From Telmatospirillum sp. (lineage in GTDB: Bacteria; Pseudomonadota; Alphaproteobacteria; Rhodospirillales; Magnetospirillaceae): 64,000 nt of DNA. The translations under genes and the position numbers were made by a program. Positions 1 through 64,000 of the stretch are shown here, piece by piece. Where the stretch lies: positions 1 through 64,000 of the forward strand of contig WASQ01000143.1 in the NCBI GenBank assembly GCA_009712185.1. The letters are read 5' to 3'. Position 1 is the stretch's first letter. The number at the start of each line of letters is the position of its first letter. The notes beneath the pieces are model-generated. The model ran no database searches. It saw only the letters and a program-made list of their open reading frames with translations, and was not told the DNA's origin.

Positions 1-401
1 GGGTTTGGGCGCGGCCACTGCACCGGGGCCGGGGACAGCACCGGGGCCGGGGCCGGCGCCAGAACCGGCGTGGTGACCGTCTGGACGACAGTCGGAGACG
101 GAGGAGCGGCGGACGGGACGGCCGGAACCGGGGCCGCATCCAGCGCACTGGCGTCCTCGCCCTCCTCCAGCAGCAGGCCGATGGGGGTGTTCACCTTGAC
201 GCCCTGGGTTCCCCCGGGAATCAGGATCCGCCCCAGGATCCCCTCGTCCACGGCCTCGAACTCCATGGTCGCCTTATCCGTCTCGATCTCGGCAAGGATG
301 TCGCCGGACTTGACGGAATCGCCCTCCTTCTTCAGCCATCGGGCGAGATTTCCTTCGCTCATGGTGGGCGACAGGGCGGGCATCAGAATCTGGATTGGCA
401 T
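1..401 (-). CDS. pdhC: Pyruvate dehydrogenase E2 (dihydrolipoamide acetyltransferase), N-terminal part
   Basis: The gene runs off the left edge, so only about 133 N-terminal residues are present. They form a biotinyl/lipoyl domain (residues about 1-80, lipoyl-lysine motif [10 protein letters not shown] with Lys43), then an Ala/Pro-rich flexible linker; peripheral-subunit-binding and catalytic domains would lie outside. E2 transfers the acetyl group from E1 to CoA in the cytoplasmic pyruvate dehydrogenase complex. The start ATG (complement of 399-401) is preceded by GGGGAG. It is the third gene of pdhA-pdhB-pdhC, and the lipoyl domain is very close to the one in PdhB. The catalytic domain is unseen, so E2 of another 2-oxoacid dehydrogenase is formally possible, but the context makes PDH nearly certain. 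Confidence 0.9.
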
Positions 402-415
402 GACAGGGGCTCCCC

Positions 416-1795
416 TCAGGCGTAGCAGACGGCTTTGACAGCCGCGATGATGTCGTCGACCTGCGGCAGCGCGAGCCGTTCCAGATTGGCGGCGTAAGGC
501 ATGGGCACATCCTTGCCGGTCACCCGGGTCACCGGGGCATCCAGCCAGTCGAAACAGGTCTCCTGGACCCGGGCCGAGATTTCGGCGCCGATACCGGCGA
601 AGGGCCAGCCCTCCTCCAGCGTGACGATCCGGTTGGTCTTGCGCACCGACGCGGCGATCGTCTCCATGTCGAGCGGCCGGATGCTGCGAAGATTGATCAC
701 CTCGACGTCGATTCCCTCGCCGGCCAGGATATTCGCGGCTTCCAGAGCCAGTTGCACCATGCGCGAGAAGCCGACGACGGTGACGCGTCCACCGGCCCGC
801 TCCACCTTGGCCTTGCCGATCGGGACGATGAAGTCCGGATCCTCCGGCACGTCGAAACTCTGCCCATAGAGCAGTTCGTTCTCCAGCACGATCACCGGAT
901 TGGGATCGCGGATCGCGGCCTTCAGCAGCCCCTTGGCATCGGCGGCGGAATAGGGCGCCACCACCTTCAGGCCCGGGCAGTGGGCGTACCATGACGCATA
1001 GCACTGCGAATGCTGGGCGCCAACCCGCGCGGCGGCGCCGTTGGGTCCCCGGAACACGATGGAGGACGGAAGCTGGCCGCCGCCCATGTAAAGCGTCTTG
1101 GCCGACGAGTTGATGATATGGTCGATCGCCTGCATGGCGAAATTGAAAGTCATGAATTCAACGATCGGCTTCAGCCCGGCGTAGGCGGCGCCGGACGCCA
1201 GCCCGGTGAATCCCATTTCGGTGATCGGCGTGTCGATGACACGCTTCGGACCGAACTCGTCGAGCAGTCCCTGGCTCACCTTGTAGGCGCCCTGATATTG
1301 CGCCACCTCTTCGCCCATCAGGAACACCTTGCCGTCGCGGCGCATTTCCTCGGCCATCGCATCGCGCAGCGCTTCGCGGACGGTCATGCGCACCGTCCTC
1401 TCATACCGGGGCTCGTCGGACGGCGGAGGAGCGACAGATGGAGACGCCGGGGCCGCGGCAACGACCGGCGGGGGGACCGGCGCCGGCGCGGGCGCCCCCA
1501 CCGCCACGGGGGCCAAAGCCGCCTGAGGGGCGTCGAGCGCGCGGGCGTCCTCGCCCTCCTCCAGCAAGAGGCCGATGGGCGTATTGACCGCGACCCCTTC
1601 CGTTCCGGCGGGAACCAGGATGCGCCCCAGGGTGCCCTCCTCCACCGCCTCGAACTCCATGGTCGCCTTGTCGGTCTCGATCTCGGCCAGGACGTCGCCG
1701 GACTTCACCTGGTCGCCCTCGGCCTTCAGCCAGCGGGCGAGCTTTCCCTCGGTCATGGTCGGCGACAACGCCGGCATGAGAATCTGAACAGGCAT
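416..1795 (-). CDS. pdhB: Pyruvate dehydrogenase E1 component subunit beta, lipoyl-domain fused
   Basis: 459 aa. Residues 1-80 are a lipoyl domain ([10 protein letters not shown], Lys43), residues about 80-130 an Ala/Pro linker, and residues about 135-459 the transketolase-like E1-beta fold ([43 protein letters not shown]). With PdhA it forms the thiamine-diphosphate E1 that decarboxylates pyruvate and acetylates lipoyl groups. The lipoyl fusion on E1-beta is a known alphaproteobacterial trait. It lies 11 nt after pdhA; the pdhA stop TGA is embedded in the ribosome-binding sequence TGAGGGGA, so termination and reinitiation are probably coupled. Confidence 0.97.
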
Positions 1796-1806
1796 GTCGG
1801 TTCCCC

Positions 1807-2817
1807 TCAGGCTTCGATCAGGATGTCGGTGAACAGTTCGGAGGGATCCGGCTCCGGGCTGGTCTGGGCAAAATCCGCGGCCTCGCTGACGACCGCCTTG
1901 ACCTCGCGGTCGATTTCTTTCAACTGCTCCTCGGTCACCGCCTTGTCGTCGAGGAGTTTCTTGCGCAACTGGTCGATCGGATCGTGCTGCTCGCGCATTT
2001 TCGCGACCTCCTCCTTGGTCCGGTATTTCGCCGGATCGGACATGGAATGGCCGCGATAGCGGTAGGTCTTCATCTCAAGAATGGATGGCCCCTCGCCGCC
2101 CCTGGCCCTCGCCACCGCCTCGAGACCGGCCGTCCGGACCGCCATCACATCCATGCCGTCCACCTGCACGCCCGGGATATTGTAGGCGGCACCACGGCGG
2201 AACAGCTCGACATTGGCGGCCGACCGCTCGACCGAGGTTCCCATGGCGTATTTGTTGTTCTCGATCACATAGATGACCGGCAGTTTCCAGAGCGCCGACA
2301 TGTTGAAGGATTCATAGACCTGCCCCTGGTTCACGGCGCCATCCCCCAGATAGCAAAGACAGACGCCGCCATCCTCGTTGTATTTGTGGGCGAACGCGAG
2401 ACCGGTCCCCAGAGGCACCTGGGCGCCGACGATGCCATGGCCGCCGAAAAAGCGCTTTTCCCGGCTGAACATGTGCATGGACCCCCCCTTGCCCTTGGAG
2501 TAGCCCCCGGCACGCCCCGTCAGTTCGGCCATCACGCCCCTGGCATCCATGCCACAGGCCAGCATATGCCCATGGTCACGGTAGCTGGTGATGACCGAAT
2601 CGCGATCATTGGAGATCGTTGACTGCATGCCGACCACAACGGCCTCCTGGCCGATGTAGAGATGGCAAAAGCCGTTGATCAGCCCCATGCCGTAGAGCTG
2701 CCCCGCCTTCTCCTCGAACCGGCGGATCAACAACATATCCTTGTAATAGGTGACGAGATCTTCGGTCTTGACGACGGAGTCCCCCGCTTTCGTCCTGCGC
2801 CTGCTGGCGGCCATCAT
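1807..2817 (-). CDS. pdhA: Pyruvate dehydrogenase E1 component subunit alpha
   Basis: 336 aa, normal for the E1-alpha family. The thiamine-diphosphate motif begins [16 protein letters not shown] and ends ENN; the conserved phosphorylation-loop-like [14 protein letters not shown] is present near residue 260. It binds ThDP with PdhB and catalyses the first step of pyruvate oxidation to acetyl-CoA. First gene of pdhABC. Two adjacent ATG codons begin at 2817 and 2814; GGAGGG ends only 3 nt before the first and 6 nt before the second, so translation may begin at 2814. Two inverted repeats lie upstream (2898-2943). Confidence 0.97.
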
Positions 2818-3227
2818 CTACCCTCCGAGAGGTCATTCGGTGCCCAACAGGTAGCGTCTCCGGCCCGGAAGCGCAAGTCGTGCCCATGCGGTTAAATCAT
2901 TGTTTCGCAATGCACAATGAACGATTAACTGCTTTTCAGTTAATTTTTACTGGGTTGAAGCGGGTCTCTTTCCCAGAACAACACCCCGGTATGCGAGGAC
3001 AAAAGCCTGCCAGGACACCCCCCAGGACAACGGCCCCATCGAAGGACTCCTCCCCGATGTGGCATCGCCCCGAAAGACATCTCCCAAACGTCATGTCCAA
3101 AAAGGCATGGCAGCCCGCCGGCCATCGCTGACGTTGAACCATTGCTCCGCAACAAAGGATTGCTAGGATAGAGATCCCTTTTGATCCGCCGGCGTTCCGC
3201 CCCCTCCCTCCCAGTCCTGGAAAAGCG
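2818..3227. other. Divergent intergenic region pdhA / Ldh2-type dehydrogenase
   Basis: 410 nt without a convincing gene. The pdhA side holds two inverted repeats (separate entry). On the other side TTGCTC (3142-3147), 16 nt, then TAGGAT (3164-3169) could be a sigma-70-like promoter for the plus-strand dehydrogenase at 3228. Short open frames here have no Shine-Dalgarno or recognisable domain. Confidence 0.5.
2898..2943. promoter_or_regulatory. Two adjacent inverted repeats upstream of pdhA (candidate operators)
   Basis: CATTGT (2898-2903) and ACAATG (2914-2919) form one dyad; TTAACTG (2925-2931), a 5-nt spacer and CAGTTAA (2937-2943) form a second, perfect 7-bp dyad. Both are AT-rich and lie about 80-125 bp before pdhA. 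The layout suits binding of a dimeric regulator, but no regulator is encoded nearby and none can be named. Confidence 0.4.
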
Positions 3228-4271
3228 ATGCCCCGTTTCTCACCCCAGCACCTGACCGCGGAAATCGCGGCGATCGTCCGTTTGGCCGGCAGCACCCGGG
3301 AAGAGGCGGACAGGGTCGCCGCCAATCTCGTGGAAGCCAATCTTCAAGGGCACGACTCGCACGGCGTCGGCATGATCCCCCATTATGTCGCAGCCATCCG
3401 CCAGGGCGGTCTCCGTCCCAACAGCGACGCCACCCTGGTGGCTGACCACTCCGCCATCCTGGTCTTCGACGGCAACAGCGGATACGGCCAGACCATCGGG
3501 GCCCAGGTGATCGCCGCCGGGATCGCGCGCGCGAAGGAGACCGGCGCCTGCATTCTCAGCCTGCGCAACACCCACCATCTGGCCCGCATCGGCGCCTGGG
3601 CGGAACAGGCCGCCGCCGCCGGGCTGGTCTCGATCCATTTCGTCAACGCCTTCTTCCGTCCGCTGGTGGCGCCCTGGAATGGCGTCGACCCCAAAATGGG
3701 CACCAATCCATTCTGTGTCGGGGTCCCCAGGAAGGATCATCCTCCGGTCGTCCTCGACTTCGCCACCAGCGCCATCGCCGTTGGCAAGGCCCGCGTCGCG
3801 CATAACACCGGCAAAGCGCTGGAGCCAGGCATGGTGGTCGACGCGGCCGGCAATCCCACCACCGATCCGGCCTGCATGATCGAGGCACCCTTCGGCGCCC
3901 TGCTTCCCTTCGGACGTCACAAGGGCGGCGGACTGGCGCTGATCTGTTCTCTCCTGGGCGGGGCGCTGACAGGCGGACCGACGGAAAGAGTTACGAAACC
4001 GGGAGAGATGCGCGTCCTCAACGGCATGCTGTCGATCCTGCTCGATCCGACGATGCTGGGAGGAGCCGACAGCTTCCTGGATGAAATCGAGGCCTTCCTG
4101 CCCTGGGTCCGGCAGTCCCGCACGGTTCAGGGCGAGGAAATTCTGTTTCCGGGAGAACCGGAGCAGCGCCGCCGGGCGGAACGCAGCCGTGACGGCATCG
4201 AGGTCGATGAGGAAACCTGGCGGCAGTTGCGGGAGGTTCGCGCGGATCTGGAGGCGAATCCGGTCGCCTGA
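3228..4271 (+). CDS. Malate/L-lactate/ureidoglycolate dehydrogenase family (Ldh2/YbiC-like) NAD(P)-dependent oxidoreductase
   Basis: 347 aa, full length for the Ldh2 family, which is unrelated to classical MDH/LDH. Family signatures include the early catalytic motif HDSHGVGMIPHY (residues about 43-54), NSGYGQTIG, NTHHLARIG and the dinucleotide-binding segment DPKMGTNPFCVGVP. The enzyme reversibly oxidises a 2-hydroxy acid with NAD(P)+. The sequence resembles the YbiC (hydroxycarboxylate dehydrogenase B) branch more than ureidoglycolate dehydrogenase; the actual substrate cannot be read from sequence. It sits alone on the plus strand, convergent with ftsB. Confidence 0.85.
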   Translation: MPRFSPQHLTAEIAAIVRLAGSTREEADRVAANLVEANLQGHDSHGVGMIPHYVAAIRQGGLRPNSDATLVADHSAILVFDGNSGYGQTIGAQVIAAGIARAKETGACILSLRNTHHLARIGAWAEQAAAAGLVSIHFVNAFFRPLVAPWNGVDPKMGTNPFCVGVPRKDHPPVVLDFATSAIAVGKARVAHNTGKALEPGMVVDAAGNPTTDPACMIEAPFGALLPFGRHKGGGLALICSLLGGALTGGPTERVTKPGEMRVLNGMLSILLDPTMLGGADSFLDEIEAFLPWVRQSRTVQGEEILFPGEPEQRRRAERSRDGIEVDEETWRQLREVRADLEANPVA

Positions 4272-4334
4272 TCGCGACGAATGCCGACGGCGCCATCGGC
4301 CGGCGGCGTCGAGGCACCGCGGGAAATTGCGCGG

Positions 4335-4661
4335 TTACGAATGGGGACGCAGAATGATCACTTCGTCGTCGCGCCCCATGTTCAGCATCTTGCGGGCCCG
4401 TTCTTCCAGCATGTCGGCGTCAAGATGCTCCGGACGCAGCAACTGCGCCCGGTGATCCAGATTGTCCCGGGTTTCTTCCAGTTGCGCCAGGGTCTCCTCG
4501 GCCTGCTTGATTTCCTGGGTGAGCCTCCACCAGGCCAGCAGACCGCGGTCACCCTGAACAGTGTGATAGGCGAAATACACGACGGCGGTCAGCCCGATGA
4601 AGGGACCGATGACATGACGCGCGCGTCGACGAATTTCGTTCAGAATGACCATGTCCGGCAT
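4335..4661 (-). CDS. ftsB: Cell division protein FtsB / DivIC-type septum formation initiator
   Basis: 108 aa. One transmembrane helix at about residues 17-33 (GPFIGLTAVVYFAYHTV) is followed by a periplasmic coiled coil (about residues 42-75) and the conserved C-terminal segment ERARKMLNMGRDDEVIIL, a single-pass FtsB topology. It links FtsL and FtsQ in the divisome. Its place between eno and the pdh operon is the usual alphaproteobacterial neighbourhood. Another in-frame Met lies at residue 4; neither start has a strong Shine-Dalgarno. Confidence 0.88.
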   Translation of the reverse strand: MPDMVILNEIRRRARHVIGPFIGLTAVVYFAYHTVQGDRGLLAWWRLTQEIKQAEETLAQLEETRDNLDHRAQLLRPEHLDADMLEERARKMLNMGRDDEVIILRPHS

Positions 4662-4880
4662 GGAATCACACTCTGATTCCTGTCGTCAATAAGTAATCCA
4701 TAGTTACCCTCAATAATTTTTTTCACCACCAAGGGTATTGATGGATGGAAGGGACAATTCTTTCCAACAAATGCCGTTCGATTGTTCCGCTCCTCCTTCC
4801 CAGCCCTTGTGGCTTATGTCCCGGCAACCGCCTCATTCAAACAAGGGATGGACGGTCGAGATCGAATGGAGCTTCTCCGC
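4662..4880. other. AT-rich ftsB upstream region
   Basis: About 220 nt with no gene. The part next to ftsB (4676-4740) is much more AT-rich than its surroundings and probably contains the ftsB promoter, but no -35/-10 pair is clear. Confidence 0.35.
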
Positions 4881-5005
4881 CCGGTACCGCTTATACCGGC
4901 CTGCACTGAGCCAGGTTTCTTTGAAACCCCGGGGACATCCCGCTGTCCGCTCGCAGGCCCTTGGTTGGGCCAACCAACCGGCGACAGGCCATCCTCAAGC
5001 CGGTT
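4881..5005. other. Densely structured non-coding stretch between eno and ftsB (candidate structured RNA, orientation unknown)
   Basis: A closing 7-bp stem GGCCTGC (4898-4904) / GCAGGCC (4953-4959) encloses two perfect hairpins: GGTTTC-TTT-GAAACC (4914-4928) and GGACA-N6-TGTCC (4933-4948), a three-way-junction layout. It is followed by TTGGTTGG-G-CCAACCAA (4961-4977) and AACCGGC/GCCGGTT (4976-5005), and preceded by CCGGTA/TACCGG (4881-4899), which competes for the first two bases of the closing stem. No open frame or known RNA family is recognised. It could be a small RNA, eno 3' structure or chance. Confidence 0.3.
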
Positions 5006-5015
5006 GATGGCACCC

Positions 5016-5061
5016 GAAAAATGAACGACGCCCCACCAGCCGGTCGGGCCAATGGGGCGTC
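5016..5061 (-). terminator. Rho-independent terminator of eno
   Basis: On the minus strand GACGCCCCA (5061-5053) pairs perfectly with TGGGGCGTC (5035-5027). It is followed by GTTCA and five T (complement of A-run 5017-5021). It lies about 65 nt after the eno stop codon. Confidence 0.75.
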
Positions 5062-5125
5062 ATCAGGGGGCGGAACGGCCGGGGCGGAGACTTTCGCGCC
5101 CCCGCCCGGCCTTATCCCGCCGTTC

Positions 5126-7277
<2,152 letters not shown>

Positions 7278-7283
7278 GTTTGG

Positions 7284-8918
<1,635 letters not shown>

Positions 8919-8970
8919 TTACAATACACCAGAGGTCGGTGGCGCCCAAGAGGGCGCGACCGTCATGATC

Positions 8971-9006
8971 AAAAAAAGAGAGAGGCATCATCGCTGACGC
9001 CTCTCT
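8971..9006 (-). terminator. Rho-independent terminator after secG
   Basis: On the minus strand AGAGAGGC (9006-8999) pairs with GCCTCTCT (8986-8979), followed by a seven-T run (complement of 8971-8977). Read-through or a separate promoter must supply pyrG transcription; a second short hairpin, GCGCCC-TCTT-GGGCGC (8957-8942), lies between it and pyrG. Confidence 0.8.
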
Positions 9007-9024
9007 GGCGGGTTGAACCGGATT

Positions 9025-9330
9025 TTACCGGCTAAGTGGAGCGGCCGGAGCCGACGGAGCCGCCGGCTCGGCGGGAACCGGCGCCTTGTCCATGATCGAG
9101 CTCGGCTGGCTGCGCGCATTGGCGATCAACGCCAGTCCGAGGCTGGTCAGGAAAAAACCGGTTGCAAGAATCGCCGTGATCCGGGTCAGCAGATTGCCGG
9201 CGGCGCGGCCGGTCATCAGACCGCCACCCCCACCGATGCCGAGAGCCCCGCCCTCGCTGCGCTGGAGCAGGATGACCCCGACCAGGCCGATCGCGATGAG
9301 AAGATGGATGACGAGCAGGACGTTAAGCAT
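9025..9330 (-). CDS. secG: Preprotein translocase subunit SecG
   Basis: 101 aa. Two hydrophobic helices (about residues 2-22 and 50-70) flank a Gly-rich loop LQRSEGGALGIGGGGG, the family signature. A Pro/Ala-rich tail follows, as in many alphaproteobacterial SecG proteins. It supports SecYEG-mediated export. A CGCCGT/ACGGCG hairpin (9352-9366) lies in its probable 5' leader. Normally tpiA is the divergent neighbour; here tpiA lies about 8 kb away. Confidence 0.93.
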   Translation of the reverse strand: MLNVLLVIHLLIAIGLVGVILLQRSEGGALGIGGGGGLMTGRAAGNLLTRITAILATGFFLTSLGLALIANARSQPSSIMDKAPVPAEPAAPSAPAAPLSR

Positions 9331-9608
9331 ACGATCACCAACAAGAAGCTGCGCCGTCCAACGGCGTGGAACGATATTGGCGCCTTTTTATTCGCCCCGA
9401 CCGCGCAAGGCAAGACGCCTTTGCAGGGAAGCCGGATTCTTTTGGGGAAAACCGCGACGATATCCGGCCGACACCGCTCCGGCACGCCTTGGACCATTTG
9501 AAGGAATCGGAGACGGGACCGGCATTTCAAGCCGCCGGGCGCGGACGCCGCCGGGGGTTGACGGCCTGTTGATTCACGTGTTGATCAGCAGCCCCGTCCC
9601 ATCGCCGG

Positions 9609-9857
9609 TCAGCGCTCCGCCCGCCGGGAGTGCCCGACCGTTGGCTGCGCGTCGTCAGCGTGACGGCGTTCGCCCGCCAGCGCCGCCTGCCCGAGAGCGG
9701 ACGGACCGCCCAAAGTGCTGCGCATCGCGTTGGCGCACCGCCCGCACTGCATCTTCACTCCATAATGCCGGAACACCTGCCCCTGCGTCGCCGCCCCGGC
9801 CGCCTCCGCGGAACGGACGTCACCATCGGTCAACGCATTGCAAACGCAAATGTACAT
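9609..9857 (-). CDS. bfd: Bacterioferritin-associated ferredoxin
   Basis: 82 aa. The [2Fe-2S] Bfd-type pattern is complete: Cys4-x-Cys6 (YICVCNALTD) and Cys38-x2-Cys41 (QCGRC). Bfd reduces the ferric core of bacterioferritin so iron can be released. The C-terminal 30 residues are rich in Ala, Gly and charged residues and are probably disordered. It is divergent from the two bfr genes, with a candidate iron box between them. Confidence 0.9.
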   Translation of the reverse strand: MYICVCNALTDGDVRSAEAAGAATQGQVFRHYGVKMQCGRCANAMRSTLGGPSALGQAALAGERRHADDAQPTVGHSRRAER

Positions 9858-9979
9858 CCGGACGCTCCCTGAAAACCTGTCCCGACCGGGCGGCGGAACC
9901 GGTCGAAAGCCTGCCTGCCGTCGTCCGATGCCCCGCCGTCCGCCGGGATCAGGAATTACAGTAGCGAAACCCCGATGTA

Positions 9980-9998
9980 ATTGCGAGAGATTCTTAAT
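9980..9998. promoter_or_regulatory. Candidate Fur/iron-responsive box between bfd and bfr
   Basis: The 19-bp sequence ATTGCGAGAGATTCTTAAT is an imperfect palindrome (ATT--GA at the left matched by TC--AAT at the right) and resembles proteobacterial Fur boxes. It lies midway in the 239-nt divergent gap, 122 bp from the bfd start and 98 bp from the bfr start. The assignment rests on similarity by eye and context only. Confidence 0.35.
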
Positions 9999-10096
9999 AG
10001 CATCCGTTGTTTTGCTCGAACCCCAAAATCCATCGACATTTTTTCCCCGCTGTAGCAGGCTTTTCCCCTGCCTGCCGCTACCCGAAAGGATGTCCG

Positions 10097-10585
10097 ATGC
10101 AAGGGAAACAACCGGTCATTCAGGAGCTGAACAAGCTTCTTACCGGCGAACTGACCGCCGCCGATCAATATTTCCTGCATTCCCGCGTCTATGAGAACTG
10201 GGGGCTTTCCCGGCTTTATGAACGTGCAGAACATGAACGCGTGGAGGAGCTGGAACATGCCAGCCGGCTCATTCACCGGATCCTGTTCCTGGAAGGGGTC
10301 CCGGATGTCGCGTCCCGCGCTCCGATCAAGACCGGCCCCCCGGTCCCCGACATGCTGCGCGCTGATCTCGACTATGAATTGCTGGGCGTCCAGAATCTCA
10401 AGGCGGCGATTGCCGTGACCGAACGGGAGCAGGATTACGACACCCGCGAGATCCTGGTCGATCTGTTGAAGGACACGGAGGAGGATCACACCTACTGGCT
10501 GGAGCAGCAACTGGGCCTGATCGCCAAGATCGGACTGGCCAACTATTTGCAATCGGCCATCGGTTCCTCGCTCGGATCCCCATGA
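10097..10585 (+). CDS. bfr: Bacterioferritin, ferroxidase-competent subunit
   Basis: 162 aa, four-helix ferritin-like. Aligning by eye with E. coli Bfr, all six dinuclear ferroxidase ligands are present (Glu18, Glu51, His54, Glu94, Glu128, His131; the last two shifted by a one-residue insertion). The axial haem ligand Met52 is Leu. It therefore should oxidise iron but not bind bridging haem by itself. The ATG at 10097 follows AAAGGA by six bases; an upstream in-frame start has no ribosome site. It is followed 13 nt later by the complementary haem-type subunit. Confidence 0.93.
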   Translation: MQGKQPVIQELNKLLTGELTAADQYFLHSRVYENWGLSRLYERAEHERVEELEHASRLIHRILFLEGVPDVASRAPIKTGPPVPDMLRADLDYELLGVQNLKAAIAVTEREQDYDTREILVDLLKDTEEDHTYWLEQQLGLIAKIGLANYLQSAIGSSLGSP

Positions 10586-10598
10586 AGGAGAGGCCGGC

Positions 10599-11084
10599 AT
10601 GAAAATCGGCAAAGGCGCCACGGCGCAATTGAATAAAGTTCTGCGGTCCTATCTGACCGGCATCAACCAGTACTTCCTCCATGCCCGGATGTTGAAAAAC
10701 TGGGGTTTTGCCGCGTTGGGTCAGTGGGAATACAAAGCCTCCATCCATCTGATGAAGGATGCCGACGAACTGGTCGAGCGCATCCTGTTTCTGGAAGGTC
10801 TGCCCAACCTCCAGGACCTCGGCAAACTCCTGATCGGTGAGGACGTGCCCGAAATCCTGAAAAACGACCTCGCCTCCGAGACCGGCCTGCGCGCCGAACT
10901 GGTCGCCGCCATTGCGGCCAGCGAGGGAATCGAGGATTTCGTCAGCCGGGACCTGCTGACCGACCTGTTGGAGGACAGCGAGGAGAGGATCGATTTTTAC
11001 GAAACACAGCTCGATCTGTTTCAGAAGCTGGGAAGCGAAAACTATCTTCAAACCGCCGTGGGTTCGCTGGGCGACGGTGCCTAA
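10599..11084 (+). CDS. bfr: Bacterioferritin, haem-binding subunit lacking the ferroxidase centre
   Basis: 161 aa. The haem-ligand Met52 is kept, but ferroxidase ligands are changed relative to E. coli Bfr: position 18 is Tyr, 51 Leu, 54 Asp, 127 Ser and 130 Arg; only Glu94 remains. It probably assembles with the preceding subunit into a mixed 24-mer in which one chain oxidises iron and the other carries haem and electrons. Two-type Bfr pairs are known, for instance in Neisseria and Magnetospirillum. Good ribosome site GGAGAGG before ATG. Confidence 0.93.
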   Translation: MKIGKGATAQLNKVLRSYLTGINQYFLHARMLKNWGFAALGQWEYKASIHLMKDADELVERILFLEGLPNLQDLGKLLIGEDVPEILKNDLASETGLRAELVAAIAASEGIEDFVSRDLLTDLLEDSEERIDFYETQLDLFQKLGSENYLQTAVGSLGDGA

Positions 11085-11260
11085 GACCAACCGGCTAGGA
11101 GGAATTGCTCTTCGGCGGTCGGCTGGTCCGCCCCGCACCCGCGCGCTGATGCGGACTAAGAGCAGGGTTTCGGAGAAGCCGGCTCAGGCGGCGTGAGGCC
11201 TGCGCCGGTCGGTTCCGGCGGACGCAGAGTTTGAGAAGACGCCTCCGGAACCTGGCGGAC

Positions 11261-11300
11261 AAGGGACCGCCGGCATTGCGACGGTCCCTTTATTATATAA
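11261..11300 (+). terminator. Rho-independent terminator for the bfr operon
   Basis: AAGGGACCG (11261-11269) pairs with CGGTCCCTT (11282-11290), followed by the A/T tail TATTATATAA. It lies 177 nt after the second bfr gene. The gap before it has no gene. Confidence 0.65.
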
Positions 11301-11305
11301 GGAGT

Positions 11306-11330
11306 GGCCGGACAGGTCCCTGTGCCGGCC
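11306..11330 (-). terminator. Hairpin after the first GPLGY gene, possible terminator
   Basis: GGCCGG plus ACAGG pairs with CCTGT and CCGGCC with one bulged base. On the minus strand it is followed by ACTCCTTATATAAT, only weakly U-rich. It lies 55 nt after the stop codon of the minus-strand small gene at 11385. Confidence 0.4.
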
Positions 11331-11384
11331 GCCCCTGCCCCGGCGTCGGACAGCCCGTCCGCCGGAGTCCTGCCGGACCATGTC

Positions 11385-11585
11385 TCAGTATCCGAGCGGG
11401 CCTTTGACGCGCCCGGGCCCGCAGGGATCGCTCACCCCCTGCACGCCGGGCAGAGCGGCGGCAGAGACGAACGCCGGGGACAGAGGATCGCGGGGCGACC
11501 CGGCCGCCTGGGCCGCGGACAGGGAAACGCCGGCCAGAATGGCGGCGGAAACGGCGAGGGCGATGCGGTTGGTCTTGCTGATCAT
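11385..11585 (-). CDS. Small secreted protein with C-terminal GPLGY, copy 1
   Basis: 66 aa, family not recognised. A signal peptide is clear (positive start MISKTNR, hydrophobic core, AQAA cleavage region near residue 28), leaving a mature chain of about 38 residues with a single Cys and the ending RVKGPLGY. The next minus-strand gene has the same architecture and ending. AAGGAG lies 8 nt before the ATG. The 49-bp element at 11636-11684 sits 50 nt upstream. Export to the periplasm is inferred; the function is unknown. Lack of a lipobox argues against a lipoprotein. Confidence 0.7.
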   Translation of the reverse strand: MISKTNRIALAVSAAILAGVSLSAAQAAGSPRDPLSPAFVSAAALPGVQGVSDPCGPGRVKGPLGY

Positions 11586-11635
11586 GATAATGAACTCCTT
11601 GGCTTGATCGATGGCTGATGCTATCGCGGCGGTTA

Positions 11636-11684
11636 AATCGAGTAAAACGGATGTTTTTCCTTATAAAAATCGTTTTTCCCGATT
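11636..11684 (-). promoter_or_regulatory. 49-bp upstream element, copy 1
   Basis: Identical without gaps at 39 of 49 positions to 12062-12110. It contains ATCG-N7-CGAT and an imperfect dyad of AAAACG and CGTTTT, and ends with the exactly shared TTTTACTCGATT. It lies 50 nt before the start codon of the small gene; copy 2 lies 49 nt before its gene. It may be an operator or a 5'-leader element. Confidence 0.55.
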
Positions 11685-11730
11685 AATCGATTCATTCGTC
11701 ATATGGCTCCCATTTCCTTCCCATGGACCA

Positions 11731-11764
11731 AAGAGAAACGGCTTCGGCCGATGAGGCCGAAGCC
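11731..11764 (-). terminator. Rho-independent terminator for the second GPLGY gene
   Basis: GGCTTCGGCC and GGCCGAAGCC form a perfect 10-bp stem with a five-base loop (11740-11764). On the minus strand it is followed by GTTTCTCTTT. It lies 41 nt after the gene, so the two small genes are separate transcription units. Confidence 0.75.
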
Positions 11765-11805
11765 GGTCACTCTCCCGGGGAGGGAGATCGTCAGGGGCGA
11801 CCGGC

Positions 11806-12012
11806 TCAGTAACCGAGCGGCCCGACCTGCCGTTCCTGGGCGCAAGGCGCGGACTGAACGGTACCCGGCAGCGACACCCCCGTCAGGATACGATCAGTCT
11901 GCAGGCCGGTTGACGGCGTCCCGGCAACGGCGGCCGTGATCGAGCCGACGACAACCAAGGTGGCGGCACAGAGGGTGGCGAGACGGCTGGAAGCTTTGGT
12001 GTTCGTCATCAT
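11806..12012 (-). CDS. Small secreted protein with C-terminal GPLGY, copy 2
   Basis: 68 aa, paralogue of the neighbouring small gene and otherwise unrecognised. A signal peptide spans about residues 1-30 (AAVAG cleavage region). The mature chain of about 38 residues has LPG, one Cys in SAPC, and the end RQVGPLGY; copy 1 has LPG, DPC and RVKGPLGY at matching places. Two ATGs occur (12012 and 12009); CCGGAG lies 5 or 8 nt before them. It has its own terminator and its own copy of the 49-bp upstream element. Confidence 0.7.
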   Translation of the reverse strand: MMTNTKASSRLATLCAATLVVVGSITAAVAGTPSTGLQTDRILTGVSLPGTVQSAPCAQERQVGPLGY

Positions 12013-12061
12013 TTCTACTCCGGTTAAGCGATCCGATGACCAACCATAGCGCGCAGAAACT

Positions 12062-12110
12062 AATCGAGTAAAACCGATATTTTACGGATTAAAGATCGTT
12101 TTTTTCGATT
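12062..12110 (-). promoter_or_regulatory. 49-bp upstream element, copy 2
   Basis: Second copy of the element at 11636-11684 (39/49 identical). Just upstream on the minus strand is a perfect TATAAT (complement of 12112-12117). If that is the -10 box, transcription would start inside the element, so it could act as an operator over the start site or as part of the 5' leader. Confidence 0.55.
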
Positions 12111-12112
12111 TA

Positions 12113-12637
12113 TTATACCCCCCTGCCCGCCGGATCGGCGATCTCGGGTCAACGGAATGAACCCATTCTGAAAAAGGATATTTTGATTGACATTATTAGG
12201 TGATTGTTTCACCGTTATCTCAATTGGACCACGCCGTTTCGTGAAGAGCGCAAAGAGAAAGCACGAGCGGGTGACTGAGTGCCGATAAAAGGATAACGTC
12301 CCGGTAGCAAAGGTTTCCGGGGTGTGAATCTGATGGATCTCAGCTTTCGCCCTGCCATGCGCTTTGGCTTCCCACCATCATCATCCAGGCAGGGCGGAGG
12401 GTTGGACCGGCTCCGATTCGCCCCCCTTAAGTCATTGTATGGAAGCGGACCACCCGGCAGCGGAGTTCCGGATCGTCCGGGCAAAGCCCGTTTCCACCGG
12501 TTAGATCCGGCCCCGATGTGATCCCTCATCGGCATCTCCTCCAATTCGCGAAGACCTTAAAGGCCGGCCGCCCCTTTTCCGCCCCCTTCAAACGGGCGGA
12601 CGGACGGGCGCCCGCCCCAAGCGAATGAAGGAAAGTC
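12113..12637. other. Upstream region of glpABC
   Basis: 525 nt with no convincing gene. It contains TTGACA (12187-12192) with no good -10 at standard spacing, an overlapping TTGAT half-site reminiscent of FNR boxes, an inverted repeat GCCCTGCC (12349-12356) / GGCAGGGC (12388-12395) with a 31-nt loop, and a small hairpin CGGGC-AAA-GCCCG near 12480. None is followed by a T-run, so no clear GlpP-type attenuator is seen here. Confidence 0.4.
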
Positions 12638-14260
12638 ATGGAGTCGACACAGGTCGTCATCATCGGCGGAGGAGCCACCGGAGCCGGCATTCTATGGGAT
12701 CTGTCCCTGCGCGGCATCAAGGCTGTTCTGCTGGAACAAAAGGATCTCGCCAACGGCGCCACCGGGCGCTGTCACGGTCTTCTTCACTCTGGCGGACGCT
12801 ATGTGGTGAAGGATATCGAGGCGGCACGCGAATGCCTTGTCGAGAACCAGATCATCAAACGGATCGCCCCGCATTGCGTTCATGACGTGGGCGGTATTTT
12901 TGTCAAATATCCCCAGGACGACCCCGCGTTCTTCCGTCAGTGGGAACAGGCAGCGGCCACCGTCGGGCTGCCCAGCCAGCAACTTTCGACCGAAGAGGCT
13001 CTCGCGCTCGAGCCCCATCTCCCGAAGTCCATTCTTGGCGCCTACACCTGTCCGGACGCCCATGTCGACGTCTTCCAGTTGGCGCAATCCAACATCGAAT
13101 CAGCCGTCGCGCGCGGCGGCGCGGTCAAGACCTATTGCGAAGCCGCCGGGATCACCATCGTCGACGGGCGGGTCCGTTCCGTCCGCTATCGCGACATCCG
13201 CACCGGCGAAGAGGCCGATATCGCCTGCGAGATGGCGATCAATGCCTCCGGGGGCTGGGCGCAGTCGGTTGCCGCCATGGCAGGCGTGGACGTCCCGGTC
13301 CGCTGCGACAAGGGATCTCTGCTGATCTTCAATCACAATCTTGTCACCCGGGTCGTCAACCGCTGCCGCAAGCCGGGCGATGCCGATATTCTGGTTCCGG
13401 CCGGCCCGGTCTGCGTGCTCGGCACCAGTTCCATCACCGTACCGTCGCCGGACGGGCTGACCGCGCTGCCCGATGAGGTCGGACATCTCCTTGACCTTGG
13501 TGCCGAACTGATCCCGGTTCTGGCGGAAGCCCGCATCCTACGCATCTTCTCCGGGGCACGGCCGCTTTACGTGCCCAAGACCGCCGGGGCCGCCGGAGGC
13601 CGCGAAATCAGCCGCGGCTTTGCTCTTCTCGATCACGATACGCTGGACGGTGTGCGCGGATTTGTCTCCATCGTCGGCGGCAAGCTGACAACCTACCGGA
13701 TGATGGCGGAGGTGACCGCCAACCTCGTGGCCGCCAAGCTCGGGGTGGATGCGCCCTGCCGGACGGCGGACGTCCCCTTGCGTCCGCTGCCCGATGCCGC
13801 GGTGCTGGAACGGGCGCGCCGGCTGCTGCCGGCACAGGCGGCCGCGATTGCGGAACGCCGGCTTGGCCCCAACCTGGGCCATATCGTGAAAGCGATCGAA
13901 GCCCGGCCCGAACTGGCGGAAATCATCTGCGAGTGCGAACAGGTCACGCGCGCCGAACTGGAATTCGTCCTGGGTGACGACAATCTGGTGCCGGTCCGTG
14001 CGCTGACCGACGTCGGACGCCGGACGCGCCTGGGCTTCGGCCCCTGTCAGGGAACGTTCTGCGGGTACAAGGCGATGCTCGCCGGCTATCGTGCCGGACG
14101 GTGGACATCGGCGGAAGCGGCCAGCGAGTTCGAGCGCTACCTGGATGCCCGGTGGAAGGGACAAAGTTTCGTCACCCACGGTAAACAGGTCGAGCAGCTT
14201 TATCTCAGTCACGATCTGTTCGGCGTGACTTACAACTTTCACGATCAGAACGGGCGGTGA
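12638..14260 (+). CDS. glpA: Anaerobic-type glycerol-3-phosphate dehydrogenase subunit A
   Basis: 540 aa, same length class as E. coli GlpA. An N-terminal FAD-binding motif (VVIIGGGATGAGI), the DAO fold with GGKLTTYRMMAE, and a C-terminal BFD-like [2Fe-2S] domain with Cys431, Cys433, Cys470 and Cys475 are present. GlpAB oxidises sn-glycerol 3-phosphate to DHAP and passes electrons to GlpC at the membrane. First gene of glpABC; GAAGGAAA precedes the ATG. The Fe-S C-terminus separates it from GlpD, encoded separately at 28527. Confidence 0.95.
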   Translation: MESTQVVIIGGGATGAGILWDLSLRGIKAVLLEQKDLANGATGRCHGLLHSGGRYVVKDIEAARECLVENQIIKRIAPHCVHDVGGIFVKYPQDDPAFFRQWEQAAATVGLPSQQLSTEEALALEPHLPKSILGAYTCPDAHVDVFQLAQSNIESAVARGGAVKTYCEAAGITIVDGRVRSVRYRDIRTGEEADIACEMAINASGGWAQSVAAMAGVDVPVRCDKGSLLIFNHNLVTRVVNRCRKPGDADILVPAGPVCVLGTSSITVPSPDGLTALPDEVGHLLDLGAELIPVLAEARILRIFSGARPLYVPKTAGAAGGREISRGFALLDHDTLDGVRGFVSIVGGKLTTYRMMAEVTANLVAAKLGVDAPCRTADVPLRPLPDAAVLERARRLLPAQAAAIAERRLGPNLGHIVKAIEARPELAEIICECEQVTRAELEFVLGDDNLVPVRALTDVGRRTRLGFGPCQGTFCGYKAMLAGYRAGRWTSAEAASEFERYLDARWKGQSFVTHGKQVEQLYLSHDLFGVTYNFHDQNGR

Positions 14261-15369
14261 CGACCATGGACAGCAATCGATTCGATCTGATCGTCGTCGG
14301 CGCGGGCCTGTCCGGAATGACGGCCGCCGCGACCGGTGCCGCCCGCGGGCTGCGGGTCGCGCAGGTCTTCTCAGGGTTCGGCATGTTCGTGTTCGGTGCG
14401 GGGTCTATCGGCCGCCAACCGTTGTCGGCGATCGAAACGCCCGACCTTCGCGACGAGGCCCTCACCTTTTTCCGTGAGTTCACCCGCCAGGCCGGTTGCC
14501 CCTTCGAGGGCGATATCGACGGCGAGGCGCGTCTGCCAACCGTGCTGGGCAGTTTTCAGTCCGTCAGCATGGCCCCGTCCTATGTCTGGAGCGGCATTGC
14601 CGGAACACCGGGACTGGCCGCAGTCGTGGGGATCGAGGGTCTCTCGAGCTTCGACGCCGATTTTGTCGCCGAACGGCTGAATGCCGAGGCCGGCCGCCTG
14701 GGTCTTGCCACCGCCTACACAGCGCGCCGGATCTCATTGCCGCACGAGGCGGGAGTGACCCCCGGCACGCTTCATTTCGCCAACAGCTTCGATCGCGATC
14801 CGGCATTCAGGGCGGCGCTTCTGGCCGCACTGAAACCGATCGCCATGACGGCCGACCTGATCATCATCCCGGGTCTTCTGGGACAGAGGACCGGGACCGA
14901 CGAGATCGAGCAGTTCCGGCAGGAGCTGGGAACGCCGATCTGCGAACTGCCGACATTACCTCCATCGGTGCCCGGACTTCGGCTGTTCCACGCCCTTGAG
15001 CGCCGCCTGCGCCGCGACGGCGTCGAGTTCTTCTCCGGCTTCCCGGTGACATCGCTTCTTCTCGCCGACGGACATTGCGACGGCGTCGAAATCGCGACGC
15101 CAGCCCGGCCCCGCCGGCTGTCGGCCTCGTCGGTGATCCTCGCCTCCGGCCAGTTCTCCGGACGGCTGTTGGGACGGCAGGGGAGTGGGTTCGATGACCG
15201 GCTCCGCCCGCTGGACGAGACCGGCGGGGCGATCGGCGACAATCTCTATGCCGCCGGCGCCTTTTTGTCCGCCCCGGGCGAACACGGGGGCAATCAACGT
15301 GCAATTCTGACCGGCTATCGCGCCGGTATGCTGGCCGTGGGCCAGGAGGGTCGCCATGCGACACGATGA
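14257..15369 (+). CDS. glpB: Anaerobic-type glycerol-3-phosphate dehydrogenase subunit B
   Basis: 370 aa. N-terminal flavin-type nucleotide-binding motif (FDLIVVGAGLSGMTAAATG), and near the C-terminus a conserved NLYAAGAFL with AGxMLAVGQEG-type ending. It pairs with GlpA in the catalytic dimer. A GTG at 14257 overlaps the glpA stop by four bases (GTGA); the ATG at 14266 gives a start nearer to E. coli GlpB, so the start is uncertain by three codons. It overlaps glpC by 14 nt. Confidence 0.92.
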   Translation: MTTMDSNRFDLIVVGAGLSGMTAAATGAARGLRVAQVFSGFGMFVFGAGSIGRQPLSAIETPDLRDEALTFFREFTRQAGCPFEGDIDGEARLPTVLGSFQSVSMAPSYVWSGIAGTPGLAAVVGIEGLSSFDADFVAERLNAEAGRLGLATAYTARRISLPHEAGVTPGTLHFANSFDRDPAFRAALLAALKPIAMTADLIIIPGLLGQRTGTDEIEQFRQELGTPICELPTLPPSVPGLRLFHALERRLRRDGVEFFSGFPVTSLLLADGHCDGVEIATPARPRRLSASSVILASGQFSGRLLGRQGSGFDDRLRPLDETGGAIGDNLYAAGAFLSAPGEHGGNQRAILTGYRAGMLAVGQEGRHATR

Positions 15370-16582
15370 CGTCAGTCTCGACAACTGTCTTAAATGTTCC
15401 GACTGCAATACCGTCTGCCCGATGCTGGCGGCCAATCCGGCCTATCCGGGCCCGAAGCATCTGGGGCCGGAGCTGGAACGCCTGCGTCGCGAGGGCCTGC
15501 CCTGCGACAGCGACTGGCTGGAATACTGCCTGGGATGCCACCGCTGCGACCTTGCCTGCCCCAACCAGGTCAATGTGTCGGAATTGATCGCGGCCGCCAA
15601 GGCGCGCCATAGCAAGACGGGTATCCGCAAGTTCCGCGATTTCTGGTTTGCCCGTCCGGCGCTGCTGGGGCGGATGTTGAGCATTGTTCCGGCCCTGACC
15701 AATGTCCTCCTGGGTGCGAAGGTGGCCCGTTTCGGCATGGGCAAGGTCATGAAGATCACCGACAAGCGCCGGTTCCCGCCTTATGCGCGCCCCAACCTTG
15801 ATCTTCCCAAAACCACCGGTGGCAAGGCGGGAAAACTCGTCTTCTTCCCGGGATGCGCGATCCGCTACAACCAGCCGGATCTGGCCGCCAAGGTCGCCCA
15901 GGTGTTGAACCGTAACGGCTTCGACACCGAAGTTCGCGATGCCGGTTGCTGCGGCGTCCCCGCCCTGGCCAATGGCGACGGTGTTGAGGCACGGCAGCGG
16001 GCCGCGGCCAATGTCGAGGAGTTGAGCCGTGCAGTCCGGGAGGGAGCGCGGATCGTCACCGCCTGCCCCAGTTGCGGACATATGCTGAAGGCCGGAATGG
16101 CCGATCTGCTGTCCGATGATCCGGCACTGGAAGGCAAGGCCCGGGATGTCGCCCGGAACACCTACGATCTGGCGGAGCTTCTGATGTCTCGGTCGGACGA
16201 TGGCGCGCTCGATACCGCCTTCGCACGGCGGGACATGAAGCTTGCCTATCACTCTCCCTGCCATCAGCTGTCGCAAGGAATCGGGCGGCCCTGGTTCCAC
16301 CTTCTGCGTCAGGTTCCCGGGATCGCCATCGAGGATCTCGATGCCGGCTGTTGCGGCATGTCCGGCACCTTCGGGTTCAAGGAGGAGAAATATCCCGCCT
16401 CCATGGCGGTCGGCCAGCGGCTATTCGACCGGGTCGCGGAGACCAGGCCGGAAATGGTGGTGACGGAATGCGCCACCTGCCGGATGCAGATCGAACATGG
16501 CACGGGGGTTCGGGCCATCCATCCGGTGGAAATTCTGCTGGAGGCCTATGGCCAGCGGGGGAATGGCGATCGGCACGGCTGA
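15356..16582 (+). CDS. glpC: Anaerobic-type glycerol-3-phosphate dehydrogenase subunit C (Fe-S, membrane anchor)
   Basis: 408 aa. Two [4Fe-4S] ferredoxin motifs are visible: Cys11, 14, 17, 21 and Cys58, 61, 64, 68. Two cysteine-rich CCG domains follow (AGCCGVPALANG with TACPSCGHML; AGCCGMSGTFGFKEEKY with CATCRMQIEHG). The subunit transfers electrons from GlpAB to quinone. Translation is coupled to glpB by overlap. Heterodisulfide-reductase-like subunits share these domains, but the glpAB context fixes the assignment. Confidence 0.94.
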   Translation: MRHDDVSLDNCLKCSDCNTVCPMLAANPAYPGPKHLGPELERLRREGLPCDSDWLEYCLGCHRCDLACPNQVNVSELIAAAKARHSKTGIRKFRDFWFARPALLGRMLSIVPALTNVLLGAKVARFGMGKVMKITDKRRFPPYARPNLDLPKTTGGKAGKLVFFPGCAIRYNQPDLAAKVAQVLNRNGFDTEVRDAGCCGVPALANGDGVEARQRAAANVEELSRAVREGARIVTACPSCGHMLKAGMADLLSDDPALEGKARDVARNTYDLAELLMSRSDDGALDTAFARRDMKLAYHSPCHQLSQGIGRPWFHLLRQVPGIAIEDLDAGCCGMSGTFGFKEEKYPASMAVGQRLFDRVAETRPEMVVTECATCRMQIEHGTGVRAIHPVEILLEAYGQRGNGDRHG

Positions 16583-16643
16583 CAAACGGACATCAAACGA
16601 TGACGGCCGGCGAAAGGCCGGTTAATGTTTGTCCTCCCAACGC

Positions 16644-16684
16644 GATCAGGGGCATGATGCGGTGCGCCGCCTCCGCCCCTGATC
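16644..16684 (+). promoter_or_regulatory. Inverted-repeat hairpin in the glpP leader
   Basis: GATCAGGGGC (16644-16653) and GCCCCTGATC (16675-16684) form a perfect 10-bp stem around a 21-nt loop that contains GCGG-TGCG-CCGC. It lies between glpC and glpP, about 110 nt before the glpP start. No T-run follows, so it is not a standard terminator; a weaker CCGGC/GCCGG hairpin at about 16606-16621 with TTAATGTTTGT after it may be the glpC terminator. Confidence 0.45.
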
Positions 16685-16794
16685 GGTGCGGGAGCCGTTT
16701 GAGCCGTGGCACACCCCGGCTTTCTCTGCCAGAAACCACGTCGGGGCGGAATCTGTTGAAAGACGCCCCGGTGCGCACAGGAGAGGTCCGATCC

Positions 16795-17430
16795 ATGTCC
16801 CCCCCGCGATCCGCGATGAACGCCCCGGAAAGGGGCCATGGCGCAGCGCCGGCGCGGCCCAGGCTGCCGTCCATCCGGCCCCTGTTCCAGGAAACCGGAT
16901 TGATCCCGGCGGTCCGCAAGCCCGAACAGCTTGACAAGGCGCTCGCCGCCCACGGCAAAATTGTCTATCTGCTGTGTGGAGAGCCGGAAAACATCGGCGA
17001 TCTGATGCAGCGAACCGTCGCCGCCGGCAAACTGGTGATCGTCAATATCGATCTTCTGGGTGGACTGTCACGGGATAATTACGCGCTGCATTACCTGGAA
17101 CGGCGCGGTGTCAGCGGGATCATTTCGACGCATGGCGAGACATTGCGCCAGGCGCAGGCGCTGGGACTTTATGTGATCCAGCGGACCTTCCTGCTCGACA
17201 GCGGGGCGATGGACAATATCTGTCACCAGATCAAGAACAGCTCGGTCGACGCGCTGGAAGTGCTGCCGGCGATCGCAGCCCCCAAACTGGTGGCCCGCGC
17301 CAAGGCCCTGTCCCTGGAAACGGTCCTTGTCGGTGGCGGCCTGATTTCGTCACTGCGCGAGGTCCAGGATCTTTTGTCTCAAGGATTGCTGGCGGTATCG
17401 GTCAGCGATCCCCAGCTTTGGATCCCCTGA
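16795..17430 (+). CDS. glpP: Glycerol-3-phosphate-responsive antiterminator GlpP
   Basis: 211 aa. It matches the Firmicutes GlpP family by eye: the Ile-Pro-Ala-Val-Arg opening (IPAVRKPEQLDKAL), IVNIDLLGGLSRDNYAL, GIISTHGETLRQAQ, VIQRTFLLDSGA, LEVLPAIA and the C-terminal VSVSDPQLW. In Bacillus, GlpP with glycerol 3-phosphate permits read-through of leader terminators before glpD and glpFK. The ATG at 16795 has GGAGAGG 8 nt upstream. About 25 extra N-terminal residues precede the conserved core. It lies between glpC and tpiA; a matching leader terminator occurs at 18475-18525. Confidence 0.9.
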   Translation: MSPPRSAMNAPERGHGAAPARPRLPSIRPLFQETGLIPAVRKPEQLDKALAAHGKIVYLLCGEPENIGDLMQRTVAAGKLVIVNIDLLGGLSRDNYALHYLERRGVSGIISTHGETLRQAQALGLYVIQRTFLLDSGAMDNICHQIKNSSVDALEVLPAIAAPKLVARAKALSLETVLVGGGLISSLREVQDLLSQGLLAVSVSDPQLWIP

Positions 17431-17517
17431 GGGATCCCAACAGGTTGTTTTCGTAACCGAGGCAGGCCGGCCGCAAACCAAACCGCCGTCAGCCTGCCAA
17501 TTTGGAGAACGTTCGAC

Positions 17518-18282
17518 ATGGCACGCCGCCTTCTCATCGCCGGTAACTGGAAAATGAACCAAACCAAGCGCGAGGCCGTTGCCTTCGCCGAGGCCGTCGC
17601 CACCCGGCTGGCGGCCGGCCGGCCCGACGCCGACCTTCTGATCTGCCCGCCGGCCACATTGGTGGATGCGATGACAGGCGCGTCGTCCGGCTCCGGACTG
17701 GCCATTGGCGGCCAGGACTGCCATACCGCCAAAAACGGCGCCCATACTGGCGATATTGCCGCCCCCATGCTGAAGGATCTGGGCGCAAGCCATGTCATCG
17801 TCGGCCATTCCGAACGCCGCGCCGATCACGGCGAAACCAATGCCGTGGTGCGCGACAAGGCCGCCGCCGCTCATGCCTCCGGTCTTGTCGCGATTATCTG
17901 CATCGGGGAAACCGAAGCGGAGCGCGATGCGGGAAAGACTCTCGCCATCGTCGAAAGCCAGTTCGCCCAATCGCTTCCGGCCGGCGCGACGCCGGACAAC
18001 ACGGTCATCGCCTATGAACCGGTGTGGGCGATCGGGACCGGCCGCACGCCGCCCCTGCCGGAGGTCGCGGAAGTCCACGCCGCCATCCGTGCCAGCGCCG
18101 AGAACGCCCTTGGGGCCGAGGCGGCGGCACGCCTGCGGATTCTCTATGGCGGCTCGATGAAGCCGTCGAACGCGCGCGAACTGCTGGCGCTTGACGATGT
18201 CGATGGTGGACTGATCGGCGGTGCGAGTCTGAAGGTTGAAGACTATTGGGCGATCGTTACGGCGGGGACGGCGGCAGTCTGA
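17518..18282 (+). CDS. tpiA: Triosephosphate isomerase
   Basis: 254 aa TIM barrel that interconverts DHAP and glyceraldehyde 3-phosphate. Catalytic residues are visible: Lys12 in GNWKMN, His97 in VGHSERR, Glu167 in [11 protein letters not shown]; the phosphate-binding LYGGSMKP and GGASLK are near the C-terminus. Ancestrally tpiA sits between secG and ppiD; here it is embedded in the glycerol genes, where it drains DHAP from GlpD/GlpABC and DhaKLM. It is 87 nt after glpP and probably shares its transcript. Confidence 0.98.
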
Positions 18283-18290
18283 CAGCCTGC

Positions 18291-18306
18291 CCGGGGCACG
18301 CCCCGG
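18291..18306 (+). terminator. Short GC hairpin after tpiA, weak terminator
   Basis: CCGGGGC and GCCCCGG face each other across two bases, 8 nt after the tpiA stop, followed by ATCACTTTC. The U-tract is weak, so termination may be partial. Confidence 0.4.
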
Positions 18307-18416
18307 ATCACTTTCAACCATAGCAAGAACCCCTGCGGACAGACATTAGGTCTCGTCCGTACGGGGACTTGCACGCCAGACTAAAAAGGATCGAAACAAG
18401 GCCACACAAAAATATA

Positions 18417-18445
18417 TTGTATTGGATTATTTCATCTGCTACATT
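18417..18445 (+). promoter_or_regulatory. Candidate sigma-70 promoter for porin-glpK-glpF
   Basis: TTGTAT (18417-18422), 17-bp spacer, TACATT (18440-18445), in an AT-rich stretch. The predicted start, near 18452, lies about 23 nt before a strong terminator hairpin. Confidence 0.5.
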
Positions 18446-18455
18446 GCCTGAATAT

Positions 18456-18525
18456 AGCGGCAGAGATATAGAGAAGCCGCCCGTTGACCGCGCAGCATTG
18501 CTGCGCTCAATGGGCGGCTTTTTTT
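18456..18525 (+). promoter_or_regulatory. Candidate transcription attenuator (GlpP target) with competing antiterminator stem
   Basis: A long hairpin runs from AGCCGCCCGTTGA (18475-18487) to TCAATGGGCGGCT (18507-18519, one G-T pair), capped by a perfect inner stem GCGCAGC-ATT-GCTGCGC (18490-18506), and is followed by seven T (18519-18525): a strong intrinsic terminator. Just upstream GCGGC (18457-18461) can pair with GCCGC (18476-18480), part of the terminator's left arm, giving a mutually exclusive antiterminator. Both lie right after the candidate promoter and about 200 nt before the porin gene. A simple tpiA terminator is the alternative. Confidence 0.55.
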
Positions 18526-18728
18526 GTTCTGCTAACCACCATCGGTGACGTTTTGTGTGATTTTTCTAAACAAGGAGTTCAGCACGGGGCAAACGCCACC
18601 AGTTTCACGATCATACGATACGTCATTTCTTCTACCCCTAGTTACATCACTCCCCCATTCCGTTACCGTCCTTCGGGATCAACAAAAATAATAAAGTTCC
18701 AATAAAAACCTGAATCAGGGAGAACGCT

Positions 18729-20051
18729 ATGCCTCACAAAACAATAAAAAATCAACACATCAAAAAGAAACTGACTGCAGCCGCGCTTTCCGGCATCGCG
18801 CTGGGAGCACTTTCCTTCTCCAGTCCGGCCGCTGCCCAGGCAGCGCCCGAAACCCTGCTGACGCAAAAATACATGCTGAATTGGGGTCCGGGCCGTGATC
18901 GTCTGGCCGACGACGGCGTGAAGTTCGATTTCTTCTATGTTGTTGACGCGCTCGACAATGTGGAACATCCCAAGGGCACCAAGAACGAATTCAATACCTG
19001 GAATCGTATTCGCGGTACCGTGGACATCGACTTTGGGAAGTTCACATCGCTGCAGGGCCTTACCTACCACGCCACGGGCCTCTGGCAGACCGGCCAGAAC
19101 ATGGGCAGCCCCCAATACACCGGCACCATCGCCAATCCGAGTGGCCTTGTCAGTATCCACACCTTCCGTCTCGATTCCATGTGGTTGCAGCAGGAGGCCT
19201 TCGGCGGCGTCCTGACGATGACCGCGGGACAGATGGCATCGCAGGACTTCTACGGCCTGCAGGATCTTGGCGGCAACTTCGTGATGGAGCCGCTGAACTA
19301 CGCCTTCGGCAATCTGGGCAATGTCCGCGCCTCCTGGGACCCGGCTTCCGGCCCCGCCGGCCAGATCAAAGTCGCCCCCAATGACAGCTTCTTCATCAAG
19401 GGCGGCTATTTCATGCCGCGCAACTACAGCGATGACGGCTTCAATTACAAGGAGGACAAGGGCCTCGATCATACCGGGACCTGGAACGTCGAGGTCGGGT
19501 ACAATACCGATCCCAACGCGCCGGCGACCCGCAAGAGCTACCCCGGCATCCTGCATGCCGGCCTGATCTACAACGAGGGCAAGTTCGTCGACTATGACAA
19601 ACCTCTGGTCGGTGGAAATCTGCAAACCTCGAAAAGCAACTATCTCGTCTACTTCATGGCGACCCAGCCCGTTCTGCGGCTTGCAGCGGGCAGCAATCGC
19701 GGCCTGGATCTGACATTCGGCGTCAATACCGGGCCCGACAAGAAGAGCGAAGTTCCGACGGAAATCACCTTCGGGGCCTCCTTCAACGGCCCGGCGGCCA
19801 GCCGGCCAAAGGACGTCGTGTCCTTCGGCTTTGTCTACAGCCAGATCAGCGACAAATATAATGACTATATGCGCCGCATCGGCTCGCCGACTCTGACCGA
19901 CGAGAAAGCCTTCGAAATCAACTATCTGGCACAGCTCACCCCCTGGCTTATGGTTCAACCGGTCTTCCAGTACTACATGAATGCCGGTGGCCGGGATGGC
20001 AGCGATGTCGACGCGGCGGTGGGCGGTTTCCGTCTGAAGGCCACGTTCTAG
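18729..20051 (+). CDS. OprB-family carbohydrate-type porin
   Basis: 440 aa. Residues about 1-38 are a signal peptide ending AAAQAA. The body is a beta-barrel with alternating aromatic strands, the FDFFYVVDALDNV start of OprB-like porins, a typical NYLAQLTPWLMVQPVFQYYMNAGG stretch near the C-terminus, and a terminal Phe (LKATF) for BAM recognition. In the outer membrane it would admit glycerol or small polyols; substrate is inferred from glpK-glpF downstream (187 nt away). The start is preceded by ATCAGGGAG-type ribosome site. Confidence 0.85.
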   Translation: MPHKTIKNQHIKKKLTAAALSGIALGALSFSSPAAAQAAPETLLTQKYMLNWGPGRDRLADDGVKFDFFYVVDALDNVEHPKGTKNEFNTWNRIRGTVDIDFGKFTSLQGLTYHATGLWQTGQNMGSPQYTGTIANPSGLVSIHTFRLDSMWLQQEAFGGVLTMTAGQMASQDFYGLQDLGGNFVMEPLNYAFGNLGNVRASWDPASGPAGQIKVAPNDSFFIKGGYFMPRNYSDDGFNYKEDKGLDHTGTWNVEVGYNTDPNAPATRKSYPGILHAGLIYNEGKFVDYDKPLVGGNLQTSKSNYLVYFMATQPVLRLAAGSNRGLDLTFGVNTGPDKKSEVPTEITFGASFNGPAASRPKDVVSFGFVYSQISDKYNDYMRRIGSPTLTDEKAFEINYLAQLTPWLMVQPVFQYYMNAGGRDGSDVDAAVGGFRLKATF

Positions 20052-20187
20052 TTTGTCTCGACCCTCACGACGCCCGGTCCAGCCCATGGCGTCCAAACAA
20101 AAAAAGGGTGTCTCGGGGTGCCACAGGCCGGCTGGAAGGCAACCTTTGCGGGCACCTCAGGACAACCTTGGTAGTGAAAACGGGATG

Positions 20188-20208
20188 TCCGGCGTTTCTC
20201 ACGCCGGA
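20188..20208 (+). other. Hairpin before glpK
   Basis: TCCGGCG-TTTCTCA-CGCCGGA forms a perfect 7-bp stem ending 30 nt before the glpK ATG. No T-run follows. It may stabilise the downstream glpKF message relative to the porin message. Another stem, GACGCC/GGCGTC, lies at 20079-20103. Confidence 0.35.
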
Positions 20209-20238
20209 TGAATTGAAAAATCCTTTGGGAGAGGAAAT

Positions 20239-21738
<1,500 letters not shown>

Positions 21739-21777
21739 GATCAATAATCTCCAAATATAACGAAAGGGGATACGACC

Positions 21778-22509
21778 ATGCATGGACCGATTTTTGGGGA
21801 ATTCCTTGGCACGTTGGTGCTGATTCTCCTTGGTGATGGCGTTTGCGCCAACGTTACTCTGATGAAGTCGAAAGGCCAGGGCGCCGGCTACCTGACGGTG
21901 GCGGTGGCCTGGGGTCTTGCCGTCCTGTGCGGCATCTGCACCAGCGTCGCCGTTGGCGGCGTCGCCCACCTCAACAGCGCCGTCACTTTCGCCCTTGCCG
22001 TTGCCGGCAGCTTCCCTTGGGCCGATGTTCCGGCGTTCGTTGTTGCCCAGTTCGCGGGCGCCTTCGTCGGTGCAACCCTCGTGTGGCTGGTCTATCTGCC
22101 GCACTGGGCGGAAACCCCGGATCAGGCCGCCAAGCTTGGCATCTTCTGCACGGCTCCGGCCATCCGCAACATCCCGGCGAACTTCCTGACTGAGGTTATC
22201 GCCACCTGCTTCCTGGTCATCATCGGCTTTGCTTTCGGCTCGAAGGGCCTGTCCCCGACCGGACTGCCGGCCGGCTTCGGACCCTACCTCTGGGGCATGC
22301 TGATCTGGGCGTTGGGCATGGGTGTTGGTGGTCCCACGGGTTGGGCGATGAGCCCGCCGCGTGACCTGGGTCCGCGTATCGCTCACGCGGTCCTGCCAAT
22401 CGCCGGCAAGGGCGGTTCGGACTGGGGTTATGCCGCAGTTCCGGTCGTCGGGCCGCTGGTTGGTGCGGGCATCGGTGCTCTCATCTGCCTCGCGACTGGC
22501 ATTCTCTAA
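21778..22509 (+). CDS. glpF: Glycerol facilitator (MIP family) with altered NPA motifs
   Basis: 243 aa with six membrane helices and two half-helices, like other GlpF channels. Both pore signatures are changed: the first reads HLNSAVTF (Asn66-Ser67-Ala68) instead of NPA, the second AMSPPRDLGPR (Ser192-Pro193-Pro194) instead of NPA. The selectivity-filter Arg195 is kept. The frame is intact and the gene has a good ribosome site (GAAAGGGG). It should still facilitate glycerol entry given the glpK context, but pore chemistry may differ. Two tandem terminators follow. Confidence 0.92.
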   Translation: MHGPIFGEFLGTLVLILLGDGVCANVTLMKSKGQGAGYLTVAVAWGLAVLCGICTSVAVGGVAHLNSAVTFALAVAGSFPWADVPAFVVAQFAGAFVGATLVWLVYLPHWAETPDQAAKLGIFCTAPAIRNIPANFLTEVIATCFLVIIGFAFGSKGLSPTGLPAGFGPYLWGMLIWALGMGVGGPTGWAMSPPRDLGPRIAHAVLPIAGKGGSDWGYAAVPVVGPLVGAGIGALICLATGIL

Positions 22510-22523
22510 GTAAAAATCGGGTG

Positions 22524-22607
22524 CGGCGTCTCCCTGAAGGGACGCCGTTTCCCTTGCCGTCATCCAACTCCGGCGCCCGCCTCGGTGGACGCCGGAGATG
22601 GGTTTTT
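22524..22607 (+). terminator. Tandem terminators after glpF
   Basis: First: CGGCGT paired with ACGCCG (22524-22547), followed by TTTCCC. Second: CTCCGGCG (22568-22575) paired with CGCCGGAG (22590-22597), followed by ATGGG and TTTTT (22603-22607). Confidence 0.7.
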
Positions 22608-22965
22608 CAAAGAAGGAGGCTTACCCGATCGTCGGCTTTCACCCCGGCCCGTTCTTCTGGAAAACCGTCACTTTGACATTTTTTATTAATATATGTTAAA
22701 AAAAAAACGGCACCTGAACCGCTTTTATTTAGATCGTCACAAAACAAAAATTCGTTCTTTAATCGTATCTCGCAGGCATCGCAAAAATAATAACGTCCGG
22801 ATTTCGATGCCTGACTTTCATTCCTGCCGTTCGACCGGCCTCTGACCGATAACAACAGACGGACCGGAACGGCGTTGACTTAGGTTCTGTCGTGAAATAA
22901 TCGCGGCGGGTCCTTGGGGTTAATGTGGCGCTTCCGCTCCTGCGGGGTCGAACGCCGCTCGGGCT
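22608..22965. other. glpF-dhaK intergenic region with AT-rich promoter zone
   Basis: About 360 nt with no convincing gene; an 82-codon minus-strand frame has no ribosome site or domain. A candidate dhaK promoter is TTGACA (22673-22678), 17 nt, TTAAAA (22696-22701). An inverted repeat GGCATCG / CGATGCC flanks about 24 nt near 22776-22813 and might be an operator. Confidence 0.4.
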
Positions 22966-23005
22966 TAAGGGCCTGCCGATCAGGTCGTCGATCAGCAGGC
23001 CCTTA
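22966..23005 (+). promoter_or_regulatory. Perfect 11-bp leader hairpin just before the dhaK ribosome site
   Basis: TAAGGGCCTGC (22966-22976) pairs with GCAGGCCCTTA (22995-23005); after one mismatch the inner GATC (22978-22981) pairs with GATC (22990-22993). It ends 28 nt before the dhaK ATG. There is no following T-run, so it is more likely a 5' stabiliser, protein-binding site or translational control element than a terminator. Confidence 0.45.
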
Positions 23006-23033
23006 GGATCATTGGGAAAGGGAGATCGGTTCC

Positions 23034-24035
23034 ATGAAGAAACTTATCAATTCCCCTGAAAACGTCGTCCGCGAGGAACTGGAGGGGCTACAACTGGCTC
23101 ACGCAGACCGCCTGCGCGTCAGCTTTGACCCCTTCTACGTCGTCCGCCGCGACGCGCCCGTCAAGGGAAAGGTCGGGTTGCTGTCGGGGGGCGGCAGCGG
23201 TCATGAACCTCTGCATGGCGGGTTCGTCGGGCCGGGCATGCTGGATGCGGCCTGTCCCGGCCACGTTTTCACCAGCCCGACACCCGACCAGATGTTCGAG
23301 GCAGGAAAGGCGATCCACAGCGGCACCGGCGTGCTCCAGATCGTCAAGAACTACACGGGCGACGTGATGAATTTCGATCTTGCCGCCGAAATGCTGCGTG
23401 AAGAGGGGATCGCCGTCGAAAGCGTGCTGACCGACGACGACGTGGCCGTCGAAGACAGCCTCTATACGGCCGGACGCCGCGGTGTCGGGCTGACCGTCCT
23501 GATGGAGAAGCTCCTGGGGGCCGCGGCACAAAAGGGAATGCCGCTGGATCAGCTCAAGGCCCTGGGCGACAAAATTCGCGCCAGCGGCCGCAGCATGGGC
23601 ATGGCGCTGACCCCCTGCACGGTCCCCCATCTGGGCAAACCCTCGTTCGAACTGGCGGAGAACGAGATGGAGGTCGGCATCGGGATCCATGGCGAGCCCG
23701 GCCGCAAACGCATGCCTTTGACCTCGGCCGACCAGATCACAGAAATGCTGATGGAACCGGTCATCTCGGATCTCCCGTTCAGGAAAGGGGATCAGGTGAT
23801 CCTTTTCGTGAATGGCATGGGAGGGACGCCCCTGATCGAACTTTATATCGTCTACCGCAAGGCCGCCGAAATCGCCGCGCGGCACGGCCTGACGATTTCC
23901 CGCAATCTGGTTGGAAGCTATATTACCAGTCTTGAGATGGCGGGCGCCTCGATCACCATGCTGCGCGCCGATGACGCGTTGCTGGACCTTTGGGATGCGC
24001 CTGTGAACACGCCCGCCCTGCGCTGGGGGGCATAG
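23034..24035 (+). CDS. dhaK: PTS-dependent dihydroxyacetone kinase, subunit DhaK
   Basis: 333 aa. It binds dihydroxyacetone covalently as a hemiaminal through His219 (GIGIHGEPG); His57 in [13 protein letters not shown] and Asp110 in NYTGD are the other active-site residues. It receives phosphate from ADP-loaded DhaL to make DHAP. First gene of dhaKLM; ribosome site GGGAAAGGGAG. Followed 116 nt later by dhaL. Confidence 0.96.
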
Positions 24036-24151
24036 CGCAAAAACGGACAGGGCCGGACCGGCGGAGCTCTCCCCGGATGTTCCGCCGGCCCGGTCCGACC
24101 TCCGTTGCCCCCCGTTCGCCAAAGGCCTGTTTGCCAAAGGAAATCGTCACA

Positions 24152-24781
24152 ATGGATCATCTGACCCCCGCCCTCGCCCGCTCCTGGATTCTCTCGACCG
24201 CCCGGCTCATCGAACAGAACGCCCAACACCTCAGCGATCTCGACGCCGCGATCGGGGATGGCGATCACGGCGCGAACATGAGCCGCGGTTTCCAGGCGGT
24301 CGCCAAAAAGCTGGAAGGTGATGCCAAGGCCGACGATCTCGGCGCCCTGTTCAAAGTGACGGGCATGACTCTGCTGTCCACGGTCGGCGGCGCCTCCGGC
24401 CCCCTCTATGGCGGATTTTTCCTCGATCTCGGAAAACAATGCGCCAGTCGCGCCGCCCTCGACGCCAAAGACCTTGCCGACGTCCTCGACAGCGGCCTTG
24501 CCGATATCCAGCGCCGCGGCAAGGCCCAGCCCGGCGACAAGACCATGGTCGACGCCCTGGCGCCGGCCATCGCGGCGATGCGGGCGGCGGGCGACGACAT
24601 CGTCACCGCGACCCGGGCGGCGGCCGACGCGGCGCGCAATGCCGCAACCGCAACCGCCCCCCTTCTGGCCCGCAAGGGGCGGGCGAGCTATCTTGGCGAG
24701 CGCAGCATCGGACACGAGGATCCCGGGGCCAATTCCGTCGCCCTGCTTCTGGACGCCCTTGCATCCGCGACCGGGGCTTGA
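24152..24781 (+). CDS. dhaL: PTS-dependent dihydroxyacetone kinase, ADP-binding subunit DhaL
   Basis: 209 aa. The Mg-ADP-binding aspartates are in AIGDGDHGANM (Asp31 of LDAA, Asp36, Asp38); the conserved GGASGPLYGGFF and KPGDKTMVDAL-type segment (QPGDKTMVDALAPA) follow. DhaL carries ADP as a coenzyme, is rephosphorylated by DhaM and phosphorylates DhaK-bound dihydroxyacetone. The ATG at 24152, behind AAAGGAAA, matches family length; a longer frame lacks a ribosome site. Confidence 0.95.
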   Translation: MDHLTPALARSWILSTARLIEQNAQHLSDLDAAIGDGDHGANMSRGFQAVAKKLEGDAKADDLGALFKVTGMTLLSTVGGASGPLYGGFFLDLGKQCASRAALDAKDLADVLDSGLADIQRRGKAQPGDKTMVDALAPAIAAMRAAGDDIVTATRAAADAARNAATATAPLLARKGRASYLGERSIGHEDPGANSVALLLDALASATGA

Positions 24782-24792
24782 GGGGGAACCCG

Positions 24793-27309
24793 ATGATCGG
24801 TCTTGTCCTGGTCTCGCACAGCCGCGCCCTGGCGACGGCGCTCTCCCAACTTGTTCTCCAGATGACCGGACCCGACTTTCCGGTGGTCGTCGCCGCCGGT
24901 GTCGGTGACGACCATCAGGAGATCGGAACCGACGCGGTCCATATCGCGGAAGTGTTGCAACCCTTCTGCGAAGGCGATGGCGCGGTGGTGCTGATGGACC
25001 TCGGCAGCGCCGTTCTGTCGGCGCAGACGGCCCTTGAGTTGCTGGACGCGGAAGGAATCACCGGCGCCGCGGATAAGATCCGTCTTTGCGCCGCCCCGAT
25101 TGTCGAAGCGGCGATCGCCGCCGCGGTCCAGGCGAAAGCGGGCGCCTCCCTCGATGCGGTGGTGTCCGAGGCAAAAGGCGCCCTGGCCGCCAAAGCGGCC
25201 CAATTAGGCGACGACGCCCCCGCGCCGTCGGCCGGGCCGGACGGGGCGGCTGCGGCTGATGAGGCCGGGCTCACACTCGACCTGGTCATCGAAAACCCCC
25301 ATGGTCTGCATGCGAGGCCCGCGGCGACGCTGGTTCAGACCGCGGCCCGCTTCCAGGCCGATATCCGGCTGCGCAATCTGTCCAACGGACGGGGGCCCGC
25401 TCCAGCCCGCAGCATGACCGGTATCGGCCTTCTCCAGATCCGCAAGGGCGACGCCGTGCGCTTCGAGGTCAGTGGCACTGACGCCGGAACAGCCGTGGCA
25501 ACCCTGCGGGAGCTGGCGGACGCACGGTTCGGCGAGGCGGCGGACGGGTCCGAACCCGGGACTCCGGCGCCGGTCATGACGCCGACACCGGTTGGCGGTA
25601 CCGGGACGCCTCCTGTTGCGATTTCCGAAGGGATTGCCATCGGGCGCCCGCTTCCGCTGGCGTCACTGGAGGTCGACCTGCGGGACGGCCCCACGGCGAC
25701 GCCGGCCGAGGAACGGGCCCGGCTGACCGAGGCACTTCGCCAGGCGTCGGACGGCATCGGCACATCCCACATCGGATCGGGCGCGGCCACGGACATCCTG
25801 GCCGCGCAGGCATTGATCCTGTCCGATCCGGCTGTGATCGAGGCCGTGGAAACCCGGATCCTGCGGGACGGCCAATCCGCGCTGGCCGCATGGCGCGGCG
25901 AAACACAAGCGCTGGCCGACGCCTATGGCGCGATGGAGGACGACTATCTTCGGGCGCGCGCCGCCGACCTGCGGGATCTGTCAAACCGGGTCTGCCGGAT
26001 CCTGGCGGGAGTCACGGCGCCTCAAACCCTGGCTCCGGAGCCTCCGGCCATCCTTCTGGTCGACGAACTGTTGCCCGGCGACGCCATGGCCGCCGACCCG
26101 CGCCATGTTCTCGGGATCCTGGCGCGCAGCGGAAGCCCGACCGCCCATGCCGCCATCATCGCGCGGTCGCGGGGCATCCCGATGGTGGTCAGCGCCCGGG
26201 ATTGGACCGCCGCGGCCGAGGCCGAGACCGTCGCCCTCGACGGTGCCACCGGCGAGGTCTGGATCGATCCCGATGACGACGCCCGGCTTTTGATCGCAGG
26301 ACGGCAGCGCGATCACCTTGCCAGGCTCCAGGTCTTCGACAGCACGAAGCATCTTCCCGCGACCACCCTGGACGGCGTCACCATCGCCGTTTTCGCCAAT
26401 GTCGGCAATGCCACGGACGCGGCCGCGGCGACGGAGAACGGGGCGGAGGGGGTTGGACTGCTCCGGACGGAGTTTGTTTACCTGGGCCGTCAAAGCGTTC
26501 CCACCGAGGATGAACAGGTCGCCGCCCTGGACGCCGTTTTCGCCCCGCTTGGACCGGGACCGCTGGTGGTCAGGACGCCCGATATCGGCGCCGACAAGCC
26601 CCTCGCCTTTCTTCCGCAGCCCCCGGAGCACAATCCTTTCCTGGGAATCAGAGGGGTGCGGCTGTCCTTCCGCCACCCGGACTTCTTCGCTTCGAACCTG
26701 CGGGCCATTCTCCGGGCAGGCACCGGCCGGGATCTCAGAATCATGGTCCCGATGGTGACATCGCCTGACGAGATGGAGCAGGCACGGGCTCTGGCACAGG
26801 CGGCGCATCGGACACTGGAAGCGCAAGGAATACCGCATGTCTGGCCGGTCAGTCTCGGCATGATGGTCGAGGTCCCGTCCGCCGCCCTGATGGTGGAGCA
26901 GTTCTCCCGATCGGCGGACTTTTTCAGCATCGGGACCAATGATCTGACCCAATATATTCTGGCCGCCGAACGGGGAAACGCGGACCTGGACGATCTTCAG
27001 GATCCGGTTCATCCGGCCGTCTTGCAGACCATCGCCGGGATCTGCGCCGGGGCCCGGACCGCGGGGCGGCATGTCGGGGTTTGCGGCGACGCCGCCTCGG
27101 ACCCCCTGGCCGCCGCCCTGCTGATCGGTTGTGGCGTGCAGTCGCTCAGTGCGCGCGCCAATCGCGTCGGCGCGATCAAGGCGATGGTCCGCCGGACCTC
27201 GGCGGCCGTCCTTCAACGCCTCGCCGAGGAAGCCCGGCGCTGCGACACGGCGGCGCAGGTCCGCCATCTCGTCCGGGAAAGTCTCGACGCGCGGGGCGGC
27301 GTGATATGA
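24793..27309 (+). CDS. dhaM: DhaM multiphosphoryl protein: EIIA(Dha)-HPr-full-length Enzyme I
   Basis: 838 aa. Three domains follow one another: an EIIA-Man-like DhaM domain (1-130, His9 in LVSHS), an HPr domain (about 160-245, His173 in NPHGLHARP) and Enzyme I (about 272-838, phospho-His452 in GSPTAHAAI, PEP-binding GLLRTEFVY and GTNDLTQY, catalytic Cys764 in VGVCGDAAS). It carries phosphate from PEP to DhaL-ADP. E. coli DhaM has only a partial EI domain and needs general EI and HPr; here the Enzyme I part has full length, so the protein may drive DhaKL alone. AGGGGGAA precedes ATG 24793. Confidence 0.95.
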   Translation: MIGLVLVSHSRALATALSQLVLQMTGPDFPVVVAAGVGDDHQEIGTDAVHIAEVLQPFCEGDGAVVLMDLGSAVLSAQTALELLDAEGITGAADKIRLCAAPIVEAAIAAAVQAKAGASLDAVVSEAKGALAAKAAQLGDDAPAPSAGPDGAAAADEAGLTLDLVIENPHGLHARPAATLVQTAARFQADIRLRNLSNGRGPAPARSMTGIGLLQIRKGDAVRFEVSGTDAGTAVATLRELADARFGEAADGSEPGTPAPVMTPTPVGGTGTPPVAISEGIAIGRPLPLASLEVDLRDGPTATPAEERARLTEALRQASDGIGTSHIGSGAATDILAAQALILSDPAVIEAVETRILRDGQSALAAWRGETQALADAYGAMEDDYLRARAADLRDLSNRVCRILAGVTAPQTLAPEPPAILLVDELLPGDAMAADPRHVLGILARSGSPTAHAAIIARSRGIPMVVSARDWTAAAEAETVALDGATGEVWIDPDDDARLLIAGRQRDHLARLQVFDSTKHLPATTLDGVTIAVFANVGNATDAAAATENGAEGVGLLRTEFVYLGRQSVPTEDEQVAALDAVFAPLGPGPLVVRTPDIGADKPLAFLPQPPEHNPFLGIRGVRLSFRHPDFFASNLRAILRAGTGRDLRIMVPMVTSPDEMEQARALAQAAHRTLEAQGIPHVWPVSLGMMVEVPSAALMVEQFSRSADFFSIGTNDLTQYILAAERGNADLDDLQDPVHPAVLQTIAGICAGARTAGRHVGVCGDAASDPLAAALLIGCGVQSLSARANRVGAIKAMVRRTSAAVLQRLAEEARRCDTAAQVRHLVRESLDARGGVI

Positions 27310-27384
27310 CAAACCGTCATCCCGGGTAGCGCCATGGCCGGACCGGCGCCACGATCGTGCGGAACGGACGCGCCGCCCGGACGG

Positions 27385-28299
27385 TCAGACGCCGGCCATG
27401 CCCTCGCCCATGTCGCCTTGCCGAGCCGCCGCACGGCCGTCTCCCGGCCCGCCGGCGCTGTGCACGGCGACCCCGTGCGCGGCCAGCATCTCCAGAAAAT
27501 CGCGCGGCAGCTCGCCATCCGTGAACAGCGCGTCAAGCAAAGAGACATGGCCCAGCTTCACCATCGCCCGGCGGCCGAACTTGGTGTGGTCGGTGGCCAG
27601 AAAGACCTGCCGGGCATTGGCGATGATGGCCTGAGCAACCTTGACCTCGCGATAATCGAAATCAAGCAGGGTCCCGTCCGGGTCGATCCCGGAAATGCCG
27701 ATGATCCCGTAATCGACCTTGAACTGATTGATGAAATCCACCGTGGCTTCGCCGACCACCGCCATATCGTGGCGTCGCAGCCGTCCGCCTGCGACGGTAA
27801 TTTCGAAGTCCTGGCCCTGACTGAGCAGCATCGCGACATTGAGATTATTGGTGACGATCCGCAATCCGCGATGTCCGGTCAGCGCGCGTGCGACCGCCTC
27901 CGTGGTCGTGCCGATGTTGAGAAACAGGGACGCCCCATCGGGAATATGGTCTGCCACCAGCCGGCCGATCCGTTCCTTCTCCTCGCGCATCAGTTCGCAA
28001 CGCGCGCTGTAGTCGATATTGCGCGTATTGGTGGGCAGGCTCGCCCCACCGTGATAGCGCCGGAGAATCCCCCGCAGGCACAGCATATTGATGTCGCGCC
28101 GGATCGTCTGCGGGGTGACGCCCAACGACCCGGCAAGACCGTCGATACTGACAAAGCCGTCGGTCTCGGCCTTCTCGACGATCGACGCCTGACGACGGTT
28201 CAGTCCGGTCGGCGGAAAGGAAAGAGAATCCCTGCTGTTCAACGATTCTGCCTGTTCCAATGTTGCGGGAGGGTCCGCCGGCAAAGGCGGGGCGGTCAC
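27385..28299 (-). CDS. glpR: DeoR-family transcriptional regulator, probable GlpR
   Basis: 304 aa, longer than usual because of about 32 unconserved N-terminal residues after a GTG start. The helix-turn-helix follows (LNRRQASIVEKAETDGFVSIDGLAGSLGV, TPQTIRRDI, GILRRYHGGA), then the DeoR sugar-phosphate sensor fold (SLFLNIGTTTEAVARAL, VTNNLNVAMLL). It is convergent with dhaM and divergent from glpD. GlpR proteins repress glp genes and are released by glycerol 3-phosphate; that role is inferred from family and context. No better start codon exists downstream before the HTH. Confidence 0.9.
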   Translation of the reverse strand: MTAPPLPADPPATLEQAESLNSRDSLSFPPTGLNRRQASIVEKAETDGFVSIDGLAGSLGVTPQTIRRDINMLCLRGILRRYHGGASLPTNTRNIDYSARCELMREEKERIGRLVADHIPDGASLFLNIGTTTEAVARALTGHRGLRIVTNNLNVAMLLSQGQDFEITVAGGRLRRHDMAVVGEATVDFINQFKVDYGIIGISGIDPDGTLLDFDYREVKVAQAIIANARQVFLATDHTKFGRRAMVKLGHVSLLDALFTDGELPRDFLEMLAAHGVAVHSAGGPGDGRAAARQGDMGEGMAGV

Positions 28300-28318
28300 T
28301 CTAATACCAAATCGTGGA

Positions 28319-28332
28319 GATCGGAACCGATC
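28319..28332. promoter_or_regulatory. Palindrome next to the glpR start
   Basis: GATCGGAACCGATC is a perfect 14-bp palindrome 19 bp upstream of the glpR GTG. Its position suits autoregulation or a leader hairpin, but no binding consensus was matched. Confidence 0.35.
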
Positions 28333-28407
28333 ACCATGTCCTCAAACGTCTCCGAACGGAAAAATCATAAATAAAATAAGGTTATTACCCAACCATCCTC
28401 CTGTTCA

Positions 28408-28445
28408 TTTTTTTTCGTAATTTTTCATTTTGGCCTTTTTTTCGT
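28408..28445. promoter_or_regulatory. T-rich direct repeats upstream of glpD (candidate GlpR sites)
   Basis: Two copies of TTTTTTTCGT (ending at 28418 and 28445, 27 bp apart) lie in an AT-rich block in the glpR-glpD gap. The TTCG core resembles half-sites reported for GlpR-type operators; this is context-based inference. Confidence 0.35.
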
Positions 28446-28526
28446 GATGATAATATCCAAATAGAAAATCACTCATCGAATGACAACCACCAAGCCTCGC
28501 TTATTTCAGAGGTCATGAGGACCGGT

Positions 28527-30140
28527 ATGCGACATCACCGTCTTGACGCGCTGCGAACCAACGAACTCTTCGACATCCTGGTCATCGGGGGCGGGGCCAC
28601 CGGTTGCGGGATCGCGGTGGATGCCGCAACCCGCGGCCTCAAGGTCGCGCTGGTGGAACGCAACGACTTCGCCGAGGGAACCAGCAGCCGCAGCACCAAG
28701 ATGGTGCATGGCGGCGTCCGCTACCTGGAAGCCGCCATCAAGCGACTGGACAAGGCTCAGTACACGCTGGTGCGGGAGGGATTGCACGAACGCGGCGCTT
28801 TCCTGCGTAACGCGCCCCACCTGTCCAACCGCGTCCCGCTGGTCACGCCGCTTTACTCCTGGATGGAGGTCCCCTATGTCTTCGCGGGCCTCAAGCTTTA
28901 CGACCTTCTGGCCGGATCACAGAACATCGGCCACAGCAGCCTGATCAGCCGCGCCGAAGCCTTGCGCCGTTTCCCCTTCCTGAAGGCGGATGGCCTGAAG
29001 GCGGGCGTCGTCTACTACGACGGCCAGTTCGTCGATGCGCGCATGGCGATCGCGCTCGCCAAAACCGCGGAGGATGCCGGTGCCGCGGTCGCCAACCATG
29101 TCGCGGTGACGGCCCTGATCCACGACACCGACCGCCGGGTTGCCGGCGCCGAGGTGGAGGACCGCCTGACGGGCGATCGCTGGACGATCCGGGCCCGCGC
29201 CGTGATCAACGCCACCGGTCCTTATGCCGACGCGATCTGTCGCATGGACGATCCGGCGGCGCAGCCGATCCTCAAAGTCAGCTCCGGCATTCATATCGTT
29301 CTCGACAAACGGTTCGTGCCCCCGGACACGGGCATGCTGATCCCCAAGACCGACGACGGTCGCGTCCTGTTCATCCTGCCCTGGCAGGGTCACGCGCTGA
29401 TCGGCACCACCGACGAACCCGCCACGGTCTCGGAACATCCGAAGCCGGAGGCTGCGGATATTGCCTATCTGCTGAACCATATCCGGCGATATTTCAATGT
29501 CGCGGTCAGCGAAAGCGATATCAAGTCGGTCTGGTCGGGTATCCGCCCGCTGGTCTTCGACCCCAAGGCCAAGGATACGTCGCAACTGGCCCGCGACCAT
29601 GTGATCATCGAGTCGATGTCCGGGCTGGTCACGATTTCAGGCGGGAAATGGACGACCTACCGCCTGATGAGCGAACAGGCCGTCGATCGCGCCATTTCGG
29701 TCGCCCATCTGTCACCGGTCCGGCCCTGTTGCACCCACCATCTGAAACTTTGGGGCGGTGCCGGATACCGTGAGGACGGCGACCGCGTCCTCGTTCGGGA
29801 TTACGGCCTGGAGGCCGATGTCGCGCGCCACCTCAACCGCATCTATGGCGACCGCGCGTCCGACGTCGCCGCCCTGGCGGCCAGCGGTGCCGGGGCCCGC
29901 CTGCATCCCGCGCACCCTTATATCGAGGCGGAAGTTCTCTATGCGGTGAGGGAGGAGGCCGCCGTCCATGCCGCCGATGTCCTGGTCCGGCGCATGACGC
30001 TGGCCCATGTGGACCGCCCCGCCGCGCTTGCCGCCCTGCCGCGCGTCGTCGCCATCATGACCGACGCCCTCGGCTGGTCGGATCACGATCGCGAGGTCGA
30101 GGAATCGCGTGCGAGGGAACGACTGGAAGAGGCCATCTGA
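28527..30140 (+). CDS. glpD: Aerobic FAD-dependent glycerol-3-phosphate dehydrogenase
   Basis: 537 aa from ATG 28527. N-terminal FAD motif LFDILVIGGGATGCGIAVDAATRG, TSSRSTKMVHGGVRYLE, and the VTISGGKWTTYRLMSEQAVD C-terminal FAD contact; a DAO-C helical domain closes the protein. It oxidises glycerol 3-phosphate to DHAP and reduces ubiquinone. GAGG stands 6 nt before this ATG but only 2 nt before an ATG at 28515, so 28527 is preferred. Unlike GlpA it has no Fe-S tail. Divergent from glpR. Confidence 0.97.
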   Translation: MRHHRLDALRTNELFDILVIGGGATGCGIAVDAATRGLKVALVERNDFAEGTSSRSTKMVHGGVRYLEAAIKRLDKAQYTLVREGLHERGAFLRNAPHLSNRVPLVTPLYSWMEVPYVFAGLKLYDLLAGSQNIGHSSLISRAEALRRFPFLKADGLKAGVVYYDGQFVDARMAIALAKTAEDAGAAVANHVAVTALIHDTDRRVAGAEVEDRLTGDRWTIRARAVINATGPYADAICRMDDPAAQPILKVSSGIHIVLDKRFVPPDTGMLIPKTDDGRVLFILPWQGHALIGTTDEPATVSEHPKPEAADIAYLLNHIRRYFNVAVSESDIKSVWSGIRPLVFDPKAKDTSQLARDHVIIESMSGLVTISGGKWTTYRLMSEQAVDRAISVAHLSPVRPCCTHHLKLWGGAGYREDGDRVLVRDYGLEADVARHLNRIYGDRASDVAALAASGAGARLHPAHPYIEAEVLYAVREEAAVHAADVLVRRMTLAHVDRPAALAALPRVVAIMTDALGWSDHDREVEESRARERLEEAI

Positions 30141-30160
30141 CCGGCGATCACGGGGCGGCA

Positions 30161-30193
30161 TGAACGCGGCACCCGGTCAGGCCGCCGCGTTCA
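30161..30193. terminator. Hairpin between convergent glpD and lacI-type gene
   Basis: TGAACGCGG (30161-30169) pairs with CCGCGTTCA (30185-30193), 21 nt after the glpD stop and overlapping the stop codon of the convergent regulator. There is no T-run in either direction, so it is probably a bidirectional or mRNA-end structure. Confidence 0.4.
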
Positions 30194-31192
30194 TCCCAGG
30201 CGATGGGGCAGAATCCGTTCTCCCGCCCCGCCGCCTCCCCAGATCTGCAACAGAAGCGATACGATCTCGGCGCCGAAGGCGTCGTGCGGGATTTGGATCG
30301 ATGACAGCCAGGGCGCGAGCCAGCTGTTGATCCGGTTTCCATCAATGCTGACGAAAGCGCTGTCGGCGGGAACGTCGACGCCCCCTTCCCGGGCCGCGCG
30401 ATAGGCGCCATAGGCGATCTGATCGCTGACGCACATCACGCCCGCCGGCCAGTTGCGCGGCGGCAGGCCGCATGCAGCCTCGTAACCGATATCGACATGC
30501 GACAGACCGGGGGCCGAGGCACGGATGATCGCGTCACCCGGCACACCTCTGTCCTGCATCCGGTCGCAAAAACCGATCACGCGTTCCCGGGTGACCTGGG
30601 ATCCCTGCGCCGGAAACAGAACGGCCGGACGGGTGATATTTCTCGCCAGAAACCAGTCGGCGGCATCGGCGCCGGCACGGACATTGTCGATACCGACAAA
30701 GGCGCCCGGCCCATAGGGATTGCGCCGGCTGACGAAAACCATCGGCGCCCCGGCCTCGACGAACTCCTTCAATCCGGGACTGGGCACGGAAACCACTGAG
30801 ACATATCCGCGCACGCCATGCGAACGCATCGCGTACAGATAGTCGTCCTGAAGATCCGCGCGATCATGGGTATCGCACAGGAACATGACATAGCCGGCGG
30901 CGCGCAACGCGGCCTCGGTCGAATCGGCGATCGCGGCCATGGCCGGGTTATCGAGGTTGGCGATCAGCATAGCGACCAGGCGGCTTTCGCGACGCCGCAG
31001 CGACCGTCCCACATGGTTCGGCCGGTAGCCGACCTCTTCGATGATCCGGCGCACCTTTTCAACGGTTTCGGGCGAAGCCCGCCGGGTTTGCCCGTTGACG
31101 ATGCGCGACACCGTCGAGATGGACACTCCGGCCTTGGCGGCAACGGTGGCAAGCGATGCCGAATCGAGGCTTTTTCCCTTGGATGATGTCAT
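30191..31192 (-). CDS. LacI-family transcriptional regulator
   Basis: 333 aa from ATG 31192 (GGAAG nine bases upstream; a longer frame starts 38 codons earlier without a matching N-terminus). The LacI helix-turn-helix is LATVAAKAGVSISTVSRIVNGQ, with hinge YRPNHVGRSLRRR, then the periplasmic-binding-protein-like sensor. It is divergent from the porin-MFS-GH31 unit, whose upstream region carries two near-identical LacI-type palindromes. It should repress those genes until a sugar or glycoside inducer appears; the inducer is unknown. Confidence 0.92.
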   Translation of the reverse strand: MTSSKGKSLDSASLATVAAKAGVSISTVSRIVNGQTRRASPETVEKVRRIIEEVGYRPNHVGRSLRRRESRLVAMLIANLDNPAMAAIADSTEAALRAAGYVMFLCDTHDRADLQDDYLYAMRSHGVRGYVSVVSVPSPGLKEFVEAGAPMVFVSRRNPYGPGAFVGIDNVRAGADAADWFLARNITRPAVLFPAQGSQVTRERVIGFCDRMQDRGVPGDAIIRASAPGLSHVDIGYEAACGLPPRNWPAGVMCVSDQIAYGAYRAAREGGVDVPADSAFVSIDGNRINSWLAPWLSSIQIPHDAFGAEIVSLLLQIWGGGGAGERILPHRLG

Positions 31193-31340
31193 GCGGATTA
31201 ACTTCCATCGGCCGCCGCCCCTGTCAAGAACCATCGCGATCCCCCCGCCCCGGGTTCCCACGTCCCAACTCCGTACTGACCACCCCTGTTTTTCGAGGAA
31301 TTTCAATCAATGGTTTTAGATTCCATCAAACCTGACGTCA

Positions 31341-31382
31341 TTGGCAAACGTTTGCCTTGACCGCTTGGCAAACGTTTGCCAA
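31341..31382. promoter_or_regulatory. Twin LacI-type operators
   Basis: GGCAAACGTTTGCC occurs twice (31343-31356 and 31367-31380), centre to centre 24 bp. The right copy extends to a perfect 18-bp palindrome, TTGGCAAACGTTTGCCAA. The central CG step is typical of LacI-family operators. TTGACC (31357-31362), a possible -35 box, lies between them, so repressor binding would cover the promoter. Confidence 0.85.
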
Positions 31383-31449
31383 AGTCATTTTCACCATGCA
31401 CCACGGACCCGCGACGAGACGGGCCGGCAGACAAAAACGGGGAAACGCC

Positions 31450-31482
31450 ATGCTCAGAATTTCAAGGCGCGACGGGCCTTAA
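31450..31482 (+). CDS. Possible 10-codon leader peptide before the porin
   Basis: ATG at 31450 behind ACGGGGAAACGCC encodes MLRISRRDGP and stops. It lies in the approximately 280-nt leader between the LacI operators and the porin. Translation is uncertain; only the ribosome site and position support it. Confidence 0.2.
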   Translation: MLRISRRDGP

Positions 31483-31660
31483 CAGAGGCCTGACGGGGCT
31501 TTGACGGGTCGCTCTGGGGACTATGCGGCGCCGCCCGGCCCTTCCGATGTCACTTGCGATCACCAGCGTTCCGGCCGACCGGCGGTCGACTGAAGCGCGA
31601 CGGACGGACCTTGCCGGCCCGCCCGACCGGATCCGTGTGCCTTCTCAACCAGGGGGAAAC

Positions 31661-33367
31661 ATGACAAGCAGAAAACATCACTATGGAATGGCGGTGGCGG
31701 CCTTGGGGATTCTGGCCGCGACAAGCGCCCCGGCCTGGGCGACCGACCAGCAGGCCGGCAACCAGCAGATCTTGCAGGAATTGCAGGCCCTGAAGGCCAA
31801 GATGCAGGAATTCGACGCCATGCAGGCCCGGATCCGCAACCTGGAAAGCCAGCTTGAGGCCAACACGGCCAGTGCGGCACAGGCCAAAGTGGAAGCCGAA
31901 CAGGCGAAGAGGGAGGCATCGGCAGCCACCGCGGCCACGGCCGATTCCCAACAGGTCATGTCAAAGCTGAAGAAGGGCCAGCTCCAGATCGGCCACACCA
32001 ACCTCGGCTTCACCGGGTGGGTTCAGGCATCCGCCGGATGGCGCCAGCACAATGAACTGGCCGGCCCCTCCAGCACGACATTGAACACCCCCTTCCCGGT
32101 CCAGGCGCAATATCATACCAACGAATTCCGGGATGGACCGCCGCAGACCCGTTTCGGATTCGTGACGGCGAGCGACGTCTCGGACGGCCTTGTCCTCAAG
32201 AGCAAGTTCGAATTCGATACCCTGTCCGGGTCCAATGCCGCGGCAACGGCGAACGGCGGCGGCTGGACTCCCCGGGTGCGGCACGCCTGGATGGAGGTCG
32301 ACAGCGCCAAGACCGGATGGCACGCCGTCCTTGGTCAGGCCTACTCGCTCACCATTCCGAACGGCAACCAGATCAATGCCGACGGATCGCCGTCGGCCGA
32401 CCTCGGCTGGATGCTGCTGCCCGGTTCGGAAGTGACCAGCACCCCGGACGATGGCGCGCTGGCCGGTCTGGGCTCGACCCGCAATATCCAGTTCCGCGTC
32501 GTCAAGGAGATCGCGCCACGCGCGGCGGCTGCGATTTCGCTCGAGAACAATCAGGTCAACTGGGGCGGCGACAAGGGAACGGCGCTCGGTGCCAACGGCA
32601 TGCCCAACACCCTGCCGACGCCGATTGTCAGCAACTCCTCCTATTCCAGTTCGACGATCTTCAACTCGCTCGGGACCATGCCCGACGTCGTCGCGAAGGT
32701 CGGCTACGATCCGACCCCGCAATATCATTTCGAGGCCTGGGGCATCCTGCGAAGCTATAAGGACGCGCCCGGTATTGCGCAAGGGTTGACCGGAACCGGA
32801 TCGGTCATGTCAGGCGGCGGCGGCCTTGCCACCTATATCAAGGTCGTTCCCGGCCTGTTCGACGCGCAGTTCGGCGTCGGCTATGGCAGCATTGGCGGTC
32901 AGATCGACGGACTGATCCCGGATGTCACCTATGACAACACCGGAAAGCCCAAGCCGATCATGGACCGGTATCTCTATGCCAATCTTGTCGGACATGTGAA
33001 CCGCGACCTCGACATCTATCTGCAGGGCGGCATCGAACAGGGCAGCAAAGCCGGCATCAGCGGCAACAGCACCGCCAACGCCTATGGTTACGGCAATCCC
33101 TTCGGTAGCGGCGGCCCCACCGGCAACCTGGCCTGCATGACCCTGTCGCCGTCATCGCTGACCGCCACCTGCAAGCAGGACACGAAAACCCTGTGGAACG
33201 GGACCGTTACCGCCGTCTGGAGGATCTACAACGGCAGCTATGGTCATCTCGATTTCCTACCGCAGGTTCAATATGTCAACCGGACCCTGTTCAAGGACCA
33301 GTTCGGATATGGCCCGCATGCGGACAACTGGGCGTTCGACGCGGCCTTCCGCTACTGGCCGTTCTGA
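31661..33367 (+). CDS. Outer-membrane porin with N-terminal coiled coil (DcaP-like)
   Basis: 568 aa. The ATG at 31661 follows AGGGGGAAAC; a signal peptide ends near SAPAWA (residue 27). Residues about 33-105 form a coiled coil of heptads (LQELQALKAKMQEFDAMQ, then Ala/Glu/Lys-rich repeats), as in trimeric DcaP-type porins. The remaining 450 residues are beta-barrel-like and end in the aromatic FRYWPF. It is probably the outer-membrane entry for the glycoside cleaved by the GH31 enzyme downstream. Family assignment is by architecture. Confidence 0.75.
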   Translation: MTSRKHHYGMAVAALGILAATSAPAWATDQQAGNQQILQELQALKAKMQEFDAMQARIRNLESQLEANTASAAQAKVEAEQAKREASAATAATADSQQVMSKLKKGQLQIGHTNLGFTGWVQASAGWRQHNELAGPSSTTLNTPFPVQAQYHTNEFRDGPPQTRFGFVTASDVSDGLVLKSKFEFDTLSGSNAAATANGGGWTPRVRHAWMEVDSAKTGWHAVLGQAYSLTIPNGNQINADGSPSADLGWMLLPGSEVTSTPDDGALAGLGSTRNIQFRVVKEIAPRAAAAISLENNQVNWGGDKGTALGANGMPNTLPTPIVSNSSYSSSTIFNSLGTMPDVVAKVGYDPTPQYHFEAWGILRSYKDAPGIAQGLTGTGSVMSGGGGLATYIKVVPGLFDAQFGVGYGSIGGQIDGLIPDVTYDNTGKPKPIMDRYLYANLVGHVNRDLDIYLQGGIEQGSKAGISGNSTANAYGYGNPFGSGGPTGNLACMTLSPSSLTATCKQDTKTLWNGTVTAVWRIYNGSYGHLDFLPQVQYVNRTLFKDQFGYGPHADNWAFDAAFRYWPF

Positions 33368-33486
33368 CCGGGGCGGACAGCCGCAGCAACCTGTGCCACA
33401 TCTGACGCAGGTTGCTCCGGTAGCCCTTGAAACCGGGGTTCGGCAAGGCGGCTCTGCGCGCCCGGCGAGAGCCCTGGAAAAAAGCC

Positions 33487-33519
33487 GGAACGTGATGCCG
33501 ATTGAAGGCATCACGTTCC
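33487..33519 (+). other. 13-bp perfect hairpin after the porin
   Basis: GGAACGTGATGCC-GATTGAA-GGCATCACGTTCC. No T-run follows (GACAAAGG). It lies 119 nt after the porin stop and 136 nt before the MFS gene; a second strong hairpin follows. It may protect the porin message or attenuate transcription by a factor-dependent route. Confidence 0.5.
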
Positions 33520-33542
33520 GACAAAGGTAGAATTATCCAAAA

Positions 33543-33590
33543 TGCCCGGTCCCGTCGCGGAACCGTCAACCCCCGCGACAGGACCGGGCA
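33543..33590 (+). other. Second strong hairpin before the MFS gene
   Basis: TGCCCGGTCC (33543-33552) pairs with GGACCGGGCA (33581-33590); after one mismatch GTCGCGG (33554-33560) pairs with CCGCGAC (33573-33579). No T-run follows. Confidence 0.5.
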
Positions 33591-33654
33591 ACACCCGACA
33601 GAGCTCCGTTCGACCGTCAACGGCGACGCGGAGACCGATGGGAGGAAGGAAAGC

Positions 33655-34923
33655 ATGAAACTTTCGGGGATGAGATGGTGGATCATCGGACTGATCTGCC
33701 TTGGCACCATCATCAACTATCTGGCCCGCAACTCTCTTGGCGTGATGGCGCCGATTCTAAAGACGGAGTTGCATTTCGACACCCAGCAATATTCCTATGT
33801 CGTCGGCGCCTTTCAGCTTGCCTACACGATCATGCAGCCGGTTTGCGGTTATGTGGTTGATTTCCTGGGACTGAAGGCCGGATTCGCCCTCTTCGCGGTT
33901 TTGTGGTCGGTGGCCAACTGCTTTCACGGCTTCGCCTCCGGCTGGATGTCGCTCGCCTTCTTCCGCGGCGCCCTCGGTCTGACCGAAGCCGCCGCCATTC
34001 CCTCGGGAATCAAGGCTGTCGGCGAATGGTTCCCGTCCAAGGAACGCTCCGTCGCGGTCGGATGGTTCAATGCCGGCACCTCGCTTGGCGCGATGCTGGC
34101 ACCGCCCCTGGTGATCTATGTCCAGCTTCACTACAGCTGGCAGGCGGCGTTCATCGTCACCGGCGGCCTGGGCTTCGTCTTCGCGGCCCTGTGGTGGCTG
34201 TTCTACCGGGCTCCGAAGGACCATCCGAACATCACCGATGCCGAGCGCGACTTCATCCTCGCGGGACAAAGCGCCTCGCAGACGGCGGCGTCCGGCAGCA
34301 AGCCGAAGCCCAAGGTCATGGAGATCATCTCCACCCGGCGGTTCTGGGGCATTGCCATTCCCCGTTTCCTGGCGGAGCCCGCCTGGCAGACGTTCAGCTT
34401 CTGGATACCACTCTATCTGTCGGAAGTCCGCGGCATGAACATCAAGGAGATCGCGATGTTCGCCTGGCTGCCCTTCCTGGCGGCCGACATGGGCGGGATC
34501 CTGGGCGGATATCTGTCTCCGTTCTTCATGAAATATTTCAAGTTCCGCCTGGTGAATTCCCGCCTCGCCGGCATCGTGTTCGGCGCCATCTGCATGATCG
34601 GTCCGGGCTGCATCGGACTGGTGTCGGATGCCTATACCGCCATCGCCCTGTTCTGCATCGGCGGGTTCGCGCATCAGATCATTTCCGCCCTGATCAACAC
34701 GCTCAGCGCCGACGTGTTCGACAGCCACGAGGTCGCCACCGCCAACGGCCTGACCGGCACCGTGTCCTGGACCGGCGGCCTGTCCTTCTCGCTGATCGTC
34801 GGGGCGCTTGCCAACACCATTGGTTACAACCCTCTGTTCGTCTGCCTGACCGTTTTCGACATCGTCGGAGCGATCGTCGCGATCACCCTTCTTCGGGACC
34901 GCGGCCAGTACAAGTCGGCGTAA
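33655..34923 (+). CDS. MFS transporter, ACS family (hexuronate-transporter-like)
   Basis: 422 aa with 12 predicted membrane helices. It opens MRWWIIGLICLGTIINYLARNSLGVMAPIL and carries the MFS loop GYVVDFLGLKAGF and EAAAIPSGIKAVGEWFPSKER, strongly like ExuT/GudP-type anion:cation symporters. It would import a sugar acid or related anion, or a product of the GH31 enzyme. ATG 33655 follows GGAGGAAGG; GH31 begins 42 nt downstream. The substrate is not deducible. Confidence 0.85.
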   Translation: MKLSGMRWWIIGLICLGTIINYLARNSLGVMAPILKTELHFDTQQYSYVVGAFQLAYTIMQPVCGYVVDFLGLKAGFALFAVLWSVANCFHGFASGWMSLAFFRGALGLTEAAAIPSGIKAVGEWFPSKERSVAVGWFNAGTSLGAMLAPPLVIYVQLHYSWQAAFIVTGGLGFVFAALWWLFYRAPKDHPNITDAERDFILAGQSASQTAASGSKPKPKVMEIISTRRFWGIAIPRFLAEPAWQTFSFWIPLYLSEVRGMNIKEIAMFAWLPFLAADMGGILGGYLSPFFMKYFKFRLVNSRLAGIVFGAICMIGPGCIGLVSDAYTAIALFCIGGFAHQIISALINTLSADVFDSHEVATANGLTGTVSWTGGLSFSLIVGALANTIGYNPLFVCLTVFDIVGAIVAITLLRDRGQYKSA

Positions 34924-34965
34924 CCCGTCCGACCCGCCATACAGGTTTGATTTTTTTCGGAGTCC

Positions 34966-37401
34966 ATGATGTCCATTTCCGGCCCCCCCGACTTCACCCT
35001 GGCTGACAGGACCGCGTCCTTCCTGACCCTCCGAAGCGCGGAAGGCCACACCGCCCATGTCTTCATCCTGGAAGAGGACATCATCCGCGTGATGGTCCTG
35101 CCCTTCGGCAAGCTGCGCTTCCCGAGGAGCTGGGCCATCGCCGCCGGCGCGGAGGACGTGCCCTGCGAGGGACGCGACCGCTTCGACCTCAGCGGCTTCA
35201 CCCTGCCGGCCTTCTCCCTGACAGGAGATGACGGAACAGGAAATGACGGAACAGGGGAAACCGGCCGGATCACCGTTTCCACCGGCAGGATTCGCCTGAC
35301 GATCACTCTCAAAGGGCTCTATTGCCGTTGGGAAACCCTGGTCGGCGGCCGGTGGCGGGAAGCCGCCAGCGACCGCGCGACCCAGAACTATAATTTCGGA
35401 TGGTGGGACGAGCGGGTCTACCATTATCTGAAACGCGAGGCCGGCGATCAATATTTCGGCCTCGGAGAACGGGCGGGAAACGCCAACCGTGCCGGACAAA
35501 GCTATCGCATGACCAACGTCGATGCGATGGGGTACAGCGCCCGGACAACAGACCCCCTCTACAAACACATCCCCTTTTATCTGACATGGAAAAGCAAAGA
35601 AAAAATTCCACTTGGAATTTTCTACGACACCCTGTCCGATTGTACATTCGACATGGGTCGGGAGCTTGATAACTATCACGGCCATTATCGTTATTTCGTG
35701 GCTGATCACGGGGACCTGGACTATTACGTGATCGCAGGCGACGTGCCGGCGGATATCACCCGCCGTTTCACCTGGCTCACCGGACGCCCGGCCTTCACGC
35801 CCAAATGGAGCCTCGGATACTCGGGCTCCACCATGAGCTACACCGACGCGCCCAATGCGCAGGAACGGATGAACGAGTTCCTTGCCAACTGTGCAAGACA
35901 CGACATCCTCTGCGATTCGTTCCATTTGTCGTCGGGCTACACTTCGATCGACAACAAGCGCTATGTCTTCCACTGGAATCGCGACAAGTTTCCCGACCCC
36001 GCCGCTTTCTCAAGGCATTACCTGGATCACGGGGTCCGCCTGTGCGCCAATATCAAGCCATGCCTGTTGCGCGACCATCCGCGCTTTGCCGAGGCGGAAG
36101 CCCAGGGCCTGTTCATCCGCAATCCGGACGGCACGCCGGCGATGGTTCAGTTCTGGGACGAAACCGGCGCCTATCTCGATTTCACAAATCCGGCGACAAT
36201 CGCCTGGTGGAAGGCGCGCGTCACCGGCTCCCTGCTTGAGATGGGTATCGCCTCGACCTGGAACGACAACAACGAGTTCGAGGTTTGGAGCGACAAGGCC
36301 CTGGCCTGCCATTTCGGATCGCCCCAGCCGGCCCGCGAGGCCAAACCATTGCACACCCTTTTGATGCTTCAGGCGTCCCGGCAGGCCCAGTCCGCCTACG
36401 CTCCGGCGGAGCGTCCGTTTCTGATTTCCCGCTCCGGCGCCGCCGGAATGCAGCGTTATGTCCAGACCTGGTCCGGTGACAATCACACGAGCTGGGAAAC
36501 ACTGAAATACAACATCCGCATGGGGACCAGCCTCGCCCTGTCCGGCGTTTCCAATACCGGTCATGACATCGGAGGATTCGCGGGTCCGGCGCCGGAGCCG
36601 GAGCTGTTCCTGCGCTGGGTGCAATTCGGCATTTTCCTGCCGCGTTTCTCGATCCACTCCTGGAACGACGATCAGACCGTCAATGAACCCTGGATGTACC
36701 CGGAGCTGACGGCGCATATCCGGACGCTGATCCGGTTGCGCTACCGTCTGATCCCTTATCTTTATGACCTGCTCTGGCGGTCTCACAGCCGGTTCGAACC
36801 GATGATCCGGCCGACCTTCCACGATTTCCCGGACGATCCCCGCTGCTTCGAGGAAAACGATGACATGCTGCTGGGGTCCGATCTCCTGGTCGCCGCGGTC
36901 GTCGAGCCCGGCGCGCGATCCCGGCCGGTCTATCTTCCGGCCGGCGCGGACTGGTACGACGTCTGGAGTGGCGAATGCCACCAGGGGGGACAGGATATTG
37001 ACTTGCCGGCCCCCTGGGACCGGCCGCCGTTGCTGGCCCGTGCCGGCTCGGCGATCCCGCTCAACCTTGCCGAACAGCATTTCGGATCCGCGGCCGATCG
37101 ACGCGGGTTCGCCTTATTCCCGCACAGAGGCGAAGGCCGCGTCTTCTCCTCGATCTTCGAAGATGACGGACATAGCGAGGCCTATCGGAACGGAGGCCAC
37201 GGAACATGGGACGTCGAAGCGCAGAGCGATGAGACCTCTATTTCCATCCACATCGGACGGGGAGGGCCCGTGCCCCCCGTCCAGACATCGGTTTCCGTCC
37301 TGCTGCCCAGGACGGAGACGCGCTCCGTTACCGTGACGCAAGGATGTTTGCGCGCTGACCGGAGCCTGGATGACTGGCGCGAGCTCGTCATCGATTTGTG
37401 A
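34966..37401 (+). CDS. Glycoside hydrolase family 31 (alpha-glucosidase/alpha-xylosidase type)
   Basis: 811 aa. GH31 catalytic motifs are visible: nucleophile region GIASTWNDNNEFEVW with Asp434, acid/base region QTWSGDNHTSWETL with Asp505, and SNTGHDIGGFAG. It is probably cytoplasmic, as no signal peptide is present. A short Gly/Asp repeat (DGTGNDGTGETG, about residues 87-98) comes from a tandem DNA repeat at 35222-35257. GGAG ends 3 nt before ATG 34966 and 6 nt before ATG 34969, so the second may be used. Last gene of the LacI-controlled unit; specificity among GH31 enzymes is open. Confidence 0.9.
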   Translation: MMSISGPPDFTLADRTASFLTLRSAEGHTAHVFILEEDIIRVMVLPFGKLRFPRSWAIAAGAEDVPCEGRDRFDLSGFTLPAFSLTGDDGTGNDGTGETGRITVSTGRIRLTITLKGLYCRWETLVGGRWREAASDRATQNYNFGWWDERVYHYLKREAGDQYFGLGERAGNANRAGQSYRMTNVDAMGYSARTTDPLYKHIPFYLTWKSKEKIPLGIFYDTLSDCTFDMGRELDNYHGHYRYFVADHGDLDYYVIAGDVPADITRRFTWLTGRPAFTPKWSLGYSGSTMSYTDAPNAQERMNEFLANCARHDILCDSFHLSSGYTSIDNKRYVFHWNRDKFPDPAAFSRHYLDHGVRLCANIKPCLLRDHPRFAEAEAQGLFIRNPDGTPAMVQFWDETGAYLDFTNPATIAWWKARVTGSLLEMGIASTWNDNNEFEVWSDKALACHFGSPQPAREAKPLHTLLMLQASRQAQSAYAPAERPFLISRSGAAGMQRYVQTWSGDNHTSWETLKYNIRMGTSLALSGVSNTGHDIGGFAGPAPEPELFLRWVQFGIFLPRFSIHSWNDDQTVNEPWMYPELTAHIRTLIRLRYRLIPYLYDLLWRSHSRFEPMIRPTFHDFPDDPRCFEENDDMLLGSDLLVAAVVEPGARSRPVYLPAGADWYDVWSGECHQGGQDIDLPAPWDRPPLLARAGSAIPLNLAEQHFGSAADRRGFALFPHRGEGRVFSSIFEDDGHSEAYRNGGHGTWDVEAQSDETSISIHIGRGGPVPPVQTSVSVLLPRTETRSVTVTQGCLRADRSLDDWRELVIDL

Positions 37402-37441
37402 GGTCGCTGACCTCAGGCAGTGAGTACTCCCCTTTCGACTT

Positions 37442-37499
37442 GCCCCGCCGGACGTCCCCTCCCCTCCACGGAGGGGACGTCCGGCGGGGCCGTTTTTTT
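37442..37499 (+). terminator. Very strong terminator after GH31
   Basis: A 21-bp perfect stem (37442-37462 with 37470-37490, starting GCCCCGCCGG), seven-base loop, then CG and seven T (37493-37499). It lies 41 nt after the GH31 stop. Confidence 0.95.
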
Positions 37500-38254
37500 G
37501 ATAACAACCGACTTCGGACGCAGCCTCCATGGCCGCTCAAGAGCATGACGCCGTCAACCGGCATGACATCAGAGCTACTGCGTCCCGAACCAAAGAAGCG
37601 GATAACGGATCGCGGCCCCTTAAATCAGATCAATATTTTCTCGATAAATATTCAACTCTTGATTGTTAAATTCATCCAAATGACAGGATAGTCGTTGCGA
37701 TGAACACCGGCGCAATCCGACACCCGTCGAAGACATCACAACCGTCAAACCGCCATTTCTGGGATTCCACCTGATAAATCGCCACCACCCCATTTTGGCA
37801 CGGTTCCCCCAGTTTTTCTCCGGTATTATCTGATCGTCAACTGTGCTGACCACCTCTTGGTTGTCCTTGACTCAGGATTTCCACATCTGTCAAATGCATT
37901 GGGGACTCCATTATCAGATAACGATGATTCTTTGGGCACGTTCATAAAAAGACTTTGTCGTCACGAACGTCACAACCTGGGGAGGTGTCGAATGAAGCCG
38001 TTGCGTACCAGTCCGGGAACGCCGACCTGGTCAGATGACGCCGAGTGACGGGTGTCCGCAGGCAGACGGGCCGTTTTCGATAACGTCCGGGATAGGCCGG
38101 CCCAGCCCGGAGAGGGGTGTCGTTCGCCGCCGGACGGCCCGCGCGTCCGGTGTAACCGCTGACGCGACCTCCGTGGTTCCCGCGTTCCTGCCGGCACCTC
38201 CGAAAATCGGCCCGCTCCGTGCGATCAACCGTCCGGACGCGGGTTAGGCCGCCG
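37500..38254. other. Unassigned AT-richer region before the GGDEF/EAL gene
   Basis: About 755 nt, visibly less GC-rich than its neighbours. A 77-codon minus-strand frame (37620-37853) and a plus-strand frame at 37857-38048 show no recognised domain. Within the latter, ATG 37992 has an excellent GGGGAGG six bases upstream and encodes 18 residues (MKPLRTSPGTPTWSDDAE). The region may contain a degraded mobile-element fragment, but no inverted ends or transposase motifs could be confirmed. Confidence 0.35.
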
Positions 38255-41200
38255 ATGCCGACCAACGACCCGTCAACGCCACGGTCCGGATCGTTAAGGC
38301 TGATTCTGACCGCGGTGGTCGTCGCCTTGAACCTGTTTGTCATGGCGCTGCTGGCCTATACCCTGTCTGAAGCCAAAGACACCCGCGAACAGGAGGTCCG
38401 CCGCGAGGTCGAGACGCTTTCCACGCTTCTCGACAACAACTTCACCAGTTCGGCCGACAAGATCGACCTGACATTGCGGGAGGCCGCCAACCGTCTCGAA
38501 CAGGACCTGCGCCAGCGCGGACATCTGGATGACCGGGCCGGCGCAGCGTTGCTGACCGACTGGCGCGCCTGGATCTCCGGTCTGGCGCGTCTCAGTGTCG
38601 TTGACGAAACCGGAACGCTGCGGTGCGAGGCACCCGGGGCTCCGACCGGCGACAAAGGCGCCTTTGCGGTCTTCGAGGATTTTGAGATCCACCGGAATAC
38701 CCCCTTCAGCGGGCTTGTCACCTCGAAGCCGATCATCGGTCCGGTCACCCAGATCTGGCAGATCGTCTTCAGCCGCCGGTTCAATTATCCCGACGGCCGG
38801 TTTGCCGGGATGGTCCGGGCGTCAATTCCGGTCAGCGACTTTACCCATCTGCTGTCGCAACTCGATCTTGGTCCCCATGGCGTTGCCGTGTTACGGAGCG
38901 CTGACACCGGTCTCATCACGCGCTATCCCTGGACACAGCAGCATCCCTGGGAAATCGGCGCCAAGATCTTTTCCAGGGAATTGGGTGCGGTCATCACGTC
39001 GGGCGTCGAAATGGCGACATTTCATACCGACGAGGCCGGCTTCTCCCTGGAAAGAATCGAGAGTTTCCGCAGGCTTTCCTCCGTTCCATTCTTTCTGGTG
39101 ATCGGAAAGGGGGCGGACGATTATCTGGCGCAGTGGCGCGCCGACGTGATCAAAGGAATTTGCGTCGCCGGAATCTTCCTCCTGGTCACGATTTTATCGG
39201 CGCGCCTGACCTGGGAACTGTTCATGCTCTCCGAAAGCGCGGCGGAGCGAAGCCGGATGCTGTTGCGTAATGCCAGCGACGGCATTCATATCCTTGATTC
39301 CCGCGGCGACGTGATCGACGTCAGCGACTCCTTCTGCCGGATGCTGGGATATGACCGCGATGACATCATCGGCCGCAATGTCGCCGAATGGGACGCGGGC
39401 GAGCCGCCGGGGGAACAGTTGCGCCGGGGCGCGCTGGAAATCGCCAGCGGATCGGGAGCCACCTTTGAAACCCGGATCCGACACCGGGACGGCACGCTGA
39501 TCGACGTGGAGGTGACAAGCCGCCCCCTCATTCTGGATGGCGCCTCGGTCCTGCACAGTGCGGCACGCGACATCCGCGACAGAAAGGCGGCGGAGCAGCA
39601 GATCCTGCGTCTGCGGGACATTTACGCCGCCCTCAGTCAGACCAACCAATGCATCGTCCGCTGTACGGGGCGCGAGGATCTGTTCCGGACCATTTGCGAT
39701 ATCGCGATCCGGTTCGGCCGGTTCCGGATGGCCTGGATCGGATTGGTGGACGAGAGCAAACGGGCGGTGGTGCCGTTCGAGGCCGCGGGCCAGGGCATCG
39801 GCTATCTTGAGGGCCTGCATGTTTCCGTAGACCCCCGCTCGCCCTTGAGTGGCGGACCGATCGGGCAGACGGTCATCCAGCAGCACAGCCACGTTATCAA
39901 CGACTTCCTTGGATTTTCCGAGGGAAAACTATGGTACGCCCGGGTGGCGGCTTTCGGCTTTTGCGCAGCGGCAGCCTTTCCGCTTTACACACGGGGGCAC
40001 GTGATCGGCACGCTGGCCCTGTATTCGGATGCGGCCAATTTTTTCACGCCCGAGCTGGTGGCGCTGCTCGACGAGATGGCGCTCGACATCTCCTATGCGC
40101 TCGACCGCCTGGAGCTGGATGCGGAGCGCCGGACCCTGGAGTTCGAACTGGCGAAGCTGTCCATGGCGGTCGAACAAAGCCCGGTGACGGTCGTCATCAC
40201 CGACCTGGACGGCATCATCCAATATGTGAATCCCGCCTTTACCGAGACGTCGGGCTATTCGCGGGACGAGGCCCTGGGCCGGAATCCCAGCATCGTCAGC
40301 AGCGGCGAGCGGCCGAAAACCGACTATGCCGAGATGTGGACCCAGATCAAGGGAGGCCAGCCCTGGACCGGGCGGTTCCGCAACCGGCGCAAGGACGGAT
40401 CCCTCTATTGGGAAGAAGCCGTCATCGCCCCGGTTCGCAACGCCGAAGGGGAGATCTGCCAGTTCATCGGGATCAAACAGGATATCACCAAGCGGGTCGA
40501 GGCCGAGGAAGGTCTTGCCTATCTCGCCCACTACGACCCTTTGACCAACCTGCCGAACCGGCTTCTCGGCCGCGACCGGATGGAACGGGCGATGGTCGCC
40601 GCCGACCGCGAGGGAAGCAAGGCCGCCCTGATGGTCGTCAATATCGACCATTTCAAACGGGTCAACGACTCGCTCGGCCACTCGACAGGAGACGCTTTTC
40701 TGAAAGCGGTGGTCGAACGGTTGCGCGGCGGCGTCCGTGAAACTGATACCTTCAGCCGTCAGGCCGGCGACGAATTCATGATCGTCCTCTCCTCGGTCGA
40801 CGATTCGGAATCGATCAACCGGGTGGCCGCAGGACTTCTGGAGCGGATGGTTCCCCCGTTTTCCATTGACGGCATCGAACTGTCATCGTCGGTGTCCATC
40901 GGCATCGCGATTTTCCCCGATGACGGCCGCAGCTTCGACCAGTTGTTCCGCCGCGCCGACGCGGCCATGTACACGGCCAAGGAAGCAGGACGCAACACCT
41001 ACCGCTTTTACGCGGACAGGATGAATGCCGACGCAAACGAATATCTGCTGATCCTGAACAACCTGCGCCGGGCGCTGGACCAGGGTGAGTTCGTCCTGCA
41101 TTACCAGCCACAACTGTCGATCGCCACCGGCAGGGTGGTCGGGGCGGAAGCCCTGATCCGCTGGCAGCATCCGGACCTGGGGCTGTTATCTCCGGCCCGG

Positions 41201-41842
41201 TTCATCTCGATCGCCGAGGACAGCGGACGGATCGTTGAGATCGGCGAGTGGGTCCTGCGCGAAGCCTGTCGTCAGGCCGCCCTGTGGCGGGGAATGGACG
41301 ACCTTGCCGTCGCGGTCAACCTGTCTGCCGTCCAGTTCCGTCGCGGCGGCCTGCTGGCCTGCGTCAAGGGAGCGCTGGACGACAGCGGCTTCGATCCCGC
41401 CCGTCTCGAACTGGAATTGACAGAATCGATCCTGCTGCGTGACACGGCCAATGTCCTGTCAACCGTGAAGCGCCTGAAGTCCCTTGGCGTCAAGCTGTCG
41501 ATCGACGATTTCGGAACCGGCTATTCCAGCCTCGCCTATCTGACCCGTTTCGACCTGGACCGGCTCAAGATCGACCAGTCCTTCATCCGCGAGGTGAAAA
41601 GCGACAACAACGCCGACACCATCGTCCGGACCATCATCCAACTGGCCCACGGGCTCAACCTCAAGACGGTCGCGGAAGGCGTCGAGGACGCCGCAACCCT
41701 GGAAATCGTTCGCCGTTACGGCTGCGACGACGTTCAGGGATTTCACTTTTCCCGCCCGATTCCAGCGGAGGATTTTGCCGCCTATGTCAGGAGGGTCAAC
41801 GGCGACGGCGACGTCCGGCCGGTGGCGCCGGACCATCGTTAA
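38255..41842 (+). CDS. Membrane-bound PAS/GAF/PAS GGDEF-EAL cyclic-di-GMP enzyme
   Basis: 1195 aa from ATG 38255; a GTG 12 codons upstream is possible. Order: transmembrane helix (about 15-37), periplasmic sensor of CACHE-like size (40-295), second helix (300-322), PAS (335-450), GAF (460-625), PAS (630-755), GGDEF (765-925) and EAL (940-1185). The GGDEF motif reads AGDEF (837-841). All EAL residues look intact: Glu965 in EALIRW, VNLSA, ELTES, DDFGTGYSS, LKIDQSF, AEGVE and QGF. Phosphodiesterase activity is therefore likely; cyclase activity is uncertain. Confidence 0.93.
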   Translation: MPTNDPSTPRSGSLRLILTAVVVALNLFVMALLAYTLSEAKDTREQEVRREVETLSTLLDNNFTSSADKIDLTLREAANRLEQDLRQRGHLDDRAGAALLTDWRAWISGLARLSVVDETGTLRCEAPGAPTGDKGAFAVFEDFEIHRNTPFSGLVTSKPIIGPVTQIWQIVFSRRFNYPDGRFAGMVRASIPVSDFTHLLSQLDLGPHGVAVLRSADTGLITRYPWTQQHPWEIGAKIFSRELGAVITSGVEMATFHTDEAGFSLERIESFRRLSSVPFFLVIGKGADDYLAQWRADVIKGICVAGIFLLVTILSARLTWELFMLSESAAERSRMLLRNASDGIHILDSRGDVIDVSDSFCRMLGYDRDDIIGRNVAEWDAGEPPGEQLRRGALEIASGSGATFETRIRHRDGTLIDVEVTSRPLILDGASVLHSAARDIRDRKAAEQQILRLRDIYAALSQTNQCIVRCTGREDLFRTICDIAIRFGRFRMAWIGLVDESKRAVVPFEAAGQGIGYLEGLHVSVDPRSPLSGGPIGQTVIQQHSHVINDFLGFSEGKLWYARVAAFGFCAAAAFPLYTRGHVIGTLALYSDAANFFTPELVALLDEMALDISYALDRLELDAERRTLEFELAKLSMAVEQSPVTVVITDLDGIIQYVNPAFTETSGYSRDEALGRNPSIVSSGERPKTDYAEMWTQIKGGQPWTGRFRNRRKDGSLYWEEAVIAPVRNAEGEICQFIGIKQDITKRVEAEEGLAYLAHYDPLTNLPNRLLGRDRMERAMVAADREGSKAALMVVNIDHFKRVNDSLGHSTGDAFLKAVVERLRGGVRETDTFSRQAGDEFMIVLSSVDDSESINRVAAGLLERMVPPFSIDGIELSSSVSIGIAIFPDDGRSFDQLFRRADAAMYTAKEAGRNTYRFYADRMNADANEYLLILNNLRRALDQGEFVLHYQPQLSIATGRVVGAEALIRWQHPDLGLLSPARFISIAEDSGRIVEIGEWVLREACRQAALWRGMDDLAVAVNLSAVQFRRGGLLACVKGALDDSGFDPARLELELTESILLRDTANVLSTVKRLKSLGVKLSIDDFGTGYSSLAYLTRFDLDRLKIDQSFIREVKSDNNADTIVRTIIQLAHGLNLKTVAEGVEDAATLEIVRRYGCDDVQGFHFSRPIPAEDFAAYVRRVNGDGDVRPVAPDHR

Positions 41843-41998
41843 GACCGCCCCGGAGCGCGCCCCGGCGCCGGTCCGCCGCTCCGCCGCGGGCTGACGGCCG
41901 GGCCCGCCCCTTCCTTTTTCGGCGTTGCCCCGCTTCCGGCGCCCTTCTATGATGCCGCCTCGATCTTCCCAAGGCTCCGGACTCAAGTAGACATATCC

Positions 41999-43879
41999 AT
42001 GCTCGACTCCTTCCGCAAAGCTTCGCAATCCTGGTTTATCAAGATCCTCTTCGGCCTTCTGATCCTCAGTTTCGGGGTGTGGGGGATCGGCGACGTGGTG
42101 CGCGAACGCGCCGAGACGAAGCCGGCCATCACCGTGGGCAAGCAATCCATCACGGCCAACGAGGTGGCCGAACAGTTCCGCCGCGACACCGAACGGCTGT
42201 CGGCAATGTTCGGCGGCCGACTGACCACCGAACAGGCGCGGCAGTTCGGCCTGCTGCAACGGACCGTCGAGCAACTGGTCAACCGGACGCTGCTCGATCA
42301 GGCGGCTGGGGACCTTGGACTTGGCGCCGACCAGGAGACGCTGCGTCGCATGATCGCCAACACTCCGGCGTTCCAGAACGAGCTCAAGGTCTTCGACAAG
42401 TCCGTCTATGAACGGACTCTGGCGCGCGCGGGACTGACCGAACGCCAGTTCCTGGCCATGGAAAAGAGCGATATCGCCCGTGATCAGGTCTCGCAGGTGA
42501 TCACGTCCGGCCTTACCGTGCCCGATATTCAGGCCGACCCGCTGTTCCGGTATCGGCGGGAAACCCGCGTCGCCGAGGTTCTGGCCTTCCGCGCCGACCG
42601 GGTGCCCGCGCCACCGAAGCCGGACGATGCGACCCTGGCGCAATACCATAAGGACCATTCCAGCCAGTTCATGTCGCCGGAACTTCGGGCCTTCACCGCG
42701 GTGATTGTCCGGGCGCAGGACCTGACATCCGATATCAAGATTCCCGACAGCGACGTCGAGAAGTCGTATCAGATCCGTCAGGCCGAGTTCCAGACTCCGG
42801 AAACGCGCGCCGTCCAGCAGGCCGTCTTCGCCGACGCGGCCAAGGCCAAGGCCTTCGCCGACAGCGCCCGCCAGGCTGCCGACTTCGCCGCGGCCGCAAA
42901 GGCCGCCGGGGGCGAAGCGTCCGATCTGGGCAAGGTCGACCGTAACGGCCTGCCGCTCCCCGCCCTGGCCGACGCCGCTTTCGGCGCTCCGACACCCGGC
43001 ATTGTCGGCCCGGTGGAAAGCCCGCTCGGCTTCCATGTTCTGAAAATTTCCCAGATTCAGCCCGGAAAGAACCGGTCCCTGGCCGACGTGCGCGACCAGA
43101 TCGTCCGTGACCTGACCCATGACGAGGCGACGAACCGTCTTTATGCATTGTCCACCAAGATGGAGGATGCGGTCGGATCGGGAGCCGGCATCGAGGAGAT
43201 CGCCAACGCGGTCGGCGTCAAGCCCCTGAAGGTGGACGCCATCGACGAGCGGGGCAACGGTGCGAACGGCAAGCCGGTCGCCGATCTGGCGTCGATTCCC
43301 GGGTTCCTGCCGAAGGTCTTCCAGCTCGATCAGGGTTCGACCAGCGACGTGACCGGCCTCGACAATAACAGCGGTTATTTCGTCGTCCATGTCGACAGCG
43401 TCAGCCAGCCGGCTTTGAAGCCGCTGGAGCAGGTCAAGGATCAGGTTCTTGGGGCCTGGGTCGGCGAGCAGCGCGAGAAAACCGCCCGCCAGCAGGCCGA
43501 AGCGGCGGCGGAACGCGTCCGCAAGGGTGAAACCATGGCCGCCGTCGGCGGATCGATCAAGGTCGAGACCACCCAGCCCTTCCTGCGCGCTTCGGACGAA
43601 CGCCAGTCGGTCCCGCCGCTGCTGGCGAGCGAAATGTTCAAGCAGCCCGAGGTGGGAGGAGTCGCCGTCGTGACGGTTCCCGGGGGCGCCATGGTCGCGC
43701 GCCTGACCGCGATCCAGGCCGCCGACCCCAAGTCCCAGTCCCCGCAGTTCGACCGCATGCGCGAACAGATCGGCCAATCGGTTGCCAACGATCTGATGCA
43801 GCAGTATGTCGCCCAGCTTTTCAAGGACTATGGCGTCCACGTCAACAACGCCGCAATCGAGGCGCAATTCCCGAAATGA
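41999..43879 (+). CDS. ppiD: PpiD-type periplasmic peptidyl-prolyl isomerase/chaperone
   Basis: 626 aa. An N-terminal membrane anchor (SWFIKILFGLLILSFGVWGIGDVV, about residues 11-34), a SurA-N-like chaperone domain (about 35-190), a parvulin-like domain (about 260-360, GLPLPALADAAFGAP and GPVESPLGFHVLKI), and an Ala/Gln-rich helical C-terminus are visible. It helps fold secreted proteins at the Sec exit. Its stop overlaps the trpE start (ATGA), the normal alphaproteobacterial ppiD-trpE arrangement. Confidence 0.93.
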   Translation: MLDSFRKASQSWFIKILFGLLILSFGVWGIGDVVRERAETKPAITVGKQSITANEVAEQFRRDTERLSAMFGGRLTTEQARQFGLLQRTVEQLVNRTLLDQAAGDLGLGADQETLRRMIANTPAFQNELKVFDKSVYERTLARAGLTERQFLAMEKSDIARDQVSQVITSGLTVPDIQADPLFRYRRETRVAEVLAFRADRVPAPPKPDDATLAQYHKDHSSQFMSPELRAFTAVIVRAQDLTSDIKIPDSDVEKSYQIRQAEFQTPETRAVQQAVFADAAKAKAFADSARQAADFAAAAKAAGGEASDLGKVDRNGLPLPALADAAFGAPTPGIVGPVESPLGFHVLKISQIQPGKNRSLADVRDQIVRDLTHDEATNRLYALSTKMEDAVGSGAGIEEIANAVGVKPLKVDAIDERGNGANGKPVADLASIPGFLPKVFQLDQGSTSDVTGLDNNSGYFVVHVDSVSQPALKPLEQVKDQVLGAWVGEQREKTARQQAEAAAERVRKGETMAAVGGSIKVETTQPFLRASDERQSVPPLLASEMFKQPEVGGVAVVTVPGGAMVARLTAIQAADPKSQSPQFDRMREQIGQSVANDLMQQYVAQLFKDYGVHVNNAAIEAQFPK

Positions 43880-45393
43880 AGACACCGGTCCCTTTCGAGC
43901 AATTCCAGGCCGACTATAACGCCGGACGCGCCCAGGTCCTGTGGACCGACCTGGTCGCGGATCTGGAGACGCCGGTTTCCGCCATGCTGAAGCTGGCGGA
44001 CGGAAGGCCGAACAGCTTTCTGCTGGAATCGGTCGAAGCCGGAGCGAAACGGGACCGCTATTCCATCATCGGCCTGAAACCGGATCTGATCTGGCGATGC
44101 CACGGCAACGACGCCGAGATCAACCGCAACGCCCGCTTCGATGCGGACAGCTTCGCTCCCTGTCCTGTCGGACGGGCAAAGGGCGCACTGGCGTCGCTGC
44201 GCTCCCTGGTCGCGGAATCTCGGATCGATCTGCCGTCCCACCTTCCTCCGATGGCCGCCGGGCTCGTGGGATATATGGGCTATGACATGGTGCGTCTGGT
44301 CGAACGCCTGCCCGATGCCAATCCGGACCGGATCGGCATTCCCGACGGCGTGTTCCTGCGTCCGACCGTGATGGCAATCTTCGATAATATCGACGACACC
44401 GTGACCATCGTGACGCCCGTGCGTCCGGAACCCGGGATCAATGCCCGCAGCGCCTACAACCAGGCTTGCGAGCGTCTGGCCGACGTGGGCGCGGACTTCG
44501 AAAGATCGCTCCCGCACGGGCGCGACGAGCCGTCCGCGCCTCTCCCCGAGCCGGTCGCCAATATGTCTGCGGCCGACTACTGCGCCATGGTCGACAAGGC
44601 CAAGGACTACATTCTGGCCGGCGATATTTTCCAGGTGGTCCTGTCACAGCGTCTCAGCGTTCCCTTCACCCTGCCCCCGTTCTCGTTGTACCGCGCCCTG
44701 CGGCGGACGAATCCCAGCCCGTTCCTGTTCCATCTCAATTTCGGGTCCTTTGCGCTGGTCGGATCCAGCCCGGAAATCCTGGTGCGGCTGCGCAATGGCA
44801 AGGTGACGATCCGGCCCATCGCCGGCACGCGCAAGCGGGGCCTGGACGCGTCCGAGGATCAGGCGCTGGCCGCCGACCTTCTGGCCGACCCCAAGGAGCT
44901 GGCGGAACATCTGATGCTGCTGGATCTGGGCCGCAACGATGTCGGCCGGGTGTCCGCGGTGGGCAGCGTCAGCGTCACCGAGAAGATGGTGATCGAGTAC
45001 TATTCCCACGTCATGCATATCGTATCCAACGTGGATGGCCGTCTGTCGGACGACCATGACGCCATGGATGCCCTGTTCGCCGGATTTCCCGCCGGCACGG
45101 TCTCCGGCGCCCCGAAGGTCCGGGCCATGGAAGTCATCGATGAGCTGGAACCCGACCGCCGCAGCTTCTATGCCGGATGCATCGGCTATTTCGCGGCCAA
45201 TGGCGCCATGGACAGCTGCATCGCGCTTCGCACCGCGCTGGTCAAGGATGGGGAAATGATCGTGCAGGCCGGTGCTGGAATCGTGGCGGATTCCATCCCC
45301 CAGTCCGAACATCAGGAGTGCTGGAACAAGGCCCGCGCCCTGCTTCGCGCCGCCGAGGAGGCGGTCCGCTTCTCCTCGCTTCGGGCCGGCTGA
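43876..45393 (+). CDS. trpE: Anthranilate synthase component I
   Basis: 505 aa. It converts chorismate with ammonia from TrpG to anthranilate, the first step of tryptophan synthesis. The tryptophan feedback site LLESVEAG is near residue 50, and the chorismate-binding domain has PISGTRKRG-like RPIAGTRKRG, DLGRNDVGRVS, HVMHIVSNV, and FPAGTVSGAPK. Translation is coupled to ppiD by a 4-bp overlap. Its partner trpG is about 10 kb away, an unusual separation. Confidence 0.97.
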   Translation: MKTPVPFEQFQADYNAGRAQVLWTDLVADLETPVSAMLKLADGRPNSFLLESVEAGAKRDRYSIIGLKPDLIWRCHGNDAEINRNARFDADSFAPCPVGRAKGALASLRSLVAESRIDLPSHLPPMAAGLVGYMGYDMVRLVERLPDANPDRIGIPDGVFLRPTVMAIFDNIDDTVTIVTPVRPEPGINARSAYNQACERLADVGADFERSLPHGRDEPSAPLPEPVANMSAADYCAMVDKAKDYILAGDIFQVVLSQRLSVPFTLPPFSLYRALRRTNPSPFLFHLNFGSFALVGSSPEILVRLRNGKVTIRPIAGTRKRGLDASEDQALAADLLADPKELAEHLMLLDLGRNDVGRVSAVGSVSVTEKMVIEYYSHVMHIVSNVDGRLSDDHDAMDALFAGFPAGTVSGAPKVRAMEVIDELEPDRRSFYAGCIGYFAANGAMDSCIALRTALVKDGEMIVQAGAGIVADSIPQSEHQECWNKARALLRAAEEAVRFSSLRAG

Positions 45394-45581
45394 GGATCGC
45401 GGGAGGCGGCGGAGCGGCACACGCGTTGCCGCACCGGCCGGCCTTATCAGGCACCCTGATCGGATTTAGAGATCAGGCGACGCGTCCGGACCGGCGAAAT
45501 CCGTCCATCGTCATATGGTCACCTTCAGACAGGCAAACCGCCACCACGCCGGTTCCGAACGGCACAGGTGTATGGTCGGAA

Positions 45582-45785
45582 TCAGATCGTGCCAGCGAAA
45601 TCGAAGCCGGCCTCCTCGACCGCCCTGGCGATAGCCGCCGGGTCAACCTCACCATCGACGCGAACCTGCCCGGCGGCCAGGTCGACCGATATTGCGGCCT
45701 CGGGCGCGACGGCCTTGATGGCACGCTCCACCGACCGGGAGCAGCCCTGGCAGGTCATCCCGGAAACCCTGTAAACTGTTGCCAT
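45582..45785 (-). CDS. copZ: CopZ-like heavy-metal-associated (HMA) copper chaperone
   Basis: 67 aa, one HMA domain. The metal site is GMTCQGC near residues 9-15, followed by the ferredoxin-like fold ending EEAGFDFAGTI. It likely shuttles Cu(I) in the cytoplasm to the CopA ATPase at 49014-51242. AGGAGAAAAAAAG precedes the ATG. Transcribed on the minus strand, 70 nt after the deacetylase gene. Confidence 0.88.
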   Translation of the reverse strand: MATVYRVSGMTCQGCSRSVERAIKAVAPEAAISVDLAAGQVRVDGEVDPAAIARAVEEAGFDFAGTI

Positions 45786-45855
45786 TCTTTTTTTCTCCTG
45801 ACCGCACCGTTTTTGTAATCCGGCCCCCGCGCGACGACGCCGTTGAGGCCGATCC

Positions 45856-46998
45856 TCAGTGACCGGCGGCAGCCATCTCGCGACGGGCCTTGACGACCTC
45901 GGTCACAGGAACCAGGACCAGTCCCTTACCCGCCAGCGTGGGCAACCAGCCCGCCAGAGCCTGAATGGTCGCGTCACGCGGATGACCGATGGCGATGGCG
46001 GTCCCCTTCTTACGCGCCACGTCCTCCAGCTTGGCAAGCTGCACCTGCACCGACGCCAGATCGCCGGCATTGTCGAGGAAGACGTTGCGGGCCGCGGTCG
46101 GCACGCCGGCCTTCTCAGCCAACGCCAGCCCCACACTGCGATCCGTGGTCAGACTGTCGATGAACAGAAGTCCGCGCTGACGAAGGGAGTCCATCACCAG
46201 TTGCATCCCGGGCCCGTAAGCCGTGAATTTGCTGCCCATATGATTGTTGATGCCGACATATCCGTCAAACCGGTCCAGGTCCTCCTCGATCCGGCGCCGC
46301 AGCTCCTCGGCCGTCAAGGAGACCAGCAGAACCCCCGGTCCGGGATCGATGCTGACGGACATCGGTTCCATCGGCACATGCATCATCAATTCATGCCCAT
46401 GCGCCCGGGCGTCGCCTGTCTGGCGGGGCAATTCCTCGGCATAGGACATGAAGGAGACGGTCAGGGGACCATGCAACTGCAGGATTTTCTCCGAGCGGCG
46501 CTTATCCACCCCCATATCATCGATGATCACGGCGATCATCGGCCGGCCGCCCGTCCTGACATCGGGGATCGCATATTTTTCCCACGCCGGCCGCCCGCCC
46601 GGATGAACCGGCCGCAGCGGCGGCAGATTGGCAGGAACCGGTGGGCCGGAGAGCGCATCCTCCACCACCGTATGCGGACTGGTTTCCGTCGCCTGGGGAT
46701 CGGGAGCCCCCGCCTCCTCCCCCGCGACGGCGGGAGACGGGGCGTCATGGGAAGCCGTGGACATGGCGCCCGGCCCCGGGACGTCCTCGGGGATCGCCGC
46801 CGGGGACGCGACAGTCGGTGAGGAAAGCGTTACCGGCGTTTCCTGTTGTCCGGCCTCAGGCGAGGGGCGACGGATCTGGTCCAGAAGGATGGCCATCACG
46901 GTCATCCCCACCACGACCGCGGCACATAAAAAAGCGAGGCGCACGCCCCAGGTGGGCCATGAGCGTATCCGGTCCGCGATACCTCGGGATTTGGTCAC
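45856..46998 (-). CDS. Divergent polysaccharide deacetylase family protein (YibQ-like)
   Basis: 380 aa. One membrane helix (about residues 20-42) is followed by a long Pro/Ala/Glu-rich periplasmic linker (45-140) and the DUF610/YibQ domain: RPMIAVIIDDMGVDKRRSEKIL, LTVSFMSYAEELP, HELMMHVPMEPM, NNHMGSKFTA and GTAIAIGHPRDATI. Members adopt the NodB-like fold; substrate unknown, envelope role inferred. It lies between copZ and pit with no functional link evident. Confidence 0.88.
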   Translation of the reverse strand: MTKSRGIADRIRSWPTWGVRLAFLCAAVVVGMTVMAILLDQIRRPSPEAGQQETPVTLSSPTVASPAAIPEDVPGPGAMSTASHDAPSPAVAGEEAGAPDPQATETSPHTVVEDALSGPPVPANLPPLRPVHPGGRPAWEKYAIPDVRTGGRPMIAVIIDDMGVDKRRSEKILQLHGPLTVSFMSYAEELPRQTGDARAHGHELMMHVPMEPMSVSIDPGPGVLLVSLTAEELRRRIEEDLDRFDGYVGINNHMGSKFTAYGPGMQLVMDSLRQRGLLFIDSLTTDRSVGLALAEKAGVPTAARNVFLDNAGDLASVQVQLAKLEDVARKKGTAIAIGHPRDATIQALAGWLPTLAGKGLVLVPVTEVVKARREMAAAGH

Positions 46999-47290
46999 AG
47001 GCGCGGTCTCCGATCCTTCCGTCCATCAAGAGCGCGCAGTTTAGAACCGGAGGGTCGGAAAAGGGAAGCGGCCCGGCCACGTTTTCCGGGACCATCGGGC
47101 AAAGGCGCAAGAACCACGGCGGGGAGGAAACATCGATTCCGCGTTGGCGCATGCGGTGCCTGGAAACGAGCACCGAAGGACCCGCGCCCCAGGACGCTCG
47201 CCGGGCCGGCGAGCCTGATCCGGGGCATGCGGGTCTTCCGACAGCCAGGGCAACCGGAGCAACCCGACCTGCCCCGGCCCTTCCGGCGGG
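46999..47290. other. Gap between YibQ-like gene and pit
   Basis: 292 nt with no gene. GCTCGCCGG and CCGGCGAGC form a near-continuous palindrome at 47196-47214, about 80 nt after the pit stop on the minus strand; no T-run follows, so it is at most a weak terminator or mRNA-end structure. Confidence 0.35.
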
Positions 47291-48793
47291 TCAGCCCAGT
47301 CCGAGGACGTGGCTGACCAGATAGAGACCACCGGCGAACAGCATGGCGCCCAGGAACACGCAGACAGGCAGGGTCAGAACCCAGGCCAGGAGAAGATTGC
47401 GCAACGTGTTCATCTGCAGGCCTGACCGGTTCGCGGCCATGGTTCCGGCCACGCCCGACGACAGGACGTGAGTCGTACTGACCGGCAATCCGTAAACGTC
47501 CGCGGCGGCGATCGTCGACATGGCGACCAATTCGGCGGAGGCGCCCTGGGCGTAGGTCAGATGCGACTTGCCGATCTTCTCGCCGACCGTCACGACAATC
47601 CTTTTCCAGCCGATCATGGTGCCAAGCCCCAGCGCGAGCGCCACGGCGACCTTGACCCACAGGGGGATGAACACCGTAACAGCCTTCAACTGGCCCCGAA
47701 GCCCGTTCAGGATGGGCCTGGCGTCAGCCGGCAGCCGGCTGTCACTCTTGACCAGCCGGGCCACGCTTTCGGAGACAAGGTAAATTCCGCTGCGCAGGCT
47801 CCGCCGGCTGTCCGCGGGAACATCGCGGAAGGATCCCCGATCCGCCAGCGCGTCGGCAATCGTCGTGGTCTCGGCGGCAAGGGCCGCATAGGTCGCGGGC
47901 TCCACCATCCCGGTCCGCAGATAGCGCGACAGCACCTGCGACGGATCCTCGGAGGCGGCGGGGACTGAGGCGGGCTCTCCGGCGGCCAGCGTCGAAAAGA
48001 TCCCCGCGGCGGCGCGCGACTGGCTGGCGATCGCGGCGACGTCCGCCGTGCCGGTCTGGAGGTTGAGGGCGTAGCTGGCCGGCACGATGCCGATGAGGAT
48101 CAGCATGATCAGACCCATGCCCTTCTGCCCGTCATTGGATCCATGTGCGAAGGAAACGCCGGTGCAGGTCAGGATCAGGACGCCGCGAACCCACCAGGGC
48201 GGCGTGCCGTCGCGCGCCGGCTCGCTGTAAAGCTCGGGCGCCTTGATGAGCTGTCGCGCCAGGATCAGCAGAACAGCCGCGCAGACGAAACCGACGACGG
48301 GCGAGACCAGAAGCGCCATCGCGGTGTCCTGCACCTTGGCCCAGTTCACACCTTCGCCGAACGCCCGGTCGGCCGACAGATAGGAATTCATCAACCCCAC
48401 CCCCAGGATCGATCCGATCAGGGTGTGGGAGCTGGAGGCGGGAAGCCCCAGATACCAGGTTCCCAGATTCCAGACGATCGCCGACAACAACAGGGCGAAA
48501 ACCATCGAAAACCCGGCGCCCGATCCGACATTGACGATCAGTTCGACCGGCAACAGGGCCACAATGCCGAAGGCCACGGCCCCCGACGATGTCAGCACGC
48601 CCAGGAAATTCCAGAAGCCCGACCAGACCACGGCCACGGTCGGACGCAGGGAGTGGGTATAGATCACGGTCGCTACGGCATTGGCCGTGTCATGAAAGCC
48701 GTTCACAAATTCGAAACTCAGCGCCAGTACCAGAGCGCCGAACAAAAGGATCAATGTCGGCAGGGCGATACTGCCGTCCAAAACGCCGTCCAT
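47291..48793 (-). CDS. pit: Inorganic phosphate transporter, PiT family
   Basis: 500 aa from ATG 48793. The PiT signature occurs in each half: FEFVNGFHDTANAVATVIYTHSL (N-terminal) and ELVAMSTIAAADVYGLPVSTTHVLSSGVAGTM (C-terminal), plus FAHGSNDGQKGMG in the middle. Ten or more hydrophobic segments flank a soluble loop (about residues 240-350). It takes up phosphate or metal-phosphate using proton motive force. GGGGGAC precedes the chosen start; a longer reading frame adds a cysteine-rich, non-homologous stretch. Confidence 0.93.
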   Translation of the reverse strand: MDGVLDGSIALPTLILLFGALVLALSFEFVNGFHDTANAVATVIYTHSLRPTVAVVWSGFWNFLGVLTSSGAVAFGIVALLPVELIVNVGSGAGFSMVFALLLSAIVWNLGTWYLGLPASSSHTLIGSILGVGLMNSYLSADRAFGEGVNWAKVQDTAMALLVSPVVGFVCAAVLLILARQLIKAPELYSEPARDGTPPWWVRGVLILTCTGVSFAHGSNDGQKGMGLIMLILIGIVPASYALNLQTGTADVAAIASQSRAAAGIFSTLAAGEPASVPAASEDPSQVLSRYLRTGMVEPATYAALAAETTTIADALADRGSFRDVPADSRRSLRSGIYLVSESVARLVKSDSRLPADARPILNGLRGQLKAVTVFIPLWVKVAVALALGLGTMIGWKRIVVTVGEKIGKSHLTYAQGASAELVAMSTIAAADVYGLPVSTTHVLSSGVAGTMAANRSGLQMNTLRNLLLAWVLTLPVCVFLGAMLFAGGLYLVSHVLGLG

Positions 48794-49013
48794 TTGCGAT
48801 AGTCCCCCGATCGTTTGACGAGCGGGCGCAACTTTAGCGCTATGACCTAAGGTCTTTCTCAAGAAACATTCGTGACAATAGAAACAGGGCAGGAAAACCG
48901 CGCCATCCCGACCTGCGCAGATCACAACGAATCCGCCGGAAATCGTGAGACCACCGCGGTCGCCGAGATATCGACGGCAGGCGATCCGCGCCCGCCTCGC
49001 GATCCTCTGTCTT
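48794..49013. other. pit upstream region
   Basis: 220 nt between copA (ending at 49014) and pit, both on the minus strand. It should hold the pit promoter; no clear box, Pho-box-like repeat or terminator was identified. Confidence 0.3.
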
Positions 49014-51242
49014 TCAGGGCCGCCAGCGCCGCAGCATCAGACTGGACGTCACCACGCTGACGGAGGAAAAGGCCATGGCCGCGCCGGCCAGAGCCGGACT
49101 GAGAAGACCGAAGGCGGCCAAAGGCAGGGCGACCACATTGTAAATGAACGCCCAGAACAGGTTCTGACGGATTTTCCGGCAGGTTGCGCGCGAAACCGAC
49201 AGCGCTGCCGGCAACAAGCCGGGATCGCCCCGCATCAAGGTAATTCCCGCGCTGTGCATGGCGACATCGGTACCGGTTCCCATGGCAATGCCGATGTCAG
49301 CCGCGGCCAACGCGGGGGCGTCATTGACACCGTCGCCGACCATCGCCACAACGGCCCCCTCGGCCTTCAGCGAGGACACCACCCCGGCCTTGTCGGCGGG
49401 CAACAGTTCCGCCCGCACCTCATCGACACCGATAGCGTCCGCGACCATGCGCGCCGTCCGCCGGTTATCGCCAGTCAGCATCACGGTCCGCACCCCGATG
49501 GCGCGAAGGCCCGCCACGGCCTCCTGGGCTCCGGCTTTGACCGGATCCGCCACCGCGATCAGTCCCAGAGCCTGCTGCCCCTCGGCGACCCACATCACCG
49601 TCCGCCCCGCCCCTTCGAGATCGGCGGCGCGCTCATCCAGGCCGGCCAGATCGATTCCCATTTCGATCAGCATTTTCTGGTTACCGATGACCAGCGTTCG
49701 CCCATCGACCGTGGCTTGCAGCCCGCGCCCCGGCAAAGCGCGGAACCGGGTCGGCCGGTGCAAAGGCATGGCTCCGGCGGCGGCGATCACCGCGCGCGCC
49801 AGGGGATGCTCGCTTCCCTGCTGCGCGGACGCGGCGATGGACAGCAGCCTCGCGGTATCGCCATCGGCGGCAAAGACATCGCTGACCGATGGCCGCCCCT
49901 CGGTCACGGTCCCCGTCTTGTCAAGGACGACGACGGCGACACGGTGTGCCAGTTCCAGCGCTTCGGCATCCTTGACCAGAATTCCCCGACGGGCGGCAAG
50001 CCCGGTCCCCACCATGATAGCGGTCGGGGTCGCCAACCCGAGCGCGCAGGGACAGGCGATGACGAGCACCGATACGGCGGGGACCACCGCCGCCAGCGCA
50101 TCGCCACCGGTCAGCCACCAGCCCGCGAAAGTCAGGGCCGCCAGCAGAACGACGACCGGGACGAAGATCGCGGCAACGCGGTCGACCAGACGCTGAACCG
50201 GCGCCTTGCTGGATTGGGCGCCCTCGACCAGCCGGATGATTCGCGCCACGGTCGCCTCGGCCCCGACGGCCGTGGTCCTGACCCGAAGCAGGCCGTCACC
50301 ATTGATGGCGCCACCGATCACCGGATCGCCCCGGCGCTTCTCGACAGGCAGGCTTTCTCCGGTCAGGAGGGACTCATCCATCTGGCTCTCGCCTTCCTCG
50401 ACACTCCCGTCGACCGGCACCCGCTCTCCCGGCCGGACCAGCACGATCTCTCCGACGCGGACATCGGCGGCCGGAACACGGCAGGGCCGGCCGTCGCGCT
50501 CGACGGTCGCCTCTTCGGGACGCAACGACATCAGGGCCCGGATCGCCGACGCGGCACTTCGCTTGGCCCTGCTTTCGAGCCATTTACCAAGGAGAACCAG
50601 CGTGATCACCACCGCGGACGCTTCGAAATACAACGCCGGATCGCCGCCCCCCGATCCCGGTGCCAGCAATCGCCAAAGCGACAACCCGAAGGCCGCGCTG
50701 GTCCCCAACGCCACCAGAAGATCCATATTGCCGGCACCGCTGCGCACGGATTTCAGAGCGCCGGCATAAAAGCGCCCGCCGATCACGAATTGGACCGGCG
50801 CCGCCAGCGCCAGCTGAAGAAGGGGCGACAATACCATGCCGCGATGGCCGATCAGCAGTTCCAGGCCCATTTGGAGGATCAGAGGGGCGGTCAGGACCGC
50901 CGACAGAGCGACCAACAGGAGGTCGTGCCGCGCCGCCGCGTCGCGGCGCAGCTCCTCCTCTCCGGTGGGCCCCGACGCGACCGCCAGCGATGCGCCGAAT
51001 CCGGCTTTCTCGATGGCGGCGACCAATTGCGGCGGCGACACCCTGCCGGGATCGATCCCGACGCGGGCCCGTTCCGTCGCCAGATTGACGGCGGCACTTT
51101 CCACACCGGGAACGCGGGACAACACCTTCTCGACACGGGCCGAACAGGCGGCGCATGTCATTCCGGTGACGACGAGGTCGACGGTCGCGGCCGGGACTGG
51201 CGCGCCACTGTCGGATTGGGGCAGGACAAGGGTATCGCTCAT
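49014..51242 (-). CDS. copA: Cu(I)-exporting P1B-type ATPase
   Basis: 742 aa from ATG 51242 (a TTG nine codons earlier is possible). One N-terminal HMA domain (GMTCAAC, about residues 28-34), membrane helices, TGES phosphatase loop ([11 protein letters not shown]), the CPC metal site in [15 protein letters not shown] (about 395-405), phosphorylation motif DKTGTVTEG, the HP motif SEHPLA, and [10 protein letters not shown]. It pumps Cu(I) from the cytoplasm. It has one HMA domain rather than two; the separate CopZ may compensate. Confidence 0.95.
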
Positions 51243-51444
51243 ACCGAAGAATGTGATGTGGCGGTGCAATGCGCGTCAAGCGCGCGCCTGTGACAATTGA
51301 CGACAGCGTCTTTTTCGCAACACCCGCGGGGAGCGCCCCTGCCCCGTTTGCAAAGCCCGACGATTCCGGCCGGAGATGCCGGATTTCGGGAGTGGGACGC
51401 GCCTCGGAGGCCCTTGAAAAAACAGCAGCGGGTCCGGCGTCGGG

Positions 51445-52026
51445 TCACTCCACGGCGATATGAAAAACCGCCCAGACCAGACCGGAGTCCGTGTCCGGAT
51501 CCTGGTCGGGCAATGTTCCCTTGGGGCAGACCAGCCACGCGGGCCCCCGCCCTCCCAACCCCAGCCGTTGCCCGTCGGCCTCGACGGCCAGGATCACATC
51601 GGACCGCGCCGCCACCTCCGCCGGAATCTGGACACCATAGCCGTCCAGCGCCCGGACCGTCACCGACCGCCCGGTCGCGCCCGCCGCGGCCAGGACCTCC
51701 CCCAGGGTGGGGCCGCGAAAGACGATGGCCTTGGGCCAGTTGGGATAACGCAAAACGATCCGGTGCATTCCGAGACGTCTGAGATCATCGCGGGAAAAGG
51801 CGTGCGCCCGGTCGAAAGACAGATTGAGATGGGCGAAATAGCCGTCCTGGAAGGACTCGAACGGCGGCCGGTTGGGCCGCGTGACGGATCCCGTCACCGT
51901 CACCACAGCGTCCCCCCGCTTATCCGGCGCCGCGGCGGAGGCGCCGGCACCGATCGCCAGAAAAAGCAAAACCCCCAGCACCGCCCCCGGCAGTCCAGCC
52001 GCCCATGACCGCTGTTTTTCACCCAT
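51445..52026 (-). CDS. Small exported protein with an oxidoreductase molybdopterin-binding fold
   Basis: 193 aa. Signal peptide (MGEKQRSWAAG with hydrophobic core, cleavage near ASAAA), then a short sulfite-oxidase-like domain: TLGEVLAAAGATGRSVTVRALDGYGVQIPA and LGGRGPAWLVCPKG. It is much shorter than true molybdenum oxidoreductases and probably lacks a full cofactor site, so an enzyme activity should not be assumed; a sensor or accessory role is possible. ATG 52026 is preceded by GGAGG. Located 35 nt after dctA on the same strand. Confidence 0.7.
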   Translation of the reverse strand: MGEKQRSWAAGLPGAVLGVLLFLAIGAGASAAAPDKRGDAVVTVTGSVTRPNRPPFESFQDGYFAHLNLSFDRAHAFSRDDLRRLGMHRIVLRYPNWPKAIVFRGPTLGEVLAAAGATGRSVTVRALDGYGVQIPAEVAARSDVILAVEADGQRLGLGGRGPAWLVCPKGTLPDQDPDTDSGLVWAVFHIAVE

Positions 52027-52061
52027 CACCGGATAAACCTCCGCCTCTTTCCCACCAGGCT

Positions 52062-53339
52062 TTACGCCGCCGTCCTTTCCGTGGCCGCTCCCTCCGCCAG
52101 TTCGCGCCGGAGCGTCGCGGTGTCCAGTTCGCCCTCCCATTTCGAGACGACGATGGCGGCGACGCCATTGCCGACAAAATTGGTGAGCGCCCGGGCCTCC
52201 GACATGAAACGGTCGATCCCCAGGATCAGCGCCAGTCCCGCCACCGGGATCGAGGGCACCACAGCCAATGTGGCGGCCAGGGTCACAAAACCGGCGCCCG
52301 TGACCCCGGACGCGCCCTTCGAGGTCAGCATGGCCACCCCGAGGATCGTCAACTGCTGCCCGATCGAAAGTTCGATATCGAGCGCCTGAGCGACGAACAG
52401 GGACGCCATGGTGAGGTAGATGTTGGTGCCGTCCAGATTGAAGGAGTAGCCGGATGGAACGACCAGCCCGACCACCGACTTGGAACAGCCCAGTTGTTCA
52501 AGCTTCCGCATCAGCGGCACCAGGGCCGATTCCGACGACGAGGTCCCGAGGACTGTCAGAAGCTCCTCCTTGATGTAGGCGATGAAACGAAGGATCGAGA
52601 ATCCGGTGAACGCCGCGATCAAGCCCAACACCACCAGCACGAACAGAAGGCAGGTGAGATAGAAACTGCCCATCACCGCCGCCAGCGGCATCAGGGCCTT
52701 GATGCCATATTTCCCGATGGTGAAGGCCATGGCGCCGCCGGCCCCGAACGGAGCCAGTTTCATCACCGTGTTCATCATCGCGAAAAAGATGTGGGAGCAT
52801 TCCTCAATGAAGCCATGCACCTGACGGCCGGCCTGCCCCATGTGGGTCATGGCATAGCCGAACAGGACCGCGATCAACAGAACCTGCAGGAGATCGCCGC
52901 CGCCCGTGAAAGCGTCGACCAGTGTCTTCGGAATGATATGGAGGATGAAATCCACGGCGCTCTGGTCATGGGCGGCCTTGGCATAGCCGGCAACCGCCTT
53001 GGCGTCGAGCGAGGCCGGATCGACGTGGAATCCGTCGCCGGGACGCAGCACATTCATCACCACAAGACCGATGAACAGCGCGAAGGTCGACACCACCTCA
53101 AAATAAAGCAAAGCCTTGCCGCCGACCCGCCCCACCTTTTTCATGTCTCCGGCGCCGGCGATGCCGAGGACCACGGTACAGAAGATCACCGGACCGATCA
53201 GCATTTTGACAAGGCTGATAAAGCCGTCCCCCAGCGGCTTCAGGCTGACGGCGGTTTCCGGTGCGATAAAGCCCAGCGTGGCGCCGGCAACGATGGCGAC
53301 GAGAACCCAGAAATAAAGATGCCCCCAGAAGCGTTTCAT
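52062..53339 (-). CDS. dctA: C4-dicarboxylate:cation symporter DctA
   Basis: 425 aa DAACS-family carrier for succinate, fumarate and malate. Family signatures: [19 protein letters not shown], the serine-rich reentrant loop [14 protein letters not shown], the [18 protein letters not shown] substrate site, and [13 protein letters not shown]. It lies 183 nt after the malic enzyme on the same strand, giving an uptake-and-decarboxylation pair for growth on C4 acids. Confidence 0.96.
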
Positions 53340-53484
53340 CCCGATAGTCCCCTTCTTTGTGCGATCAGAAGTTTAATCGCGCATAGATGGTCATTCGGAC
53401 ATGACTTGGCCAGACTGAGGGCGACTGAAAATTACGGGTATTCGGGCCGAAGCGACAAATTCTCTCGTACAGGACCGCTCCGAC

Positions 53485-53509
53485 GGACGGGACCGGCCGG
53501 ATCCCGTCC
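53485..53509 (-). other. Hairpin after maeA
   Basis: GGACGGGA (53485-53492) pairs with TCCCGTCC (53502-53509), within 40 nt of the maeA stop and upstream of dctA. No T-run follows on the minus strand, so expression of dctA from the same transcript remains possible. Confidence 0.4.
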
Positions 53510-53522
53510 ATCGGGTTCCCTG

Positions 53523-55148
53523 TCAATAGCAGGGGTCGTAGACATGCTCCTGCACCAGGGACAGCAGGTTTTCCGGGCGCGATTTGGATGCGACGCCCTG
53601 GCGGAACGCAACCTCCGCAACCGCCACCGCAATGCGGGCCGACACGTCGCGCGTGTTGGAAAGCGGCGGATAGAGGCTGCCCTGGGCCAGATCTGCCTCC
53701 GTCACCTGGGCCGCCAGAGTGTCCGCGGCGGCGAGGAACATCTCCGTGGTGATCCGGGTCGCCCCGCAGGCGATGGCCCCCAGTCCCAGTCCCGGGAAAA
53801 TGTAGGAGTTGTTGCCCTGACGCGGAACCAGGGTCGTCCCGTTGATGGTCACCGGGGCGAAGGGACTGCCGCAGGCGAACAGCGCACGGCCGTCGGTTCC
53901 GGCATAGGCCTGCTCCGCCGTGCATTCGGACTTCGACGTCGGATTGGACAGCGCGAAGACGATCGGCTGCCGGTTGAGATCGGCCATCGCGCGCAGAACG
54001 TCGGGGGTGAAGGCACCGCCGACGGCGGCCACCCCGATGATCGCGGTCGGCTTCAGGGCCTTGAGAGCCGACAGGAAGTCGCCGACGGGCGCGTGATCAT
54101 GGGCGTAAGGGAGCTTCTGATGCGCCAGCCCCTCGCGGGACTTGACCACCAGCCCCTTGGAATCGACCAGCCAGCAGCGGCTCCGGGCCAGGGCGGGATC
54201 GATACCCTTGGCAACCATCGCGGCCACGATCAGATCGGCAATCCCGGTCGCGGCTTCGCCGGCCCCCAGGAAGAGGAAGGTCTCGTCGGCCAGCGTGGTC
54301 CCCTTGACCTTCAGCGCCGACAGCAATCCCGCCAGGGCGACGGAGGCCGTGCTCTGGATATCGTCGTTGAAGGTGCAGATCCGGTCGCGGTATTTCTCGA
54401 GCAGGCGGAACGCATTGTGGTTGGCGAAATCCTCGAACTGAATGATGACGTCGGGGAACACCTCGCGCGCCGCCTGAATGAACTCGTCGATGAAATCGTC
54501 GTACTCGGCCCCGGTCACGCGGCGGCGGCGCAGACCGACATAATAGGGATCGTTCAGCAGGGTTTCGTTGTTGGTGCCGACGTCCAGCGTGATCGGCAGA
54601 CAGATCGCCGGATCGACACCCGCGCAGGCCGTATAAAGCGACAATTTTCCGACGGGAATGCCCATTCCGTTGGCGCCGAGATCGCCCAGGCCCAGGATCC
54701 GCTCGCCGTCGGTGACGACGATGATCTCGGCCTTGCGCGGCCAGTTGCGAAGGATCTCGGCAATGTGGCCGCGGTCGTTGATCGACAGGAACATGCCCCG
54801 GGGCCGCTGGAAGATGTGGCCGAACCGCTGGCAGGCCAGCCCGACCGTCGGGGTGTAGATCAAGGGCATGATCTCGTCGACATTGTCGCAGACAACCCGG
54901 AAGAACAGGGCCTCGTTGCGGTCGCGCAACGCGTTCAGGGCGACAAACTGCTCCAGCGGATCGGCCAGATTGCGCAGGTTCTGGAGGAAGCGGGCCATCT
55001 GCTCCTCCTGCGTATGAATATGCGGCGGCAGCAGCCCGCGCAGGCCGTAAGCGTCCCGCTCAACCTCCGAAAAAGCTGTTCCCTTATTGTGCAGCGGGTC
55101 GTAAAGCAGTGCCAACCCGTGCGGAAGGGGGTCGTGCTTCGGTTTCAT
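53523..55148 (-). CDS. maeA: NAD-dependent malic enzyme
   Basis: 541 aa, matching the MaeA/SfcA branch. It oxidatively decarboxylates L-malate to pyruvate. Motifs: YTPTVGLACQRFG, VVTDGERILGLGDLGANGMGIP, DVGTNNETLLNDPYYVGLR, FEDFANHNAFRLL, FNDDIQSTASVALAG and the dinucleotide fold FLFLGAGEAATGIA. ATG 55148 is preceded by GAGGGCAGAC; longer frames start in the divergent promoter region. Together with dctA it links C4-acid uptake to the pyruvate pool used by PDH. Confidence 0.95.
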   Translation of the reverse strand: MKPKHDPLPHGLALLYDPLHNKGTAFSEVERDAYGLRGLLPPHIHTQEEQMARFLQNLRNLADPLEQFVALNALRDRNEALFFRVVCDNVDEIMPLIYTPTVGLACQRFGHIFQRPRGMFLSINDRGHIAEILRNWPRKAEIIVVTDGERILGLGDLGANGMGIPVGKLSLYTACAGVDPAICLPITLDVGTNNETLLNDPYYVGLRRRRVTGAEYDDFIDEFIQAAREVFPDVIIQFEDFANHNAFRLLEKYRDRICTFNDDIQSTASVALAGLLSALKVKGTTLADETFLFLGAGEAATGIADLIVAAMVAKGIDPALARSRCWLVDSKGLVVKSREGLAHQKLPYAHDHAPVGDFLSALKALKPTAIIGVAAVGGAFTPDVLRAMADLNRQPIVFALSNPTSKSECTAEQAYAGTDGRALFACGSPFAPVTINGTTLVPRQGNNSYIFPGLGLGAIACGATRITTEMFLAAADTLAAQVTEADLAQGSLYPPLSNTRDVSARIAVAVAEVAFRQGVASKSRPENLLSLVQEHVYDPCY

Positions 55149-55329
55149 GTCTGCCCTCGTTTTTTGAATCATTATGATCTTTGGCCGGCACCGGATATGC
55201 CATAAGGTTGCAAAACCGCGAGCCTGCCGCACTAATACCCCCATCGTATGCGGGATGGAAGCTCGTGATGCCGGCAACGCCGTCCCTGCGCGGAAGCCGG
55301 CAACCGCCCGGCGTAACAGGGGGAAGACA

Positions 55330-55389
55330 GCGGCTCCCGGGAACGCTACTCTGCTCCATCCGGAGCTCCCCGTTCCCGTGGGGAGCCGC
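55330..55389 (+). promoter_or_regulatory. Long leader hairpin upstream of trpG
   Basis: GCGGCTCCC (55330-55338) pairs with GGGAGCCGC (55381-55389), and GGGAACG (55339-55345) with CGTTCCC (55371-55377), with a three-base bulge and an inner CTCC/GGAG loop. It is in the maeA-trpG divergent gap; a small GGCTG-TTA-CAGCC hairpin follows. No T-run and no Trp-rich leader peptide were found, so a classical trp attenuator is not supported. Confidence 0.4.
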
Positions 55390-55447
55390 CATCGCAGTCC
55401 CGGCGGAAACCCCGGCTGTTACAGCCACAGCTCTTTAAGGTGCCCTC

Positions 55448-56041
55448 GTGTTCGTCCTCATCGATAACTATGACAGCTTTACCTACAACCTTTGGCATTA
55501 TCTTGGGGAACTGGGCGCCGACGTCACGGTTGTGCGCAACGATGCCAGAACGGTTGACGAGATCATGGCCATGGCGCCCGAGGGGATCATCCTTTCACCC
55601 GGACCGTGCGACCCCGATCGCGCCGGTGTCTGCCTCGAACTGATTGCCCGCGCCACCGGGCGCCTGCCGGTTCTGGGTGTTTGCCTGGGGCATCAGGCGA
55701 TCGGCCAGTCCTTCGGCGGCCGGGTGATCCGCGCGCCGCAGCCGGTCCATGGCAAGACATCGGCCATCCATCACGACGGAACGGGACTGTTCCGCGGAAT
55801 ACCCTCGCCCTTCCAGGCGACGCGCTATCATTCCCTGGTGGTCGAACGCGCGGCATTGCCGGATTGCCTCGAGGTCAACGCCTGGACCGATGACGGCCTG
55901 GTGATGGGGTTGAACCACCGGATGTTCGATATCATGGGGGTCCAGTTCCATCCGGAAAGCATCGCGTCGGAACATGGGCACAGGATGCTGGGCAATTTCC
56001 TCGCGATCGCCCGCCGCCAGTCGGGAGCCGCCGCGCAATGA
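55448..56041 (+). CDS. trpG: Anthranilate synthase component II (glutamine amidotransferase)
   Basis: 197 aa. Class I amidotransferase that supplies ammonia to TrpE: oxyanion segment LSPGPCDP, nucleophile motif GVCLGHQAIGQ, and His-Glu in GVQFHPESIAS. It starts with GTG at 55448 after TTTAAGGTG. It overlaps trpD by the ATGA arrangement. PabA is the close alternative, but trpD and trpC follow directly. Confidence 0.95.
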   Translation: MFVLIDNYDSFTYNLWHYLGELGADVTVVRNDARTVDEIMAMAPEGIILSPGPCDPDRAGVCLELIARATGRLPVLGVCLGHQAIGQSFGGRVIRAPQPVHGKTSAIHHDGTGLFRGIPSPFQATRYHSLVVERAALPDCLEVNAWTDDGLVMGLNHRMFDIMGVQFHPESIASEHGHRMLGNFLAIARRQSGAAAQ

Positions 56042-57072
56042 CCCGTGCCGATATGATGAAATCCCTGCTGGCGAGGGTAGCGGCGGGAGAATGCCTGACC
56101 GAGGAGGACAGCGCCCGCGCCTTCGATGTGATCATGTCGGGCGACGCCACCCCCGCCCAGATCGGCGGGTTCCTGATGGCCCTGCGGGTCAGGGGGGAAA
56201 CGGTCGCGGAAATCACCGGGGCCGCCCGCGTGATGAGGGCCAAGGCCCAGTCGGTGGACGCGCCGCCCGGCGCCATCGACACCTGTGGAACCGGCGGCGA
56301 CGCTTCGGGCACCTACAACATCTCGACCGCGGCCGCCCTGGTCGTGGCCGGAGCCGGGGTGCCGGTCGCCAAACACGGTAATCGCGCCCTGTCGTCAAAG
56401 TCGGGATCCGCCGATGTGCTGGCGGCGCTTGGCGTGAAGATCGACGCCGACCCGGCTTTGGTTCACGAAAGCCTGTGGCAGAACCACATCGGGTTCCTGA
56501 TGGCGCCACGCCATCACGCGGCGATGCGCCATGTGGCCGGCGCCCGGGTCGAGCTCGGAACGCGGACCCTGTTCAATCTCTTAGGGCCGCTTGCCAACCC
56601 GGCGAACACCCGCCGTCAGATCGTGGGAGTGTTCGCGGAGCACTGGATCGGTCCGCTGGCCGAGGTTCTGGGACGCCTTGGTGCGGAAAAAGCCTGGGTG
56701 GTGCACGGGTCCGACGGCCTCGATGAATTGACCACGACGGGCGACAGCCTGGTCGCCGAATGGCATCAGGGGCGGGTCCGGCAGTTCTCGGTCTCACCCG
56801 CCGATCTCGGCCTGCCTCTGGCGACACCCGCCGACCTCAAGGGAGGCGACGCCGACGCCAATGCGGAGGCGCTGCGCGGGCTCCTCGCGGGTGAGGACGG
56901 ACCCTACCGGCATATCGTCCTGTTGAACGCGGCCGCCGCCCTTGTGGTCGCCGACGCGGCGGAGGATCTGCCCGCAGGCCTGGCGCTGGCGCGCCGCTCG
57001 CTCGACACCGGCCTTGCCCGCGCGACACTCGACCGTCTGATCGCCATCACCAACAGGACCACGGCGCCATGA
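56038..57072 (+). CDS. trpD: Anthranilate phosphoribosyltransferase
   Basis: 344 aa. It transfers phosphoribose from PRPP to anthranilate. Motifs: [22 protein letters not shown] loop, [21 protein letters not shown], and [13 protein letters not shown]. Start and stop overlap trpG and trpC by four bases each, so trpGDC is translationally coupled. Confidence 0.97.
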
Positions 57073-57869
57073 GCGATATTCTGGACAGAATCTGTGCCGA
57101 CAAGCGCCGGACCGTTGCCGATCGGAAATCCCGCGTCACCCTGGCCGACCTCGAACGCCGGGCGGCCCGCCAAAGCGCTCCGCGCGGCTTTGCCCGCGCG
57201 CTTGCCCGGGCCGCGCGGGACGGCTACGGCCTGATCGCCGAGATCAAAAAGGCGTCGCCGTCGGCCGGCCTGATCCGGCCGGACTTCGATCCGCCGGCCC
57301 TTGCGCGGGCCTATGTCGACGGCGGGGCGGCCTGCCTCTCCGTGCTGACCGACACACCTTATTTTCAGGGCGAGGACCCGTTCCTGGACGCCGTCCGCGA
57401 GGCCGTCTCCATTCCCGTCCTGCGCAAGGACTTCATGGTCGATCCCTGGCAGATCGCGGAATCACGGGCGCTGGGCGCCGATTGCGTGCTGCTGATCATG
57501 GCCTGCCTCGATGACGGACTGGCGGCCGAAATGGAGGACAGTGCCAAAAGTTTCGGGATGGATGTGCTGATCGAAGTTCATGACGAGGCGGAATTCGAGC
57601 GGGCGTTGCGCCTGACATCGCCCCTGATCGGCGTCAATAACCGCAATCTGAAAACGATGAAGACCGATATCGCCACGACCGAACGGCTGGCGGCGCTGCT
57701 GCCGTCCGGCCGGGTTCTGGTGGCGGAAAGCGGTCTCAAGACCCCGGCCGATCTCGCCCGCATGGCCCGGGCCGGCGCCCGCCGCTTCCTGATCGGGGAA
57801 AGCCTGATGCGCCAGGATGACGGCACGGCGGCGACGCGGACGTTGCTGGCAATCCCGGAGGGGCGCTGA
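57069..57869 (+). CDS. trpC: Indole-3-glycerol phosphate synthase
   Basis: 266 aa TIM barrel that closes the indole ring of CdRP. Motifs: [68 protein letters not shown] and [12 protein letters not shown]. Fourth step of the pathway in the trpGDC-moaC cluster. Confidence 0.97.
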
Positions 57870-57870
57870 C

Positions 57871-58347
57871 ATGAGCGGATTTACGCATTTCGACGGCGAG
57901 GGCAATGCCGTCATGGTCGACGTCGGTGACAAGGATGTCACGGAGCGCAGTGCCACCGCCAAAGGCTGCATCTGGATGGACGCCTCGACCCTGGCCCTGA
58001 TCGAGGCCGGCGGAGTCAAGAAGGGGGATGTCCTGACCGTGGCGCAACTGGCCGGCATCATGGGGGCCAAACGAACGCCCGATCTGATCCCTCTTTGCCA
58101 TCCGCTGGCATTGACCTCCGTCTCCGTGACCCTGACCTGTGACCGGGACCGGAGCTGCATCGACATTATGGCGACATGTCGCCTCAAAGGACGGACCGGC
58201 GTCGAAATGGAGGCCCTGACCGCCGTTTCGGTCGCGGCGCTGACCGTTTATGACATGTGCAAGGCGGTCGATCGCGCAATGCGGATCGGCGATATCCGGC
58301 TGACCCATAAGGCCGGGGGCAAGTCGGGCGTCTTCGAAGCGGCGTGA
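57871..58347 (+). CDS. moaC: Cyclic pyranopterin monophosphate synthase
   Basis: 158 aa. It makes cyclic pyranopterin monophosphate in molybdenum-cofactor synthesis. Family motifs: [31 protein letters not shown], and [25 protein letters not shown]. The ATG lies one base after the trpC stop with GGAGGGG upstream. In relatives moeA usually follows; here lexA comes next after 237 nt and moeA is absent. Confidence 0.97.
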
Positions 58348-58510
58348 TCCGCCGCGCCGGGACTCCGGCATCATCGGAAAATGGCCGGGCAGCGGCATCG
58401 CGCACCCCCAAGGCGGCGAGAGAAAGGATCGCCGCCACAGCAGCCTTCGGCCATATCAACCTGGAGTCGGCGCGCTTCCCAGCGGCAACAGGGCTATTGA
58501 CGGAACCCCG

Positions 58511-58550
58511 GAACTAAACTAGAACATGTTGAGCTGTTGCGGGTTTGTTC
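58511..58550. promoter_or_regulatory. SOS (LexA) boxes upstream of lexA
   Basis: GAAC-N7-GAAC (58511-58525) is an exact alphaproteobacterial LexA site, the complement of GTTC-N7-GTTC. A near-match on the opposite strand, GTTG-N7-GTTC (58536-58550), follows. They end 35 nt before the lexA start, consistent with autorepression. Confidence 0.85.
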
Positions 58551-58584
58551 CATATTTTGTGGCCCCCGCCTACCGGAGGAAACA

Positions 58585-59298
58585 ATGCTGACACGGAAGC
58601 AATATGAGCTGCTCATTTTCATCGATCAGCGGTTGCGTGCCAGCGGTGTCTCCCCATCCTTCGACGAAATGAAAGAAGCCTTGGACCTGAAGTCCAAGTC
58701 CGGCATCCATCGTCTCATCACCGGGCTGGAGGAACGCGGGTTCATCCGACGCCTTCCGCATCGCGCCCGGGCGCTTGAAGTGCTGAAGTTGCCCGAGAAC
58801 ATCGGCCCGTCGGATGCCGACGTGGTGACCGCTCCGCCGCCGAAGTTCTCGCCCAATGTGATCCGGGGCGATTTCAAGACGGCTCTGGCCGGGGCACCGG
58901 TCGGCATGGCCGCGGAGGCGATCGACCTCCCCCTTTATGGAAAGATCGCGGCGGGAACCCCGATCGAAGCATTGCGCGATCAATCGAACCGGATCAGCAT
59001 CCCCGCCTCCATGCTCGGCACTGGCGAACATTACGCTCTGACGGTCGAGGGGGACTCCATGATCGATGCCGGCATTCTCGACGGCGACGTCGTCGTTTTG
59101 CGTCGTTGCGACACGGCTGAAAACGGGGCGATCGTGGTGGCATTGATCGATGATTACGAAGCCACCCTGAAGCGGCTCCGTCGCAAGGGGGCGTCCATCG
59201 CTCTGGAACCCGCCAATCAGAAGTATGAAACCCGGATTTTCGGACCCGACCGGGTCCGGGTGCAGGGTCGGTTGATCGGACTTGTCCGGCACTATTGA
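58585..59298 (+). CDS. lexA: LexA repressor
   Basis: 237 aa. Winged-helix DNA-binding domain (1-68: [40 protein letters not shown]) and an S24 autocleavage domain. Cleavage site Ala102-Gly103 (TALAGAP), catalytic Ser158 (EGDSMIDAG) and Lys196 (ATLKRL) are visible. The ATG at 58585 follows CGGAGGAAACA. RecA-stimulated self-cleavage lifts SOS repression. Confidence 0.97.
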
Positions 59299-59612
59299 AG
59301 AACGGCGCGTCGACGGCGCCACCTGTCACTCCCGGGCCGGTGGCGACAGTGGCATGCAGGGATTTCAATCTTTAGTTTATTTAAAATAAAACAATAACTA
59401 CAAATCAGAACGAATCCGGCCCACCGCCGAGAAACTCAGGCCTCGTCGACAAACACTTCCACCAAAAGGCGAAACGCCCGCGAACGCCAATTCATAAGTG
59501 GATTGGCTTTCTTTCGCATTTTTCATATTTTGCAAATGATCTGCGTGCTTATATTGCCGGGCACCCCGGTCAAATCCATGGGCAGGAAGGGTTTTTATGG
59601 GTCATCCGGACC
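59299..59612. other. lexA-PilZ intergenic region
   Basis: 314 nt with no gene. An AT-rich block includes the 15-bp palindrome TTTATTTAAAATAAA (about 59378-59392), and TATATT near 59550 could be a -10 box for the PilZ gene. No terminator with a T-run is clear. Confidence 0.35.
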
Positions 59613-59966
59613 ATGACTTCCGCTGACGAACGCCGCAAATTCAATCGGCATTATGGCAAGGGCCTGATCCTGATATGGGAGAATCAGGCTTACCCTTTGC
59701 TCAATGTTTCCCCCGGCGGCCTTTGCCTGCGTGACTGGCCGGGCGGCAAACCGGCCGGCGACATTGTGACGATCGGACTGGCGACCGAGGACCGGCCCGA
59801 CCGCCACATGGACGTGGATTGCCGGATCGTTTCGGTACGGGGGGACCTGACCCATATGGCCTTCACCCTGGTGACGATGCCGCTGCTGACCTTTCTGATC
59901 GGACATATCGGATCGGTTCTTGGTGTCGACCCCTATTATTTTGGCGACAAATCGACGTCCGCCTGA
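59613..59966 (+). CDS. PilZ-domain protein (predicted c-di-GMP receptor)
   Basis: 117 aa. The PilZ binding signatures are present: an Arg-rich RRKFNRH (RxxxR type, residues 7-13) and NVSPGGL (D/NxSxxG, near residue 31), followed by the small beta-barrel. It could respond to the GGDEF/EAL enzyme encoded upstream in the window. Its 3' end overlaps the convergent comEC by 31 bp. Confidence 0.8.
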   Translation: MTSADERRKFNRHYGKGLILIWENQAYPLLNVSPGGLCLRDWPGGKPAGDIVTIGLATEDRPDRHMDVDCRIVSVRGDLTHMAFTLVTMPLLTFLIGHIGSVLGVDPYYFGDKSTSA

Positions 59967-62134
59967 AGGGCCGGCCGCTGCGCTCCCGACCATAACCGCC
60001 GCCCCTGCCATTGCCGCACGGTGATAATGTCGATGCCGTCCGGCCTCCAGCGCAGGGCATGGGCGCCGTCACGGCGCAAGGCCGCCGCATCGATCATGGT
60101 GACACCCGGACAAGAACCGGGCGGCGACGGCAGGCCTGAAATCATCAGGCCGGATGACGGACAGGCCGTCGCAGGTCCGCCCGGCCGGAACAAGAACAAT
60201 ACAGACCGATCCTCTTTCGCGAACCGGCATTGATAACGGTCGCAGGCCAGCCCCGCGTCGGGTCTTTGATACCAGGGCACGGGCTCTCCCCCCTGCCCGG
60301 CCAGTCGGGCCCAGGTCTCACGAAGCGCCTTCTCGCGGACCCCGGGCGAAAAGACGAGACCGCCGTCCGCTGCCCGTACCGCGATCACCCCTCCCGAACC
60401 GGATATCAGGAGGTCAGGCGGCCGGTGGAAGGCGTACAGCAGGACGCCCCCGGCGAGGCCGATCACGCCAAGCAGCCGCCAGCCTCTTTTCCAGAGAACA
60501 AGCCAGAGCCCCCCGAGCGAAAACAGGACCAAGGCCGCCATCGGCACGGCGGGAAGATCGATGCTGGCTCCCGGTAGCGACGACACCCAGCGGGCAATGC
60601 GGCTGATGAGAAGAAGACCCCGGCCCATGGACCGCCATCCCAAATGGTCGAGACCGAAGGGCATCAGACAAAAGGCCGCCAGCGCCGACGGCATCACCCA
60701 GAATCCCACCAGAGGAACGGCCAGCGCATTGCCGAGAAGCCCGTAAGTCGCATAACGATTGAAGTGATAGATCGTGTAGAAGGCCGTGGCCGTTCCGGCA
60801 ATCTGGGTAGTCAACAGAATTCCGGCCAGATAGAGCACAATATGATGCCACAGGGATCGCCCTGCCCGCCGCCAGCGGCCCAGGGCCGGGCCCAGGGCCT
60901 CGTAGCCGGAAATCAGCCCATAGACCGCGGCGAAGGACATCTGAAAGCTGGCCCCCACCAGAACCTCTGGACGCCAGGCCAGAATGGCGAGCGCAGCCCA
61001 GGTGATCGACCGGAGAGACAGGGCGTCGCGGTCGAACAGCACGGCGAGCAGAACGATGCCGTTCATGATGAAGGCGCGGCGGGTGGGAACCGGCGCGCCG
61101 GAAATCACCAGATAGGCCAGGATAACCAGCAGCGCCCCGGCGGCGGTCCACTTCTTGACATGCAACCGTAACGCCAGAGGTGGAATGGCGGCCAGGGCAG
61201 CCCTCAGCCAGACGAACACCAGTCCCGCCACCATGCTCATATGCATCCCGGCAATCACCAGCACATGGGCCAGACCGGCGTCGCGATAGGCCTGCAACAG
61301 GTCCGGAGCGACCGGCCCGCGCTCTCCCGTGATCAGGGCGGCCGCGACCGCGCCGCTGCCGGATCCGATCCCGGCATCGTCGATCGCCGACTGAATGCGC
61401 TGCGTCAGTCCGTGACGCAGCGCGGACCAGGAGAACCGGATCCTGTCGCCCCAATCATCACCCCCCCGGTCGTCGCCCTCCCCGGCCGGTCCGGACTCCA
61501 GCAGGCGCGGACGGTCCAGTGTGTAGCCGACCGCGCCGATCCCCTGAAACCAGGCCTGCCGGGCGAAATCGAATGCACCCGGCGCCATCGGCGGAGGCGG
61601 AGGCATCAGCGACACGGCCATGGTAAGACGCTGGCCGGCGCTCCAGTCCCCCTCTCCCCGGCGAAGCCGGATACGAACACGCTCGGGCGCGGGATCGGGC
61701 GTTGCCTGTTCCGGCCAGCGGAGAGTATCGAGGATCAGGCGCGAGACCCCATGGTCCATGGCCTCCACCTCGATGACACGGCCTTCGAGAGTGATCCGCC
61801 CGGTGGGAATAGCCAACACCGGGGCCGCGACCGAGTGGGCGCGCCAGCAGGCGACGGAAAAGCCGCCGGCCAGAAGCAGCAGCGCCAGGGCGGGAAAAAG
61901 CGCCACGTCCCGATGACGATGCCGGACGGCGGCGAGCAGAGCCGCCGCCCCCAGCAGAGGCCCGATCCAGGCTGGCGGTTCGGCGGAAAGAGAAAAATAA
62001 AGGGCGATCCCGGTGCCGAAGGGAACCGGCGTCCAGAGAATCCATCGCCGTCGTTCGGCCTGAATCTGGCCGGTCAGCCAGTTCAGCCACATGCGGGGAT
62101 CCAATATTTTCCATTTCGGAAACATTGCCGCCAC
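59936..62134 (-). CDS. comEC: ComEC/Rec2-family competence membrane protein
   Basis: 732 aa. An N-terminal DUF4131-like region with membrane helices, the competence domain ([52 protein letters not shown], and more helices), and a C-terminal soluble part. It is the predicted inner-membrane channel for single-stranded DNA uptake. A GTG at 62134 and an ATG at 62125 are both possible starts. No other competence genes are present in the window. Confidence 0.9.
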
Positions 62135-62295
62135 TATGCCGGAAGCGGCGCCCCTCCCGCAAGAGGGCGTTGAATGAACGGGGACAATCGGGTCGTGTGG
62201 TTGCTCTTGTTAATCGTCCTGCTGCAACGCCGTTCGGAATATGCTACAGACAAGCGCCGGCCAAGCCGCCGGTTCATGAGGTTTTTTGGATTATT

Positions 62296-63705
62296 ATGCC
62301 TGTCGTTACACGTTTCGCCCCGTCGCCCACGGGCTTTCTGCATATTGGCGGAGCCCGCACGGCGCTGTTCAACTGGTTGTTTGCCCGTCACCATGGCGGG
62401 CAATTCGTGCTCCGGATCGAGGATACCGACCGGGCCCGGTCGACGCAGGCCGCCGTCGACGCCATTTTCGACGGCCGCAAATGGCTGGGACTGGATTGGG
62501 ATACCGAACCGGTGTTCCAGTTCTCGCGCGCCTCGCGCCACGCCGAGGTGGTCCATCAGCTTCTGGCCGAAGGCAAGGCTTACCGCTGCTACTGCACGAC
62601 CGCGGAACTGGAAGCCATGCGGGCCGAACAGAAGGCCGCGGGACTGCCTGTCCGCTATGACGGACGCTGGCGCGACCGCGACCCCGCGGACGCACCCGCC
62701 GGTGTCCCGCCGGTCATCCGGCTGAAGGCGGAACGCAGCGGCGAGACCGTCGTCCAGGATCGTGTCCAGGGCGAAGTCAGGGTCGCCAACGATCAGTTGG
62801 ACGACATGGTGCTGCTGCGTGCCGACGGGACCCCGACTTATATGCTGTCCGTCGTGGTCGACGACCATGACATGGCTATCACTCATGTGATCCGCGGCGA
62901 CGACCATCTGACCAATACCTTCCGTCAGATCCAGCTCTACCGCGCCTGTGGCTGGGACATTCCGGAATTTGCGCATATTCCTCTGATCCATGGCCCCGAC
63001 GGCGCGAAGCTGTCGAAGCGCCATGGGGCCCTGGGCGCCGAGGCCTACCGCGACATGGGGTTCCTGCCGGAGGCTCTGCGCAACTATCTGCTGCGTCTCG
63101 GCTGGGGTCACGGCGACGAGGAGATCATTCCGACCGAAAAGGCCATCGAATGGTTCGACCTGGAGGGGATCGGCCGGTCGCCGTCACGTTTCGACGTGAC
63201 CAAGCTGACCAACCTCAACGGTCATTACCTGCGCGAGAGCGACGATGACCGGCTTGTGTCGCTGATTGCGCCCCGGCTGGCGGAAGCGGTCGGTCATCCG
63301 GTCGATGATGCGGGGGCCGCGATTCTGCGCGAAGCCATGCCCGGCTTGAAGGAGCGCGCCAAGACGCTGGTCGAGCTTGCCGACAGTGCGGCGTTTTATT
63401 TACGCAGCCGCCCCCTTGTTCTGGACGCCAAGGCAGCCAAACTGATGGATGGCTCGGCATCCCAGACTCTTGCCGAGTTTGCACAAGTTCTTGCCCAGGT
63501 GCAAAACTGGCGGCAGGATGTATTGGAGGATGAGGCGCGCCGCTTTGCAGAATCCCGGGGAGTGAAATTGGGCCAGGTCGCGCAGCCATTGCGCGCAGCG
63601 CTTACCGGATCGACGATCTCCCCTCCCATTTTCGAAGTGATGCGCATCCTTGACCGGGACGAGAGTCTCGGCCGCATTGAGGATCTTTTGAGGGGTCTGG
63701 GATAG
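62296..63705 (+). CDS. gltX: Glutamyl-tRNA synthetase
   Basis: 469 aa class I synthetase. HIGH-type motif [14 protein letters not shown] (His16-Gly19) and KMSKS-type KLSKR (238-242) are visible, with [11 protein letters not shown] and [15 protein letters not shown]. The ATG at 62296 begins TRFAPSPTG, as in the family; longer frames are not homologous. Some alphaproteobacteria carry two GltX copies, so Glu/Gln discrimination cannot be settled here. Confidence 0.97.
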
Positions 63706-63774
63706 GAATCAAACGGGCGTGCCCGGACCGTACCGGGCGCGCCGCCATTTCAAAATACGAAGGGAATGCTCGAC

Positions 63775-64000
63775 ATGACGCAGGATGAAAATAAGGATTT
63801 GGTCACCCTGGTGGATGGCGCCAGCGGCCAACGGTTCGAGCTTCCGCTGATACCCGGCACTGTTGGCCCGAAAGTCATCGACATCCGGTCGCTTTACGGT
63901 TTGACGGGATATTTCACCTACGATCCCGGCTATACCTCCACCGGATCCTGCGAATCGAAAATCACCTACATCGACGGTGACAACGGCATCCTGTTGCACC
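63775..64000 (+). CDS. gltA: Citrate synthase, N-terminal part
   Basis: Truncated by the right edge; 75 residues visible. The start TQDENKDLVTLVDG and VIDIRSLYGLTGYFTYDPGYTSTGSCES are typical of hexameric type II citrate synthase. It condenses acetyl-CoA from PDH with oxaloacetate. AAGGGA precedes the ATG. A GCCCGG/CCGGGC hairpin (63721-63738) separates it from gltX. Confidence 0.93.
   Translation, partial: MTQDENKDLVTLVDGASGQRFELPLIPGTVGPKVIDIRSLYGLTGYFTYDPGYTSTGSCESKITYIDGDNGILLH

Follow-up and report, generated by a model that had tools for sequence, protein, structure and literature searches.

Peroxide responses have been described mostly in terms of cytoplasmic enzymes. In Escherichia coli, the IR1 site of OxyR is centred at -66 and consists of the 15-bp dyad ATAG-n7-CTAT; in the layout of OxyR promoters, this T-N11-A dyad is accompanied by a second contact ahead of the -35 (PMC5002191). 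Standard targets of OxyR include katG and dps, and for Magnetospirillum its control of bacterioferritins has also been reported (PMC12912731). The only footprinted box of an OxyR-Like protein that our literature search yielded for this group is the OxyR-Like box of Magnetospirillum gryphiswaldense MSR-1, GATA-N9-TATC, whose reported target is the pdh operon and not peroxide genes (PMC5308003). The second known system of relevance is the Bacillus-type glp operon, in which glpP occurs with glpD/glpA, glpK, and glpF (PMC9604022).

The locus described here has an ordinary switch and a new product: undescribed, apparently exported cysteine microproteins with peroxide-type promoters at a rare GlpP glycerol locus. 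We give a probability of roughly 0.6 to the reading that OxyR-type peroxide promoters drive exported one-cysteine peptides at a GlpP-type glycerol locus, with the two genes concerned best explained, as part of that same reading, as old tandem paralogues.

The window, by which we mean the whole 64,000-nucleotide stretch of Telmatospirillum DNA that was analysed, carries two consecutive small genes on the minus strand, supported by ORFs, family alignments, and dN/dS. They encode proteins of 66 residues (11385..11585, ending LPGVQGVSDPCGPGRVKGPLGY before the stop codon) and 68 residues (11806..12012, ending LPGTVQSAPCAQERQVGPLGY), and both the ORFs and the C-termini RVKGPLGY and RQVGPLGY are as the original prediction had read them. 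Its description of the products as single-cysteine proteins holds for the predicted mature peptides but not for the 68-residue precursor, which has a second cysteine (C15) inside the signal peptide. Likewise, the proposal that each gene has its own terminator stands for gene 2, where a clear hairpin with a T-tract is found (11739..11765, minus strand), but not for gene 1, where the hairpin is followed by a weak T-tract and was not accepted by the terminator scan. The two proteins are about 36% identical. Among relatives, dN/dS over whole genes is 0.23–0.59; the ORFs are therefore coding, and a non-coding explanation is rejected.

Export is predicted by eye, as the N-terminus is hydrophobic and AxA-like sites are present; it would leave mature peptides of about 27–40 residues across the family. 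AlphaFold2, run on protein 1 as a single sequence without an alignment, returned a helix at residues 4–29, corresponding to the signal peptide, and a remainder with pLDDT of about 50 or less; no fold was thus predicted for the mature part. The alternative that these are lipoproteins was rejected because the conserved cysteine lies 10–12 residues from the C-terminus in the alignment, well behind the hydrophobic segment and outside any lipobox.

The predicted family with a conserved terminus is real, and homologues exist: 13 members were found in 11 genomes. These include two in the genome of the window, one in Telmatospirillum siberiense 26-4b1, two in Telmatospirillum MAG_CA127, two in genus g10 (G018 and G019), one in genus g15 (G024), four in genus g83 (G194, G195, G199, and G200), and a single one in an Azospirillaceae MAG; the G200 gene, located next to glpD, was identified by manual inspection. 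The range of the family is therefore Telmatospirillum, three other genera in two families of the order, and the Azospirillaceae MAG. Members were sought in the genus, GTDB family, and order, and 84,980 species genomes were scanned with a DNA pattern; as the scan is blind to members with other codons or spacing, the count outside the order is a lower bound, and weak HMM matches without a GPLGY-type terminus were kept out of the 13. Alignment of the members defines a core of [LR]PG-x5-8-C-x5-6-G[PIV]LGY-COOH. The PG, the cysteine, and an LGY directly before the stop codon are invariant in 13/13 members, and G[PIV]LGY is complete in all but G200, which has T for the first G. Nothing relevant emerged when the small proteins were searched by profile against Pfam, NCBIfam, PHROGs, and PDB sequences or by tblastn against plasmids, or when the literature was searched for GPLGY, in agreement with the original view that the protein family is unrecognised. 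Based on these sequence features, we regard it as an undescribed family of apparently secreted small cysteine proteins.

Upstream of each gene is a 49-bp element (11636..11684 for gene 1 and 12062..12110 for gene 2, both minus strand). As originally claimed, the two copies are identical at 39 of 49 ungapped positions (80%), with 50 and 49 nt separating them from the start codons, and the spacer is not conserved, with 6/49 ungapped matches. The 100 nt above the element match at 23/100 positions. In 300 trials in which the two 200-nt upstream regions were dinucleotide-shuffled, the best 49-mer match had a mean of 24.8 and a maximum of 32. The similarity is thus focal, confined to the element while spacer, upstream sequence, and proteins are unlike, so the element is maintained by selection. 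A pattern derived from the two copies occurs only twice in the 6.1-Mb genome; the elements of the small genes in g10, g15, and g83 show at least four differences at the pattern's specified bases.

In gene 1, the element consists of a 15-bp dyad, ATCGGGAAAAACGAT, of the T-N11-A form, followed by 16 bp, ATCC, and then the -35; in gene 2, the dyad ATCGAAAAAAACGAT is in the same register. Predicted promoter cores, derived from alignment of 12 family promoters with 17 element-bearing peroxide-defence promoters, comprise the putative hexamers TTTTAC and TAGCAT separated by 18 nt for gene 1 (11618..11647, minus strand) and TTTTAC and TATGGT separated by 19 nt for gene 2 (12043..12073, minus strand), with the dyad centre of the latter at about -66. 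Across the four genera, the 12 family promoters align without gaps over 47 bp, reading ATCG-N7-CGAT, then 16 bp, an ATCC-like half-site, TTTYAC, and NCGAT; the spacing between dyad and -35 is constant, and a TATGNT-like -10 follows at 18–19 nt from the -35. The dyad keeps T-N11-A in 10/12 of these promoters and pairs at 2–7 of 7 positions (mean about 4.6, versus 1.8 in shuffles); its centre lies at -65/-66 relative to the start expected from the promoter.

The one claim about the element that we have to reverse is that it is unrecognised: its anatomy is that of LysR/OxyR-type promoters, and copies of it also precede rubrerythrin, catalase, and Dps genes. Within the genus, ATCG-N7-CGAT-N20-22-TTTYAC matches five small-gene promoters, a catalase promoter (G002), a rubrerythrin-rubredoxin-reductase operon (in MAG_CA127), and two others. 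We then searched 314 genomes of the order with the full 47-bp pattern at up to three mismatches, for which the reversed control gave three matches in all. Further elements do exist in related genomes: with the small genes excluded, the 20 matches in the window's family comprise 15 rubrerythrin promoters in 15 genomes, one KatG promoter (in T. siberiense), one catalase promoter (G002), and three chance-like matches, with gene identities checked on representatives. Because the pattern was drawn from small-gene promoters alone, this link to peroxide-defence genes was not built in. T-N11-A is present in all 17 peroxide-gene promoters, which the pattern itself had selected, and the rubrerythrin promoters are alike even in the start-site region (..CCATCGGATCA..AAGGAG). 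Outside the window's family, the search found one Dps promoter and other matches that appear chance-like, of which only some were read. The Dps gene, in another family of the order (G185, locus L147), carries the element with three mismatches, which suggests that this operator type may be older than the window's family.

These promoters resemble those of E. coli oxyS, katG, and dps in having a 15-bp T-N11-A dyad near -66 and a site reaching the -35, and the genes that share the element (KatG, another catalase, Dps, and rubrerythrin) resemble an OxyR regulon. The half-sites differ, being ATCG/CGAT here and ATAG/CTAT in E. coli, and roughly where E. coli has its second inverted repeat, 22 bp downstream, the element shows only a partial ATCC/ATCG half-site. 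The M. gryphiswaldense OxyR-Like box is also a LysR-type dyad from related Rhodospirillales, but its sequence and spacing are unlike those of the element. Given the OxyR-like layout and the catalase, KatG, and Dps targets, we take the element to be most likely an OxyR-type peroxide operator on a weak -35, with OxyR as the most likely regulator. It would also give this branch of Rhodospirillales a candidate peroxide-operator sequence. A further difference from the known regulon is the target: we know of no described OxyR regulon in which it is an exported peptide.

Each small gene would accordingly be under its own peroxide-stress-type promoter. A LysR-type activator, most likely OxyR, would bind the ATCG-N7-CGAT dyad at about -65 and contact the weak -35 (TTTYAC); once oxidised by H2O2, it would turn on the small genes together with those for rubrerythrin, KatG/catalase, and Dps. 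The exported peptide would then probably act via its thiol, which could be oxidised, pair in a disulfide, or bind metal, and its conserved GPLGY tail would be a putative docking end. Thiol chemistry outside the cytoplasm is a tentative proposal, made because the spacing between a single conserved cysteine and the free GPLGY end is fixed in an apparently exported peptide with a peroxide-type promoter.

The alternative that survives best is that the proteins are signalling or docking peptides whose exact C-terminus is recognised by a receptor, transporter, or protease, with the peroxide promoter only setting the timing. We consider this unlikely, even though GPLGY and its distance from the cysteine are the most conserved features, the other residues of the mature part vary, and that part has no predicted fold in the single-sequence model. 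Recognition of the terminus by such a partner had been suggested at the outset, and the conservation of the terminus fits, but no transporter, protease, or receptor gene constantly linked to the small genes was found in their neighbourhoods. The cysteine, moreover, is as invariant as the tail and would be needless for a pure tail signal. Whatever the partner, C-x6-GPLGY-stop offers a clear signature with which to search for it.

The constant neighbours are glpA or glpD, glpP, glpK, and glpF. In the window, gene 2 is divergent from glpA, encoding a glycerol-3-phosphate dehydrogenase subunit (12638..14260), which heads an operon on the plus strand that continues with glpB (14257..15369), glpC (15356..16582), glpP, encoding a glycerol-3-phosphate responsive antiterminator (16351..17430, with the PF04309 domain at 16903–17421 and the true start downstream of 16351), glpK for glycerol kinase (20239..21735, 91.6% identical to the T. 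siberiense homologue), and glpF for the glycerol facilitator (21778..22506). A small gene is divergent from the first glycerol-3-phosphate operon gene, glpA or glpD, in 10/10 gene-bearing genomes of the order. The operon is glpA(BC)-glpP-...-glpK-glpF in Telmatospirillum and g15, and glpD-glpP-glpK-glpF in g83; in g10 it begins with glpD, and glpA lies further on. Three members are placed otherwise: in the window, gene 1 follows gene 2 in tandem; in MAG_CA127, the second copy lies away from glp, beside an extensin-like gene; and the Azospirillaceae member is next to glpF/glpK and convergent with glpF.

Of 317 genomes of the order, 10 encode GlpP, and each of these also has the small gene; no confirmed family member was found in the other 307. 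The probability of such an overlap of two sets of ten by chance is 4e-19, but the ten genomes represent no more than four genera and the genes share a single locus, so the overlap amounts to one co-inherited locus rather than ten independent events. A member of the same GTDB genus with an AT-rich, apparently reduced genome of 0.9 Mb (G003) has kept glpABC and has neither GlpP nor the small gene, indicating that the small gene goes with the GlpP locus type and not with glpA.

These observations raise a second alternative, that the peptide has its role in the utilisation of glycerol or glycerol-3-phosphate, for instance by acting on GlpF or on a membrane dehydrogenase, and that the promoter is secondary. 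In its favour are the divergent arrangement throughout the order's ten GlpP genomes, the G003 pattern, and the Azospirillaceae member, which lies at a glp locus and has no recognisable peroxide element. However, the paralogue away from glp in MAG_CA127 keeps a peroxide-type element, and the co-occurrence is partly plain adjacency within the co-inherited locus, so we regard an accessory role of this kind as rather improbable. A sequence about 150 nt upstream of the Azospirillaceae member (TTTAGAATTATTCTTATT, upstream of 1891 in L049) resembles an iron-control (Irr/ICE) box.

If the small genes instead form part of a peroxide response, as we favour, glycerol could still enter the picture, as flavin-dependent glycerol-3-phosphate oxidation could raise peroxide once oxygen enters. 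An exported peptide is not obviously an answer to a cytoplasmic source, and the glycerol link may be functional or may merely reflect shared locus ancestry. It is conceivable, albeit doubtful at present, that these proteins constitute a new class of exported microproteins with a single cysteine that are induced by peroxide, provide redox information or protection outside the cytoplasm, are tied to glycerol-3-phosphate oxidation, and carry GPLGY as a docking end. If this is correct, an exported cysteine peptide sharing the rubrerythrin/KatG switch would add a novel type of effector to the peroxide response.

DegS recognises the C-terminus of outer-membrane proteins as a ligand and thereby induces the envelope stress response. 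The small proteins, apparently exported and having a free, conserved C-terminus with an aromatic last residue, could by analogy mimic an outer-membrane-protein end and raise this response through a periplasmic PDZ protease of the DegS/DegQ type, but GPLGY lacks the alternating hydrophobic pattern of outer-membrane-protein C-termini and no protease is linked, making this very unlikely. A recent whole-locus duplication, to which the tandem position of the paralogues might point and which the original prediction had raised against its own element, is refuted by the divergence of spacer, upstream region, and proteins around an element that is kept across four genera and before unrelated genes.

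Other features of the window concern the surroundings of the small genes. Two ferritin-like genes (10097–10585 and 10599–11084, plus strand) form a tandem pair convergent with them, and such a pair is beside the small genes in MAG_CA127 too; ferritins are reported OxyR targets in Magnetospirillum. Between the divergent genes lies a conserved hairpin block (12234..12270, plus strand), a candidate glp leader element, that is found at the equivalent place in T. siberiense, MAG_CA127, G018, G019, G024, G194, G195, G199, and G200. Its stem, TTCGTG..CACGAR, shows changes on both sides, and AGAGC and GAGA are invariant. Rfam searches of the intergenic regions gave only chance-level matches, and the block has no Rfam family. 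The block falls outside the intervals that separate the promoters of the small genes from the gene starts, and no T-tract was seen; it is possible that it is the target of GlpP in the glp leader. In gene content and in having a conserved hairpin block upstream, the operon thus resembles the Bacillus-type system, from which it differs in being alphaproteobacterial, in the added divergent gene for an exported peptide, and in showing no T-tract at the hairpin.

Additional glycerol genes occur in two of the genomes. MAG_CA127 contains a second glpA-glpF cluster with glpK (L105; G004:C39:11000-30900), which lacks a small gene and includes two further, diverged GlpP copies that are about 35% identical. 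The window's genome holds both dehydrogenase types, as a second, GlpD-type glycerol-3-phosphate dehydrogenase gene, whose product is 61% identical to the g10 GlpD, is located at 28527–30137, 16 kb from glpABC.
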